Below are positions 1-64,000 of a stretch of DNA of 64,000 nucleotides, piece by piece. Source of the DNA: Rhodanobacter sp. GTDB taxonomy: Bacteria; Pseudomonadota; Gammaproteobacteria; Xanthomonadales; Rhodanobacteraceae. The first letter of the stretch is position 1; each line of letters starts with the position of its first letter. A program made the position numbers and the translations under genes. Location: the NCBI GenBank assembly GCA_004298505.1, contig SCRO01000025.1:1-64000 (forward strand). The letters are read 5' to 3'. A model generated the notes under the pieces. The model saw only the letters and a list, made by a program, of their open reading frames with translations, had not been told where the DNA came from and ran no database searches.

Positions 1-307
1 CCTGCTGCAGCTCAGCACCCGACCCTACGCCTGGCGCCAATGGTTCGAGTCACTCGCTCTGGCAGTGGTCCATGACATGGCCGGGCCACGCATGGAACTG
101 TTTTCCATGCTGACCGCAGCAGCCATCCATGGGCTGGGGGCTGCACTGATCCCCCCGTTCCTGATTGAGGCTGATGCCGCGCCACCTGCCTTGGTCGATC
201 ACCACCACGCGTTTCCGCCTCGCCCGCGTCATCGCGCGCCACCTGCCACGCTGGCCGTGCTGCAGCAGGGTGCACCGAAGCATCAGGTGTCATTAGTGAC
301 ACGGTAG
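1..307 (+). CDS. LysR-family regulator, C-terminal part (5' end outside window)
   Basis: The frame is open from base 2 to the TAG at 305-307. The first 60 residues read like the end of a LysR-type effector-binding domain, with an AAAIHGLGAALIPPFLIE stretch typical of the second lobe of such domains. The last 40 residues are rich in His, Pro and Arg and no longer resemble the family, which suggests a frameshift near base 180 and an altered C-terminus. Whether the gene is functional cannot be judged because the DNA-binding half is missing. Its target is unknown. Confidence 0.6.
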   Translation, partial: LLQLSTRPYAWRQWFESLALAVVHDMAGPRMELFSMLTAAAIHGLGAALIPPFLIEADAAPPALVDHHHAFPPRPRHRAPPATLAVLQQGAPKHQVSLVTR

Positions 308-377
308 AATCAAGTAAGTGCGATTCAAGTCAGTACGTGGTCGTCTTCCGCGGCCAGCACACCGTCGTGCAAACCCG

Positions 378-395
378 TATACTTAACCGGTTAAC
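378..395 (+). promoter_or_regulatory. possible typA promoter -10 and 12-bp palindrome
   Basis: TATACT at 378-383 is a plausible -10 box and is followed at once by the perfect palindrome TTAACCGGTTAA (384-395), 48 bases before the typA start. No good -35 box is visible at 16-18 bases upstream. The palindrome could be an operator, but this rests on position and symmetry alone. Confidence 0.25.
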
Positions 396-443
396 CTCCA
401 GATAACCTACGTGGTGGCTGCATGCGCCACCCGAGTGCTTTCC

Positions 444-2270
<1,827 letters not shown>

Positions 2271-2290
2271 GCATCGTTTCATCGGGGGGG

Positions 2291-2325
2291 GCGGGCCAAG
2301 GCCGGGCAACCCGACTTTGGCCCGC
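2291..2325. terminator. hairpin between convergent typA and cbpA
   Basis: GCGGGCCAA at 2291-2299 pairs with TTGGCCCGC at 2317-2325 across a 17-base loop. It sits between the typA stop (2270) and the stop of the convergent DnaJ-like gene (2329). There is no T-run on either side, so if it is a terminator it is an atypical one. Confidence 0.4.
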
Positions 2326-2328
2326 CGC

Positions 2329-3225
2329 TCAGTGGCGCGGGTCGAAATCCGGGAAGCTTTTGTGCATTGCCTTGTAGGCCTCGCGCTGCGCATCGCTGTC
2401 CACCGCCGGCGCACGTATTGACAATTCCACCAGTTGATCGCCCGGATGGCTGCCCGGCATGCCGCGCCCTTTCAAGCGCAACTTGCGCCCTGACTGCGAG
2501 CCGGGAGGGATGCGCAAGTCGACCGTCCCAGCCAGCGTCGGTACCGGCACCGTCGCGCCGAGCGCTGCCTCCCAGGGCGTAATCGGCAATACATGCACCA
2601 CGTTGCGGCCATCGAGGCGAAACCGCGCATCGTCGTGGATCCCCACTTCCAGCAGCAAGTCGCCTTTCGGCCCGCCGGCCATGCCGGGCTGGCCCTGGCC
2701 GGACAGGCGGATCACCTGGCCAGGCTGGATACCGGCAGGGATCTTTACCTCCAGCACACGCTCACCACCGGCCGGGTCGCGCATCACCAGCCGCGTGCGC
2801 CCGCCATCGAACGCGGTCTGCAAATCGATCTGCACGGAGGCCTGCACGTCATGCCCCCGCCGCGGTCGCGGCTGGCCGCGATGGCCGCCGCCGACGGCGC
2901 CACGGCCGAACAGGCTTTCGAAGAAGTCGCTGAAATCGCCATTGTCGTCACCAAAGCCCTGCTGACCCTGCCAACCCGGCGGCGGCCGGAACTGCTCGCC
3001 CTGCCGATAACCCCCGGCACGCAGCTGATCGTAGGAACGCCGCTTCTCGGCATCCTTCAGCACTTCATTGGCTTCGTTGACCGCCTTGAATTTTTCCTCG
3101 GCGCCGCCTTCCTTGTTCTTGTCCGGGTGGTATTTGCGCGCGAGCTTGCGATACGCCGCCTTGATCTCGGCCTCGCTCGCATCCGGCTTGACGCCCAGGA
3201 TTTCGTAATAGTCTTTGAATTCCAC
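2329..3225 (-). CDS. cbpA: DnaJ-class co-chaperone of the CbpA type
   Basis: The protein (298 residues) stimulates DnaK ATPase activity through its J domain and, in the CbpA family, also associates with nucleoids. Residues 1-70 form the J domain with the HPD triad in [11 protein letters not shown] Gly/Phe-rich linker follows, then a two-lobed DnaJ C-terminal domain. The four CxxCxGxG zinc repeats of true DnaJ are absent, which defines the CbpA type. The GTG start at 3225 has GGGAG five bases upstream and gives the family-typical [12 protein letters not shown] start. An upstream in-frame ATG at 3252 would add nine unrelated residues. A full DnaJ lies at 52.5 kb. Confidence 0.9.
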
Positions 3226-3328
3226 ACCCGCTCCCGATGATCGGTGCCACACAAAGCTTCGCCCCGCCGCGGAGCATTATCCATGGCGGGGCTGGCTTTC
3301 ACACTGTCTTGCGTCCGGAACGCCCCGC

Positions 3329-3781
3329 TCAGCTGGCGGTATTGATGGTGATGCGGCGCGGCGTGGTTTCCGGCTTCTTCGGGATCGAGATCTCCAGCAC
3401 GCCATGCTTGCCATGCGCACTGATGCCATCGGCATCGGCGCTCTCGGGCAGCGCAAACCGGCGATGGAAGGTGCCGTACACCCGCTCCTGCCGGGTCAGC
3501 TTGCTGCCGTTCTCCTCACTGTCGACCTTGCGCTCGCCCTTGATGGTGAGAATGCTCTTATCCATGCTCACCTCGATCTCGGACGGATCCACGCCCGGCA
3601 CGTCGACCAGGATCACGAAGCGCTTGTCTTCCTCGCGGATGTCAACCCGCGGTGCCCACTGGCTGGTTTCCACGGTGGACTGGTCGCTGTCGCCGACGCC
3701 AAAAAAGCGGCTCATGGCCTGGCGGACTTCATCCGACGGCACGAAGTCACGGTTCCAGATGGATTGACGGCTCTGATTCAT
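3329..3781 (-). CDS. Small heat-shock protein, Hsp20/alpha-crystallin family
   Basis: This 150-residue holdase has an N-terminal arm, an alpha-crystallin domain from about residue 45 (WAPRVDIREEDKRFVILVDV) to 135, and a C-terminal tail. The family binds unfolding proteins for later refolding by DnaK/DnaJ. The conserved G-x-L motif near the end of the domain appears as HGVLEISIPK. A strong TGAGGAGG ribosome-binding site precedes the ATG. It is transcribed alone, towards cbpA, from a predicted heat-shock promoter at 3831-3858. Confidence 0.93.
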   Translation of the reverse strand: MNQSRQSIWNRDFVPSDEVRQAMSRFFGVGDSDQSTVETSQWAPRVDIREEDKRFVILVDVPGVDPSEIEVSMDKSILTIKGERKVDSEENGSKLTRQERVYGTFHRRFALPESADADGISAHGKHGVLEISIPKKPETTPRRITINTAS

Positions 3782-3830
3782 CTCACTGCCTCCTCATCAA
3801 GTTTTGCGGCACGATTGCCGCCTGCTCCAG

Positions 3831-3858
3831 AAATAGGTGCTCGCGGCGGCGATTCAAG
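3831..3858 (-). promoter_or_regulatory. predicted sigma-32 promoter of hsp20
   Basis: Read on the minus strand, CTTGAAT (3858-3852) is separated by 13 bases from ACCTATTT (3838-3831). The sigma-32 consensus is CTTGAAA, 13-15 bases, CCCCATnT. The -35 box matches 6 of 7 and the -10 box 6 of 7 defined positions. It lies about 50 bases before the hsp20 start. The same design recurs ahead of dnaK and hrcA. Confidence 0.6.
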
Positions 3859-4090
3859 GCAGCGTGCCGTCGAACCCGTTGCATGGGTGAGTTCTCCCAC
3901 CGAGTTTCGCGCGAGCATCCAACCCGGTGAAACCACTGTGCCGACTTCCAGGCGCGCGGCATCGGCGTGATGTGCCTGGCGGTCAACGACGCCTGCGTGA
4001 TGCAGGCCTGGGCCAGCGCACAACAAATGCCCGCCGCACTGCCTGCTGATGCTTGCCGACGGTAACGCCAGCGGCTGATATGCTGCGCCG

Positions 4091-4750
4091 ATGGATATTG
4101 TGAACAACAGCCATGCAGTCCGCATGGCCGAGCGATTTCGCGGTTATCTGCCAGTCGTCGTCGATGTGGAAACCGGTGGCTTCGATGCCGAGCATGATGC
4201 GCTGCTGGAGATCGCCGCGGTGCCGCTGCGCATGGACGAGGCGGGCTTCCTGAGTCTGCGGCCAGCGGTCTCGACCCACGTGGAACCGTTCCCCGGCGCC
4301 AACCTCGATCCGCGTTCGCTGGAGATCACCGGGATCGACCCGGACAACCCCTTGCGTGGCGCCGTACCGGAACACCAGGCGCTGGATCATATCTTCGGTG
4401 TCGTTCGCGAGGCGGTCCGCGAGGCGGGCTGCCAGCGGGCAATCCTGGTCGGTCACAATGCCGCGTTCGACCTGGGCTTTCTCAATCAGGCGGTGCGACG
4501 CTGCGGGCACAAGCGCAATCCGTTCCACCCGTTCAGCTGCTTCGACACGGTCAGCCTCGGCGGCCTCGCCTACGGCCAGACGGTGCTGAGCAAGGCGGTG
4601 CTGGCGGCGGGGCTGTCATTCAACAGCAGCGAAGCCCATTCGGCCGTCTATGACGCCGATCGCACCGCCGATTTGTTTTGCGTCGTCGTCAATCGTTGGC
4701 GTCAGCTGGAACTGCTGGAGCAGGCACACAGCGGGCTTGCCGCTCCCTGA
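4091..4750 (+). CDS. rnt: Ribonuclease T
   Basis: This 219-residue DEDDh exonuclease trims 3' ends of tRNA and other stable RNAs and removes the terminal A of uncharged tRNA. The three exonuclease motifs are clear: [11 protein letters not shown] near residue 22 (Exo I), [11 protein letters not shown] near 120 (Exo II), and [11 protein letters not shown] near 185 (Exo III, with the catalytic His five residues before the Asp). The length matches the family (about 215). It stands alone; 3859-4090 upstream shows no recognisable gene. No start other than the ATG at 4091 is better supported. Confidence 0.95.
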
Positions 4751-4827
4751 TCGCCAGCGGCCTCGTCCAGACAGTTCGAAGACAAGAAAGAAGCTCCCAC
4801 AGGAGCGCGCGTGCAGTCAGCGGCGCG

Positions 4828-5109
4828 CTACAAGGGTTCGCCGGGAAACCTTGGCGTTTCGCCGTGGCGCCGCCAGCTGCGCAACACGCCGTACACACCG
4901 ATGGCGATCCAGGCGACTTCCAGCATGAAGGCCGGCAGGTTGAAATTGCCGAACAGCAGCGACAGCATCACGCCCAGCGCGCCGAGGATGTTCATCGCCT
5001 GGTAGGTCAGGCGATTGCCATGCAACTGCTGCGCTTGCAGCAGGAAGAACGCGAGCAGGATCAGCGCCACGCCGAGGTAACCGGCCCAGTCGTACCAGAA
5101 AAAACTCAT
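4828..5109 (-). CDS. Small inner-membrane protein (CBU_0592-like)
   Basis: This 93-residue protein has three hydrophobic helices, at about residues 10-27, 36-52 and 57-75, and a basic, Arg-rich C-terminus. It resembles the small CBU_0592-like membrane proteins often encoded next to metabolic or RNA-modification genes; their function is unknown. Its ATG (5109) overlaps the rlmB stop codon (ATGA), so it is probably co-translated as the last gene of rnr-rlmB. A longer upstream reading frame lies inside rlmB and is not expected to be used. Confidence 0.65.
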   Translation of the reverse strand: MSFFWYDWAGYLGVALILLAFFLLQAQQLHGNRLTYQAMNILGALGVMLSLLFGNFNLPAFMLEVAWIAIGVYGVLRSWRRHGETPRFPGEPL

Positions 5110-5855
5110 CGCTTCGCACTCCGCTGTCGCAGCACCTCGAACAAAGCGATTCCGGTGGCGACGGAAACGTTCAGGCTTTCCATCGTGCCCGGCATCGGAA
5201 TCTTCGCCACGAAATCGCACAGTTCGCGGGTAAGCCGCCGGAGGCCTTCGCCTTCGCTGCCCAGGACAATCGCCGCCGGCCCTCTGAAATCTACACCGTA
5301 AAGCGGGGTGTCTGTATCGCCGGCCAGGCCGGTGATCCACACGCCCGCATCCTTCAACGTACGCAGCGTGCGCGCCAGGTTGGTCACCGCGATCAACGGC
5401 ACCCGATCCGCGCCGCCAGCGGAGGCCCGGCGCACCACCGGGGTCAACCCGACCGCGCGATCCTTGGGCACGATCACGGCAGTGACCCTGGCCGCTGCCG
5501 CACTGCGCAGGCAGGCACCGAGGTTGTGCGGGTCGGTGACGCCGTCGAGCACCAGCACCAGCGCATCGCTGGCGTCGCGCTCGAGCAGGCCGGCCAGCTC
5601 ATTCTCATGTGCCGCTGGTGCGGCTTCGTAAAGCGCTGCCACTCCCTGATGACGGGCTTCGCCGGCGTGCCGGTCCAGCTCTGCGCGCTGGCGCTGGCGC
5701 ACCGGAATGTTCAACTGCTTCGCACGCTCGACCAGCTGCAGCACCCGCGCGTTGCGCTGGCCGTTCTCCACCAGCACTTCGCGTACGCGCTCGGCGTCGT
5801 TGCTCAACGCCCCTTCGACCGGGTTGATCCCGACGATCCAGCTCTCACTCATCAT
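5106..5855 (-). CDS. rlmB: 23S rRNA 2'-O-methyltransferase RlmB
   Basis: This 249-residue SpoU-family enzyme methylates the 2'-hydroxyl of G2251 in the P-loop of 23S rRNA using S-adenosylmethionine. The N-terminal substrate-binding domain (WIVGINPVEGAL) is followed by the trefoil-knot SPOUT domain. Its three motifs are visible: DGVTDPHNLGACLRSA with the catalytic Asn and Arg, VLGSEGEGLRRL, and IPMPGTMESLNVSVATGIALFE. The start overlaps the rnr stop (ATGA at 5852-5855), the usual rnr-rlmB pairing. A second ATG directly follows the first, so the exact start is open by one codon. Confidence 0.96.
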   Translation of the reverse strand: MMSESWIVGINPVEGALSNDAERVREVLVENGQRNARVLQLVERAKQLNIPVRQRQRAELDRHAGEARHQGVAALYEAAPAAHENELAGLLERDASDALVLVLDGVTDPHNLGACLRSAAAARVTAVIVPKDRAVGLTPVVRRASAGGADRVPLIAVTNLARTLRTLKDAGVWITGLAGDTDTPLYGVDFRGPAAIVLGSEGEGLRRLTRELCDFVAKIPMPGTMESLNVSVATGIALFEVLRQRSAKR

Positions 5856-8542
5856 TTGCCTTTCGGTTTTGGCCGACGTCTGGGGTTCTTCGCAGGTGCC
5901 GGCGTCGCGGCGGGTGCCGGCCCACGCCGCGCGGAGGCTTCCCTGCGCGGGCCGCGGGAAGACGAAGATTCCTTCACCTTGCGGCCCCGACGCGGCTCCC
6001 CGACGGGTGCACGCGTCGCGGCAGGCACCCGTGACGGCGGATTATCGGTTGCCACCGTCTTGCGCGGGGCTGGCGGCGGCGCGATGACTTCGGCCTCCTT
6101 GCGACCAAACGCGCGGCCGATCGCCCTGGTGGCGCGACCGAACATGCCCGGTGCCTTCGTGGTAACGGCAGGCTTCTTCGGCAGCGAATAGCGCTCACCA
6201 CTGGCGGCATAGTCGTACGTCTTGCCGCTGCCGGCTGGCGCCGTCGCTGGCGCGCGCGGCGAAACCAGCCGGAAGTCGATCTTGCGATCCTCCAGGCTGG
6301 CGCGCAGCACCTGGATGCGCACGTGGTCGCCGAGGCGAAACTGCGCGCCGGTGCGCTCGCCCTTGAGCAGCTTGCGCGTCGCATCGAAATGGTAGTAATC
6401 ATTGGCCAGCTGGCTGATGTGCACCAGGCCGGATACCTTCGATTCGTCCAGTTCCACGAACAAGCCGAACGAGGTGACCCCGGTGACCACGCCGTCGAAC
6501 TCGCTGCCGATGTGCTTTTCCATCCAGGCGCACTTGAAGCGCTCATCCACATCGCGCTCGGCTTCCTCGGCGCGGCGCTCACGCTGGGAACAATGCACGG
6601 CCATCGCGGCCATTTCCGCCGGGGTGTAGGTGTAGTCGACGATCTTGCCGCCGGTCAGCGCAAAGCGGATCGCACGGTGCACCAGCAGGTCGGGATAGCG
6701 CCGGATCGGCGAGGTGAAGTGCGCGTAGGCCGGCAGCGCGAGGCCGAAGTGGCCGCGGTTGTCGGGTTGATACGCCGCCATGCTCTGCGAGCGCAGCAAT
6801 ACGTTCTGGATCAGCTCGCGCTCGGGGCGATCGTGCACCATGCGCAGGATCTCGGCGAAATCCGCCGGCGTCACTTCATCCACCGGCGGCATGCGCAACT
6901 TGAACTCGCGCAGGAACTGCTGCAGATCCTCGTACTTTTCCGCCGGCGGCGGCTCGTGCGCGCGGAACAGCGCGGGAATCTTCTTTTTTTCCAGGAACAG
7001 CGCCGCCTGCACGTTGGCGGCGATCATGCATTCCTCGATCAGCTTGTGCGCGTCGTTACGCTCGGTGGCGCCCATCGACTCCACGCCGCCGCTCTGGTCG
7101 AGGCGGAACTTCACCTCAGGCGTCTCGAAATCGATCGCGCCGCGACGCTTGCGCTGTGCCGCCATCGCCTGGTACAGCGCATGCAGGGTTTCCAACTGCG
7201 GCAACACGTCGGCCACCTCGTGACGCGCGTCGGCGTCGTTCAGGCCGACCACCTGCCACACCTTGTCGTAGGTAAGCCGCGCGTGCGACAGCATCACCGC
7301 GTCGTAGAACTTCGATCGGGTGACGCTGCCCTCGGCGTCGACGATCATGTCGCAGACCATGCACAGGCGCTCGACCTTCGGGTTCAGCGAGCAGATGCCG
7401 TTGGACAGCGTCTCTGGCAGCATCGGCACCACGAAGCCGGGAAAATACGTCGATGTGCTGCGCTCGTAGGCCTCGCGATCCATCGCGTTGCCGACCTTCA
7501 CGTAATGCGACACGTCGGCGATCGCCACGATCAGGCGCCAGCCACCACCGCGGCGACGCTCCGCATACACGGCATCATCGAAATCGCGTGCGTCCGCGCC
7601 ATCGATCGTCACCAGCGGCAGCTTGCGCAGATCGGTGCGACCTGCACGCTCGGCGGCGGTCACCTGCTCTTCCACCTGGGCCGCGTCACGCAGCACCTCG
7701 GCCGGCCATTCATGCGGCAGGTCGTGGCTGGCGATCGCCATCTCCACCACCAGCGACGGTTGCAGGCGTTCGCCAAGGACGGCGCGGATCTCGCCCAATG
7801 GCCCGCGCTGCGCGGTTGGCGGATCCGTGATTTCGACCACCACGATCTGGCCGGATTTCGCGCCCTGCTCCTGGCCGGGCTTGATCATCACGTCCTGGTT
7901 CAAGCGACGGTCGTCTGGCGTTACCAGGGTCACGCCGTCCTCGATCAGCACCCGACCAACCAGGCGCGGTGAGCGCCGTTCCAGTACTTCGGCTATCGCG
8001 CCCTGTTTACGCCCGCGGCGATCGATGCCGACCACGCTGGCCAGCACGCGATCCCCATGCAACACGGTGCGCATCTGCTGTGGCGAGAGGTACAGGTCAT
8101 CGCCGCCCTCGTCAGGGCGCAGGAAGCCATAGCCTTCGGCATTGGCCAACACCCGGCCGGCAATCAGGTCGAGCTTGCGGGTCGGCGCATAGCCGCCGCG
8201 GCGGCCAAGCAACAACTGGGCGTCGCGCACCATGGCAGCGAGCCGCTTGCGCAGTGCCTCGAGATCGGTTTCATCGTGAATCTGCAACGCCTCGGCGATA
8301 CGTGCCTCGGTCAGCAGCTCACCGCGCTCCTCCAGCAGGGCAAGGATCGCCTCGCGGCTGGGGATAGGACGCTCGTAGCGCTGGGCTTCGCGCTGCGCGT
8401 GAGGATCATGTACGGCTGCCTTGCCCTGGCGCTTGGTGGGCGTCGCGACGTCGCGCTTGCCGCGGCCGCTGGATTTACTGCCGGCCCCGGGGGACTGCGG
8501 GACCTGGCTCTGGCCAGGCTTCGGGGGATTTTTTCTGGTCAC
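5852..8542 (-). CDS. rnr: Ribonuclease R
   Basis: RNase R (896 residues here) is a processive 3'-5' exoribonuclease that degrades structured RNA, including defective rRNA and tmRNA-tagged messages. Domains in order are a basic N-terminal region with helix-turn-helix, cold-shock domains, the RNB catalytic domain with TIDGADARDFDDAVYAERR holding the metal-binding aspartates, an S1 domain (FDGVVTGVTSFGLFVELD), and a long Lys/Arg/Pro/Ala-rich tail. The GTG at 8542 is preferred: AAAGGA lies six bases upstream and MTRKNPPKPGQ is a typical basic start. The in-frame codon at 8614 would add 24 unlikely residues. smpB, its partner in trans-translation, lies at 61.6 kb. Confidence 0.95.
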   Translation of the reverse strand: MTRKNPPKPGQSQVPQSPGAGSKSSGRGKRDVATPTKRQGKAAVHDPHAQREAQRYERPIPSREAILALLEERGELLTEARIAEALQIHDETDLEALRKRLAAMVRDAQLLLGRRGGYAPTRKLDLIAGRVLANAEGYGFLRPDEGGDDLYLSPQQMRTVLHGDRVLASVVGIDRRGRKQGAIAEVLERRSPRLVGRVLIEDGVTLVTPDDRRLNQDVMIKPGQEQGAKSGQIVVVEITDPPTAQRGPLGEIRAVLGERLQPSLVVEMAIASHDLPHEWPAEVLRDAAQVEEQVTAAERAGRTDLRKLPLVTIDGADARDFDDAVYAERRRGGGWRLIVAIADVSHYVKVGNAMDREAYERSTSTYFPGFVVPMLPETLSNGICSLNPKVERLCMVCDMIVDAEGSVTRSKFYDAVMLSHARLTYDKVWQVVGLNDADARHEVADVLPQLETLHALYQAMAAQRKRRGAIDFETPEVKFRLDQSGGVESMGATERNDAHKLIEECMIAANVQAALFLEKKKIPALFRAHEPPPAEKYEDLQQFLREFKLRMPPVDEVTPADFAEILRMVHDRPERELIQNVLLRSQSMAAYQPDNRGHFGLALPAYAHFTSPIRRYPDLLVHRAIRFALTGGKIVDYTYTPAEMAAMAVHCSQRERRAEEAERDVDERFKCAWMEKHIGSEFDGVVTGVTSFGLFVELDESKVSGLVHISQLANDYYHFDATRKLLKGERTGAQFRLGDHVRIQVLRASLEDRKIDFRLVSPRAPATAPAGSGKTYDYAASGERYSLPKKPAVTTKAPGMFGRATRAIGRAFGRKEAEVIAPPPAPRKTVATDNPPSRVPAATRAPVGEPRRGRKVKESSSSRGPRREASARRGPAPAATPAPAKNPRRRPKPKGK

Positions 8543-8607
8543 TAAATATCCTTTTGGTATCGGCGCCGCGCAGAATGACACGACACCATGCGTTGATGTG
8601 AAAACAG

Positions 8608-8636
8608 TTGACAAGCTGGGAGCCGATGCCTACATT
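8608..8636 (+). promoter_or_regulatory. sigma-70 promoter of tRNA-Leu
   Basis: A perfect -35 box TTGACA (8608-8613) is followed after 17 bases by TACATT (8631-8636). Predicted initiation is near 8643, about 30 bases before the mature tRNA. Confidence 0.75.
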
Positions 8637-8673
8637 ACCCGGCTCACGCAGCTCGCAGAGCGGTGTGACACCT

Positions 8674-8760
8674 GCCCAGGTGGCGGAATTGGTAGACGCA
8701 CTAGCTTCAGGTGCTAGCGGGGGCAACTCCGTGGAGGTTCGAGTCCTCTTCTGGGCACCA
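8674..8760 (+). tRNA. tRNA-Leu (anticodon CAG)
   Basis: The 87-base sequence folds as a class II tRNA. GCCCAGG at 8674-8680 pairs with TCTGGGC before the discriminator A and an encoded CCA end. The anticodon stem CTAGC/GCTAG encloses the loop TTCAGGT, giving anticodon CAG, which reads CUG. A long variable arm and the GTTCGAGTC T-loop region are present. It has its own promoter and terminator. Confidence 0.97.
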
Positions 8761-8768
8761 ATTGTAAA

Positions 8769-8796
8769 CGAAGGCCGCCTTTCAGGGCGGCTTTCG
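8769..8796 (+). terminator. hairpin terminator after tRNA-Leu
   Basis: CGAAGGCCGCC (8769-8779) pairs with GGCGGCTTTCG (8786-8796), 11 pairs including one G-T, around a six-base loop. It begins nine bases after the CCA end. The following T content is low. Confidence 0.65.
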
Positions 8797-8835
8797 TCCA
8801 AGCGATGTAGGGCGGGCACCGCCCGCCACAGCCAC

Positions 8836-9028
8836 TCAAGCAATTGCCGGCCCCTTCAGCTCGACCATGCTGCCCTGCGGGTCGTAAAGATAGATCGACG
8901 GGCCCTCGCCGCGCGCACCGTAGCGCGAACCCAGCTCGCCGATACGCACGCCATGCGCCTTGAGGTGCGTCAGGATCGCCGCCTCGTCATAACCTTCCAG
9001 CCGCATCCAGATCGTGCCACCGCGCCCG
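8836..9028 (-). pseudogene. C-terminal remnant of a VOC/glyoxalase-fold protein
   Basis: Read from about 9028 down to the TGA at 8836-8838, the minus strand encodes about 60 residues containing [19 protein letters not shown], then GPSIYLYDPQGSMVELKGP. The SIYLYDPQGSMVEL block is the typical last strand pair, with the metal-ligand Glu, of glyoxalase/bleomycin-resistance folds. There is no start codon or N-terminal half; the sequence breaks off beside the gcvP leader. It is a decayed gene, not a functional enzyme. Confidence 0.55.
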
Positions 9029-9039
9029 CGTCAGCCCTG

Positions 9040-9045
9040 TATAAT
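9040..9045 (+). promoter_or_regulatory. -10 box of the gcvP leader
   Basis: A consensus TATAAT lies about 18 bases before the first riboswitch aptamer, so transcription should begin near 9052 and include both aptamers. A matching -35 box is not obvious at 16-18 bases upstream. Confidence 0.5.
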
Positions 9046-9062
9046 CACCTTGGTAAACGCAT

Positions 9063-9242
9063 CGTGGGAGAAGCTGACGCGTCCGCAAGGGCATGCCGGC
9101 TGCCGAAGACGCAACGCCCGTAATCGCTCAGGCCCCACACCACCTTGCGCAAACACTCTGGAGAGAGCGGTTGAATCCGCCGCCGAAGGGGCACGAGACG
9201 CTCGCGCATCTCCAAACTCTCAGGCAAAAGGACAGAGGGGCG
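9063..9242 (+). promoter_or_regulatory. tandem glycine riboswitch
   Basis: Two consecutive aptamers carry the glycine-riboswitch core motifs. Aptamer 1 (about 9063-9145) has GTGGGAGA, then GCCGAAGACGCAACGCCC, then CGCTCAGG closing with CCAC. Aptamer 2 (about 9153-9242) has CTCTGGAGAG, CCGCCGAAGGGGCA, and CTCTCAGGCAAAAGGACAGAG. A short linker joins them. Glycine binding in this class usually turns on glycine-cleavage genes, which fits the gcvP gene starting 42 bases downstream. The second aptamer matches consensus better than the first. Confidence 0.92.
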
Positions 9243-9283
9243 CCTTGCGTGCGGCACGGCACGTAGCCTTCGGATGCCCAGTC

Positions 9284-12184
<2,901 letters not shown>

Positions 12185-12230
12185 ACCGGCCCGTGCCCAC
12201 CATCACCCGGATACAGGCAGCACTTGGCCC

Positions 12231-13790
12231 ATGAGTATCGCCGTGCCACTCGATCCGAACGACGCCGATGCCGATCTGCTGGCACGCCTGCGCGCGGCCG
12301 CGCAATTGCTGGAAGCGGCCGCTGACGACCGCCAACTGCTGGATCGCCTGCCGGCCGAGGATCGCCAGCGCCTGCACCAGGCGGTGGCCCGGATCTACCA
12401 TCCCGACCCTGCTGTGCGCCGGATCCGGCTGAAGGCGGCCCAGAAGGCGCAGCATGCGGCGAAACTCCAGGCCGAGGATGCCGTGCTCAACCAGACCGGC
12501 ATCCGTACGCTGCGCCGCCGACCGGCATTCACCACGCCGAACGTGTTTGCTCCCGAAGGATTCCTGCCGCACGACATCGCCGCGGACGAAGATGCTGCCC
12601 GGGCGCGGGAATCTCTCGAGCCGAAGCACTGCTACGTGTGCAAGCGCAAGTACACCGCCATTCATTTTTTCTACGACCAGCTATGCCCGGATTGCGCCGC
12701 GTTCAACTACGCCAAGCGCGACGAGCTGGCCGACCTGTGCGGGCGCGTCGCCCTGCTCACCGGTGGTCGGGTGAAAATCGGTTACCAGGCCGGCCTGAAG
12801 CTACTGCGTGCCGGCGCCGAGCTGATCGTCACCACGCGCTTCCCGCGCGACTGCGCCGCCCGCTATGCCGCAGAGCCGGACTTTGCCGACTGGGGCCACC
12901 GGCTGCAGATCTACGGGCTGGACCTGCGCCACACCCCTAGCGTCGAGGCGTTCTGCCACGAGCTGGTCGCCACCCGCACGCGGCTGGACTTCATCATCAA
13001 CAATGCCTGCCAGACCGTGCGTCGCCCGCCGGATTTCTACGCACACATGATGGCGGACGAGACGACCGCCCTGCATAACTTGCCTGAATCCGTGCGCGCC
13101 CTGATCGGCCACTACGAAGGTCTGCGCGGCTCCAGCATCCTGCCCGAAACCGGCACCTCGATATCGGGCGCGACATTGCCGGGCCTCAGCCGCGCCGCCG
13201 AGCTCTCGCAGCTGCCGTTGTTACCGGAGGAATTGTTGGCGCAAAGCCATTTGTTTCCCGAAGGCCGGCTCGACCAGGACCTGCAGCAGGTCGACCTGCG
13301 TGAACGCAATTCCTGGCGCCTGCTGATGGCGGAGGTGCCCTCGGTGGAATTGCTGGAGGTGCAACTGGTCAACGCGATCGCGCCGTTCATCATCAACGCG
13401 CGGCTGAAGCCCTTGATGCTGCGCACCAGCGAGCGCGACAAGCACATCGTCAACGTGTCGGCGATGGAAGGCCAGTTCTACCGCCACTTCAAGACCACCC
13501 GCCACCCGCATACCAACATGGCCAAGGCGGCGCTGAACATGATGACGCGCACCGCAGCCACCGATTATCACAACGACGGCATCCACATGAACAGCGTCGA
13601 CACCGGCTGGGTGACCGACGAGGATCCGGCCGCGCTGGCGGCGCGCAAGGTGGCCGAAGAACGCTTTCATCCACCGTTGGACATCGTCGACGGCGCCGCG
13701 CGGATCGTCGATCCGATCATCCACGGCATCAACACCGGCGAACACGTGTGGGGGCAGTTCCTGAAGGACTACCGGCCCACCGACTGGTAG
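12231..13790 (+). CDS. Atypical SDR-family protein with N-terminal Cys4 site
   Basis: This 519-residue protein combines an alpha-helical N-terminal region, a probable metal-binding site (C134, C137, C152, C155), and a short-chain dehydrogenase-like Rossmann domain starting near residue 180 (LLTGGRVKIGYQAGLKLL). The NNAC motif (FIINNACQT) and the active-site Ser (VNVSAMEGQF, S410) are present. At the YxxxK position the Lys remains (K432 in NMAKAALNMM) but the Tyr is replaced by Thr428. A roughly 100-residue insertion lies between NNAC and Ser. The substrate is unknown, and normal SDR chemistry is doubtful. It begins 46 bases after gcvP and may be co-transcribed. Confidence 0.8.
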   Translation: MSIAVPLDPNDADADLLARLRAAAQLLEAAADDRQLLDRLPAEDRQRLHQAVARIYHPDPAVRRIRLKAAQKAQHAAKLQAEDAVLNQTGIRTLRRRPAFTTPNVFAPEGFLPHDIAADEDAARARESLEPKHCYVCKRKYTAIHFFYDQLCPDCAAFNYAKRDELADLCGRVALLTGGRVKIGYQAGLKLLRAGAELIVTTRFPRDCAARYAAEPDFADWGHRLQIYGLDLRHTPSVEAFCHELVATRTRLDFIINNACQTVRRPPDFYAHMMADETTALHNLPESVRALIGHYEGLRGSSILPETGTSISGATLPGLSRAAELSQLPLLPEELLAQSHLFPEGRLDQDLQQVDLRERNSWRLLMAEVPSVELLEVQLVNAIAPFIINARLKPLMLRTSERDKHIVNVSAMEGQFYRHFKTTRHPHTNMAKAALNMMTRTAATDYHNDGIHMNSVDTGWVTDEDPAALAARKVAEERFHPPLDIVDGAARIVDPIIHGINTGEHVWGQFLKDYRPTDW

Positions 13791-13898
13791 AGTCCGAGCC
13801 TGGCTGCGACTTGAATTCGAGCGCAAGAACCGGGGTACCGGTGCATCTGTTCGCGCATGGATTTCGCCTTGAGCGATAATCCCGATAACGAGATCCGC

Positions 13899-14447
13899 AT
13901 GAACACCGTCGACAAACATCCCACCTTGGCCGCCGAGCCGCGCGCCGACGGCGAAATCCACTTCGCCACCGGCGAGTGCTCGCTGGGCTCGATCCTGGTC
14001 GCCCAGGGCGAGCGCGGTGTGTGCGCGATCCTGCTCGGCGACGATCCGGATGCGCTGGCGCGGGATCTGCAAAAACGCTTTCCCCACGCCATCCTGGTCG
14101 GCGACGACGCGGACTACGAGGCACTGGTCGCGCAAGTCGCCGGCTTTGTCGAAGCACCGGAGATCGGCCTGGACCTGGCGCTGGATGTGCGCGGCACCGC
14201 CTTCCAGCAGCGTGTATGGCAGGCGTTGCGCGAGATCCCGGTCGGCAGCACGGCCAGCTACAGCGAGATCGCGCAGCACATCGGCCAGCCCGGCGCGGCA
14301 CGCGCGGTAGCCGCGGCTTGTGCCGCGAACATGCTGGCGGTGGCCATTCCCTGTCATCGCGTGGTGCGCAACGACGGCGGTCTGTCCGGCTACCGCTGGG
14401 GCGTCGAACGCAAGCGCGCCCTGCTGGCGCACGAAACCCGCCCGTGA
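13899..14447 (+). CDS. ogt: Methylated-DNA-protein cysteine methyltransferase
   Basis: The protein (182 residues) repairs O6-alkylguanine and O4-alkylthymine by irreversible transfer of the alkyl group to its own cysteine. The active-site motif PCHRVVRNDGGLSGYRWG and the helix-turn-helix segment with the Arg finger (ARAVAAACAANM) are clear. It lacks the Ada N-terminal zinc domain, so it is Ogt/Ada-C-like. An upstream ATG at 13857 would give 196 residues; the one at 13899 has a weak GAGAT ahead and is preferred. It is followed after 57 bases by alkB, so the two form an alkylation-repair pair. Confidence 0.9.
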   Translation: MNTVDKHPTLAAEPRADGEIHFATGECSLGSILVAQGERGVCAILLGDDPDALARDLQKRFPHAILVGDDADYEALVAQVAGFVEAPEIGLDLALDVRGTAFQQRVWQALREIPVGSTASYSEIAQHIGQPGAARAVAAACAANMLAVAIPCHRVVRNDGGLSGYRWGVERKRALLAHETRP

Positions 14448-14504
14448 GCGCACGCGACCGTGCCTGCCCGCCATCCGACACGCACTTCGGCCTCGCGCCA
14501 CGCC

Positions 14505-15161
14505 ATGTCTGGCGCAGATCTGTTTGGCGGCACGCTTGAACCGGTGCGCAAGGAGGAACCGTTGGGCGACGGCGCCCTGCTCCTGCGCGGGTTTGCGTTG
14601 GCCGACGAAGTCGCTCTGCTGGCGGCGCTCGACGCGATCCTGACGCGGGCCCCATGGCGCCACATGGTCACGCCCGGCGGTCAGCGCATGTCGGTGGCCA
14701 TGACCAACGCGGGTCAACTAGGCTGGCTCAGCGACCGCCGCGGCTATCGCTACGAGCCGAACGATCCGCAAACCGGGCAGGCCTGGCCGGCGATGCCGCC
14801 AACCTTCCAGTGGCTGGCGGCCGCCGCGGCCACACGAGCGGGGTTCGCCGGGTTCGCGCCCGACGCCTGTCTGGTCAATCGCTACGAAGCGGGCACCCGA
14901 CTCAGCCTGCACCAGGATCGCGACGAGTGCGACTTCAACCAGCCGATCGTCTCGGTCTCGCTGGGTATCCCGGCGGTGTTCCTGTTTGGCGGCCTGCACC
15001 GGACAGATCGCCCGCAGCGCGTGCCGCTGGTTCACGGCGATGTCGTCGTCTGGGGCGGCCCGGCACGACTGCGTTACCACGGCGTGTTGCCGGTGAAGTC
15101 GGCCCATCACCCCGTCCTGGGCGACTGTCGTATCAACCTGACCTTGCGCCGCGCCGGTTGA
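14505..15161 (+). CDS. alkB: DNA oxidative demethylase AlkB
   Basis: This 218-residue Fe(II)/2-oxoglutarate dioxygenase removes 1-methyladenine and 3-methylcytosine from DNA. Iron ligands are the HxD pair in LSLHQDRDECDF and the distal His in RYHGVLPV. The 2-oxoglutarate and substrate arginines are in CRINLTLRRAG, the usual RxNxTxR signature. The length matches E. coli AlkB (216). MSGADLFGG at 14505 is chosen over the frame's earlier ATG at 14460 because it aligns with the family start. It lies directly downstream of ogt. Confidence 0.95.
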   Translation: MSGADLFGGTLEPVRKEEPLGDGALLLRGFALADEVALLAALDAILTRAPWRHMVTPGGQRMSVAMTNAGQLGWLSDRRGYRYEPNDPQTGQAWPAMPPTFQWLAAAAATRAGFAGFAPDACLVNRYEAGTRLSLHQDRDECDFNQPIVSVSLGIPAVFLFGGLHRTDRPQRVPLVHGDVVVWGGPARLRYHGVLPVKSAHHPVLGDCRINLTLRRAG

Positions 15162-15281
15162 GCGACCACGCACGCCACCGGCGGCACAGGTTCGGCGGGT
15201 GAAGAAATTGGCAGTCGACGCGGATGCCGATGCGACCCCAACTTGCTATCCTCGCTGGATCTCCGGATTGGCGAGGCACAC

Positions 15282-16205
15282 ATGACCCACCCCCAAGGCA
15301 TCCATGTCATCGACACCGGCTTCGTGCGAGCGGGTTTCGACGCGGCATACTTGGTCGTCGATGCTGGCCACGCTGCGTTCATCGATTGCGGCACCAACCA
15401 TTCGGTGCCGCGAATGCTGGGCGCACTGGATGTTGCCGGCCTGTCCGCCGCGAACGTCGACTGGCTGATCCTCACCCATGTGCACCTGGACCACGCCGGT
15501 GGCGCCGGCGAGCTGATCGCGCAACTGCCGAATGCGAAACTGGTGGTACACCCGCGCGGTGCTCGTCACATGATCGACCCATCGAAACTCTGGGCCGGCG
15601 CCAGCGCCGTCTACGGCGAGGCGGTAATGTTGCGTGACTATGGACGTCTTCGCCCGATACCCGCCGAGCGCGTCATCGAGGCGACCGACGGCCACGTGGT
15701 CGACCTGGCCGGCCGCCTCCTGCGCTGCATCGACACTCCCGGACACGCCAAACATCACAACGCGATCCACGATGTTCGCGCCAACGTCTTCTTCACCGGT
15801 GACGTATTCGGTCTGAGCTATCGCGAGTTCGACACCGCCCGCGGCGCCTTCATCCTGCCCACCACCTCGCCTGTCCAATTCGACCCCGACGCCCTGCACG
15901 CCTCCATCAACCGCCTCGTCGCCATGAAGCCCACCGCGATGTACCTCACCCACTACAACCGCGTCAATGAAATCGACCGCCTCGCCAGCGACCTGCATGA
16001 GCAGATCGACGCCATGGTCGCCCTGGCGCGCGAGGCCAACCAGCAACCCGACCGCCACGCCACCCTCGTCGCCTCGCTCACCCAGCTGTACGGCGATCGT
16101 GCCGCAGCGCACGGCTGGCAAGGCAGCCATGAACAACTACTGGAGCTGCTGGGCGAGGATATTGAGTTGAATGCGCAGGGTTTGGGGGTTTGGCTGGATC
16201 GCTAG
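15282..16205 (+). CDS. MBL-fold metallohydrolase
   Basis: This 307-residue protein has the binuclear-zinc motif HVHLDHAGG (HxHxDH) near residue 73, a third His in a CIDTPGHAKHHN segment, and a later Asp in FFTGDVFG. This order is that of glyoxalase II/lactonase-like metallo-beta-lactamase folds. The C-terminal third is helical and carries THYNRV, probably the last metal His. The precise substrate cannot be read from sequence. The ATG at 15282 has GGCGAGG eight bases upstream. A second in-frame ATG 13 codons earlier is less likely. Confidence 0.85.
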   Translation: MTHPQGIHVIDTGFVRAGFDAAYLVVDAGHAAFIDCGTNHSVPRMLGALDVAGLSAANVDWLILTHVHLDHAGGAGELIAQLPNAKLVVHPRGARHMIDPSKLWAGASAVYGEAVMLRDYGRLRPIPAERVIEATDGHVVDLAGRLLRCIDTPGHAKHHNAIHDVRANVFFTGDVFGLSYREFDTARGAFILPTTSPVQFDPDALHASINRLVAMKPTAMYLTHYNRVNEIDRLASDLHEQIDAMVALAREANQQPDRHATLVASLTQLYGDRAAAHGWQGSHEQLLELLGEDIELNAQGLGVWLDR

Positions 16206-16482
16206 CTGCCAGATAGCAACCGGCCGTCTTCGCTACATGGGATCATGGCCACTGGGCGGCAGGCACAACAATCACAGGGTGCCGGAAGCCGCCGTGTCGA
16301 TGATGAGCCGACAATCCACGAGAGGCGGCTACCGACCTGAATCACACGGCCCAAGAATTGAATCTGAACCTGTCTACCTTGCTGCGCGTGTCATGCCTGC
16401 GGGGCGCCTTTCACCAGCGAATCTGATCCGAATGGACGCGACTGTGGTCCGCTTGAGCCTCCGGGTGCAAAGCAAGAGCTTT
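16206..16482. other. intergenic, no recognisable gene
   Basis: No credible coding sequence or RNA gene was found. It marks the junction between the backbone and the accessory island; GC is slightly lower than in the genes to the left. Confidence 0.4.
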
Positions 16483-16760
16483 CGTCTGCCTGTGGCAGCC
16501 GAGTTACTTTCTCTTTGCGTGGCCAAAGAGAAAGATAACCAAAGAGAAAGGCCACCCCGCTTGGCGCTTGCCGGGCGTCCTGCTCGGCAAGTCCGTGAGC
16601 CGGGGCCGGGCTTTTCGACAGCACATCCCTGTGCTGGCGAAAAGGAGTCGACCTCCTGTCGCCTCCCGCGGCGCGGCCTGTCGACCCCGACTCACCGCCG
16701 CACAGGGGCCCCGGGTAGAGCAGCGGGCCATCCTGGCCCGCTTTCTTCAGAAAAGCCGGA
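16483..16760 (+). repeat. dispersed repeat, copy A
   Basis: This segment is shared, in opposite orientation, with 31500-31825. It begins with a stem-loop: GTTACTTTCTCTTTG (16503-16517) pairs with 16524-16539 around the loop CGTGGC, with one bulged A. It continues through blocks such as GGCCACCCC, CTTGGCGCTTGCCG, GGGCCGGGCTTTTCGACAG, CATCCCTGTGCTGGCGAAAA and CCGCACAGGGGCCCCGGG. Open frames across it are probably spurious. I recall similar segments in many intergenic regions of xanthomonads. Confidence 0.75.
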
Positions 16761-17025
16761 AGCACATCACGTGCAGATCGAAGGCCAAAGAACTTCGGTC
16801 GCGTGGTGAACCCCCGGCGACCCGGGTGACCAACGCAGGTCGACGCAAACCACGAAGGAATTCAACTTCCCCCGCCCCTGTTTCGGGTCTGCTTGCGCCT
16901 TCGCGGCGCAACAGGCCGCGAGCGGCAAGAATCGACCTTAAACTGCCGGTCGCATAGCCAACATGCGGGCTCGTGGCGCCGCTTGTTCAGTGGCGGGCTG
17001 ATTCACGCGGCTGTAGCCGGTAGTC
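16761..17025. other. intergenic, no recognisable gene
   Basis: Nothing with family resemblance or a ribosome-binding site is visible between the dispersed repeat and the terminator at 17026. Confidence 0.35.
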
Positions 17026-17057
17026 AAAAAAAGGCCGAGCAGTTGCCCGACCTTTTT
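17026..17057 (-). terminator. rho-independent terminator of the 48-residue gene
   Basis: Read on the minus strand, GGTCGGGC (17052-17045) pairs with GCTCGGCC (17040-17033) around the tetraloop AACT, including two G-U pairs, and is followed by seven T residues (17032-17026). It begins 18 bases after the stop of the small gene at 17075. Confidence 0.75.
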
Positions 17058-17074
17058 CCTGCTACCAAGCTACA

Positions 17075-17221
17075 TCACTTGCGCGTTGTCTTTGGGCGTG
17101 TCTGAGCGAGATCTGATGCTGCTACCGCCTTCGCATTCGCCGACGAGCGGGGGTTGCGCAGGATGGCGCTGGCCTTGGAGGCCACCGACGTGCTGGTCTG
17201 TTTGCTGTTTGACTTTTTCAT
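17075..17221 (-). CDS. Small Ser/Ala/Lys-rich protein, conserved hypothetical
   Basis: The 48-residue product starts MKKSNSKQTSTSVASKASAI and continues with LRNPRSSANAKAVAASDLAQ. It is basic, with Ser, Ala, Lys and Thr making up most residues and no membrane segment or Cys. I recognise it loosely as one of the short TSxxVASxA-type proteins found in proteobacterial genomes, with no known function. A good terminator downstream supports it being a real gene. An in-frame codon 21 residues earlier exists, but the ATG at 17221 gives the compact family-like start. It is the only intact gene between the repeat and the cytochromes. Confidence 0.55.
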   Translation of the reverse strand: MKKSNSKQTSTSVASKASAILRNPRSSANAKAVAASDLAQTRPKTTRK

Positions 17222-17359
17222 CTTAACGGCACCTATACAAATTGTGGGATTGCCACGGTCGCTCCTTGTTGACACGACACCCACTGGATAGGTACGGTTG
17301 GCTTGTCACAGCACTCGAAACTATCGCGGGGATTTTTCGTGGTGTTTTGAGTTCACCCA

Positions 17360-17393
17360 AGCCGTCTAGCCCTTCAAGTTAGGCGGCTTTTTC
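17360..17393 (+). terminator. rho-independent terminator-like hairpin
   Basis: AGCCGTCTA (17360-17368) pairs with TAGGCGGCT (17380-17388, one G-T pair) around an 11-base loop, followed by a T-run to 17391. No plus-strand gene immediately upstream accounts for it; it may be the end of a lost transcript. Confidence 0.55.
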
Positions 17394-17770
17394 GTGAGCT
17401 CAGATCCAAGTTAACCCTGACGCCGCTGGATGTAAAGTGCCCAAAAACCACAACATATTGTGCGTATCAGGACATGAGACACAAGCAAGTGATCGGTGAT
17501 CCGATCGTAAGCGTGCTCCCCCATCTTCTCTAGGCGAACGGTGGCCGCCGTCAATAAAGTCCCGATGAGCGCCGGGCAAGCTGCGACGGGCAGGGACCGA
17601 CCCGTTGCCGCCCCTCGCAAACGGCCGCTTCGCGGAAGCCAATTTTTCCTAGAGTGGCGGCGGCGGTATCGCCTACCCATGTAAACGAGCGCTAGCCCGT
17701 CCAGTAGCCAATCTTTCTGTAGCGTTTGAGAACTCTCGCCTGGTGCTTGCGATCGAGCACGCGGGCAGCG
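17394..17770. other. gene-poor stretch, decayed sequence
   Basis: Several minus-strand frames exist (for example 17411-17680), but none has a ribosome-binding site or recognised family. It is probably degraded accessory DNA. Confidence 0.35.
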
Positions 17771-17977
17771 CTATAAGCAGGTGATACAAGATGCCGCGCC
17801 ATAAGAAACACTCAGTCGGCTTTTGACCACTATCAAGGACTGGTCCTCGTACGTGACTACGTCATAACCATTTGCCTTCAGGTAAAGAACCCACACACCA
17901 CAGCGACCACGCCCCGGGTCCCGGTAGGCCACGGCGTTGCTGGCCACGGCATCCGCCGGCATTGTCAATGCACTCAC
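17771..17977 (-). pseudogene. DUF411-like metal-binding protein, decayed
   Basis: The 68-residue frame includes NAVAYRDPGRGRCGVWVLYL then KANGYDVVTYEDQSLIVVKS, the pattern of DUF411 periplasmic proteins (YxSPxCGCCxxWxxHLxxxGFxV). The CGCC metal-site motif has become RGRC, the signal peptide is gone, and the frame stops soon after the SCITCL block, where the family has SCHTA. About half of a normal DUF411 protein is missing. These proteins often accompany copper-resistance genes, so a lost metal-resistance cluster is possible. Confidence 0.5.
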
Positions 17978-18074
17978 CCAGTTTGGAAGTGACGCAAAAC
18001 CGGGCTACGTTTCACGATACGTTCTCGGTCCGCGGTGCCGACTGCCAGCGAGGCGTCACGATCTCCCTGACGCT

Positions 18075-18284
18075 TTATGACTTCTTTAGATGCAACACGT
18101 CGCAGCCACGGAGGGTCACAGCCTCGCCCTTGATGGTCGTCCGCATCTTGCTTGCGCTGTCCACCATGGCGGTGTCGCCCATGAACATTGAAGCCTCTGA
18201 GACGAGCACGATCTGTGCGTTATTTGGGAACCCGATGTCTTCGCGCACCTGACCGTTAGCATCGTCTTCGAGTTTCTGGATCAA
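18075..18284 (-). pseudogene. unrecognised minus-strand fragment
   Basis: An open frame of 69 codons encodes a balanced, protein-like sequence (KLEDDANGQVREDIGFPN, then AQIVLVSEASMFMGDTAMVD). It starts only at a TTG and has an in-frame stop just upstream, so it is probably the tail of a truncated gene. I do not recognise the family. Confidence 0.3.
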
Positions 18285-18418
18285 CGACCTGCGCTAATGA
18301 GCACGGCTGCGCGAGTAAGGTCATGGGATCGCGACGCTGCAAGGCAGAGTGAAGCGCACACGCCACAACATCCGCCTGGCAGCGGCATTGACCAAGCCGT
18401 CACGTGAAGGAGCTTAAA

Positions 18419-18499
18419 GTGGAAAAACATTGGGTGATCTCGCTTTTCCGCTTTGCGAGTTTGTTCCGAAAACGAGGCGCCAATCCGCTTGCACGCTGA
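18419..18499 (+). CDS. possible 26-residue leader or remnant ORF
   Basis: A GTG at 18419 lies behind GAAGGAG and opens a 26-codon frame (MEKHWVISLFRFASLFRKRG and six more residues), ending 44 bases before the first cytochrome gene. It may be a short leader or the N-terminus of a deleted protein. Evidence is only the ribosome-binding site and position. Confidence 0.2.
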   Translation: MEKHWVISLFRFASLFRKRGANPLAR

Positions 18500-18543
18500 T
18501 TCAGCCTCATCTGGCCGACGTATTTCGCCATTCAGGAATTTTC

Positions 18544-19134
18544 ATGAAAGTCCTAGGATTCCTGGCGGTGATTGGCGCACTGGCGATTATTGCAAGTATC
18601 GGCGCAACGATTTTTTTCTTCGGCGGGTATTTTAATGTCGCGGCTTCTAATGCCGACCCTGCCGTGGTCGACTGGGCGTTGGTCAAGGTACGCATGGCAT
18701 CGATCGCGCAGCGCGCGAACGATCGGCCGCCGGCAGGAGTACTTGACGATCCGGCAACGATACAGGCCGGCGCGCTCGCCTACTCGAAGCGCGGCTGCAC
18801 TGAGTGTCACGGTGAGCCGGGCGTGGAATCCGCTAGCTTTTCCGAAGGACTGAATCCGCCACCCGACCTCAGAAAGGTGATAACGGATCGCCGTCCAGAA
18901 GTTCTTTTCTGGGCCATCAAGCACGGCATCAAGATGACCGCCATGCCGGGTTTCGAGATGGAGAAGCCACCGGTAAGCGACCAGGAAATCTGGTCCATCG
19001 TGGCTTTTCTCACCAAGCTGAAGAGCGTCTCGGACAAGAACTTCAAGGCGTGGACCGACACGCCACTCGGCAGCCACTGGGTCTCTGGCTGCAACCGTGG
19101 CCCGGCCACGGGATGCGGCCCAGGTCGGGAGTGA
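18544..19134 (+). CDS. Membrane-anchored monohaem cytochrome c
   Basis: The 196-residue protein has an N-terminal hydrophobic helix (residues 3-28, no obvious cleavage site) that would anchor a periplasmic class I cytochrome domain. The haem motif is CTECH near residue 86, and the axial Met is probably in IKMTAMPGFEM. The last 20 residues (GSHWVSGCNRGPATGCGPGR) look unlike the family and may come from a small deletion or frameshift. It is the first of four linked cytochrome genes reading the same way. A role as electron shuttle or carrier reductase is inferred from context. Confidence 0.8.
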   Translation: MKVLGFLAVIGALAIIASIGATIFFFGGYFNVAASNADPAVVDWALVKVRMASIAQRANDRPPAGVLDDPATIQAGALAYSKRGCTECHGEPGVESASFSEGLNPPPDLRKVITDRRPEVLFWAIKHGIKMTAMPGFEMEKPPVSDQEIWSIVAFLTKLKSVSDKNFKAWTDTPLGSHWVSGCNRGPATGCGPGRE

Positions 19135-19157
19135 TCCCATGTCCGGAGAACACCGCT

Positions 19158-19838
19158 GTGTACCATAGAGAAATTCAGACCCCGAGACACCTGCGCGTGC
19201 AACTGATGATGCCGCTGTGCCTCTCAGCCATGCTGTTCTCCACCACCGGTATCGCGGCGGACCATGATGTGGCCACCCCTGCGGCGGGAGTTATCCACGC
19301 CAAGATGGCCTATTGCCAGGATTGCCATGGGCCATCCGGCCAAGGCTATCCTGGCTTTTCGCCCATACCAAGAATCGGCGGGCAGACCATCCAATACCTG
19401 GAGGCTCAGCTGAAGGCTTTCGCTGAATCGCGGCGCGATGCCAATGCATCGACAGCGATGTCCAGTATTCATGGTCCCAGCGAGCCGATGCGCGCGGCTC
19501 TCGCTGAGCACTTCAGCAAACTCGATCCTGAGCCCATTGCCGATGGCCCGAAAGAGCTCGTCGCCGCGGGCAAGAAGATCTATGCCGAGGGCGTGCCCAC
19601 GTCCAATGTCCCAGCCTGCTCCGCTTGTCATGGGCCGGAGGCCAAGGGCAGAGCGGAAATCCCGGGTCTGGCTGGTCAACTCTACCCCTACACCGTCGCC
19701 CAACTGGAGGGTTGGAGCACGAAGCGCGGAAATGACCTGCAGAATGCGGACATGGCAGCCGTGATGACCCCAGTGGCCCACGCCATATCGCATGACCAGA
19801 TTGCTGCGGTCGCAGCCTATCTCAGCTATCTGAAGTAA
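19158..19838 (+). CDS. Dihaem cytochrome c, c4-like
   Basis: This 226-residue periplasmic protein has two class I cytochrome domains with haem motifs CQDCHGPSGQGY and CSACHGPEAKGR, the tandem arrangement of cytochrome c4. A signal peptide is visible (LMMPLCLSAMLFSTTGIAA, cut before DHDV). The GTG at 19158 is chosen because GGAGAA lies seven bases upstream; earlier in-frame starts overlap the preceding gene. Domain ends have the c4-typical PMRAALAEHFSKL and IAAVAAYLSYLK helices. Cytochrome c4 proteins pass electrons from quinol- or porin-linked donors to terminal oxidases. Confidence 0.85.
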   Translation: MYHREIQTPRHLRVQLMMPLCLSAMLFSTTGIAADHDVATPAAGVIHAKMAYCQDCHGPSGQGYPGFSPIPRIGGQTIQYLEAQLKAFAESRRDANASTAMSSIHGPSEPMRAALAEHFSKLDPEPIADGPKELVAAGKKIYAEGVPTSNVPACSACHGPEAKGRAEIPGLAGQLYPYTVAQLEGWSTKRGNDLQNADMAAVMTPVAHAISHDQIAAVAAYLSYLK

Positions 19839-19882
19839 AGCGCCATGTTCGAGATCTCGTCAGAACACGAAAGGCACGGATC

Positions 19883-20473
19883 ATGAAGCGCAGGGTGCTC
19901 ATGGTCACGGCCTTCGCCTTGGCGTTATCGGCCTTTTCCGCGCTCGCTGGCGGTGGGAACGCTCAGAAAGTCCAATACTGCAGCTGGTGCCACGGCGTGA
20001 GTGGACAGGGCTTCGTGCCTGCACCGCGATTGGCAGGACAACAAGCCGAGTACATCGAAAACCAGCTGCAAGGTTTCCGGCAGCACACCCGTCCTAGTTC
20101 ATTCATGTGGGGCGCGGTGAAGAGTCTCGATGTGTTGGACACCCGCGACGTCGCAACCTATTTTTCCGCCATCGCTCCTGAAGCCGCCGATGATGGAGAC
20201 AAAGTGGCCGCATCCGCCGGAAAAACCATTTATCGGCGTGGCATCCCGGCTTTGAATATTGTCGCCTGCGCGGCCTGTCATGGCCCGAATGCGCAAGGCA
20301 TCGGGAAAATTCCCCGCCTGGGAGGCTTGTCGGCCTTCTATCTGAAGACACGGCTTGATCAATGGGCGCACGGAAATCTTGCAGCTGCACCGGCGCCGAT
20401 GCCCCAAATCGCCCGTCAGTTGTCGCCGAGCGACATCGACGCCCTCGCGTCATACCTCAGCTTTGTAAAATGA
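19883..20473 (+). CDS. Dihaem cytochrome c, c4-like, second copy
   Basis: The 196-residue protein has a clean signal peptide (MKRRVLMVTAFALALSAFSA, cut after LAG) and haem motifs CSWCHGVSGQGF and CAACHGPNAQGI. It is shorter than the preceding c4-like protein but shares its plan, including the final IDALASYLSFVK helix. It starts 44 bases after its neighbour and is followed after 175 bases by the porin-cytochrome gene, so the set probably forms one unit for periplasmic electron transfer. Confidence 0.87.
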   Translation: MKRRVLMVTAFALALSAFSALAGGGNAQKVQYCSWCHGVSGQGFVPAPRLAGQQAEYIENQLQGFRQHTRPSSFMWGAVKSLDVLDTRDVATYFSAIAPEAADDGDKVAASAGKTIYRRGIPALNIVACAACHGPNAQGIGKIPRLGGLSAFYLKTRLDQWAHGNLAAAPAPMPQIARQLSPSDIDALASYLSFVK

Positions 20474-20648
20474 CGAATCACAGCAGCGCCACCGTCAAGG
20501 CGAAAATCAGCTCACGCGACCGGACTCGCAAGTCAGGCAACAACAGCGTCGATACCGGTGAGGCCTCTAAATCATTTCTGCGTGAGGCCACCAATTCTTC
20601 CAGATGAAGGTTACGGGTAGTTAGATTTAATCATGACTGGAGTGTGTC

Positions 20649-22002
20649 GTGAAAAAGACGATTAAACCTAATGGGTTCCTTGGCTCAAAGCTAGCCAGGA
20701 CACTATTGGTCATGGTAGCTCTCATGATGGCCGGAATTGCTCCTCAGGCACTGGCGATACCGGCCTTTTCACGGCAGACCCAGCAGCCTTGCACGACCTG
20801 CCATGTCGGCGGGTTTGGGCCGCAGCTGACCCCATTTGGTCGTCAGTTCAAACTCACCGGCTACACCGCGAAAATTGGCTCGGGAGTGACTCCGAAGCTC
20901 TCCTTGGAGCTGGTCGAAGCCTTTACGCATACGCAAAAGGACCAGCAGGGGGGGGGGTGCGCCCGGCTTCGCCAGCAACAACAATTGGGAATTTCAGACC
21001 GCAGGCCTGTATTTGGCGGGGGCTATCTCCGACCATATGGGGATGTTTATGCAGGCTTCCTACTCCGAAAACGGTCATCTCCTTGGCTGGGACATGACGG
21101 ACATTCGCTATGCCCGCATAGCCACACTTGGCTCGCATACGGCGGTATGGGGCATCACCGTCAACAACAATCCGACTATTTCTGACATCTATAACACAGG
21201 TCCAGCCTGGCAATACCCTTACACTGGCCCTGATCTCGTGCCTGGATCCGTTGCCAGCCCGATCATCAACGGCGGTTTCATGAACGGCGTTCTCGGTCTG
21301 ACGGCATACACGCAGGTCGATGGTAAATGGTACTTCGAAGCTGGGGCTTATAAAGTTCCGTCGAAGTCCTTTCTTGATCATGTCAACGGTATGTACCCGG
21401 GACGCCTCGACATTCCCGCACCTTACCTGCGTATGGCCTATCAAACCAATTTGAGCTCGCGAAGCAACCTGGAAATCGGCGGCCTGTACTTCGCGCCAAA
21501 GCTGATTCCAATGATGAGCATGGGGGTGAGTTCGGATAATTACAAAGACTACGGACTAGACGCAAGCTATGAGTGGCTCGGTGGAATGAAGCATGCCGTT
21601 GTCGTGCAGGGTCAGTATATAAGCGAAGCCCAAACGCTTAACAATAGTTACGCAGCGGGGGCAGCGTCCCACCTGCACAATCATCTCAGTAGCTTCAATG
21701 TCAATGCTGCTTATTGGTACGAAAACACCTATGGGGCGACTTTGGCGGCGTTCACGACCAGTGGCAGCTCCGATATGTTGCTTTACTCTGCTGCCAGTCC
21801 TCTGAATAACTCCCCAAACACTAACGGTGGCTCAATCGAATTAAATTGGGTCCCGTTCGGCAAGGGTGACAGCTGGGCGGAGCCTTATGCGAACTTGAGG
21901 GTGGGCCTGCAATACACCTTCTATACAAAGTTCAATGGCGACACGAGTCACGCCACCGACAACAATACCTTGTACTTCGTGCTTCAGAGCTATCTCTTCT
22001 GA
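20649..22002 (+). pseudogene. Cyc2-like outer-membrane cytochrome-porin, frameshifted at G10
   Basis: Joining two frames gives about 450 residues: a signal peptide ending ALA, a short cytochrome segment with one haem motif (PAFSRQTQQPCTTCHVGGFG), the FGRQFKLTGY block, and a beta-barrel of alternating aromatic strands ending in LYFVLQSYLF. Fused cytochrome-porins of the Cyc2 type have this size and order and carry electrons across the outer membrane; Cyc2 itself oxidises Fe(II). The first frame runs off after a run of ten G (20948-20957); nine G would read QQGGGAPGFASNNNWEF and stay open to 22002. This is either a sequencing error, an inactivating insertion, or phase variation. Confidence 0.7.
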
Positions 22003-22042
22003 GTGGAAACCTGAGGGCCGAGTGGCGGCTGGAAACCAGCTA

Positions 22043-22432
22043 TCCCCAATCATCACGGCATGGCTGGTTCAAATCTTGCTTCGTACGGAGTTTGGAAGAC
22101 CAGGCACGATAGCCTGCAGTCGCTGAACCTCAAGGGTAGCTACTGGTATCAAGATACCTACGGCGTGATGCTGGCCGCGTTCGCCGATAGCGGCAGCAGC
22201 GATCGCATGCAACGACGACTCGCCCAATACCGAGGGCGGCATGGTCGAGCTGGACTAGAACCCGTTCGGGTAATTCACCTCGTGGCTTCAACCCTGGGTC
22301 AACCTGCGTCTGGGACTGCAGTACACCTTTTACTTCCGCTTCAGAGGGCTGGTGCACAACGTCGATGGTGCCGGACGCAGCGCCAGCGACAACAACACCC
22401 TCTACTTCGACGTGTGGACGGCCATCTGCCCC
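22043..22432 (+). pseudogene. degraded C-terminus of a second Cyc2-like porin
   Basis: The text LNLKGSYWYQDTYGVMLAAF followed by ADSGSSD parallels the intact copy's FNVNAAYWYENTYGATLAAF and TTSGSSD. After a frameshift it resumes as SPNTEGGMVELD, NPFG, SWLQPWVNLRLGLQYTFYF and SDNNTLYFDVWTA, again parallel to the first porin, but broken by in-frame TAG and TAA codons. It is a decayed tandem paralogue, ending where the IS3-family element begins. Confidence 0.75.
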
Positions 22433-22494
22433 CTCTGTCACGATAGTTGTCCGCCCCATTGATCAGACCACCCTGGGGCGGATGGAGTATTCCC

Positions 22495-22983
22495 GTGAGC
22501 ACTTACAGCGTTGAACTCAAAGAACAGATCGTCAAGAAGATGATGCCACCGAACAGCCAGACCGTCGCTGCGATCAGCCGCGAAACCGGCATCTCGGCAC
22601 CGACCTTGTACGCTTGGAAGAAGCAACTTCAAAGCCAAGGACGTGTCGTGCCCTCCAAGCCTACCCACCCGGATCGCTGGGACGCCAAAGCCAAGTTGGC
22701 GGCGGTGATTCAGAGCGCCGCCTTGAACGAGGTCGAGCGTTCAACCTATTGCCGCGAACGCGGCCTGTATGTGGAACAACTGGATGCCTGGAAACAGGCG
22801 TTCGAGGCGATGGATCCACGCAACCCATCGGCTAGCCAAGCCGATACGACGGCGGCCCGCAAGCAGGTCCGCGCATTGGAGAAAGAGCTTCGACGCAAGG
22901 AGAGGGCGCTGGCTGAAACCGCCGCGCTGTTGACGCTGTCAAAAAAAGCCAGGGCCATCTGGGGCACCGACGCGGACGATTGA
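22495..22983 (+). CDS. IS3-family transposase OrfA
   Basis: This 162-residue protein has an N-terminal helix-turn-helix (TVAAISRETGISAPTLYAWK) for terminal-repeat binding and a C-terminal coiled-coil (RKQVRALEKELRRKERALAE). The GTG start at 22495 follows GATGGAG. A slippery run of seven A then G (22941-22948) lies 12 codons before the stop in the right phase for -1 frameshifting into orfB, the usual way to make the OrfAB transposase. Confidence 0.87.
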   Translation: MSTYSVELKEQIVKKMMPPNSQTVAAISRETGISAPTLYAWKKQLQSQGRVVPSKPTHPDRWDAKAKLAAVIQSAALNEVERSTYCRERGLYVEQLDAWKQAFEAMDPRNPSASQADTTAARKQVRALEKELRRKERALAETAALLTLSKKARAIWGTDADD

Positions 22984-24047
22984 TTCCGGCGTCGATGAAA
23001 CAGATGGCCCTCACCCTGATCGATGAAGCCGTAGCTGCCGGCGCGCGCCGCCACAAGGCCTGTGAGGTACTCGGCATCACCTGCCGCAGCCTGCGCCGTT
23101 GGCGCGTTGCCGAGTGTCCGATTGACGCGCGCAAAGGTGCCGAGCGCAGCTGCCCACACGCACTGAGCGACGAGGAAAAGGAGCAGATGATGGACGTATG
23201 CAACAGCGCCCCATACAAGAGCCTGCCGCCCTCGCAGATCGTGCCGCGATTGGCAGACCAGGGCGTGTATATCGCTTCGGAATCCAGCTTCTATCGGGTC
23301 CTCAAGGCCCGAGGGCAGGACAACCACCGTGGCCGCGCTCAGGCACCGCGAACGGTCGCCAAGCCCAAGGCATGGGCCGCGACCGCGCCCAATCAAGTGT
23401 GGTCATGGGATATCACCTACCTGCCGACCGCTGTGCGCGGCCAGTTCCATCGCCTGTACCTGGTGCTGGACATCTACAGCCGCATGATCGTGGGCTGGGA
23501 AGTGCATCTTGAGGAACTGGCGACCTATGCCGCACAGCTCATGGACAAGGCCTGCCTGCGCTATCACATCGCCAAGGATCAGTTGGTATTGCACGCCGAC
23601 AACGGCAGCCCGATGAAGGGGGCCACGATGCTGGCCACCTTGCAAAAGCTGGGCGTGGTGCCGTCCTTCAGTCGGCCCTCGGTCAGCAATGACAACCCGT
23701 ACTCCGAGTCGGCGTTCAAGACGCTCAAATACACGCCAGCCTATCCGCTGCAGCCCTTCGCCAGTCTCGACGACGCCAGACAGTGGGTGCAACGCTTCGT
23801 GGCCTGGTACAACACCGAACATCGGCACAGCGGCATCCAGTTTGTCACGCCACAGCAACGCCACGAGGGCAAGGATCAGGCCCTCCTGGAAGCCCGCACC
23901 GCCGTCTACGAGGCGGCCAAGTGCGCCATGCCAGATCGTTGGCGAAATCGTGACGTACGCGACTGGGACCCGGTCGGCACCGTCTGGCTCAACCCGGACA
24001 AGCCCGCCGGCGAACCGGCTCCCGTAACCAGGCAACCTGCTGCATGA
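22980..24047 (+). CDS. IS3-family transposase OrfB (DDE integrase core)
   Basis: About 355 residues, with a helix-turn-helix start and an rve integrase core. Catalytic residues are D in WSWDITYLPT, D in LHADNGSPMKG, and E in NPYSESAFKTLKY, the DDE triad with the expected spacing. It lies in the -1 frame relative to orfA and is probably expressed mainly by frameshifting at the A7G run; the TTG at 22980 overlapping the orfA stop or the ATG at 22995 could start free OrfB. It appears intact. Confidence 0.9.
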   Translation: MIPASMKQMALTLIDEAVAAGARRHKACEVLGITCRSLRRWRVAECPIDARKGAERSCPHALSDEEKEQMMDVCNSAPYKSLPPSQIVPRLADQGVYIASESSFYRVLKARGQDNHRGRAQAPRTVAKPKAWAATAPNQVWSWDITYLPTAVRGQFHRLYLVLDIYSRMIVGWEVHLEELATYAAQLMDKACLRYHIAKDQLVLHADNGSPMKGATMLATLQKLGVVPSFSRPSVSNDNPYSESAFKTLKYTPAYPLQPFASLDDARQWVQRFVAWYNTEHRHSGIQFVTPQQRHEGKDQALLEARTAVYEAAKCAMPDRWRNRDVRDWDPVGTVWLNPDKPAGEPAPVTRQPAA

Positions 24048-24072
24048 AAACGCGGACAACTTTGTTGACAAT

Positions 24073-24465
24073 CACCGTCTGATTCAGCCGGTATACGCAT
24101 TCGTCAGAAGTAGAATTCAGAAAGCTCCAAAAACAGCGGCAACAATCGGCGAAGATTGCGTTCATTGTGACGCTGCCGGGCAACGCCGGCGCGCTCCGCG
24201 GGGCGGCTTCCCCAGCGGTCGATACATCGGCGGCCACGGCGACCTCGACGCCGGCGCAAGCGACCACGGCAGCGACCGTAAGTCTTGAACCACGACGCTT
24301 GCGTTTTCGCCGGAGTTTGCTCGTCACACTTGGCGGATGTCGGCCGTGGATACGTGCAGGATGTTGCGATGCCAACCCGAGCTCGCAGGGTGTCTGGAGT
24401 GCGCGACGACGCTTTCAAATGGCTGCTTTACGGCGAGTAGTTGCAGTAACCGACAGTCTCTTCCT
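24073..24465. other. 393-base spacer between IS3 and RIT elements
   Basis: No gene, repeat or RNA was recognised. A plus-strand frame of about 100 codons (24167-24490) has no ribosome-binding site, and its Ala/Thr-rich composition looks incidental. Confidence 0.4.
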
Positions 24466-24495
24466 GGCCGTTATGGAGAGCTCTCCATAACGGCC
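24466..24495. repeat. perfect palindrome at ritC end of outer RIT
   Basis: GGCCGTTATGGAGAG (24466-24480) is followed directly by its exact complement (24481-24495), giving 15-bp arms with no loop. Its last five bases overlap the terminal inverted repeat. There is no counterpart at the ritA end. The inner element has a palindrome of equal arm length in the same place. Confidence 0.85.
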
Positions 24496-24533
24496 ATTAT
24501 GAAAAGTCCCCAGTTATGAGAAGTTCTGGGGTG
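24491..24533 (+). repeat. outer RIT inverted repeat, left
   Basis: A 43-base repeat, matching the complement of 31398-31440 at 40 positions. It contains two near-copies of TTATGAGAAG (TTATGAAAAG and TTATGAGAAG), suggesting two recombinase-binding half-sites, and ends TTCTGGGGTG. Confidence 0.88.
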
Positions 24534-24600
24534 GCGAGCGCCCGGATCACCTGGTACGTGGGCTCTCCTGTGCGCTCGTCCCGTTTTCCCCTTGTCATAA

Positions 24601-25617
24601 TCACAGCGTCTTCAGGAACTCCAGCAACGAGTCCGAGGCTCGGAAGCGCTTGGCTGGTGTGTCGGGATCCTGCAGCTTGGCGAGCGCCTTCTCCTTCATC
24701 TCGAGGCTCGCTTCCACATACTGATGCGTGGTGGTCGGACTCTCGTGACCAAGCCACAAGGCAATTCCCTCGATGGACTCGCCGGACTGCAGCAAATGCA
24801 TCGCTGTCGTGTGGCGCACGGTGTGAGGGGATATGTGGCGATCACGCAAGCTCGGCATCGCAGGGCTTGCCGCTACCACAGCCAGCGCGAGCCGCTGCGT
24901 GACATTGGTGCGCGTCATCGGATGGCCGTCCCGGTTAGGCAGCAGCACCGAGGCCGGTACCAGCTCGGGGTTCAGCCTCAACCAAGCCCGTATCGCCCTG
25001 ACCGTCGATCGCCACAAAGGCATCGTTCGCTGCTTGCGTCCCTTGCCGTGCAAGTGGACACAAGCGGCACCATCGAGCACGACATCGGCTACGCGCACAC
25101 CTGTGATCTCGGACACCCGCGCCCCGGTGTTGTAGAGCATGTGCAGCAGCAGGTGGTCGCGCTGGCTGGTCCAGCCTGCACCAGGCTTGCCGATAATCGC
25201 CAGCATCTCCTCGCGCGACAGGAAGCCGAGCATGGGTCGTTCAAAGCGTTTCATCGGCACGCCCAAGGCCTGCTCGACGACATGCAGCGCACCGATGTCA
25301 CGGTGGCCGGCGAACTTCAGGAAGGCGCGCAGCGCCGCCAGCCGGGCGTTGCGGGTGCGTACCGCGTTACCGCGCTCGTGCTCCAGATGGTCGAGGAACG
25401 CCAGGATCAGCGCCGGCGTGATGTCCTCCAGCCGGATCGCCGTGGGCTGCTTATGCAGATGACCCATGGTGAAGTCCATGAACAACACGAACGCGTCGCG
25501 GTAGGTCGCTACCGTGCATGGGCTCATCGCCCGTTGCTGAGTCAGGTGCTCGGTGAAAAAGGACTGCACCAGCGCGGCAAAGCTCAGCGGCGCTCGTGGT
25601 GTCGCCGCCCTACTCAT
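24601..25617 (-). CDS. ritC: Tyrosine recombinase RitC of outer element
   Basis: This 338-residue integrase has an N-terminal SAM-like DNA-binding domain (residues about 15-110) and a catalytic domain. Active-site residues are R in NTGARVSEITG, K in HGKGRKQRTMPLW, the HxxR in PHTVRHTTAMHLL, H in WLGHESPTTTHQY, and the nucleophile Y in the same segment. It appears intact. Its ATG lies within the last eight bases of the ritB stop region (ritB ends at 25610). It is the downstream member of the trio. Specific symbols follow the RIT naming by position. Confidence 0.87.
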   Translation of the reverse strand: MSRAATPRAPLSFAALVQSFFTEHLTQQRAMSPCTVATYRDAFVLFMDFTMGHLHKQPTAIRLEDITPALILAFLDHLEHERGNAVRTRNARLAALRAFLKFAGHRDIGALHVVEQALGVPMKRFERPMLGFLSREEMLAIIGKPGAGWTSQRDHLLLHMLYNTGARVSEITGVRVADVVLDGAACVHLHGKGRKQRTMPLWRSTVRAIRAWLRLNPELVPASVLLPNRDGHPMTRTNVTQRLALAVVAASPAMPSLRDRHISPHTVRHTTAMHLLQSGESIEGIALWLGHESPTTTHQYVEASLEMKEKALAKLQDPDTPAKRFRASDSLLEFLKTL

Positions 25618-25810
25618 CGTCGTCGGCCCACGGATTGACGAAGCGCTCGAAGCGCTGGCCGACCATGCCCATCAGCTCGGGCACGCCCGTGAGATACCAG
25701 TAGGTGTTGGAGACCTTGACGTGACCGAGGTAGGTCGACAACGCCAGCATGCGCTGGTTGATGTCCACACCTTGCTCATGCCAGAGCACCAGCCGGCGTA
25801 CGGCGAACGA
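25610..25810 (-). pseudogene. ritB: outer ritB, 3' part (C-terminal 66 residues)
   Basis: The frame has no start of its own. It encodes SFAVRRLVLWHEQGVDINQR, then LSTYLGHVKVSNTYWYLTG with the catalytic His and the Tyr nucleophile, and ends in NPWADDDE. It is the severed continuation of 29261-30034: joining the two with the inner element and one copy of the 7-bp repeat removed gives a continuous 324-residue recombinase. Confidence 0.9.
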
Positions 25811-25844
25811 ATGCCGCTAATTCCGGGGGCGGAATTAGCGGCAT
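25811..25844. repeat. palindrome at ritC end of inner RIT
   Basis: ATGCCGCTAATTCCG (25811-25825) is exactly complementary to 25830-25844 around the loop GGGG. Its right arm ends with GCGGCAT, the first seven bases of the terminal repeat. Arm length (15) equals that of the outer element's palindrome. Confidence 0.88.
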
Positions 25845-25880
25845 AACTCCGAGGCCAGGATTATTCCGAGTGCGGCATCA
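25838..25880 (+). repeat. inner RIT inverted repeat, left
   Basis: A 43-base repeat identical to the complement of 29225-29267. GCGGCAT occurs near both of its ends, and TCCGAG occurs twice inside, which suggests paired recombinase-binding half-sites. Confidence 0.92.
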
Positions 25881-25938
25881 AAGGACGCCGCGCGGTGGGG
25901 TGAATGGCTGAGCCAGCGGCAACCAATACTCGGAATTA

Positions 25939-26937
25939 TCAGAGTCCCTTCAGGAAAGCCATGACGCGGTCGCTGGGTCGGTAGCGGGGAATCGAGACGT
26001 TCTTCGTGGTCGTTGCGGCGAGCGCGCGTTCCTTCAGTTGCATGTCCTCGTGTAAATAGATGGATGTGGTCTCCGGTGATTCATGCCCGAGCCAGAGTGC
26101 GATCACGGTCTGGTCTGCGCCGTGGTGTAGCAGGTCCATCGCCAGGGTGTGGCGGAGCACATGCGGGGTTACCCGCTTGCGTGCTAGTGATGGGCATTGC
26201 TGGCATGCGACGGGCAGATGCTTGTCCAGCATGTATTGCAAAGCATCGTGGCTCAACGCAGTTCCTCGCGTGGTTGGAAACACAGGTTCGCAAGGCTGTC
26301 CTTGGCGCTCTCGCAACCAGCTGCGCAGGACCAGAACGGTGTCTTTGCCCAGCGGCGTGCAGCGCGTCTTGCGGCCCTTGCCTTCGCATCGAACGTGCGC
26401 GCCGTAGCCGAGCACGATGTCCTCGCAGCAAAGGCCGGTGAGCTCTGCGGCGCGTAGCCCCGTCTGGACAGCCAGCATCAGAAGCGCCCGATCACGGTGC
26501 CCAGACCAAGTCGTGAGGTCTGGCGCGGCAAGCAACGCGTCGACTTCGACTGATGTCAGGAAGGCGATCGGACAGCGTGAATACCGCTTGCTCGGCATGG
26601 CTAACACGCGCTGCGCCACGGCGCTGTGCTCCGGCGCATGCAAGGCCACGTAGCGAAAGAAGGAATGGATTGCCGCGAGCCGCACGTTTCGACTGCGGGC
26701 GCTGTTCTTGCGGTCGCGCTCCAGATGCTCCAGGAATGCTCCCAGCAGTGGCGTGTCGAGTTCCGGCACTGTCAGATTCGAGGGCGCCTTGCCCAGGCGC
26801 CGCTGCGCATACTGCAGCAGCAAGCAAAAGGTATCGCGATAGCTCGCTACGGTGTGCGGGCTCGCCTGACGCTGCTGCATCAGCCGATCCATGAAGAACG
26901 CCTGGAGAAGCGCGGGAAGCGTACTGGTGGCGCTCAT
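25939..26937 (-). CDS. ritC: Tyrosine recombinase RitC of inner element
   Basis: This 332-residue integrase has an N-terminal core-binding domain and a catalytic domain with R in QTGLRAAELTG, K in CEGKGRKTRCTPL, HxxR in PHVLRHTLAMDLL, H in WLGHESPETTSIY, and the nucleophile Y there. The ATG at 26937 overlaps the ritB stop (ATGA). A much longer upstream reading frame exists only because of overlap with ritB and is not used. It is closest in pattern to the outer RitC, as expected for position-equivalent genes. Confidence 0.9.
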   Translation of the reverse strand: MSATSTLPALLQAFFMDRLMQQRQASPHTVASYRDTFCLLLQYAQRRLGKAPSNLTVPELDTPLLGAFLEHLERDRKNSARSRNVRLAAIHSFFRYVALHAPEHSAVAQRVLAMPSKRYSRCPIAFLTSVEVDALLAAPDLTTWSGHRDRALLMLAVQTGLRAAELTGLCCEDIVLGYGAHVRCEGKGRKTRCTPLGKDTVLVLRSWLRERQGQPCEPVFPTTRGTALSHDALQYMLDKHLPVACQQCPSLARKRVTPHVLRHTLAMDLLHHGADQTVIALWLGHESPETTSIYLHEDMQLKERALAATTTKNVSIPRYRPSDRVMAFLKGL

Positions 26938-27869
26938 GATCGAGGTCCTTGCCTGGAGCGCTCCACGTGTCGCAGCGCGTAACGCAGCAACTGCGGCGTC
27001 GCGGTCAGATACCAGTACGTGTCGGTGACATGTGCATGCCCGAGGTAGGTCGACAGCTCCGGCAGGTGACGCTCGACATCGACGCCGCGTCGATACCAGC
27101 CGAGGAGTGTCTTGATGGCCAGTCGATGGCGTAGATCGTGCAGCCGAGGTCCTCGGGAGTCGTCGGCGCCGCGCAGGCCGATCTCGTGCGACAACTTGAC
27201 AAAGGTCCACCGCACGCACCACTCCGTCAGCCGGGTTCCTCGGTCCGAGACAAAGAAGCTCGGCGTGTCGAGGTCCTGGCAGTATCGATCTCGATATGCG
27301 GCGTAGCGCTGCAATGCACGTTGCGTGGAGAGATGCAGCGGCACGTAGCGCGACTTACCGAACTTCGTGTCACGGATCGTCAACACGCCGTTGACGAGAT
27401 CGACGTCGTCGCGATCGAGTCGCAATGGTTCGTTGGCCCGCAGACCAGTGGCCACATACAGGCCGAAGAGCGTGACGAACGTATGAGGCCGCAGGCCGGT
27501 GGCAGATGGTAGGCGGCGGGCGGCCTCGAGCAGGCGCGTGATCTCCTCGTCGCGATACAGGTATGGGTCGGGGCGGCGGTATCGGTGCGGAAGCAAATCC
27601 GATGGTGGCACGATGGTGCGCGGATCGATCGCGCTGCAATATTGCGCGAAGCGACGCACCATCCCAAGGCGGTTCGCCCATTGTGCAGGCTGCGCGGCGG
27701 CGGGCTGCGTCGCCCAAGCCAATGCAAGTTCGGACGTGATGTGCGCAGCCCCTTGCCGATCGGCGAAGTCGACAAAGCGTTGCAGCAAGCGTCCGGGCAG
27801 GCGTAGCTTGTAGCCGAGGGCGCGATGGACCGCGAGATACTCTTGGAGTGCGGCTTGTAACTTGCTCAT
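26934..27869 (-). CDS. ritB: Tyrosine recombinase RitB of inner element
   Basis: The protein has 311 residues. Catalytic residues are R in ATGLRANEPLRL, K in DTKFGKSRYVPLH, HxxR in LHDLRHRLAIKTLL, H in YLGHAHVTDTYWYL, and Tyr in the same block. It starts at the ATG (27869) overlapping the ritA stop. The FGKSRYVPLH segment closely parallels FGKSRRVPLH in the outer RitB, confirming equivalence. It is intact, so the inner element has a full trio. Confidence 0.9.
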   Translation of the reverse strand: MSKLQAALQEYLAVHRALGYKLRLPGRLLQRFVDFADRQGAAHITSELALAWATQPAAAQPAQWANRLGMVRRFAQYCSAIDPRTIVPPSDLLPHRYRRPDPYLYRDEEITRLLEAARRLPSATGLRPHTFVTLFGLYVATGLRANEPLRLDRDDVDLVNGVLTIRDTKFGKSRYVPLHLSTQRALQRYAAYRDRYCQDLDTPSFFVSDRGTRLTEWCVRWTFVKLSHEIGLRGADDSRGPRLHDLRHRLAIKTLLGWYRRGVDVERHLPELSTYLGHAHVTDTYWYLTATPQLLRYALRHVERSRQGPRS

Positions 27870-29104
27870 GACGCACCTCCCGGCCACGGCAGTGCAATGC
27901 CACGCAAGGCGGCGATGTCCACCTTGGCGTAGATCTGTGTGGTCGTCGGCAGTCGGTGACGCAGCAATTGTCCGATCTCCCCCAGGGACGCGCCGCGGCG
28001 AAGCAGATGGGTGGCGAGGGAGTGCCGCAGCAGGTGGGCCCCCTTGAATTTGGGGTCCAAGCCGGCGCGCCGGAGGGCGCGCCGAACGATGCAGCAAATG
28101 GCGACCGGGCCCGCAAGACCCTGTTGCGGGGCCATCATCCGAATGAACACGTGGCGCGTCGCACACGCCGGCCGGACATCACAAAGATAGCAAGCCAATG
28201 CCGAGCCAACTTCCGCGGGCAGTGGCAATCGTTCCAGCCGCTGCCCCTTGCCCCGCACGATAATCTCCCCGCGCTCCCAGTCCAGATCCTCCAAGGTCAT
28301 GGCCACCACTTCGCCGCCACGCAACCCAAGCCGGGCCAGAAGTAGCAGGATTGCATAGTCGCGCTTGCCAGTCGGTGAGCTGCAATCGCAGCCCGCAAGC
28401 AACCGTTCAACCTGATCGTCAGGCAGCGACTTGGGCAGATGGGAAAGTCGCCAGTTCGCCACCCCGGGTAAGGTCCTGGCCAAGTCGGTTTGAATGGCGC
28501 CGCGCTGCAGCAAGAAACGCAGGAACGCGCGCAGCGCGGTAACGACTCCCTTGCCATGGCTGCGACTCACCCGTTGGATCTGACGAAGAATGAAGCCGTG
28601 CAGGTCCTGAGGACGCAACTGCTCGAGGCGCAGCGCCTTGCGCCCGGACCGCTCATCGAGAAAACGCTGCACGATCGGCAAGTACGAGGCCACTGTTGAC
28701 CGTGACAGGCCTCGCTCGGCGTGGAGGAACTCCTCGAAATCGCGGGTCAGGCACGCCGCCGGGCTCCGATCGATGTGCTGCACTTCCGCCGCGATGTCGT
28801 CATGGCCACGCAGATACTGGAGAAGCTGTTGCCCGGTAGCCGAATCGCCTCGTCGCGCCCTGTCCCTGCTGCGACGGCTTGCCTGAAACTGCGTCAGGCG
28901 ACCTTCGTCAAGCGCTGCCAGAGAAAGCCGGCGCCGCTGGAGCCAACGGCTGAGATCGGCCAACAGGTCACACTTCGCACGAACGGTGTTCTGCGCGTAC
29001 CCCTGGCCAGCGAGTTGCGCTGCAAAGCCCTCGACGTGGCAGGCCAACGGCCCATTGCAAGACTGATCAAGTGCAGTTGCTGCACCGTGGTGAGTGAGCG
29101 TCAT
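27866..29104 (-). CDS. ritA: Tyrosine recombinase RitA of inner element
   Basis: This 412-residue recombinase is the longest of the trio because it has an extra N-terminal region before the core-binding domain. Catalytic residues are R in RLGLRGGEVVAM, K in GKGQRLERLPL, HxxR in AHLLRHSLATHLL, H in LLRHRLPTTTQIY, and the Tyr nucleophile; it ends ALPWPGGAS. The ATG at 29104 follows AAGGAG by seven bases. It is the first gene of the inner operon. All three genes are coupled by ATGA overlaps, which implies equal, linked synthesis. Confidence 0.9.
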   Translation of the reverse strand: MTLTHHGAATALDQSCNGPLACHVEGFAAQLAGQGYAQNTVRAKCDLLADLSRWLQRRRLSLAALDEGRLTQFQASRRSRDRARRGDSATGQQLLQYLRGHDDIAAEVQHIDRSPAACLTRDFEEFLHAERGLSRSTVASYLPIVQRFLDERSGRKALRLEQLRPQDLHGFILRQIQRVSRSHGKGVVTALRAFLRFLLQRGAIQTDLARTLPGVANWRLSHLPKSLPDDQVERLLAGCDCSSPTGKRDYAILLLLARLGLRGGEVVAMTLEDLDWERGEIIVRGKGQRLERLPLPAEVGSALACYLCDVRPACATRHVFIRMMAPQQGLAGPVAICCIVRRALRRAGLDPKFKGAHLLRHSLATHLLRRGASLGEIGQLLRHRLPTTTQIYAKVDIAALRGIALPWPGGAS

Positions 29105-29224
29105 CGTCCGTCTCCTTGAAAATCCGGGAAGATCCCCGGCTGGAGACGACAGTCGAATAATGCCGAGAAATCAAGCGCTACTCCGGACGCAAGTCCAGCA
29201 ACGACATCACGTGTCGAAGACTAC

Positions 29225-29267
29225 TGATGCCGCACTCGGAATAATCCTGGCCTCGGAGTTATGCCGC
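29225..29267 (-). repeat. inner RIT inverted repeat, right
   Basis: The 43-base partner of 25838-25880, identical over its full length in inverse orientation. Its outer seven bases ATGCCGC coincide with the target-derived codons for Leu-Arg-His of the outer ritB. Confidence 0.92.
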
Positions 29268-30034
29268 AAGTCATGAACACGCGGCCTGCCGTGGCTGCCG
29301 CGATCGACCCAGCCCAGTTGCTTGCGCAGTCGCTCGAAGATGCGGTGGACCTGACGGTCGCCAACCGGTTCCCCGAGCAACTGCCCACGCGTGGTGATGA
29401 AGAACGACGCGTTGGGCGTCGTGCGCACATGGCGAGCTCGCTGCGTCCGGTAGCGTGCCAGCGCCTTGACCGCGCTCGGGTGCAGTGGCACCCGTCGGGA
29501 CTTGCCGAACTTGCTCTGACGGATCGTCAGCGCCTCGGCCTTCAGGTCCACGTCGGCGTCCTGCAGGCCGATCGCCTCTGAGATGCGCAGTCCCGTGCAA
29601 GCGATCAGGCCGAACAGCGTCTCGATCACCGCCGACCGCAGACCGCCCGGTGGCCCAAGCTTCCGGGCTGCAGCCAGCAGTTCGACAATCTCCTGCTCGC
29701 GATAGATGTGCGGTGACATGCGGCCAGGAACGCGGCCGAAGACAGCTTCGTCTGGTACTTCGGTGGCCGGTTCGAACTGCCGCAGCCAGGTCGTGAACGG
29801 GCGCAACATCTTCAGCCGACGCGCCGAAGTGGCGCGGTCGCCGCGGCCACCCTTGGCCTGGCGTGCCCAAGCGGCCATCCGATCGACTGTCAGCGGACCT
29901 TGGTGACCGGCATCGGCGACGTCCCGGGCGAAGCGCGCCAGTCCGTAAGCCATGCTGCTGAGTTTGAAGCCGAGACGCCGCCGCTCGGCCAGATACTGCT
30001 CAACTCTGACCTGCAAGCTAACTGGGGTGCTCAT
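29261..30034 (-). pseudogene. ritB: outer ritB, 5' part (258 residues)
   Basis: It encodes the N-terminal core-binding domain and most of the catalytic domain: R in CTGLRISEAIGL, K in QSKFGKSRRVPLH, and RVHDLRH, where the inner element interrupts it. Past that point the frame reads 17 element-encoded residues to a stop at 29207, so a truncated protein without the Tyr nucleophile is possible. The ATG at 30034 overlaps the ritA stop. The missing end is at 25610-25810. Confidence 0.9.
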
Positions 30035-31284
30035 GCTGCACTCCCGGGCCACGGCAGTGCGACGCCGGCCAACGCGCCGTGGTCAAGCTTGGCGTAGATA
30101 AGCGAGGTGTTGAGCGACCGGTGCCGCAGTACGTCAGCTACTTCCTTGATCGAGCCACCCTGGTTGACGATCTGACAGGCCAGCGTGTGACGCAGAGCAT
30201 GCGAACGCCCATGGGGGATACCCACGCGCCGGAATGCATCGCGCACGACACGCCGAATGGCGTCTACGCCGATGGGTTCGTCATGTGGCGCGAGGTGACG
30301 CACGAACACCGCCCCGTCGCTGGTCTTGGGGCGCTCGTGGCGGATGTAGTCCTCCAGCGCTTGGCCGGTGACTGCCAGCAATGGCAGCACGTCTTGGCGC
30401 CGCGCCTTCGTGTACTTGAGCGTGATGATGCCTAAGCGCCAATCGATGTCAGCCAGTTGCAGTCGGTTGATCTCGATGCTGCGCAGACCCAGGTCGAGCG
30501 CCAGGCGAACGACGGCGTAACCACGTCGAGGTGACCGAAGGACCGCCGTGAAGGAACTCAGCAACCGATCCACTTCCTCAGGCTTGAGGCTGCGAGGCAA
30601 CGGCGCGAGGCTCCAGTGTGCGGGGGATGCGATGACGGCCAGCAGCGGTTGCACCGCGTCGCCGCAAGTCGCGCGGTAACGCAGGTACGCGCGCAACGTG
30701 GCCGCGATCGTGATGGCGTTGCTGATGGTGCTGAGCGAGTCCAGTTGATCGGCGATGAACCGGCGTAGGTCCTCGGTCTGCAGCTCGCCAAAAGCGACTG
30801 GCCGACCTGCGAACTTCGCCACCAGCAGCCGTTCGATAATGCACAAACGACTACGACGCGTTCCGACCGACAGGCCCCGCGCGCCACTCATGTGGGCGTC
30901 GTAACGGTGGAGCTCATCGGCGATCGGGCCTGCTGGTGCTGGTAGCTGCGCGATGACATGCCCCGCGCGCAACATTGTCAGCAGGGACATGAGCGCCGCA
31001 TGTATCTCGCGTGGTGCGCGCAGTCCGCCACCGGGACAGTCGCAGCGCGGCAGGTGGTCGCGCAGAAACTGCTCAACGCAGCCTTCGTCGAGCAGGCCCA
31101 CCGGAAGGCGACACATCGACATCCAGTGAGCAAAGTGCGCCACGCTACTCAAGCAGCGGGCTGAAGTGTTGGTCGCATAGTCGCCGCGCCTGAGCCGCGC
31201 GACGTACGCCGGAACGTGAGCAGCCAGTGGGCCTTCGAGCAGCCAGGCTCGAACCGTGAGGGGCAACGCAGGAATCTTGGTCAT
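30031..31284 (-). CDS. ritA: Tyrosine recombinase RitA of outer element
   Basis: This 417-residue recombinase has an extended N-terminal region and a catalytic domain with R in DLGLRSIEINRL, K in KYTKARRQDVLPL, HxxR in SHALRHTLACQIV, H in VLRHRSLNTSLIY, and the Tyr nucleophile; it ends ALPWPGSAA, like the inner RitA. MTKIPALPL at 31284 is chosen because GGAGA lies five bases upstream; the frame continues 30 codons further upstream without a likely start. It appears intact. Confidence 0.88.
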   Translation of the reverse strand: MTKIPALPLTVRAWLLEGPLAAHVPAYVARLRRGDYATNTSARCLSSVAHFAHWMSMCRLPVGLLDEGCVEQFLRDHLPRCDCPGGGLRAPREIHAALMSLLTMLRAGHVIAQLPAPAGPIADELHRYDAHMSGARGLSVGTRRSRLCIIERLLVAKFAGRPVAFGELQTEDLRRFIADQLDSLSTISNAITIAATLRAYLRYRATCGDAVQPLLAVIASPAHWSLAPLPRSLKPEEVDRLLSSFTAVLRSPRRGYAVVRLALDLGLRSIEINRLQLADIDWRLGIITLKYTKARRQDVLPLLAVTGQALEDYIRHERPKTSDGAVFVRHLAPHDEPIGVDAIRRVVRDAFRRVGIPHGRSHALRHTLACQIVNQGGSIKEVADVLRHRSLNTSLIYAKLDHGALAGVALPWPGSAA

Positions 31285-31397
31285 GACGGTCTCCAGAAGT
31301 GGAACCGTCAGTGCTGCCCGAGCAGCGAAATTATGTCCAGCGCCGTGCGCCGTCACGCCTCGGATCACAAGCATTGGCGCGGCCTGCCGGCTTACGT

Positions 31398-31440
31398 CAC
31401 CCCAGAGCTTCTCATAACTGGAGACTTCTCATAATGGCCG
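31398..31440 (-). repeat. outer RIT inverted repeat, right
   Basis: Inverse partner of 24491-24533, with three substitutions in 43 bases. It ends in GGCCG (31436-31440), which repeats the first five bases of the element at 24466. Confidence 0.88.
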
Positions 31441-31499
31441 AACTGAGACATTCGTGACCGTGCAAAACCCGGGCCGAAGCCGGCTCTCTTGCGCTTCCG

Positions 31500-31825
31500 C
31501 TTTCGCCGCCGCGCAGCGGTGGCGCACCGAGTGCGCGCCAGGATGGAGCGCTGCTCTACCCGGGGCCCCTGTGCGGCGGTGAGGTGGGGACGACAGGCCC
31601 CGCAGGGGGAATCGGCACGATGCCGATTCCTTTTCGCCAGCACAGGGATGTGCTGTCGAAAAGCCCGGCCCCGCCTCACGGACTTGCCGCCCAAGGCGAC
31701 GGCATGGATGCCGGAGTTGAGGCAACGCAGGAGCGGTTGCCCGATGGGCGGCAAGCGCCAAGTGGGGTGGCCTTCTCTGTTGGTTACTTATCTCTTGGCC
31801 ACGCAAGAGATAAGTAACTCGGGCC
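31500..31825 (-). repeat. dispersed repeat, copy B
   Basis: It is the inverse counterpart of 16483-16760. A perfect stem-loop GTTACTTATCTCTTG (31783-31797) pairs with 31804-31818 around GCCACG. Shared blocks include CCCGGGGCCCCTGTGCGG, TTTTCGCCAGCACAGGGATG, CTGTCGAAAAGCCCGGCCCC, GGCAAGCGCCAAG and GGGGTGGCC. This copy has about 45 extra bases in the middle. With copy A it brackets the accessory island in inverted orientation. Confidence 0.75.
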
Positions 31826-31959
31826 GCGAAGCGGCACGAAACGCTCTTGCTTTATTGCTCCAAGGGAACGCGGTCCAATTGGGCGGCCAAAGTTACCGAG
31901 CCCCAGACCGACCAGTCCTTCGGCGGTTGAAAACCGTTGAAATGACCAACGCGATCCCA

Positions 31960-32307
31960 TCACCCCAACCGCGCCCCATTCGCCACCGGCCGCTCCACCG
32001 TCGTAACCACCACCCCTTCATCGGTATGAAACCCAGTCAACAAGAACTGCGACCGAAACGGCCCAATCTGCTTCTCGGGAAAATTGATCACGCCCACGAT
32101 TTGTCGGCCGAGCAGGTCATCGGCCTGATACAACGCCGCAATCTGCGCACTGGTCTTGCGCTCGCCGTAGGGCCCGAAATCCACCCACACCTTCCATGCC
32201 GGCTTGCGTGCATCGGGAAACGCTTCCACCCGTGTCACCGTGCCGGCGACCAGCACGACCTTTTCGAAATCGCCCCACGTAATCTCGGGAATGGTTGCTG
32301 CGTTCAT
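31960..32307 (-). CDS. csaA: CsaA-type tRNA-binding protein
   Basis: The 115-residue protein is an EMAP/TRBP OB-fold domain like B. subtilis CsaA, which binds tRNA and has been proposed as an export chaperone. Typical blocks are TWGDFEKVVLVAGTVTRVE, FPDARKPAWKVWVDFG, KTSAQIAALY, and GVINFPEKQIGPFRSQFLL. The length is close to the family norm (110). The ATG at 32307 overlaps the stop of the upstream oxidoreductase gene; an in-frame upstream start would lie inside that gene. The two are probably co-transcribed. Confidence 0.85.
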   Translation of the reverse strand: MNAATIPEITWGDFEKVVLVAGTVTRVEAFPDARKPAWKVWVDFGPYGERKTSAQIAALYQADDLLGRQIVGVINFPEKQIGPFRSQFLLTGFHTDEGVVVTTVERPVANGARLG

Positions 32308-33584
32308 GCTTCCAGCCTCGTCTTCAGAATGTCCCGGCTTTGCTGCCACCAGTAGCTCGCCTGTGCAGCGAGGTATCCAAATGGACGATGGGTGCTGTCC
32401 AGTCCGTAGTCACTGAACTGCTTCCAACCGTCGTCGCCTTCGGCCAGCGCAGCGGCAAGCAATTCCCCGGCAGCGCAGGTGGGCGCCAATCCATGCCCAC
32501 CAAATGCCTGCGCCCACCACAGACCGTTGCCGTCGCCGCCGATCTGCGGCATCTGGTGCCGTGCATAGCTCATCAGGCCCGACCAGGCGTAATCAACCTT
32601 CACGCCAGCCAGTTGCGGAAACACCCGCAGCAGGTCCATTGTCAGCAACCGTTGCACGCCACGTGGCGAATGGTCAAACACCGAAATGCGTCCACCCCAC
32701 AGCAATCGGCTGTCCGGCAGCGCACGGTAATAGTCGAAGGCGAAGCGGCTGTCGTAGATTGCGGCGCGGGTACGCAGGCACTCGTCCAGGCGTGCTCCGA
32801 GCGGCTCGGTCACCATCACGCAGGTGGCAATCGGCAAGATGGCACGGTCGATCGGCCTGTGCAGTCGAGCCAGATAGCCGCCGCACGCCAGCACCACCTG
32901 GTCGGCAAGCACCTCACCCTGCGCAGTACGCACGCGCCAGCACGAGCCATCGCGCGTCAGGCTCAACGCACCACTGTTTTCATGGACGCGCACGCCCTGC
33001 GCGGTCGCTGCCGCAGCCAGGCCGAGCGCATAGTTCAGCGGATGCAGATGCAGTGCATCGCGCTCGTATAGGCCGCCGTGGTAACGCTCACTGCGAACCC
33101 GCGCGCGCAGTTCGGGCTCGGATAGATACTGCCAGTGCACACCATAGTGCTCGGCCAGCAAGGCCTGGCGCTCGCGCAACACGGCGGGGTCACGAAACCA
33201 GTTTGCCCAGATCACGCCTTCGTCGACCAGGTCACAGGCGATCTTGTAATCGGCAATGCGCTGGCGAGTCCGCCCCACCGCTTCGCTGGTGAGTTTGAAC
33301 AGCGCGCGCGCACGGGTTTCGCCCTGCTGACCGAGCAACGATTGCTCACCCAGCGAATAGCCGGCAAACACGAAACCGCCGTTGCGGCCCGACGCACCAA
33401 AGCCGAGCTGCTCGCGTTCCAGCAGCACCACGTCGCGCACGCCGCGCTCGGCCAGCGCAAGCGCCGTGTTCAGGCCCGCGAAGCCACCGCCGATGATCGC
33501 CACCTGCGCCCGTGTGGCACCTTCAAGCGGAGCCCACGCCGCATCTGGCGTGGCGGTGGCGCGATAGTAGGAAGAGGGGCTCAT
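32304..33584 (-). CDS. FAD-dependent amine/amino-acid oxidoreductase (DadA/PuuB-like)
   Basis: The protein (426 residues) belongs to the DAO family. The FAD-binding VAIIGGGFAGLNTALALAER is at residues 28-47, followed by GFGASGRNGGFV, which contacts the flavin. The C-terminal SGLMSYARHQMPQIG and QAFGGHGLAPTCAAGELLA blocks complete the FAD site and match gamma-glutamylputrescine oxidase-like members. Exact substrate is not determinable; polyamine derivatives or amino acids are the main options. It overlaps csaA by four bases. Confidence 0.85.
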   Translation of the reverse strand: MSPSSYYRATATPDAAWAPLEGATRAQVAIIGGGFAGLNTALALAERGVRDVVLLEREQLGFGASGRNGGFVFAGYSLGEQSLLGQQGETRARALFKLTSEAVGRTRQRIADYKIACDLVDEGVIWANWFRDPAVLRERQALLAEHYGVHWQYLSEPELRARVRSERYHGGLYERDALHLHPLNYALGLAAAATAQGVRVHENSGALSLTRDGSCWRVRTAQGEVLADQVVLACGGYLARLHRPIDRAILPIATCVMVTEPLGARLDECLRTRAAIYDSRFAFDYYRALPDSRLLWGGRISVFDHSPRGVQRLLTMDLLRVFPQLAGVKVDYAWSGLMSYARHQMPQIGGDGNGLWWAQAFGGHGLAPTCAAGELLAAALAEGDDGWKQFSDYGLDSTHRPFGYLAAQASYWWQQSRDILKTRLEA

Positions 33585-33690
33585 GCAGCAGCAACTCGCG
33601 CAGATGGCATCAACCGGCCCAGCATATTACCTGCCGAACGACACCGCAGGCGCTGCCCGACGGCCAGAAATCGCATGGGCCACCCCGGCG

Positions 33691-34566
33691 TCAGAGTGCG
33701 TTGAGAAAATCCCGCACAGTCGGCGCCAGGCTCGGATCCTGCATCGCCATGTGCATCGTGGCACGTACCAGGCCAGCCTTGTTGCCGCAATCGAAACGCG
33801 TGCCCTCGAAACGATATGCCAGCACCTTGCCGTGCTCTTTCAGCAAGGCCTCGATCGCGTCGGTAAGCTGGATTTCGCCGCCGGCGCCGGGCGTGGTCTG
33901 TTCCAGCAGGCTGAAGATGCGACTCGGCAGGACATAACGACCCACTACCGCCAGGTTTGACGGCGCGGCGGCCGGCTTCGGTTTCTCGACCATGTAGCGG
34001 ATGCGCGCGCTGCGCTCATCGACTGGTGTGGCATCGACAATGCCGTACTTGTCGGTCTCGTCGCGCGGCACCTCCTCTACCGCGATGACGCCGGCCTGCT
34101 GTGCGTCGGCCAGCTCCGCCATCTGCCGCAGCGCGCCCTTGCCTGCGCCGTTCCAGATGAGATCATCGGGCAGCACCACGCCGAACGGCTCGTCGCCTAC
34201 CACGGGTTTCGCGCAAAGCACGGCATGGCCCAGGCCAAGTGCCTCGGGCTGGGTCACGAAGACTGCCCGCACGTTCCGCGGCAAGGTGCCCTGCACCAGG
34301 GCCAGCAACTCGCCCTTGCCCTTCTCATGGAGCTTCGCCTCCAGCTCGTAGGCCTTGTCGAAGTAATCGGCAATCGCGTGCTTGTACCGGTTGGTGACAA
34401 AGATCAGGGTATCGGCCCCGGCATCCACCGCCTCGTCGACGGCGTACTGGATCAGCGGCTTGTCCAGCACCGGCAGCATTTCCTTAGCCACCACCTTGGT
34501 CGCGGGCAGGAAACGCGTGCCAAGTCCGGCCACGGGAAATACCACTTTGCGCAGGGGCTTGCTCAC
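33691..34566 (-). CDS. galU: UTP-glucose-1-phosphate uridylyltransferase
   Basis: GalU (291 residues) makes UDP-glucose from UTP and glucose-1-phosphate for polysaccharide and glycolipid synthesis. The nucleotide-binding VFPVAGLGTRFLPATK and KEMLPVLDKPLIQYAV near the start are diagnostic, as are FVTQPEALGLGHAVLCA and VEKPKP. The ATG overlaps the stop of the preceding epimerase/dehydratase gene by four bases (34563-34566), so it is part of a surface-sugar operon. Confidence 0.96.
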   Translation of the reverse strand: MSKPLRKVVFPVAGLGTRFLPATKVVAKEMLPVLDKPLIQYAVDEAVDAGADTLIFVTNRYKHAIADYFDKAYELEAKLHEKGKGELLALVQGTLPRNVRAVFVTQPEALGLGHAVLCAKPVVGDEPFGVVLPDDLIWNGAGKGALRQMAELADAQQAGVIAVEEVPRDETDKYGIVDATPVDERSARIRYMVEKPKPAAAPSNLAVVGRYVLPSRIFSLLEQTTPGAGGEIQLTDAIEALLKEHGKVLAYRFEGTRFDCGNKAGLVRATMHMAMQDPSLAPTVRDFLNAL

Positions 34567-36461
34567 TCATTGACCTCCGGGCTGGCGCGACGGATCGACA
34601 CCACGTTGGCCGGCTGTGACGATTCGCTCCAACGGAACGAAGGCAACAGACAGGATACGCAGCGGCGCAGTTCTTCCTCATTGAAGGCGTCGACGGCCTC
34701 GACCGTCTTGTTCAACAGTGCCTTCAGCAACTCCCACGACACCTCGCGGTGCTGCGCCAGGAAAATCTTGGCATGCTCGGTGGCGCTGTAATTTTCCAAC
34801 GGATGAAACAATTCCTCGAACAACTTCTCACCGGATCGCAGGCCGGTGTAGACGATCGGAATTTCGCTTCCAGGCTTCTTGCCGGCGAGTCGGATCATCT
34901 GCTCGGCCAGGTCGCGGATCTTGACCGGTTCGCCCATGTCCAGGGCGAAAATTTCGCCGCCCCTGCCAATGCTCGCCGTCTGCAGGATCAGCTGGCAAGC
35001 CTCGGGGATGGTCATGAAGTAACGCGAGATTTCCGGGTGAGTCACCGTCACCGGGCCACCTTCGCGGATCTGCCGGCGGAACAGCGGCACGACCGAACCG
35101 GCCGAATCCAGCACATTGCCGAATCGCACCGTCATGAACTGGGTGTCAGTCTGCGCGTTGAGGTTCTGGCAATAGATCTCGGCCACGCGCTTGCATGCGC
35201 CCATCACGCTGGTCGGATTGACCGCCTTGTCGGTGGAGATCAACACGAAACACGTCACCCCGACGGTACAAGCGGCATCGGCCACGGTGCGCGTACCCAG
35301 CACGTTGTTGCAGAACGCCGCGCGCAACTGCCCCTGCAGCATCGGCACATGCTTGTAGGCTGCCGCGTGGAACACCACTTGCGGCTGCGCTTCCGCGAAC
35401 AACTTGCGCATCGCCGTCTGGTCGCCACAGTTGGCCAGCACGCTCTCGAGAATCAGTTCCGGAAAGTCCGCGCGCAATTCCTGCGTGATCCGGTACAGGT
35501 TGTATTCGTTCATCTCGACCACGGTGAGCGACTGCGCGCCCAGGCGGGCAACCTGTCGGCACAACTCCGATCCGATCGAACCGCCACCGCCGGTCACCAG
35601 CACGCGACGCCCACTCAGCGTCTCGCGGATAGCACTCCAGTCCAGTTCCACTGCATCGCGACCGAGCAGATCCTCGATCGCCACTTCCTTGATCTGGTTC
35701 ATGTACGCCCGCCCTGCAACGACGTCCTCGAGCCGTGGCACGGTCCGGTAGGGCAAATCGGTACTGTCACATAGTGCCACCACCCGCCTCATCTCGGCCG
35801 TAGACGCGCTGGGCAAGGCGATAAGCAACATGTCCGCGGCCGCCGCGGGGGCCAGTTCCGGCAATTGATCGAATCGCCCTAGCACCGGATGACCGTTGAT
35901 GCTGGCACCACGCAGGCCGGGTTTGTCGTCGACGAAGCCGACCACGGTATAGCGGTTGTCACGACTCAGGTCGCGGGACAACACCTCGCCGGCACGATCG
36001 GCACCGACGATCAGCACCCGCTTGGCCCTTTGATCCTTCAGCAGTTCGTTGCGGCTGTCCTTCAAGTACCGGTAGATCAGTCGCGGGGCGCCCAGCAGCA
36101 CCGCCAGCAAACCCGGATAGAGCAACAGCACCGAGCGAGGTACGCCCAGCAGCCGGTTATAGAGAAACAGGCACAGAGCAATGGACAGCGCACCGATCAC
36201 TACGGCCCGCACGATATTCCACAGATCCGGCAGGCTGGCGAAACGCCACACGCTTCGATAGAGGCCGGTCCAGCGGAAAATCAAACCCTGCACCAGCAGC
36301 ACCACCGGAAATTCAAGCAGCTGGAAGCTGACGACTTCGTCAGGGCGCAGCGCATAACGCAGCCACTTGGCTATCCACCAGGCGATAGCCGTGACCAGCA
36401 GGTCGTGCAACACGACCGCGATGCGCGGATGGATGAAGGCGGCGGACTTACGCAGTGACAT
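34563..36461 (-). CDS. Membrane-bound NDP-sugar 4,6-dehydratase/epimerase (WbpM/CapD type)
   Basis: The 632-residue protein starts with about four membrane helices (residues 15-130), then a CoA-binding-like Rossmann domain (AKRVLIVGADRAGEVLSRDL), and a C-terminal extended SDR domain (LVTGGGGSIGSELCRQVARL). The active site reads STDKAVNPTSVMGACKRVAE: Met replaces Tyr before xxxK, as in WbpM-type UDP-GlcNAc 4,6-dehydratases. It prepares a deoxy-aminosugar nucleotide for O-antigen or capsule. It lies between a lipid-carrier sugar transferase and galU. Confidence 0.9.
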   Translation of the reverse strand: MSLRKSAAFIHPRIAVVLHDLLVTAIAWWIAKWLRYALRPDEVVSFQLLEFPVVLLVQGLIFRWTGLYRSVWRFASLPDLWNIVRAVVIGALSIALCLFLYNRLLGVPRSVLLLYPGLLAVLLGAPRLIYRYLKDSRNELLKDQRAKRVLIVGADRAGEVLSRDLSRDNRYTVVGFVDDKPGLRGASINGHPVLGRFDQLPELAPAAAADMLLIALPSASTAEMRRVVALCDSTDLPYRTVPRLEDVVAGRAYMNQIKEVAIEDLLGRDAVELDWSAIRETLSGRRVLVTGGGGSIGSELCRQVARLGAQSLTVVEMNEYNLYRITQELRADFPELILESVLANCGDQTAMRKLFAEAQPQVVFHAAAYKHVPMLQGQLRAAFCNNVLGTRTVADAACTVGVTCFVLISTDKAVNPTSVMGACKRVAEIYCQNLNAQTDTQFMTVRFGNVLDSAGSVVPLFRRQIREGGPVTVTHPEISRYFMTIPEACQLILQTASIGRGGEIFALDMGEPVKIRDLAEQMIRLAGKKPGSEIPIVYTGLRSGEKLFEELFHPLENYSATEHAKIFLAQHREVSWELLKALLNKTVEAVDAFNEEELRRCVSCLLPSFRWSESSQPANVVSIRRASPEVNE

Positions 36462-37500
36462 GGGGTGCCTTGCTCAGGGAGCGTCGCAGCAATCGACGTT
36501 TCAGGTACAGCCAGATAGTCGCCGCGCCCAGATAGGCGACCATGGTAATCGCCAATGCGGCGTGCAGATGACTCCAGGCCAACCAGGCGAGTGGCGCGGC
36601 CACAAGCAGGTTCCAGCCCAGGTAGGCGGCATCCACCCGCGCATGCGTTCCGCTACGCCGCGCCAACCATTGGTAGAGGTGCTCGCGATGGGCTGCATAC
36701 CAGCGTCGCCTATACCACATCCGCGTCAGCAGCGTCAGGCTGGCATCCACCACGAACGCAGAAGACAAGATCAGCGCCGGCCACAACAGCTCCGGATCGA
36801 CCTGCCACAGCATCGCACTGAACGCGAAAATCAGCAGACCCATGCTGCCGCTACCCACGTCACCCATAAAAACACGTGCCGGCGGGCGGTTGAAGCACCA
36901 AAAGCCCAGCGTTGAAACAGCCATGCAAGCCGCCACCAGGGCAAGCTCCGGTTGTGCTGCCGCCCACGCCAGCAGGGCCACGCCGACGCCGACGAAGATC
37001 CCCTGCTGCGCCAGCAGGCCGTCGATGCCATCCATGAAATTGTGCAGATTGATACTCCAGACACCGCCGCCCAGCAGCAAGGGCAGCCACCACCATCGCG
37101 TCCCTGTGGCAAGCAGGCTCAGCGCGAACAGGCCGGTTCCAAGCACCTGCGCACCCAGCCGCGGCAATACCGGCAAGGAACGATGATCGTCCCACCAGCC
37201 GGCCAGTGCGACCAGCACAAGCGCCACCCACAGGCCGCCTGGCACCGGATGCCACCATCCTTTTCCAGACAGACGCCAGCCCACCCCGAGCAGGTAAACC
37301 AGCATGGCCAGTACGATCCCGATACCGCCGCCGCGCGGGGTCGCGCGATAGTGCGAACGACGCTGTCCGGGTTGATCGAGCATGCCACGCCGATGCGCAT
37401 AACCGATTGCAACACGCACAATGACCAGGGTAATCGAGAAGCTGGCCAGCAACCATCCCATGGTCGTGAACATCGTCACGTCACTCGCCGGCGACGCCAT
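36448..37500 (-). CDS. Undecaprenyl-phosphate sugar-1-phosphate transferase (GT4/WecA-like)
   Basis: About 350 residues with roughly ten membrane helices. Family motifs are present: HYRATPRGGGIGI after the first helix, WWDDHRSLPVLPRL (Mg-binding Asp pair), NLHNFMDGIDGLLAQQG, and VFMGDVGSGSMGLL. Such enzymes start O-antigen or related glycans by loading a sugar phosphate on undecaprenyl phosphate at the inner membrane. The ATG at 37500 overlaps lapB by 20 bases; the ATG at 37473, just after the lapB stop, is an equally possible start. It overlaps the dehydratase by 14 bases. Confidence 0.9.
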   Translation of the reverse strand: MASPASDVTMFTTMGWLLASFSITLVIVRVAIGYAHRRGMLDQPGQRRSHYRATPRGGGIGIVLAMLVYLLGVGWRLSGKGWWHPVPGGLWVALVLVALAGWWDDHRSLPVLPRLGAQVLGTGLFALSLLATGTRWWWLPLLLGGGVWSINLHNFMDGIDGLLAQQGIFVGVGVALLAWAAAQPELALVAACMAVSTLGFWCFNRPPARVFMGDVGSGSMGLLIFAFSAMLWQVDPELLWPALILSSAFVVDASLTLLTRMWYRRRWYAAHREHLYQWLARRSGTHARVDAAYLGWNLLVAAPLAWLAWSHLHAALAITMVAYLGAATIWLYLKRRLLRRSLSKAPHVTA

Positions 37501-38653
37501 GAATCGGCCGGATCGTGCTCCAGCTTTTGCAACTCGGGCATTGCCAGTGGTGCGCTTTGGCGCCGAAGCCGCAGCGGTTGCAGCGGTACATCGCCTGGCC
37601 CTCCAGCAGTTTCCGGGTCAGGTCGCGCAGGATCAGAAAGTTCTCGCGTGTCTCACCTTCGATCTTGTCCATGGTCGCATCGAGCAGGACCATCAACCCG
37701 CGCACCGACGGGCGCTGGCGCAACTGCGCGGTGAGGAAATCGATGGCGGCGCGCTCGCCCTCGCGTTGACGATACAGATGGGTCAGCGCAAGAACCGGCG
37801 ACACGCCGTGGTAGCGTCCCAGCATGTCGCCGAGGAACGCTTCGGCGCGTTCCATCTGGTGCGAGCGCGCGTAGCTGTTGAGTAGCGGCGGCAGGATATC
37901 CGGCGTAAACGCATTGTCAGCCTTGATCGCAGCCTCGAACGCGTCGACCGCGTCGGCATGCTGGCCGTCCTCGGCATGCAGTCGCCCGGTCAGCATGAAC
38001 GCACGCACGCAGTCAGGTTGGCATGCGAACGCCTGGCGCAGGTAGTCGCGCGCCTCGGCGCGCGCGCCATGCTGACGTGCGCGTTCGGCCAGTTCACAAT
38101 AGAACTGGGCGATGATCGGTGCCTCGTCCTCGCCGGTCATCACCTCCAGGCGTCGGGCGTGCTCGATGGCCTTGTGCCAGTCGCGCTCGTGCTGGTAGAT
38201 CGAGATCAGGTGGCGCAATGCCGAGGGCGCATGCGAGTTCATTGCCACCAGGTCGGCAAACAACGCTTCGGCGCGGTCAAGCAGGCCCGAACGCATGTAA
38301 TCCTCGCCCAGTTCCAGCAGGGCCACGGTCTTCATCGGGTCCGACAGGCCCGGCCGCGAAACCAGGTGTTGATGCAGTCGGATCGCTCTGTCCACCTCGC
38401 CGCGACGACGAAACAGGTTGCCCAGCGCGAGGTGCGTCTCGACCGTGTCGCGATTGTATTCGGCCAGCTTGAGGAACACCTCGATCGCCTTGTCCTGCTC
38501 TTCGTTGAGCAGGTAATTCAGGCCGCGGAAGTAGTCCGACGACAGCTCACTGACCTCGGCACCGGAACGCCGCGCACCGAGCTGGCGCGCGGTCCACCAG
38601 CCCAGCACGAACGCAACGGGCAGCAGCGCAGCCAGCACATACAGGGGATTCAT
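37481..38653 (-). CDS. lapB: LPS assembly regulator LapB (YciM)
   Basis: LapB (390 residues) is an inner-membrane protein that guides LpxC to FtsH and so balances lipopolysaccharide synthesis. One N-terminal helix (residues 3-20) is followed by about nine TPR units (for example AIEVFLKLAEYNRDTVETHL) and a C-terminal rubredoxin-like metal site with CNRCGF and CPSCKSW. The length is that of E. coli LapB (389). The start at 38653 overlaps lapA by four bases; a longer frame upstream runs through lapA and is rejected. Confidence 0.95.
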   Translation of the reverse strand: MNPLYVLAALLPVAFVLGWWTARQLGARRSGAEVSELSSDYFRGLNYLLNEEQDKAIEVFLKLAEYNRDTVETHLALGNLFRRRGEVDRAIRLHQHLVSRPGLSDPMKTVALLELGEDYMRSGLLDRAEALFADLVAMNSHAPSALRHLISIYQHERDWHKAIEHARRLEVMTGEDEAPIIAQFYCELAERARQHGARAEARDYLRQAFACQPDCVRAFMLTGRLHAEDGQHADAVDAFEAAIKADNAFTPDILPPLLNSYARSHQMERAEAFLGDMLGRYHGVSPVLALTHLYRQREGERAAIDFLTAQLRQRPSVRGLMVLLDATMDKIEGETRENFLILRDLTRKLLEGQAMYRCNRCGFGAKAHHWQCPSCKSWSTIRPIHGVAGE

Positions 38654-38898
38654 GGCTTGGCCGGCGGACTCTTGTCCGCGCGCGATGACTGGCGCGAGCG
38701 CCGCGGTCGCACGCCGAGCCATGCGCTCACTCCACCCAGCAGCCAGCCGATCACGAGTGCGCCCAGCAAGGCCGCGCCCTTGGGCAACTGCACCTGGGCA
38801 AACCCGAAATCGTAACCGACCAGGCCGCCATTGAGTGCTCCCAGCACGATACCGGCGGCGACAAAGATGACCAGGGTGATGATGGCAAGCAATCGCAT
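38650..38898 (-). CDS. lapA: Inner-membrane protein LapA
   Basis: The 82-residue protein has two hydrophobic helices (about residues 3-22 and 41-62) and a basic tail (RPRRSRQSSRADK), the plan of LapA/DUF1049. It works next to LapB in lipopolysaccharide assembly, though its own role is less clear. The ihfB-lapA-lapB order is conserved in gammaproteobacteria. Confidence 0.9.
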   Translation of the reverse strand: MRLLAIITLVIFVAAGIVLGALNGGLVGYDFGFAQVQLPKGAALLGALVIGWLLGGVSAWLGVRPRRSRQSSRADKSPPAKP

Positions 38899-39055
38899 GG
38901 CCGAACTTTACCTGATTGATCCCGAATGGCACAGGCAGCAAGGCGTCGCCTGCGGTAGTGACCGGTGAGCACCGCCCGGGCTGCACGGTCGATATCCCAA
39001 AAGAAGGCAGGACCGACTCGCGCCGCCTGCCTCGGGGTTGCTCTTCAAGGACGAC

Positions 39056-39355
39056 TCAACCGGCATCCTTTTCCAGATCAAGGTTGACACGCTCGCGCAA
39101 TTCCTTGCCTGGCTTGAAATGCGGGACGTGTTTGCCGGGCAAGGCCACGGCTTCACCCGTCTTCGGGTTGCGACCCATGCGCGGTGGCCGGAAATGCAGC
39201 GCAAAGCTGCCAAAACCGCGCACTTCGATACGCTCGCCCTGGGCCAGCGCCTGGCTCATCTGCTCAATGACGCTCTTGACGGCCATCTCGACATCGGCAA
39301 AAGCAAGATGGGTCTGACGTCGTGCCAGCGCTTCGATCAATTCGGATTTGGTCAT
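39056..39355 (-). CDS. ihfB: Integration host factor subunit beta
   Basis: IHF-beta (99 residues) pairs with IHF-alpha to bend DNA at specific sites in recombination, replication and transcription. [13 protein letters not shown], the arm sequence [15 protein letters not shown] with the intercalating Pro, and [12 protein letters not shown] are typical. The ATG at 39355 is chosen; an in-frame one three codons earlier is not family-like. It lies downstream of rpsA, the usual order. Confidence 0.96.
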
Positions 39356-39383
39356 GGGCCCCAATGTCCGTGACGTGAAACAG

Positions 39384-39405
39384 CGGGGCGGCGAATGCCG
39401 CCCCG
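39384..39405 (-). terminator. hairpin between rpsA and ihfB
   Basis: CGGGGCGGC (39384-39392) pairs perfectly with GCCGCCCCG (39397-39405) around GAAT. On the minus strand it is followed by GCTGTTTCACG, a weak T-run, so it may attenuate and not fully stop transcription into ihfB. Confidence 0.55.
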
Positions 39406-39426
39406 TGTCGTGCCTGCAACTGGCGA

Positions 39427-41100
39427 TCAGTCAGCCTTGTTGAACTGTTCCTTCAACAATGCACCGAGCTTGGTCGTGCCGCTGGCGGCGGAAGAATAGT
39501 CCACGACTGCCTCGGGCGCGTCTTCCTCGTCCTTGGCGCGAATCGAGAGCGCCAGCTGGCGACCCTTGCGATCCATGCCGGTGAACTTGGCTTCCACGAC
39601 ATCACCCACCTTCAGGTGCAAGGTGGCGTCGTCGATACGCTCCTTGGCGATGTCGTTGGCGCGCAGGTAACCCTCCACCCCCTCGCCCAGATCGATCACC
39701 GCACCCTTGGCGTCGACTTCCTTGACTGTGCCGTTGACGATCGTGCCGCGCGGATTGGCGGCCATGAACTGGCCGAACGGATCCTGCTCCATCTGCTTGA
39801 TGCCCAGCGAGATGCGCTCGCGCTCCGGGTCCACGGCGAGCACCACGGCCTCGATCTCCTCGCCCTTCTTGAAGTCGCGCACGAGATCTTCGCCGGACAC
39901 CTGCCAGGAGATGTCGGACAGATGCACCAGGCCATCGATGCCGCCTTCCAGACCGATGAACACGCCGAAATCGGTGATCGACTTGATCTGGCCGGAGACC
40001 TTGTCGCCCTTCTTGTGCATGGCGGCGAACGCTTCCCACGGGTTCGAGCGGGTCTGCTTGATACCCAGCGAGATGCGGCGACGCTCCTCGTCCACGTCCA
40101 GCACGGTTACTTCGGTCTCGTCACCGACCTGCACCACCTTGGCCGGGTTGACGTTCTTGTTGGTCCAGTCCATCTCGGACACGTGCACCAGACCTTCCAC
40201 GCCCGGCTCGATCTCGACGAAGCAGCCGTAATCGGTGACGTTGGAGACCTTGCCGAAGATGCGGCTGCCGACCGGGTAACGACGTGAGATATTCACCCAC
40301 GGATCGTCGCCCAGCTGCTTCAGGCCCAGCGAAACGCGGTTGCGCTCCTTGTCGTACTTCAGCACGCGCACGTCCAGCTCGTCGCCGACGTTGACCACTT
40401 CGGACGGATGGCGCACGCGCTTCAACGCCATGTCGGTGATGTGCAGCAAGCCATCGATGCCGCCCAGGTCCACGAACGCGCCGTAATCGGTGAGGTTCTT
40501 GACCACACCCTTGATGACGGCACCCTCGACCAGTCGCTCCAGCAGCTTCTCGCGCTCTTCGGAGAACTCGGTCTCGACGACGGCGCGGCGGCTGACCACC
40601 ACGTTGTTGCGCTTGCGGTCCAGCTTGATGATCTTGAACTCGAGTTCCTTGCCCTCGAGGTAGGTCGGCTCGCGCACCGGGCGCACGTCGACCAGCGAAC
40701 CGGGCAGGAACGCGCGGACATCCTTGATGTCGACGGTAAAGCCGCCCTTGACCTTGCCGGAAATCATGCCGGTGATGGTCTCTTCCTTGTCGAACGCCTG
40801 CTCCAGGTCGTCCCACACCATCGAGCGCTTGGCTTTCTCGCGCGACAGCTTGGTCTCGCCGAAACCGTCTTCCAGGGCTTCGAGGGCTACCTTCACCTCG
40901 TCGCCAACCTGCACCTCCAGCGCGCCTTCCTCGTTCTTGAATTGCTCGATCGGGACGATGCCTTCGCTCTTCAGGCCGGCATTGATCACGACGACGTCGT
41001 TGCGGATTTCCACAACGATGCCGGTGACGATGGCGCCGGGCTTCAGCTTGGAGATGGCCTGCTGGCTCTGTTCAAACAGTTCGGCAAAACTTTCAGTCAT
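39427..41100 (-). CDS. rpsA: 30S ribosomal protein S1
   Basis: S1 (557 residues) delivers and unwinds mRNA on the 30S subunit. Six S1 OB-fold repeats follow each other: two divergent N-terminal ones for ribosome binding and four RNA-binding ones, marked by recurring [40 protein letters not shown], and [20 protein letters not shown]. The length equals E. coli S1 (557). It lies downstream of cmk, as in most gammaproteobacteria. The 178-base gap to cmk shows no further gene. Confidence 0.98.
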
Positions 41101-41278
41101 GTTGATTCCATAGTGGGAAAAGACCGTGGGTCCGTTGCGCCTGGGTCAGTTGTCGGGCACGAACGTTCCGGTCCACCGGTTGGGGGTGTCTGCGACGGCT
41201 CGCGCGGAGCCGATCGTCGTCACCGTGGGTCAAAACCCCCTGCCGTGGCAGGGGCACAAAAGCCGCCGCACAATCCGC

Positions 41279-41959
41279 TCAGGACCGCACGACGGCAAGT
41301 ACTTTCGCAACGACCTCGTCGATGCCCATGCCGGTGGTCTCCACCAGCACGGCATCATCGGCGGGCTTGAGTGGCGCGACCGCACGCGATGCGTCTCGGC
41401 TGTCACGCGCCTCAATTTCACGCTGAAGGCCGCCAAGTGTAACGCTGAGTCCCTTTTCCTTCAACTGCTTATAGCGTCTTTTCGCCCGTTCGGCAGCACT
41501 CGCGGTGAGGAAAACCTTGTAGGCGGCATCGGGGAAGATGACGGTGCCCATATCGCGCCCGTCCGCGACCAGACCGGGCGGGCGCCGGAAGCCCAGTTGC
41601 AGCGCCACCAGGGCTTCGCGCACGCTCGGCATCGAGGCAATCGCCGAAGCGGCCGCACCGGCGGTTTCGGTACGCAATTCGTCAGTGGCGTCGTGCCCGT
41701 TGACGATCACCCGGGTGGCGCTCCCGTTCGCGTCGGCGCGGAACTGGATTTTCGTTCCGTGCGCACAACGGGTCACCGCCTCGACATCCGACAAATCCAG
41801 CCCGGCCATGCCGGCGGCATACCCCACCGCACGGTACAGCGCACCGGAGTCCAGTAGGCGCCAACCCAGTCGTTTGGCCACCAGTGCGCTCACGGTACCC
41901 TTGCCCGAACCGGACGGTCCGTCGATGGTGAGCACGGGAGGGGCAGCGGCATGACTCAT
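41279..41959 (-). CDS. cmk: Cytidylate kinase
   Basis: The 226-residue enzyme phosphorylates CMP and dCMP with ATP. The P-loop [14 protein letters not shown] begins at residue 11, and the CMP-binding [13 protein letters not shown], the [10 protein letters not shown] insert, and [15 protein letters not shown] are characteristic; the lid carries [10 protein letters not shown]. It is the first gene of cmk-rpsA-(ihfB-lapAB). Confidence 0.96.
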
Positions 41960-42071
41960 GGAAACCTCCGGGCAACCGGCGAAACGCGCAGTCTAACGCG
42001 TTGACCCCACCCCGGACGCGTGTTATCTACCCCGCTGTTCCCAATCGTCGAGCCCCTGGCCAACCCGCCTT

Positions 42072-42329
42072 ATGAACGATCTTCGTCGTGAGTTCAATCA
42101 AGCTGCCGAAGACGTCCAGCACCTGGCCAAACGTCCCGACAACGACACGCTGCTGAAGCTCTATGCCCTCTACAAGCAGGGCACCGAGGGCGACCTCAAA
42201 CGCACGCAGCCCGGTTTCTTCGACTTTGTGGGTACGGCCAAGCACGAAGCGTGGGCGCAACTCAGCGGCGTCTCCGAAGAGCAAGCCATGCGTCGCTACA
42301 TCACCCTGGTGCAGCAACTGCTGACCTGA
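42072..42329 (+). CDS. Acyl-CoA-binding protein
   Basis: The 85-residue protein is a complete ACBP four-helix bundle. Key residues are in LKLYALYKQGTEGDLKRTQPG (split here as LKLYALYKQGTEGD and LKRTQPG) and AKHEAWAQLSGVS; the Tyr and Lys there contact the CoA nucleotide. It carries long-chain acyl-CoA esters in the cytosol. The following gene, 87 bases on, is fadH, so a link to fatty-acid turnover is likely. Confidence 0.93.
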   Translation: MNDLRREFNQAAEDVQHLAKRPDNDTLLKLYALYKQGTEGDLKRTQPGFFDFVGTAKHEAWAQLSGVSEEQAMRRYITLVQQLLT

Positions 42330-44435
<2,106 letters not shown>

Positions 44436-44468
44436 GTGGCAGCAAGCGATCGAAAGCAAAAAAGAAAG

Positions 44469-44548
44469 CGCCCCGCAGGAGAGACGCATCGACATGGGTT
44501 CAGGGGGGGAGTTGAACCAGATGTCGTATTTAGCGTCGCTGCGGGGCG
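44469..44548. repeat. 80-base imperfect palindrome between fadH and lysR
   Basis: Four blocks pair in order: CGCCCCGCAG (44469-44478) with 44539-44548, GACGC (44483-44487) with 44533-44537, CGACAT (44490-44495) with 44521-44526, and GGTTCA (44497-44502) with 44513-44518. This makes 27 pairs with small internal loops and a G-rich apical loop (44503-44512). There is no T-run. It could be an RNA structure in the fadH 3' end, a palindromic mobile repeat, or a regulatory site. Confidence 0.6.
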
Positions 44549-44659
44549 AGGGCCGCCGCCACTGGGGGGAGGGGAAGTGGCGGGACAAAGAGGAGTTTAT
44601 GATCGACGCCATAAAGTATCCAATATATATTTAGCGCCTTATTAATTCGAAATCGCTAT

Positions 44660-45571
44660 ATGTTCGACTTCCGCCAATTGCGCTATTTCGTTGCCGTCGC
44701 CGAGGAACTGAGTTTCACGCGCGCGGCCTTACGCCTGCACCTTTCACAACCGCCGCTGTCCCAGCAGATCCAGTCGCTGGAACAGGATCTTGGCGTGCGC
44801 CTGCTGGAGCGCAGCAAGCGACAGGTGAAACTTACTGAACCGGGTCGGGTCTTTCTTGACCAGGCCCGGCAGATCCTGGCCAAGGCGGACGAGGCACGCA
44901 GCCAGGTAGCTGCCGCCGCCGCGGGCTACAGCGGCCGCTTGCGCCTGGCCTACACGGTTTCCGTCTCGTTTCACCCGGCACTGCCGCGCACCTTGCTGCG
45001 TTATGGCCAGATCGCGCCAAGGGTTGCCCTGAAGCTGGTCGAGATGTACTCCGAGCCGCAGTTTGCCGCCCTGCTCGCCGACGAGATCGATGCCGGCTTC
45101 GTGCGCAGCGAACCGGTTCATGCACAAGATGTCCGCCGCTTGCGCTTGAGCGTGATCGACCGCGAACCCCTGTTGCTCGCCATGCCGGACGGACATCCGC
45201 TGGCAGGTCGCCGCAGCATCGGCCTGGCTGAGGTTGCCGGTGACGCGTTTGTATCCCAGCCGCGCGAACTCGCTGCCACCTTGTACGACCGCCTGGTGAC
45301 ACTCGCAAACAATGCCGGATTCCAGCCGTCCATCGTGCAGAAGGCACAGCAGATCAACGGCCTGCTGGCCCTGGTCGCCGCTGGACTGGGGCTGGCGCTG
45401 GTACCGGCCAGCCTGCGCGCGGTGCGCCTGGGCGGCGTGTGCTATGTGCCGCTGGAGGATCCCGATGCCTTCCTGCTGCTGGCGGTGGCGTGCCGTGCCG
45501 ACGACCAATTCCCCGCCCTGCAGCAATTCTTGACCACTGTGACGGAAACGTCGGCCGCACCGGGCTTGTGA
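44660..45571 (+). CDS. LysR-family transcriptional regulator
   Basis: The 303-residue protein has the winged helix-turn-helix at residues 1-60 (FRQLRYFVAVAEELSFTRAA, then QPPLSQQIQSLEQDLG) and a two-lobed effector-binding domain. The SQPPLSQQIQ recognition helix is of the CatR/BenM-like group that often senses aromatic or other organic acids. The sequence just upstream (44600-44655) is AT-rich with TATATATTTA, likely promoter and autoregulatory region. Its target genes are not evident; fadH lies upstream in the same direction. Confidence 0.9.
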   Translation: MFDFRQLRYFVAVAEELSFTRAALRLHLSQPPLSQQIQSLEQDLGVRLLERSKRQVKLTEPGRVFLDQARQILAKADEARSQVAAAAAGYSGRLRLAYTVSVSFHPALPRTLLRYGQIAPRVALKLVEMYSEPQFAALLADEIDAGFVRSEPVHAQDVRRLRLSVIDREPLLLAMPDGHPLAGRRSIGLAEVAGDAFVSQPRELAATLYDRLVTLANNAGFQPSIVQKAQQINGLLALVAAGLGLALVPASLRAVRLGGVCYVPLEDPDAFLLLAVACRADDQFPALQQFLTTVTETSAAPGL

Positions 45572-45634
45572 CAAGTCGTTGGAATGTTTATACTTGCGCG
45601 CTTGAATTCTTCTTTTTAGCGTCAGGAGCTGGCC

Positions 45635-45760
45635 GTGAAGGTGCTTAACTCTTTGAAGTCTGCCAAGGCGCGGCACCGCGATTGCAAAATCGTGCGCCGT
45701 CGCGGCAAGGTGTTCGTGATCTGCAAGAGCAATCCCCGTTTCAAGGCACGCCAGCGCTGA
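45635..45760 (+). CDS. ykgO: Ribosomal protein L36, type B (YkgO, C-minus)
   Basis: The 41-residue protein reads [20 protein letters not shown], then [14 protein letters not shown]. It matches YkgO-type L36, which lacks the four-ligand zinc site of the C-plus form (only two Cys remain and the His is absent). Such paralogues replace zinc-binding L36 under zinc limitation in some bacteria. It starts with GTG at 45635, seven bases after AGGAG, and ends before a strong terminator. Confidence 0.9.
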
Positions 45761-45785
45761 GTCCGGCGTGCGACGATGCCACAGG

Positions 45786-45811
45786 AAAGACCGCATGCGC
45801 GGTCTTTTTTT
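45786..45811 (+). terminator. rho-independent terminator after ykgO
   Basis: AAAGACCGC (45786-45794) pairs perfectly with GCGGTCTTT (45799-45807) around ATGC, and the T-run continues to 45811. It lies 25 bases after the ykgO stop. Confidence 0.9.
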
Positions 45812-45891
45812 GTGGTGCGCCCGGCCGGGCGCACCTGCTCGGCTGACCACGCGCGTTGCGGCAACAACGTCGCCGCAACACCGGGCTGCGG

Positions 45892-46364
45892 TCACTCGTA
45901 GCGGACGTCGATGATCTCGTAATGCTTGACGCCATTGGGAGCGGTGAACTCGAAGCTCTCGCCTGCGTTCTTGCCGATCAACGCACGGGCGATCGGTGAC
46001 GTCACCGCGATCAGACGTTGCTTGATATCGGCCTCGAGGTCGCCCACGATCTGGTAGGTTACCGCGGTGCCGCTGTCTTCGTCCTCCAGGTCGACGATCG
46101 CCCCGAATACCACCTTCTTGCCCGCATTGAGCCGGGTGACGTCGATCACCTCGGCGTTCGACAGCAGGCCCTCCAGCTGGGCGATGCGACCCTCGGTGAA
46201 GCTTTGCAGTTCACGTGCCGCATGATATTCGGCATTTTCCTTGAGGTCGCCATGGGCGCGCGCCTCGGCGATGGCTGCAATGATGCGCGGTCGATCGATG
46301 GATTTCAGCTTTTCCATTTCCGCGCGCAGGCGTTCGGAACCGGCTTTGGTGATAGGGGGGCGAC

Positions 46365-46368
<4 letters not shown>
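45892..46368 (-). CDS. greA: Transcription elongation factor GreA
   Basis: GreA (158 residues) rescues backtracked RNA polymerase by stimulating cleavage of the transcript's 3' end. The N-terminal coiled-coil carries the acidic tip ([20 protein letters not shown], with D and E that coordinate the second Mg), and the C-terminal FKBP-like domain ends [13 protein letters not shown]. The start overlaps the carB stop by four bases; carAB-greA is a common order in this group. Confidence 0.97.
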
Positions 46369-49584
<3,216 letters not shown>

Positions 49585-49592
<8 letters not shown>

Positions 49593-50721
49593 GCGTGCGA
49601 GCCTCCTGCATCAGGGTGGCGAATCGTTGGAACAGGTAGCCGACATCACGCGGGCCGGGGCTGGCCTCGGGGTGACCCTGGAAACAGAAAGCAGGGCGAT
49701 CAGTCAGCGCGAAGCCCTGCAGCGAACCGTCGAACAGCGAGGTATGGGTGACTCGCACATTGGCGGGCAGCGTTGCCAGATCAACCGCAAAGCCGTGATT
49801 CTGCGAGGTGATCAGCACACGGCCGTCGTCCTGATCCTTGACCGGATGGTTGGCACCGTGATGGCCAAACTTCATTTTCACTGTCTTGCCGCCGAGCGCC
49901 AGGCCCATCAGCTGGTGCCCGAGGCAGATGCCGAACAGCGGGATTCGTGCCGCGAGGAAGGCGCGGGTCGCTTCGATCGCGTAATCGCAAGCCGCCGGGT
50001 CGCCCGGGCCGTTGGACAGCACCACGCCATCCGGCCGCATGGCCAGCACGTCGGCGGCGGGCGTCTGCGGCGGCACCACGGTGACCTCGCAACCTTGCTC
50101 GGCGAGCAGGCGCAGAATGTTCAGCTTGGTACCGAAATCGTAGGCCACCACCTTGAAGCGCAACGCCGGCTGGTTGAATGCAGCGCGATCCAGGTCGTAC
50201 ATACCCTGGTTCCACACGTACGGCCTGGCAGTACCAACCACCTTGGCCAGATCCATGCCGCTCAGGCCTGGAAAGGCGCGCGCCTTGGCCAGCGCATCCG
50301 CCGCATCGACGCGTTCCCGCGCCACGATGCAACCGGCGAGCGCCCCCTTCACGCGCAAGATGCGGGTAAGCCGGCGCGTATCTATGCCGGCAATCGCCAC
50401 CGTGCCATGACGAGTGAGGTAATCAGGCAGGCTTTCCTTGCTGCGCCAGTTGCTGGCGCGGCGCGGCACATCGCGTACGATCAAGCCGGCGGCATGCACG
50501 ACGCTGGATTCGACATCCGCATCGTTGATGCCGGTGTTGCCGACATGTGGATAGGTCAGGGTGACGATCTGACGCGCATAGGAAGGGTCGGTGAGGATCT
50601 CCTGGTAGCCGGTCATCGCGGTGTTGAAGACCACCTCGCCGATGGTTTCACCGGCCGCGCCAGCGGCATGACCATGGAACATGCTGCCATCTTCGAGGGC
50701 AAGCAGAGCGGGTTGAGGCAT
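49585..50721 (-). CDS. carA: Carbamoyl-phosphate synthase small subunit
   Basis: CarA (378 residues) hydrolyses glutamine and channels ammonia to CarB. The class I glutamine amidotransferase triad is visible: Cys in [17 protein letters not shown] and His/Glu in [11 protein letters not shown]. The N-terminal domain has [17 protein letters not shown]. The frame is open 41 codons upstream of the ATG at 50721, but [17 protein letters not shown] is the family start. A plus-strand gene separates it from dapB. Confidence 0.97.
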
Positions 50722-50935
50722 TGCGATGTCCGCCTTTTGGGTGCAGCAAAGTCCGCAAGCCGCCGCATTGCTGGCTTGTGGTGCTTGAGAAGGAAACGAT
50801 CTGGGCGGGTTGAAATGATAGGCTGAGCGCGGGTTTCTGTCCACCTCGCGCGAACTGAACCAGCACGCAGCGGGTCGGTTGACGCGACCCGGAGGGAGTT
50901 ACACTAGACGTCATTGCAATAGAGCCGAATACCTC

Positions 50936-51631
50936 ATGCGTGCCGCCGTACTGCTAGATCCCGCGCGCCTTCACCGCCCGGACACCACGGTGCGGCAGCA
51001 ACCCTTTCCGTTCATGGTGGCGCACGGCCAGTTGCCGGACGAAGTACGCGCAGAGATCGATCACGATTTCCCGCGCTATGCCAGCGCCGGCTTCTTTCCG
51101 TACGACCCGGGCGAGTGTGGCCCGAGCATCAACGCACTGATCGAAAACATGACCTCGCCAGCGTTCGCTTGCGCTGTCGGACAGCGTCTGGGCATCGAGG
51201 ACCTCGACCAGTATCCGACCCTCGTCACGCTGTGCCGCCTGCTCAACAAGCGCCACGGCACTATCCATACCGACAGCAAGTCGAAGATCGCCACCGCATT
51301 GATCTATCTGAACACGCAGTGGCCGGATACCAGCGACGGCTGCCTGCGCTTTCTGCATCGCATCGATGACATCGACAGTATGGTGGTGCCGGAACTGACA
51401 CCCCTGTATGGCGAATTCGCGGTGTTCAAGCGTTGCGAGAATTCCTTCCATGGCCACCTGCCCTATGAAGGCGAGCGGCGCGTCATCCAGGTCGCCTGGC
51501 TGACCAGCGAGAAAGAAAAGTTGCGCAAGACCAAACGCGGAAAATTCTCCCGGGCCTTCAAGAAACTGGTCGGCCGGCTGGACACGAGGCTGGGCGCCGG
51601 CCGCGATCGCAACGCCTCGCATCGCGACTGA
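50936..51631 (+). CDS. 2-oxoglutarate/Fe(II)-dependent oxygenase-like protein
   Basis: This 231-residue protein has a double-stranded beta-helix pattern. GTIHTDSKSKIATALIYLN supplies the HxD iron pair near residue 119, and ENSFHGHLPYEGERRVIQVA supplies the distal His and the Arg that would bind 2-oxoglutarate. It resembles small prolyl-4-hydroxylase-like 2OG oxygenases; the substrate is unknown. The C-terminal 30 residues are strongly basic (KTKRGKFSRAFKKLVGR), suggesting nucleic acid or membrane contact. It lies opposite to the flanking dapB and carA. Confidence 0.78.
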   Translation: MRAAVLLDPARLHRPDTTVRQQPFPFMVAHGQLPDEVRAEIDHDFPRYASAGFFPYDPGECGPSINALIENMTSPAFACAVGQRLGIEDLDQYPTLVTLCRLLNKRHGTIHTDSKSKIATALIYLNTQWPDTSDGCLRFLHRIDDIDSMVVPELTPLYGEFAVFKRCENSFHGHLPYEGERRVIQVAWLTSEKEKLRKTKRGKFSRAFKKLVGRLDTRLGAGRDRNASHRD

Positions 51632-51641
51632 GGAAACCGCC

Positions 51642-52442
51642 TCAGTGTGAGGTGGCGATCACGTCATCAAGTTGCCAGTGACCTGGCTCACGACCAGCCA
51701 ACCAGTACGCCGCCTGTAGTGCGCCACGCGCGAAGATCGAGCGATCGGTGGCGCGATGGATCAACTCCAGCCGCTCGCCATGTCCGACCAGCATGGCCGT
51801 GTGCTCGCCGACGATATCGCCGCCGCGCACCACCGCGAAACCGATGCTGCCTTCGTCCCGTTCGCCGGTCTGCCCATCGCGGCGATATACTGCGGCCGCT
51901 TCCAGCGTGGTCTGCCGTGCCTCAGCCGCGGCGCGGCCAAGCGCCAGCGCAGTGCCTGATGGCGCATCCCGCTTGCGGCAGTGGTGCACCTCGACAATTT
52001 CCAGATCCCACGCCGGCAGTGCCGCAGCAGCGCTCCGCAGCAGGCGCGCAAGTACGGCTACGCCGAGACTGAAATTGGCCGCGCGCAAGATCGCGATATG
52101 CTTGCCGGCCTCTGCGAGTCGTGCTTCCAATGCTGCATCGAGACCGGTCGTGCCGCTCACCAGCGCCGTCCCATGGATCTGGCAGTGATCGAGCGCCGCC
52201 GCCAACCCCGCCGCGCCACTGAAATCGATCACCACGTCGACGGCCGGCGCATGGCTCCAATCGTGCGCATAGCGCAACGGATTGGCAGCACCGGGAAACA
52301 TCACCTCGCCGTCGCGTGTCGATTCCGGCACCACGACGGCATGGACCAAGGTGAAACGGGCATCGGCACCAAGCAGATCCAACAGCGCACGGCCCATTCG
52401 ACCTGAAGCACCATTGATGGCGAGACGAACCGGACGTGTCAT
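51642..52442 (-). CDS. dapB: 4-hydroxy-tetrahydrodipicolinate reductase
   Basis: DapB (266 residues) reduces hydroxy-tetrahydrodipicolinate with NAD(P)H in lysine and diaminopimelate synthesis. The Rossmann motif INGASGRMGRALLDLL is near the start, VVIDFSGAAGLAAAL and GTTGLD follow, and the catalytic EVHHCRKRDAPSGTALALG has the His pair and Lys. MTRPVRLAING at 52442 is chosen over an ATG eight codons earlier. It lies downstream of dnaJ with 31 bases between. Confidence 0.95.
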   Translation of the reverse strand: MTRPVRLAINGASGRMGRALLDLLGADARFTLVHAVVVPESTRDGEVMFPGAANPLRYAHDWSHAPAVDVVIDFSGAAGLAAALDHCQIHGTALVSGTTGLDAALEARLAEAGKHIAILRAANFSLGVAVLARLLRSAAAALPAWDLEIVEVHHCRKRDAPSGTALALGRAAAEARQTTLEAAAVYRRDGQTGERDEGSIGFAVVRGGDIVGEHTAMLVGHGERLELIHRATDRSIFARGALQAAYWLAGREPGHWQLDDVIATSH

Positions 52443-52473
52443 CGGTGGCGCTCCGGTGGAAGGCAAGAACGCT

Positions 52474-53601
52474 TCATGCAGTTACTTTCGACCAGAATTG
52501 CCTGACGCCATCGACCCAGCCCTTGGCGCGTGGCGTGTGCTTGCCGGCGTCGCTGTCGACAAAGGTGGCTTCCAGCGACTCCAGCAACTCACGCTGCTGC
52601 TTGGTCAGGTGTACCGGCGTTTCCAACACCACGCGACAGATCAGGTCGCCGTGCCGACTGCTGCGCACCGACTTCACGCCGCGACCGCGCAGGCGGAATT
52701 GGGTGCCGGTCTGCGTTTCCGGTGGAATGTTGATCGGTACCTCGCCGTCCAGCGTCGGTACCGGCAGCTCGGCGCCCAAGGCCGCCTGCGAGAAGCGGAT
52801 CGGCAGCTCACAATACAGGTCGCTACCCTCGCGCTGAAAGATCGCATGCTCACGCACACGCACTTCCACGTAGAGGTCGCCAGCCGGCACGCCGGAAGGA
52901 CCAGCCTCGCCCTGCCCGCTCAAACGGATGCGGTCGCCGTTGTCGACGCCTTCGGGGATCTGCACCGCCAGCGTGCGGGTCTCCTCGATGCGCCCTTCGC
53001 CGTGGCACTTTCTGCACGGCTTCTCGATGGTCTGGCCGGTACCGCCGCAATGCGGGCACGATTGCTGGATCGAGAAGATCCCATTCTGCATGCGCACCTG
53101 GCCATGGCCGTGGCAGGTCGCGCACTTGCTGACCTTGCCATCCTCCGAACCGCTGCCGTTGCAATGGTGGCAGTTGACCTGGGTGGGTATCTCGATCTGC
53201 CTGCTGACGCCAAACACCGCCTCTTCCAGATCGAGTTCCATGATGTAGCGCAGGTCGGCACCACGCCGCGGACGGCCGCGACCGCCGCCATTCCGACCGA
53301 AGATATCCCCGAAAATATCGCCGAAAATATCGCCCACATCGCCGAAACCGGCGCCCCCGCGACTACCCATGCCACCCTCGAAGGCAGCATGTCCATGCTG
53401 ATCGTACATGGCCCGCTTCGAAGGGTCGGACAGCACTTCATAGGCCTCCTTGGCCTCCTTGAACTTGTCCTGCGCCGAGGGGTCGTCCGGGCATCGATCC
53501 GGATGGTATTTCATCGCCAGTCGACGGAAGGATTTCTTCAGTTCGACCTCACCGACACTGCGCTCGACACCGAGCACTTGGTAGTAGTCACGCTTGCTCA
53601 T
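52474..53601 (-). CDS. dnaJ: Chaperone DnaJ
   Basis: DnaJ (375 residues) delivers unfolded proteins to DnaK and triggers its ATPase. The J domain has HPD in [11 protein letters not shown], then a Gly/Phe region ([20 protein letters not shown]), four zinc repeats ([32 protein letters not shown]), and the substrate-binding C-terminal domains. Two adjacent ATG codons exist at 53604 and 53601; [12 protein letters not shown] is the usual start. A stable hairpin separates it from dnaK. Confidence 0.98.
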
Positions 53602-53663
53602 CATGCATCCACACCGCCTTGTTGCGCCCCTGCCAGCCGGTGCAGGTCGCGATCACATTCAGC

Positions 53664-53701
53664 ACACAGCCCGCGCCGGGAAACCCCGGCGCGGGCTGTG
53701 T
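53664..53701 (-). terminator. 17-bp hairpin between dnaK and dnaJ
   Basis: A perfect stem (53664-53680 with 53685-53701) encloses the loop AAAC. No T-run follows on the minus strand. In many bacteria a hairpin here lowers dnaJ output relative to dnaK or protects the dnaK end; either fits. Confidence 0.65.
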
Positions 53702-53736
53702 AGACAACCGTGCCGAGAACGGCTGCCGGCCGATGA

Positions 53737-55653
53737 TTACTTGTCGTCCTTGACCTCGGTGAACTCGGCGTCCACCACGTCGTCGGGCTGCGCCGAGCCG
53801 CCGGGTGCGGACTGGGCACCGGCATCCCCGGGAGCGCCCCCCTGCGCGGCGGCATGCAGCGCCTGGGCGACCTGCTCCAGCCTTTCGACCTTACTCTCGA
53901 TCGCTGCCTTGTCCTCGCCGTCCTTGACTTTTTCCAGGTCGGACAACGCGCCCTCGATGCTGCTGAGCTGATCCGGTGGCACCTTGCCACCGTGCTCCTT
54001 CAAGGCGCTGCGGGTGGCGTGCACCAACTGGTCGGCCTTGTTCCGGGTAGCCACCAGCTCGTGGAACTTCCTGTCCTCTTCCTTGTTCGCCTCGGCGTCG
54101 GAGACCATCCGCTGGATCTCTTCCTCGGACAGGCCGGAACCGGCCTTGATCTCGATCTTCTGCTCCTTGCCGGTCTTCTTGTCCTTGGCCGACACGTGCA
54201 GGATGCCGTTGGCGTCGATGTCGAAGGTGACCTCGATCTGCGGCATGCCGCGCGGTGCGGCGTCGATACCCTGCAGGTCGAACTTGCCCAGCGACTTGTT
54301 CGCGCTGGCGCGCTCGCGCTCGCCCTGCAGCACATGCACGGTCACCGCGGTCTGGTTGTCATCGGCGGTGGAGAAGGTCTGCGCCGCCTTGGTCGGCACG
54401 GTGGTGTTCTTCTCGATCAGCTTGGTCATCACGCCGCCCATCGTCTCGATACCGAGCGACAGCGGGGTCACGTCGAGCAGCAGCACGTCCTTGACCGAGC
54501 CGCCCAGCACACCGCCCTGGATCGCCGCGCCCACGGCGACGGCCTCGTCCGGGTTGACGTCCTTGCGCGGCTCCTTGCCGAAGAAATCCTTGACCGCTTC
54601 CTGCACCTTCGGCATGCGCGTCTGGCCACCGACCAGGATCACGTCGTTGATGTCCGAAACACGCAAGCCGGCGTCGTTCAACGCGGTACGACACGGCTCG
54701 ATGGTGCGCTTGACGAGATCTTCCACCAACGCCTCGAGCTTGGCCCGGGTCAGCTTGATGTTCAGATGCTTCGGGCCCGACGCGTCGGCCGTCACGTATG
54801 GCAGGTTCACGTCGGTCTGATGGTTGGAGGACAGCTCGATCTTGGCGCGCTCGGCGGCATCCTTCAGGCGCTGCAGGGCAAGTGGATCCTTGCGCAGGTC
54901 GATGCCCTGCTCTTTCTGGAATTCCTCGACCAGATAGTCGATGACGCGCATGTCGAAGTCTTCGCCGCCGAGGAAGGTGTCGCCGTTGGTGGCCAGCACT
55001 TCGAACTGCTTCTCGCCATCGACTTCGGCGATCTCGATGATCGACACGTCGAACGTGCCGCCGCCCAAGTCGTACACGGCGATCTTGCGATCACCGCCCT
55101 TCTTGTCCAGGCCATAGGCCAGCGCGGCTGCGGTCGGCTCGTTGATGATGCGCTTGACGTCGAGGCCGGCGATCTTGCCAGCGTCCTTGGTCGCCTGGCG
55201 CTGGCTGTCGTTGAAGTAGGCCGGCACCGTGATCACCGCCTCGGTGATCGTCTCGCCGAGGTAATCCTCGGCGGTCTTCTTCATCTTCATCAGCACTTTC
55301 GCAGCAATCTCCTGCGGCGCCATCTTCTTGCCGTCGGAGGTCTGCACCCACGCATCACCGTTGTCGTGCGCGATGATGCCGAAGGGCACGATGTGCAGGT
55401 CTTTCTGCACCTCGGCATCGGTGAATTTGCGGCCAATCAGGCGCTTCACCGCATAGAACGTATTCTTCGGGTTGGTCACGCTCTGGCGCTTGGCCGAGGC
55501 GCCCACCAGCACTTCACCGTCCTTGTTGAAGGCGACGATGGATGGCGTCGTGCGATCGCCTTCCGAGTTTTCGATGACCTTGGTCGTACTGCCGTCCATC
55601 ACGGCCACGCACGAGTTGGTGGTGCCCAGGTCGATACCGATGATCTTGCCCAT
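53737..55653 (-). CDS. dnaK: Chaperone DnaK (Hsp70)
   Basis: DnaK (638 residues) is the central ATP-driven folding chaperone. The ATPase domain has the phosphate loop [17 protein letters not shown] at the N-terminus, [18 protein letters not shown] and [17 protein letters not shown]; the substrate-binding domain has [18 protein letters not shown]; the lid ends [15 protein letters not shown], the EEV-like tail. It lies behind its own predicted sigma-32 promoter, and after hrcA and grpE. Confidence 0.99.
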
Positions 55654-55701
55654 GAGTAAGCTCCAAATTCATTTGCGGCCTCGGCGGCCGCGCTAGTTTC
55701 C

Positions 55702-55729
55702 AGATGGGGGTCTGCCGAGGCGATTCAAT
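55702..55729 (-). promoter_or_regulatory. predicted sigma-32 promoter of dnaK
   Basis: On the minus strand ATTGAAT (55729-55723) is followed after 13 bases by CCCCATCT (55709-55702), a perfect match to the sigma-32 -10 consensus. It is about 50 bases before the dnaK start and within the grpE-dnaK gap. Confidence 0.7.
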
Positions 55730-55802
55730 GCCGGCAAGGCCTCCGATGCGATTTCGTCATGTTCGTCGGGCGCCGTTCAGGCCGCTGACGAAACATGTGT
55801 CC

Positions 55803-56336
55803 TCAGTCCTTGGCGACGGCGACCAACGCCGGGCGCAGCAGCCGATCGTTCAGCACGTAGCCTTTCTGCAACACGCTGACCACCGTACCCGGCGTCTTAC
55901 CTGGGGCCTCGACCATGCTCACCGCATGATGGCGTTCTGGATCGAGCGGCTGGCCCAGCGGATCGATCTGCACCATGCCGTGACTCTCGGCCACTTTCAG
56001 TAGCGACTTCAGGGTCAGGCTGATGCCCTCGCGCATGGATGCCAGATCACCACCCTCGACCGCCAGGCCGCTCTCCAGCCCGTCATACACCGGCAGCAAC
56101 TCGTTCAACAATTTCTCGTTGGCGAACCGGCGGGCCTGCTCCAGGTCGCGATGCAGGCGGCGGCGCTGGTTCTCGATTTCGGCCTTTTCGCGCAACACGG
56201 TTTCCCGCAATTCGGCATTGCCGGCTTCCAGCTCGGCCACGCGGTTCTGCAACTGCGCAAGCTCGTCGGCCATGGGCACATCCGTTGCACCCGGGTCGAG
56301 CGATTCGCCATGCAGCTGGGGATCGTTGTTTTGCAT
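55803..56336 (-). CDS. grpE: Nucleotide exchange factor GrpE
   Basis: GrpE (177 residues) releases ADP from DnaK. A disordered acidic N-terminus is followed by a long coiled-coil (LAQLQNRVAELEAGNAELRE) and the C-terminal beta-domain with VEAPGKTPGTVVSVLQKGYV, the family signature. It lies between hrcA (78-base gap) and dnaK (149-base gap). Confidence 0.96.
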   Translation of the reverse strand: MQNNDPQLHGESLDPGATDVPMADELAQLQNRVAELEAGNAELRETVLREKAEIENQRRRLHRDLEQARRFANEKLLNELLPVYDGLESGLAVEGGDLASMREGISLTLKSLLKVAESHGMVQIDPLGQPLDPERHHAVSMVEAPGKTPGTVVSVLQKGYVLNDRLLRPALVAVAKD

Positions 56337-56414
56337 GCATCACTCCAAACAAAAGTCCACGACTGGCACGAATGCCCGCCATCCAATTGAAGAAAACTCC
56401 GCCTCTTGCGCCGG

Positions 56415-57476
56415 TTATAGGGTCGTCGCGACGCGATTCAAGGCATTGCTCAACAATCCGGCCGTCGCCTGCACCACCGGGATCACCCGTTCATACGCCA
56501 TCCGGGTCGGGCCAATCACCCCAACCGCACCGAGCATGCGGCCCTGGGCGCCATAGCTCGCCGTCACGATGCTGCAACCATCCAGCGCCGCGAAGCCCGA
56601 TTCCTCGCCGATGAACAACCGCACACCGGGAGCCTTGGCGCACACCTCCATCAATTGCAGCAATTCGTTCTTCTGCTGGAACGCATCAAACAATTCCCGC
56701 AACCGCTGCATGTCGGCCAACTCGGCACAGGCCATCAGGTTGGTCTGGCCACTGACCAGCACGTCGGCAGCGCTGGGTTGCGGTGCGAACGACGCCGTCG
56801 CCAGCTCCATCGTGCTGGCCAGCAGGCGGTTGAGCTCGCTGCCGGTCGCACGGACCTCGGCCAGCAGATGCGCGCGAATATCATCCACGCGCAGACCGGC
56901 AAAATGGTTGTTGAGGTAGTTTGCAGCCTTCTCCAGCTCGCGGCTGGCCAAGGGTTTGGCCAACTGGACGATACGGTTCTGCACCTGGTTGTCCGACAGC
57001 ACCAGGATCACCAGCACCCGTGCGTCCGGCAATGGCACGAAATCGATATGCCGCAGCGGAAAGTCTGCCTGGCGCGGTACCGTCACGACCCCGGCGAACC
57101 GGGTCATCGCCGAGAGCAAGGTAGAGACGTTGCCGAGCAGATCCCTCGTGGTCGTCGGCCCCGGCGGCAACTCGCTTTGCAATCGCGCCATCTCCGCGCG
57201 CGGCAGCGGCTGCAATTCAATCAGACTGTCCACGAACAGGCGCAGTCCGCGCGGCGTTGGCACGCGACCGGCCGAGGTATGCGGCGAGGCGACCAGGCCC
57301 GCATCCTCCAGGTCGGCCATGATGTTGCGAATCGTCGCCGGACTCACATCCAGGCCAGAGGAACGCGACAACGTGCGCGAACCGACCGGCTCGCCGTCGA
57401 CCAGATACTGGGCGATCAACGCGCGCAACAGGCGGCGGGCGCGGGCATCGAGATCGTGGCCATGTGGATTGATCAT
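56415..57476 (-). CDS. hrcA: Heat-inducible transcription repressor HrcA
   Basis: HrcA (353 residues) represses heat-shock genes by binding CIRCE operators and needs GroEL to fold. The winged helix-turn-helix is at residues 10-80 (SRTLSRSSGLDVSPATIRNI, MADLEDAGLVASPHTSAGR), followed by the GAF-like dimer domain with VGRVPTPRG-like turn and IGPTRMAYERVIPVV near the end. No CIRCE sequence is visible before hrcA, grpE or dnaK, so its targets (possibly groESL) lie elsewhere. Confidence 0.96.
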   Translation of the reverse strand: MINPHGHDLDARARRLLRALIAQYLVDGEPVGSRTLSRSSGLDVSPATIRNIMADLEDAGLVASPHTSAGRVPTPRGLRLFVDSLIELQPLPRAEMARLQSELPPGPTTTRDLLGNVSTLLSAMTRFAGVVTVPRQADFPLRHIDFVPLPDARVLVILVLSDNQVQNRIVQLAKPLASRELEKAANYLNNHFAGLRVDDIRAHLLAEVRATGSELNRLLASTMELATASFAPQPSAADVLVSGQTNLMACAELADMQRLRELFDAFQQKNELLQLMEVCAKAPGVRLFIGEESGFAALDGCSIVTASYGAQGRMLGAVGVIGPTRMAYERVIPVVQATAGLLSNALNRVATTL

Positions 57477-57504
57477 GTCTGTAGCAATTCCTGAGACCAG
57501 ACAG

Positions 57505-57533
57505 AAATAAGGTCTGCGCGCGCAGCTTGCAAG
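57505..57533 (-). promoter_or_regulatory. possible sigma-32 promoter of hrcA
   Basis: On the minus strand CTTGCAA (57533-57527) is followed after 14 bases by CCTTATTT (57512-57505). The -35 box matches 6 of 7, the -10 box 5 of 7 defined positions. It begins about 30 bases before the hrcA start. It is weaker than the dnaK and hsp20 sites. Confidence 0.45.
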
Positions 57534-57598
57534 CGAAAACGGTGTTTTGGCCCGCTGGGCTCCCGCTACAATCTCCCCACCCCATCACCGACCTGCCC

Positions 57599-59272
57599 AT
57601 GCTCACTTCGCTTTACGTCCGCCATTTTGCCGTCGTCGAGGTTGCCGAGGTAGCGTTCGGTCCTGGTCTGACCGTGGTCAGCGGCGAAACCGGCGCGGGC
57701 AAATCGCTGCTGGTCGATGCGTTGATGCTGCTTGCCGGCGCGCGCGCCGACAGCACCATGGTGCGAGCAGGCAGTGACCGCGCCGAACTGGCCGCAGAGT
57801 TCGACCTGACCGACCTATACGAGGCACGGGAATGGTTGCGCCGGGAGGAGCTCGACGAAGACGGCGGCTGCCAACTTCGGCGGGTACTGCGTGCCGAGGG
57901 CAGCTCCAAGGCCTGGATCAATGGTCGCCCGGCCAATGCACGCCAGCTCGGCGAGCTGACCTCCCTGCTGGTGGAGATCCATGGCCAGCATGAGCATCAG
58001 GCGTTGTTGTCGCGCCCACATCAGCTTGCCTTGCTGGACGCCTACGCCGGTCACGACGAACTGCTCGCGCAGGTTCGCCTGCATGCGCGGCAGTGCCACG
58101 AATTGAACCAGCGCATCTACAAGCTCAGCGGTGGCGAGGATCGCGAGCAGCGTATCGAACTGCTGCGCCATGAGCTGGACGAGCTGGAAAAATGGGCACT
58201 GCCCCCCGCCAAACTAGCCGAACTCGAAGCCAGCCACAGACGCCTGGCCAACGCCGGGCGGCTGGCCGAAGGCAGTGCCGGCATCGTCGAATGGCTCGAC
58301 GGTGATGGTGAGTTCGCGCTGCGCCGCATACTGGGCCGGGCGCATGCCGAACTCGACAAGCTGGCGGCCCTCGACGACAAACTGGCTCCCTTGCTGGAGA
58401 TGTTGGACAACGCCGGCATCCAGTTGGGCGAGGCCGCCGATGGCCTGGGACGCTATGCGCAGAGCGTCGACCTGGACCCCGACCGTTACGCCGAGGTCGA
58501 TCAGCACCTGAGCCACTTGCACGCGCTGTCGCGCCGCCATCGGCTACCGCCGGAGGAGCTGCACGAGAAGCTGGTTGCGGTGCGCGCAGAGCTGACCGCA
58601 CTGGAAGGTGCCGGCAACGTCCTGGAACAACTGGCGATCCAGCAACAGCATCTGCGCGACGAGTACGCCCGGACGGCAACCAGGCTCAGCCAGTCGCGCA
58701 CGGCAGCCGCCAACAGGCTTGGTGGGGAGGTAACGGTCTTGCTGGGCGAGCTGGGCATGGCGGGTGGCGTGTTGCAGGCCGAACTGGAGTCGCTGGATGC
58801 GGACGAACCCGATGTGCAAGGGCGGGAACGCTGCGAACTGCTGGTCAGCGCCAACCCCGGCCAACCACCCCGGCCACTGCGCAAGGTCGCCTCCGGCGGC
58901 GAACTGGCACGGATCAGTCTGGCGATCGAAGTCGCCACGCTCGGCAAGGACACGATTGGTAGCATGATCTTCGACGAGGTCGACAGCGGCATCGGCGGTG
59001 CGGTGGCCGAAGTGGTCGGGCAGAAGTTGCGCGCGCTGGGCACCCAGCGCCAGGTGTTGTGCGTGACTCACCTGCCGCAGGTGGCGGCGCAAGGCCATGC
59101 CCACCTGCGGGTGAGCAAGCACAGCGATGGCGACGCGACCCGCACCCAGATCGAGCAGCTCGATGCCACCGGCCGTCGCGCCGAGCTGGCACGCATGCTC
59201 GGCGGCGTCGAGATCACCCGGGCAACCCGTGCGCACGCAAAGCAGATGCTGGAACGCGCGCAGGCCGACTGA
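57599..59272 (+). CDS. recN: DNA repair protein RecN
   Basis: RecN (557 residues) is an SMC-like ATPase acting in double-strand break repair. The Walker A VVSGETGAGKSLLVDAL is near residue 30; two coiled-coil arms flank the centre; the ABC signature KVASGGELARISLAIEV and Walker B SMIFDEVDSGIGGAVAEVVG lie near residues 430-470. The frame is open upstream, but MLTSLYVRHFAVVE at 57599 is the conserved start. It is divergent from hrcA, sharing a 122-base region. Confidence 0.97.
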   Translation: MLTSLYVRHFAVVEVAEVAFGPGLTVVSGETGAGKSLLVDALMLLAGARADSTMVRAGSDRAELAAEFDLTDLYEAREWLRREELDEDGGCQLRRVLRAEGSSKAWINGRPANARQLGELTSLLVEIHGQHEHQALLSRPHQLALLDAYAGHDELLAQVRLHARQCHELNQRIYKLSGGEDREQRIELLRHELDELEKWALPPAKLAELEASHRRLANAGRLAEGSAGIVEWLDGDGEFALRRILGRAHAELDKLAALDDKLAPLLEMLDNAGIQLGEAADGLGRYAQSVDLDPDRYAEVDQHLSHLHALSRRHRLPPEELHEKLVAVRAELTALEGAGNVLEQLAIQQQHLRDEYARTATRLSQSRTAAANRLGGEVTVLLGELGMAGGVLQAELESLDADEPDVQGRERCELLVSANPGQPPRPLRKVASGGELARISLAIEVATLGKDTIGSMIFDEVDSGIGGAVAEVVGQKLRALGTQRQVLCVTHLPQVAAQGHAHLRVSKHSDGDATRTQIEQLDATGRRAELARMLGGVEITRATRAHAKQMLERAQAD

Positions 59273-59487
59273 ACGCGTTCTGCTGCCCGACTCCGGGACA
59301 CTTCTGACCACCGGTCATCTGGTTTTGTGGCTGTTGCTGCAGGCAACGACATAGCATGGACCTCGCCTGCGCGCTGGGCAATCCCTGCGTACACCTGCAC
59401 ATTTTGTTGCGAAGCAGCAAGGAAACCCCGGGGCACCCTCAGCAAAACCGGGAATTTTTCCAATAGCAGAAACGTGAATACATTGTT

Positions 59488-59692
59488 ACGATGGTGTCAT
59501 CGATGGGGGGGAGCCGCCATCGTGAGATGGCGGATCAGGGCCCCGTGGGGACGGTGGTTCTGAAAAGCGGCAGGACGCCGTTTCGCCGCTACCTGGCGCC
59601 GCATTCCGGCGTGCATGAAGCTTGGTGCACGTCGACAGACAGGTAGGGGAGCAGCCGTGAGTGGACAGGAGTCCGCTTCGCGGCTTTTTTTT
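59488..59692 (+). ncRNA. putative structured RNA between recN and fur
   Basis: In a 464-base gap without genes, several hairpins follow one another: CCGCCATC/GATGGCGG with a GTGA tetraloop (59514-59533), AGCGGC/GCCGCT (59566-59590), CGCCG/CGGCG (59597-59611) and GTGCA/TGCAC (59611-59630). The set ends in a strong terminator. A TACGAT at 59487-59492 could be a -10 box. I could not match it to RNase P, 6S, SRP or tmRNA. The first 200 bases of the gap (59273-59480) show nothing. Confidence 0.4.
59653..59692 (+). terminator. rho-independent terminator, T8
   Basis: AGCCGTGAGTGGAC (59653-59666) pairs with 59671-59685 around AGGA, with wobble pairs and one bulge, followed by eight T. It reads in the recN direction, about 380 bases after the recN stop, so it probably ends a separate transcript. 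Confidence 0.75.
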
Positions 59693-59736
59693 GCCGGCTT
59701 CGCCCGAATCCGCCCGCCAGTCCTGGACGCCGCAGC

Positions 59737-60159
59737 TCAGCCCTTGCGGTGACGCTGCTTTGTTCGCACGTAAAGCACCAGGCTGTGATCCTCGATCACG
59801 TAGCCGTGCCTGGCGGCGATCTCGTGCTGCAATCGCTCGATTTCCTCGCTGACGAACTCGATGACCTTGCCGTTGTCCACATCAATCATGTGGTCGTGAT
59901 GTTTGCCGCGATCGAGTTCATAAACAGCCTGGCCACCCTCGAAATTATGCTTGACGATGATGCCGGCCGCTTCGAACTGGGTAAGTACCCGGTATACCGT
60001 CGCCAGTCCAATATCTTCCTGGTGGGCGAGCAGGTTCTTGTAGACGTCTTCGGCGGTGAGGTGTTGTACCCCCTCCTCGTCGAAAATCTGCAGGATACGC
60101 ATACGCGGATGGGTCACCTTGAGCCCGACCCTGCGCAGCTCCTTGGTTTCCTGTTCCAT
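59737..60159 (-). CDS. fur: Ferric uptake regulator Fur
   Basis: Fur (140 residues) represses iron-uptake genes when loaded with Fe(II). The winged helix (LKVTHPRMRILQIFDE, LATVYRVLTQFEAAGII) and the metal-site segment RGKHHDHMIDVDNGKVIEF are clear. The CxxC pair of E. coli Fur in that segment is replaced by Asp and Asn, so a Cys4 structural zinc site is absent; the histidine/acidic sites remain. It is divergent from bamE, an arrangement known in xanthomonads (omlA-fur). Confidence 0.96.
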   Translation of the reverse strand: MEQETKELRRVGLKVTHPRMRILQIFDEEGVQHLTAEDVYKNLLAHQEDIGLATVYRVLTQFEAAGIIVKHNFEGGQAVYELDRGKHHDHMIDVDNGKVIEFVSEEIERLQHEIAARHGYVIEDHSLVLYVRTKQRHRKG

Positions 60160-60235
60160 GACCCCTCTCCACCCACAGCGATCTCAATCCGGTAGTGTAT
60201 CATCTGACACTTTTACGACCCTGGACGCAACACGC

Positions 60236-60694
60236 ATGCAAAAGCTGATCATCTTGCTGGTTATCGCCATGCTGGCGCTATCCGTCGCCGGCTGCCATAT
60301 CGCCTACACGCCGGACGTGCAGCAGGGCAACTTGCTCGACAAGAAGATGGTCGACCAGCTCAAGCCGGGCCTGACCAAACATCAGGTGCTGGTCCTGCTC
60401 GGCACACCCTCGGTCAGCACACCGTTTGACCATGGCCGGTGGGATTACGTCTCCACCCAGGCCAAGCGTGGTGGCCCGGTCAAAGTACGGACGTTCACGC
60501 TGACCTTCAACAACGACACGCTGGTGCGCACCGAGGGCGATTTCTTCGCCAAGAACGATCAACAGTTGATCAAGGAAAGCCAGAAATACAACTCGAGCTA
60601 CCCGGTGAACGAGACCAAGGGCGACAAGAGTACGTCACCGGATGACAACAAGAACGGCGGCGGCCTGGGTCAGGGCACCGATAACGGGCATTGA
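60236..60694 (+). CDS. bamE: Outer-membrane assembly lipoprotein BamE (OmlA/SmpA)
   Basis: BamE (152 residues) is a lipoprotein of the beta-barrel assembly machine. The lipobox LSVAGC follows a hydrophobic signal, with Cys20 the lipidated residue. The mature part has LKPGLTKHQVLVLLGTPSVS and DHGRWDYV, the SmpA/OmlA signature. A hydrophilic tail of about 40 residues (Asp/Asn/Gly/Lys-rich) extends beyond the usual domain. TATCAT at 60198-60203 may be its -10 box. Confidence 0.94.
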   Translation: MQKLIILLVIAMLALSVAGCHIAYTPDVQQGNLLDKKMVDQLKPGLTKHQVLVLLGTPSVSTPFDHGRWDYVSTQAKRGGPVKVRTFTLTFNNDTLVRTEGDFFAKNDQQLIKESQKYNSSYPVNETKGDKSTSPDDNKNGGGLGQGTDNGH

Positions 60695-60742
60695 GTCCAG
60701 GCCGGAACTGGTGCGCCATGGCAGCGTGCGTCAGGCTGCACT

Positions 60743-61024
60743 TCAGCGGGTACGCCGTCGACGCGCCTCCTTCGGGTCGAGCGCGAGTGGTCGATAGATT
60801 TCGATGCGGTCTCCATCACGCACGAGCTGATCCGGTGTGACCTTGTGCCCGAAAATACCCAACCGGGCGGCATGGATCGCTCCGGCTGGCAGCGACGACT
60901 CCATCCCGCAGGCCTCGATCGCGCACATGACCGTACTGCCCTCACGCAGCTCTACCCGACGCCGCTCAATCCACGATTGCGGACCGGCATAAACCACCTC
61001 GACGGTGATGCTGTGCTCAACCAT
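60743..61024 (-). CDS. rnfH: RnfH/RatB family ubiquitin-like protein
   Basis: This 93-residue UPF0125 protein has a beta-grasp fold with ITVEVVYAGP at the start and LGIFGHKVTPDQLVRDGDRI in the core, ending EIYRPLALDPKEARRRR. Function is uncertain; it is nearly always encoded with ratA. Its ATG (61024) lies within the last eight bases of ratA, so the two are coupled. Confidence 0.92.
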   Translation of the reverse strand: MVEHSITVEVVYAGPQSWIERRRVELREGSTVMCAIEACGMESSLPAGAIHAARLGIFGHKVTPDQLVRDGDRIEIYRPLALDPKEARRRRTR

Positions 61025-61448
61025 ACACACGCTCGGCCTCACGACAAAAATCATCGACCATGCGCCCGGCCAAGCCCTGGAAACCAAGCTTCAATGCGCT
61101 GCCACCAAGCCTGCCCGCATAGTCGAAATCAAGTGCAAAAGCGACCTTGCAACCGGCATTGCCCAGTGCGATGAAATCCCATACGCCTTCGAGACTGCGA
61201 AACGGGCCGTTGACCAGGCTGATCTGCAAGCGCCGGGGTGGTTCGACCACGTTGCGTGTGGTGAAGCTATGGCGGAATCCGGCAAATTTCAAATCTAGGC
61301 GCGCTACCAACGCATCATCACGGCGTTCGAGAATCTCGGCTCCCACACACCAGGCAAAGCGCTTTGGGTATGCTTCAACCTCATTCACCAGGTCGAACAT
61401 CTGCGCGGGCGAATACTTCACCAGCGCGCTGCGACGAATTTCAATCAC
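61017..61448 (-). CDS. ratA: RatA/COQ10 START-domain protein
   Basis: The 143-residue protein is a START-like lipid-binding domain related to COQ10, which aids ubiquinone function; the E. coli homologue RatA has also been described as a toxin that blocks 70S formation. Typical parts are RRSALVKYSPAQMFDLVNEV, EAYPKRFAWCVGAEI and NGPFRSLEGVWDF. The GTG at 61448, six bases after GAGG, gives the family start MIEIRRSALV; an ATG at 61472 is possible but less likely. The smpB gene lies divergently upstream, the common ratA/smpB arrangement. Confidence 0.92.
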   Translation of the reverse strand: MIEIRRSALVKYSPAQMFDLVNEVEAYPKRFAWCVGAEILERRDDALVARLDLKFAGFRHSFTTRNVVEPPRRLQISLVNGPFRSLEGVWDFIALGNAGCKVAFALDFDYAGRLGGSALKLGFQGLAGRMVDDFCREAERVYG

Positions 61449-61588
61449 GACAACCCTCGATGGTTTCTGCATTCATCCATGAATGCGAGAATCAACAAGC
61501 AGCCATCCATGGCTGCATCCTTCATAGACGCCGGCCTTGATGGGCTGGCAGGCCAAGCGGCTGCTCAGTGCTGCGAAGTTTAACGGAC

Positions 61589-62080
61589 ATGGCAAAAACG
61601 AAGGACAAGGACAAGAAAGGCGGAGGCACCATCGCACTCAACAAGCGGGCGCGTTTCGAGTACCACATCGACCAGCGCTTCGAGACCGGCGTCGCACTGC
61701 AGGGCTGGGAGCTGAAGGCGCTGCGTGCCGGGCGCATCAATTTTGGCGACAGTTACGCCGTGGTCCTGAAGAACGAGGTCTTCCTGGTCGGCTGCTCGAT
61801 TCCGCCGTTGATCAGCGCGTCGTCGCACGTGATCGCCGAGGATCGGCGCACACGCAAGCTGTTGCTCCACCGCAAGGAGATCGACCAGTTGGTCGGTGCC
61901 GTCGAACGTAAGGGCTACACCCTGGTGCCTACCGCGATGTACTGGAAGGGCAACAAGGTGAAAGTCGAGATCGGCCTGGCACGCGGCAAGCAGGAACATG
62001 ACAAACGCGACACGGAAAAGCAGCGCGACTGGCAGATCGAGAAGCAGCGGACCATGCGCTCGCACAACCGCGCGTCATGA
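61589..62080 (+). CDS. smpB: SsrA-binding protein SmpB
   Basis: SmpB (163 residues) binds tmRNA and places it in the A site of stalled ribosomes. Core motifs are ALNKRARFEYHIDQRFETGV, LQGWELKALRAGRINFGDSY, and ARGKQEHDKRDTEKQRDWQI with the basic C-terminal tail. MAKTKDKDKKGG at 61589 is chosen as start. tmRNA (ssrA) was looked for nearby and not found. Confidence 0.97.
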   Translation: MAKTKDKDKKGGGTIALNKRARFEYHIDQRFETGVALQGWELKALRAGRINFGDSYAVVLKNEVFLVGCSIPPLISASSHVIAEDRRTRKLLLHRKEIDQLVGAVERKGYTLVPTAMYWKGNKVKVEIGLARGKQEHDKRDTEKQRDWQIEKQRTMRSHNRAS

Positions 62081-62144
62081 CCCCTGCACGATCCTGAAAA
62101 GCCGCAAATCGTGTGGCTCTCCAGGTATCTCACTCGCGTTCCTC

Positions 62145-63503
<1,359 letters not shown>

Positions 63504-63528
63504 TCAAGGCGGCGACCACAGTCGACAC

Positions 63529-64000
63529 CTACTGTTTTTTCGGTGAGGGATCGCCGAAGTAGCGCAGGAAGGGCGAATCCGGCGTGAGCACCAGCACGCC
63601 CCTGCCATCTTCCATCGATGCCCGATACGCGGCCAGGCTGCGATAAAAGGCATAAAACTCCGGGTCCTGGCTGTAGGCGTGCGCATAGACCTCCGCGGCC
63701 TGCGCATCGCCCTCGCCTTCCACCTTGGCGGCATCACGGTTGGCATCGGCCTTCAATACCTGTGCCTGACGATCGGCGTCGGCCTTGATCTTGGCGGCCG
63801 ACTCCTGGCCGGTGTAACGCAATTCGTTGGCCAGTTGCAGGCGCTCGGCGCGCATCCGCTTGTATACCGATTCGCTGACCTCGTTGGGCAGGTCGATACG
63901 CTTGATGCGCACGTCGACCACGGCGATGCCCAGGTTCTTTCGCGTCGACGCGTCGGTTTGCGCGCGTACCCGCTCGGTGATGTCCTTGCGCCCGCCCGAG
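63529..64000 (-). CDS. hflC: HflC, modulator of FtsH protease (5' end outside window)
   Basis: This C-terminal part (about 156 residues) of the SPFH/stomatin protein HflC includes GIAVVDVRIKRIDLPNEVSE, VYKRMRAERLQLANELR, and the Ala/Glu/Lys-rich helix AAKIKADADRQAQVLKADAN. It ends SPFLRYFGDPSPKKQ. HflC with HflK forms a membrane complex around FtsH. The N-terminal membrane anchor lies beyond base 64000. Confidence 0.93.
   Translation of the reverse strand, partial: SGGRKDITERVRAQTDASTRKNLGIAVVDVRIKRIDLPNEVSESVYKRMRAERLQLANELRYTGQESAAKIKADADRQAQVLKADANRDAAKVEGEGDAQAAEVYAHAYSQDPEFYAFYRSLAAYRASMEDGRGVLVLTPDSPFLRYFGDPSPKKQ

Follow-up and report, generated by a model that had tools for sequence, protein, structure and literature searches.

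RIT elements, as set out in the covered part of PMC3414803, consist of three overlapping tyrosine-recombinase genes in the order ritA-ritB-ritC, about 3.5 kb long, with an inverted repeat and an overlapping palindrome. A table published in 2023 (PMC10214605, covered in part) enters NT (not tested) for RIT elements under target specificity, empty site and movement. The elements themselves are already known; the target rule described here was found in no paper of the RIT literature covered. Neither a target rule nor a logic of borders nor a clade that targets RITs appears in the sections of PMC3414803 and PMC10214605 covered, and an earlier statement is possible in Ricker 2013, Van Houdt 2009 or Nielsen 2017.

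Two other systems come close. Strand-biased circularizing elements (SEs; Tn6283) resemble the inner of the two elements described below in their tyrosine recombinases and in a 6-bp spacer between inverted core motifs, and they resemble its clade in leaving different 6 bp at the two ends (PMC10214605 and PMC5991714, as far as covered). They differ in having four genes (intA, CDS2/tfp, intB and CDS4/srap), and the SE descriptions covered contain no two-spacer joint. GInt islands encode three integrases together, as RIT elements do, but need an extra product beside them (PMC5385486, in the part covered).

The window (the whole stretch of DNA analysed, 64,000 nt) contains two elements, one within the other, that share with described RIT elements (Van Houdt 2009/2012, Ricker 2013) the gene trio, the inverted repeat and the overlapping palindrome. 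In the inner element ritA, ritB and ritC are adjacent in that order, overlapping by 4 and 7 nt, and its length, its 43-bp terminal inverted repeat (TIR) and the palindrome beside ritC are those of a RIT (Table 1). Its proteins group with their own Rit type, both with HMMs built partly from the inner element itself and in a RitB tree of 54 rows, from which L087 (which has a stop), L215 and L175 were left out. Identity between inner and outer proteins is 35% for RitA, 41% for RitB and 38% for RitC, and cross-type matches are weaker. The outer element likewise has trio, TIR and palindrome, with its ritB split. Membership of the SEs (a set of intA, tfp, intB and srap) and of the GInt islands (ginD beside three integrases) was rejected, as the interval between the TIRs is taken up by three recombinase genes.

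The inner RIT has a single copy in its own genome, and a DNA search of 197 genomes, its own included, returned beyond that copy only matches shorter than 200 nt. Among viral contigs, 40 stretches matched a pattern and none was a relative; phage records gave no match at E<=1e-30. The matches listed for 120 genomes, again including its own, held no orthologous empty site of the outer RIT. On its right side the outer RIT is flanked by a repeat that is dispersed in the genus.

Layout of the nested elements

The sequence-only reading had described two RIT trios on the minus strand, one interrupting the middle gene (ritB) of the other, with the inner RIT entering after the outer one; the nest is real, and that order of insertion stands. 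Its proposed 324-residue RitB is recovered, as without 25811-29260 there is a single 324-aa frame containing ..VHDLRHSFAV... The inner TIR is perfect over 43 bp, as claimed, and the outer TIR, given there as 40/43, runs to 46 nt at 91% complementarity and agrees with the earlier figure when trimmed to 43 nt. The borders assigned to both elements also hold, the inner one being ambiguous by 7 nt because ATGCCGC is present at both ends. Two features were absent from that reading: the inner insertion cuts the outer RitB at the Arg-His codons of its active-site box HDLRH, and in each element the palindrome is found at the ritC end only, outside or overlapping the edge of the TIR.

Table 1. Features of the nested elements, by position in the window
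Feature	Position	Strand	Remarks
Outer RIT with terminal palindrome, interrupted by inner RIT	24466..31440	-	
Outer terminal palindrome, ritC end only	24466..24495	.	
Outer TIR, ritC end	24491..24536	+	pairs with 31395..31440: 46 nt, 91% complementary
Outer ritC, 338 aa	24601..25617	-	
Outer ritB 3' half (RHSFAV.. to stop)	25610..25810	-	
Inner RIT	25811..29267	-	3457 nt
Inner terminal palindrome	25811..25844	.	6-bp centre between two 7-bp arms, each arm followed outward by a spacer; adjoins outer ritB 3' half
Inner TIR, ritC end	25838..25880	+	43 nt, 100% complementary to 29225..29267
Inner ritC, 333 aa	25939..26940	-	open frame
Inner ritB, 311 aa	26934..27869	-	open frame; own box II = RHRLAI, not RHxF
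Inner ritA, 412 aa	27866..29104	-	open frame
Inner TIR, ritA end	29225..29267	-	direct junction with outer ritB 5' half
Outer ritB 5' half (from its start to ..VHDLR)	29261..30034	-	
Outer ritA, 417 aa	30031..31284	-	
Outer TIR, ritA end	31395..31440	-	

Target sites and independent insertions

We consider it very likely that clade I, to which the inner element belongs, prefers to land at the Arg-His codons of box II (HxxRH) within the ritB of other RITs, entering by crossover of a circle. Nineteen clade I loci were gathered by similarity to the inner RIT, blind to context (G238:C1149 and G1214:C446 lie outside this sample), and borders were readable in 17; L047, cut off by the contig at both TIRs, and L055, whose ends are degenerate, were dropped. 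Of the readable insertions, 13 are in ritB of other RITs, three hit the corresponding codons of other tyrosine-recombinase genes, and one (L050, basal in the tree) is in a gene with no recombinase match, at a site shaped like that in ritB (..DDLK/KNKF..). Sixteen of the 17 insertions share one two-codon position in a tyrosine-recombinase gene. Because L049 and L086 lie within other tyrosine recombinases, as does L044 on one side (on its other side Pfam matched nothing), ritB is, across these loci, the preferred but not the exclusive target of clade I. The junction at L215 reads LHDLR, and the HMMs found no longer ritB 5' half there; the flanks at L040, L044, L045, L046 and L084 are two like halves, which requires later recombination. 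A further search of 398 genomes added nothing to clade I; its second match, L085, belongs to clade II. These loci suggest that the nest in the window follows from target choice, a point that the earlier reading missed.

It is hardly credible that RITs insert almost at random into recombinase-rich plasmid or island DNA and that the nest arose by chance. They can cluster in such regions, pHG1 being an example (PMC2864759, in the part covered), but chance nesting is rejected by the common codon position. A single ancient two-RIT composite, inherited and spread as a unit, would suit the occurrence of the same arrangement in several species, and the sequence-only reading had named such a composite as the finding that would count against it. 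Nests do occur in several species, yet as independent events. On a plasmid of Mesorhizobium AR02, a strain with three copies, the inner copies of L215 and L054 are identical (3398/3398 nt) and sit in different host RITs, one of the grounds on which the inherited composite was rejected; we regard it as highly improbable. The inner elements of L043 and L048 are 98.7% identical in host ritB genes of 65% identity, those of L045, L046 and L057 are 96.5-99.5% identical in hosts of 65-88%, and those of L052, L053 and L054 are 96-98% identical in hosts for which blastn gave no match. L054 and L056 share a host RIT and carry the inner element in opposite orientations. Since near-identical or identical inner elements are found in divergent hosts, the clade I nests are, by these comparisons, independent insertions at one preferred site.

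Borders, palindrome and orientation

Clade I borders were read by script and clade II palindromes by eye, the script having passed over the latter in L077, L078a, L078b and L085 and labelled them direct; among other clades L145, L150, L155, L159, L160, L161, L163, L167, L090 and L091 were left out as unreadable, and L175-L180 were included in the mapping. In L152, L194, L196 and L200 the palindrome lies inside the repeat at both ends. The 34 clade I ends (17 loci) comprise 15 with the palindrome and 19 that are direct. Every palindrome end (15/15) adjoins the 3' fragment of the interrupted gene, which reads [RK][HN]xF, in either orientation, and 17 of the 19 direct ends read ..R of box II. The site, the borders and the palindrome rule, like the repeated independent use of the site, can be read from the sequences themselves.

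From these borders we infer that the inner element would be excised or copied as a circle with a dyad-symmetric joint, in the order TIR_A, 6-bp spacer, palindrome (7-bp arms flanking 6 bp), 6-bp spacer and TIR_C. Each spacer with its arms would form a tyrosine-recombinase core site and would read as an Arg-His codon pair, and either spacer could cross over with six target bases, with RitA, RitB and RitC as the presumed actors. On the crossover side the TIR would meet the 5' half of the disrupted gene; the other TIR would keep the palindrome, which would meet the 3' half, and the choice of spacer would set the orientation. Insertion would cut the host RitB short, ahead of its catalytic tyrosine.

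The spacers are unlike at the two junctions of L043, L048, L049, L053 and L054, and a strict 6-bp homology between element and target was rejected on that account. Because both encode His, the unlike spacers all end in CA. Tn916 and CTnDOT, unlike RIT elements, are conjugative and have a single integrase. Their coupling sequences resemble clade I in that the spacers of element and target may differ (PMC5991714, as far as covered).

The two orientations might instead arise by flipping of the inserted element in place, without use of either spacer of a circle, which we think unlikely. The 5' junction and the inner core form an inverted repeat, and orientation is nearly all that separates L054 from L056, as flipping would have it; but flipping would leave the centre of the palindrome as it was with respect to the 3' half, and in L040, L044 and L054/L056 the centre is reverse-complemented between orientations and therefore agrees with the circle prediction. 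In L196 (from another clade), L043 and L048 the two centres read alike, without the reversal, and the circle model then requires an extra flip. Three of the four informative within-genome comparisons (the three reversed cases against L196) disfavour flipping as the sole source of orientation.

Box II of the inserting clades and its meaning

The RitB of clade I itself reads RHxL in 17 of 19 members and in none of the 34 other RITs whose box could be read, a comparison made without L078c and L156 (no usable box II), L159, L091, L093 and L094. Such a RitB is probably a poor target, and clade I may in this way spare itself. The Phe-to-Leu change occurs only once on the RitB tree, so the link between RHxL and targeting counts as one event; L049 keeps Phe, yet is inserted at a KHTF site. 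Clade II inserts at the same codons, in ritC and other recombinase genes, and its own RitC reads VHRLRHTMA in 8/8. The Pro before His in RitC, lost in clade II, is absent also from 5 of 17 other RITs, and its loss argues for self-avoidance more weakly still than Phe-to-Leu in clade I.

Another possibility, to which we give appreciable but less than even weight, is that the target is a DNA motif (approximately GAYNTN, spacer, YNNNTTY) frequent in ritB, without an evolved preference for RITs or self-avoidance. The site of L050, of the same shape in a gene with no recombinase match, points that way, as do L049 and L086 in other tyrosine recombinases, but a motif leaves unexplained why clade I RitB and clade II RitC differ exactly there. 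It otherwise fits, and differs from an evolved preference for the ritB of other RITs in evolutionary meaning only.

More broadly, and with the chances evenly balanced, all RITs could be hyperparasites of other mobile elements, each clade having a dyad-symmetric attachment site with 6-bp spacers that fit codons in the best-conserved, frequently catalytic part of one class of transposase or recombinase gene. Their targets would be the Arg-His codons of ritB or ritC, the surroundings of the catalytic Tyr in other tyrosine-recombinase genes, the serine motif RQS in serine recombinases and a fixed site in the IS66 transposase; RIT-preying clades would have altered their own box II to spare themselves, in exactly the gene class that each attacks. 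Inteins and homing introns also find in highly conserved catalytic codons a target common to many hosts, as with clade I, but are spliced from the product, whereas a RIT insertion breaks the gene.

Clade I supplies a predicted attachment site and a predicted target of known sequence, and its RHxL is a natural target variant that may resist insertion; integration is therefore directly assayable. The rule bears on the movement and the targets of RIT elements and on their need for three recombinases, and it points to a transposon that would disable the engine of its own relatives at codons in which these have little freedom to change.

Nested elements in the window

The nesting of two three-recombinase units proposed in the sequence-only reading was recovered when both trios were mapped to the minus strand, with the outer ritB in two pieces. 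The perfect 43-bp inverted repeats that it had assigned to the inner trio were found, and the sequences on either side of the inner element, once joined, read as a single continuous frame, the 324-aa RitB it had described as restored. The outer RIT is bounded by 46-bp repeats that are 91% complementary. Inner and outer proteins pair by type (identity 35% for A, 41% for B and 38% for C), and the source genome carries one copy of each element. Two features go beyond that reading: the palindromes at the ritC ends, and the insertion point, which is exactly the Arg-His codons of box II (the HxxRH active-site motif) of RitB, here HDLRH. An inverted repeat with an overlapping palindrome is mentioned for RITs in PMC3414803.

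Coordinates of the nested RIT elements in the window
Feature	Position	Strand	Remark
Inner RIT, with palindrome	25811-29267	minus	three open rit genes
Inner ritA	27866-29104	minus	open, 412 aa
Inner ritB	26934-27869	minus	open, 311 aa
Inner ritC	25939-26940	minus	open, 333 aa
Inner palindrome	25811-25844		ritC end only
Outer RIT	24466-31440	minus	interrupted by inner RIT
Outer ritA	30031-31284	minus	
Outer ritB, two pieces	29261-30034 + 25610-25810	minus	
Outer ritC	24601-25617	minus	
Outer palindrome	24466-24495		ritC end only

Some part of the joined outer site was matched in 51 of 120 genomes (own included; E≤0.001; among the matches listed), and none of the matches listed for the 120 was an empty site in a relative. 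The right flank of the outer RIT (window 31437-31574) is the start of a dispersed repeat of the genus, several copies of which begin at or near the outer spacer (the six bases at the junction), TGGCCG. Immediately to the left, at 22447-24047, is an IS3-type transposase pair (HTH_Tnp_1, rve). Two more perfect hairpins, with arms of at least 14 bp and loops of at most 6 bp, lie at 31784-31817 and 53666-53699, the latter terminator-like in appearance.

Targets and borders of clade I

Clade I, the inner RIT and similar elements, was gathered by similarity to the inner element only, blind to context, from plasmids, species genomes (9 loci) and genome samples, one of which gave only the window's own genome and the other 2 of 299 genomes, one already in the set. 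The sample is small and uneven: 19 loci, comprising the window and RIT-bearing loci from elsewhere (L040, L043-L050, L051, which is L086, L052-L057, L084 and L215), of which 18 (all except L215) group together as a single branch in the RitB tree (support 96/88). Borders could be read in 17, leaving out L047 and L055. Thirteen of these insertions fall in ritB of another RIT, where the host pieces detected by HMMs end at position 250-252 or start at 243-248. Three lie in other tyrosine-recombinase genes: L049, whose PF00589 match of 23.7 bits is below the curated cut-off, L086, and L044, assigned by its 3' piece (RHSFATHLLQAGTDI), the other side (RHPFAV..) having no match in Pfam. The remaining one, that of the basal member L050, lies in a gene that matched no recombinase. 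This target site is not due to chance.

Sequence comparison shows the insertions to be independent events. On a Mesorhizobium AR02 plasmid, the inner elements of L215 and L054 are identical across 3398 nt in different host RITs, one host flank giving no blastn match and the other 71% over 103 nt; such copies tell against one inherited composite, the outcome that the sequence-only reading had named as contrary to its account. Likewise, inner elements are 98.7% identical between L043 and L048 (host ritB 65%), 96.5-99.5% among L045, L046 and L057 (hosts 65-88%), and 96-98% among L052, L053 and L054, whose hosts gave no blastn match at E≤1e-3. In L054 and L056 the host RIT is one and the same, present twice on a single plasmid.

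The 34 ends of the 17 loci follow a simple rule. A palindrome is present at 15, every one joined to the 3' piece of the target, which reads RHxF in 13 cases and KHTF or KNKF in the remainder. The other 19 ends are joined directly, and 17 finish at the box II Arg; one end of L050 reads ..DLK, and one of L052 abuts unrelated DNA. It applies equally to loci with the palindrome on the ritA side (L043, L049, L050, L054, L215) and to those with it on the ritC side (window, L048, L053, L056, L057, L086). Both sides carry a palindrome and a 3' piece in L040 and L044, and 5' pieces with no palindrome in L045, L046 and L084; we infer that these are the two products expected from recombination between oppositely inserted copies.

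Phe is the fourth residue (RHxF) in all 15 3' pieces of clade I targets. In RitB of the clade itself, 17 of 19 members carry Leu at this position; the other two, L049 and L050, are basal in the clade, and neither is inserted in ritB. Among 36 other RITs, 34 with a readable box, the residue is Phe in 31, Met in two, Tyr in one and Leu in none. Clade I may spare its own ritB through the change to Leu, a reading that is suggestive only, because it amounts to one change on the tree.

A proposed circle and crossover model

We propose an excised circle with the order TIR_A, GGAGTTA, spacer, TAATTCC, six bases, GGAATTA, spacer, TAACTCC, TIR_C (TIR_A and TIR_C being the terminal inverted repeats at the ritA and ritC ends), its joint forming two core sites in facing orientation. 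Since either spacer could cross over with the target, the TIR would receive the target's 5' half and the palindrome its 3' half, whichever the orientation. On this model the centre of the palindrome, when read outward, would be reverse-complemented from one orientation to the other, as is found in L040, L044 and L054/L056. Against this prediction, no such reversal is seen in L196, which belongs to another RIT clade and carries a palindrome at each end, or when L043 is compared with L048, whose genomes differ; both cases would need an extra flip of the centre.

Junction spacers are unlike each other in L043, L048, L049, L053 and L054, and all end in CA, as expected if both code for His. Differing spacers of this kind recall the Tn916 and CTnDOT coupling sequences and the footprint of 6 bp left by SE elements, as described in PMC5991714 and PMC10214605. 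L049 has a Lys codon at its 3' junction and an Arg codon at its 5' junction. Phage-type integrases can have Lys at that box II position. L054 and L215, whose elements are identical, both have TCGTCA as the 5' spacer but unlike 3' spacers. Together, these codons and spacers suggest that the 3' junction retains the spacer of the target and the 5' junction that of the element.

Clade II and other RITs

A second clade (L075, L076, L077, L078a, L078b, L082 and L085, tree support 99/96, plus L175 from outside the tree) is inserted at Arg-His codons in genes with a PHxxRH or VHTLRH box. The HMMs place the break in ritC at 261-265 in L075, L077, L078b and L085; the targets of L076 (PF00589) and L175 are other tyrosine recombinases, that of L082 is a weak match to ritC, and the flanks of L078a are mixed. 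L076 and L082 each have one end against unrelated DNA. Clade II behaves towards ritC and other recombinase genes as clade I does towards ritB. Its own RitC reads VHRLRHTMA in 8/8, and its ritC targets PHxxRH; this change is a weak sign of possible self-avoidance, because the Pro before His is also absent from RitC in 5 of 17 other RITs compared. The host box of L057, HDMRHVFAT, is like that of clade II RitBs.

On Cupriavidus pHG1 (L078 5700-19500), several RITs are nested, a clade II RIT lying inside the ritC of another and the broken ritA/ritB of a third adjoining. In L052 and L082, of different clades, the ritA-side TIR directly abuts nearly identical foreign sequence; an IS91-family transposase is close by in L052.

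Control RITs of other clades were taken blind to context (genomes matching at E≤1e-50: 9/250, 8/299 and 9/199, counting the query or own genome), and 25 additional loci (19 + 6) were mapped with RIT HMMs. Recombinase pieces at the RH position flank only L175, which is clade II; in the other 24, several of them short contigs with little flank, the HMMs found no RIT-gene piece across the borders. Readable borders mostly have the same architecture, with a palindrome at one end.

Separate Pfam searches of flank pieces gave a family match for 17 of 20: IS66 transposase beside eight RITs (L079, L080, L088, L092, L153, L154, L159, L162), serine recombinase (PF00239) beside two (L087, L089; insertion at an RQS motif by eye), and IS3-type (L157), rve (L160), IS91 (L152), DDE_Tnp_1 (L161) and DUF3489 (L166) beside one each; for L159, L160 and L161 the match gives the flank family only. 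The flank pieces of L078d, L164 and L156 had no Pfam match; L078d lies within a gene annotated as a site-specific integrase. By eye, L078d (L078 25477-28722), L152 and L151, RITs of other clades, are inserted close to the codons for the catalytic Tyr in genes of tyrosine recombinases. Among related genomes, 7/197 (own included) had a match at E≤1e-40. L196-L198, 99.97-100% identical copies in one genome, share with L191 one IS66 site (R-K-N-W-L-F, by eye), and one of the three has 3' pieces on both sides.

RIT elements are already known, as are the repeat and palindrome they carry and a number of insertions into mobile genes; PMC2864759 and PMC3414803 report insertions in an IS66 tnpA gene, radC and a Tn6049-like transposase gene. 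A literature search that did not extend to Ricker 2013 found no earlier account of a target rule, of the dyad attachment site or of a clade that targets RITs, and a table in PMC10214605 gives RIT target specificity as not tested. Given the transposase and recombinase flanks of the control elements, RITs generally seem to prefer the genes of other mobile elements.
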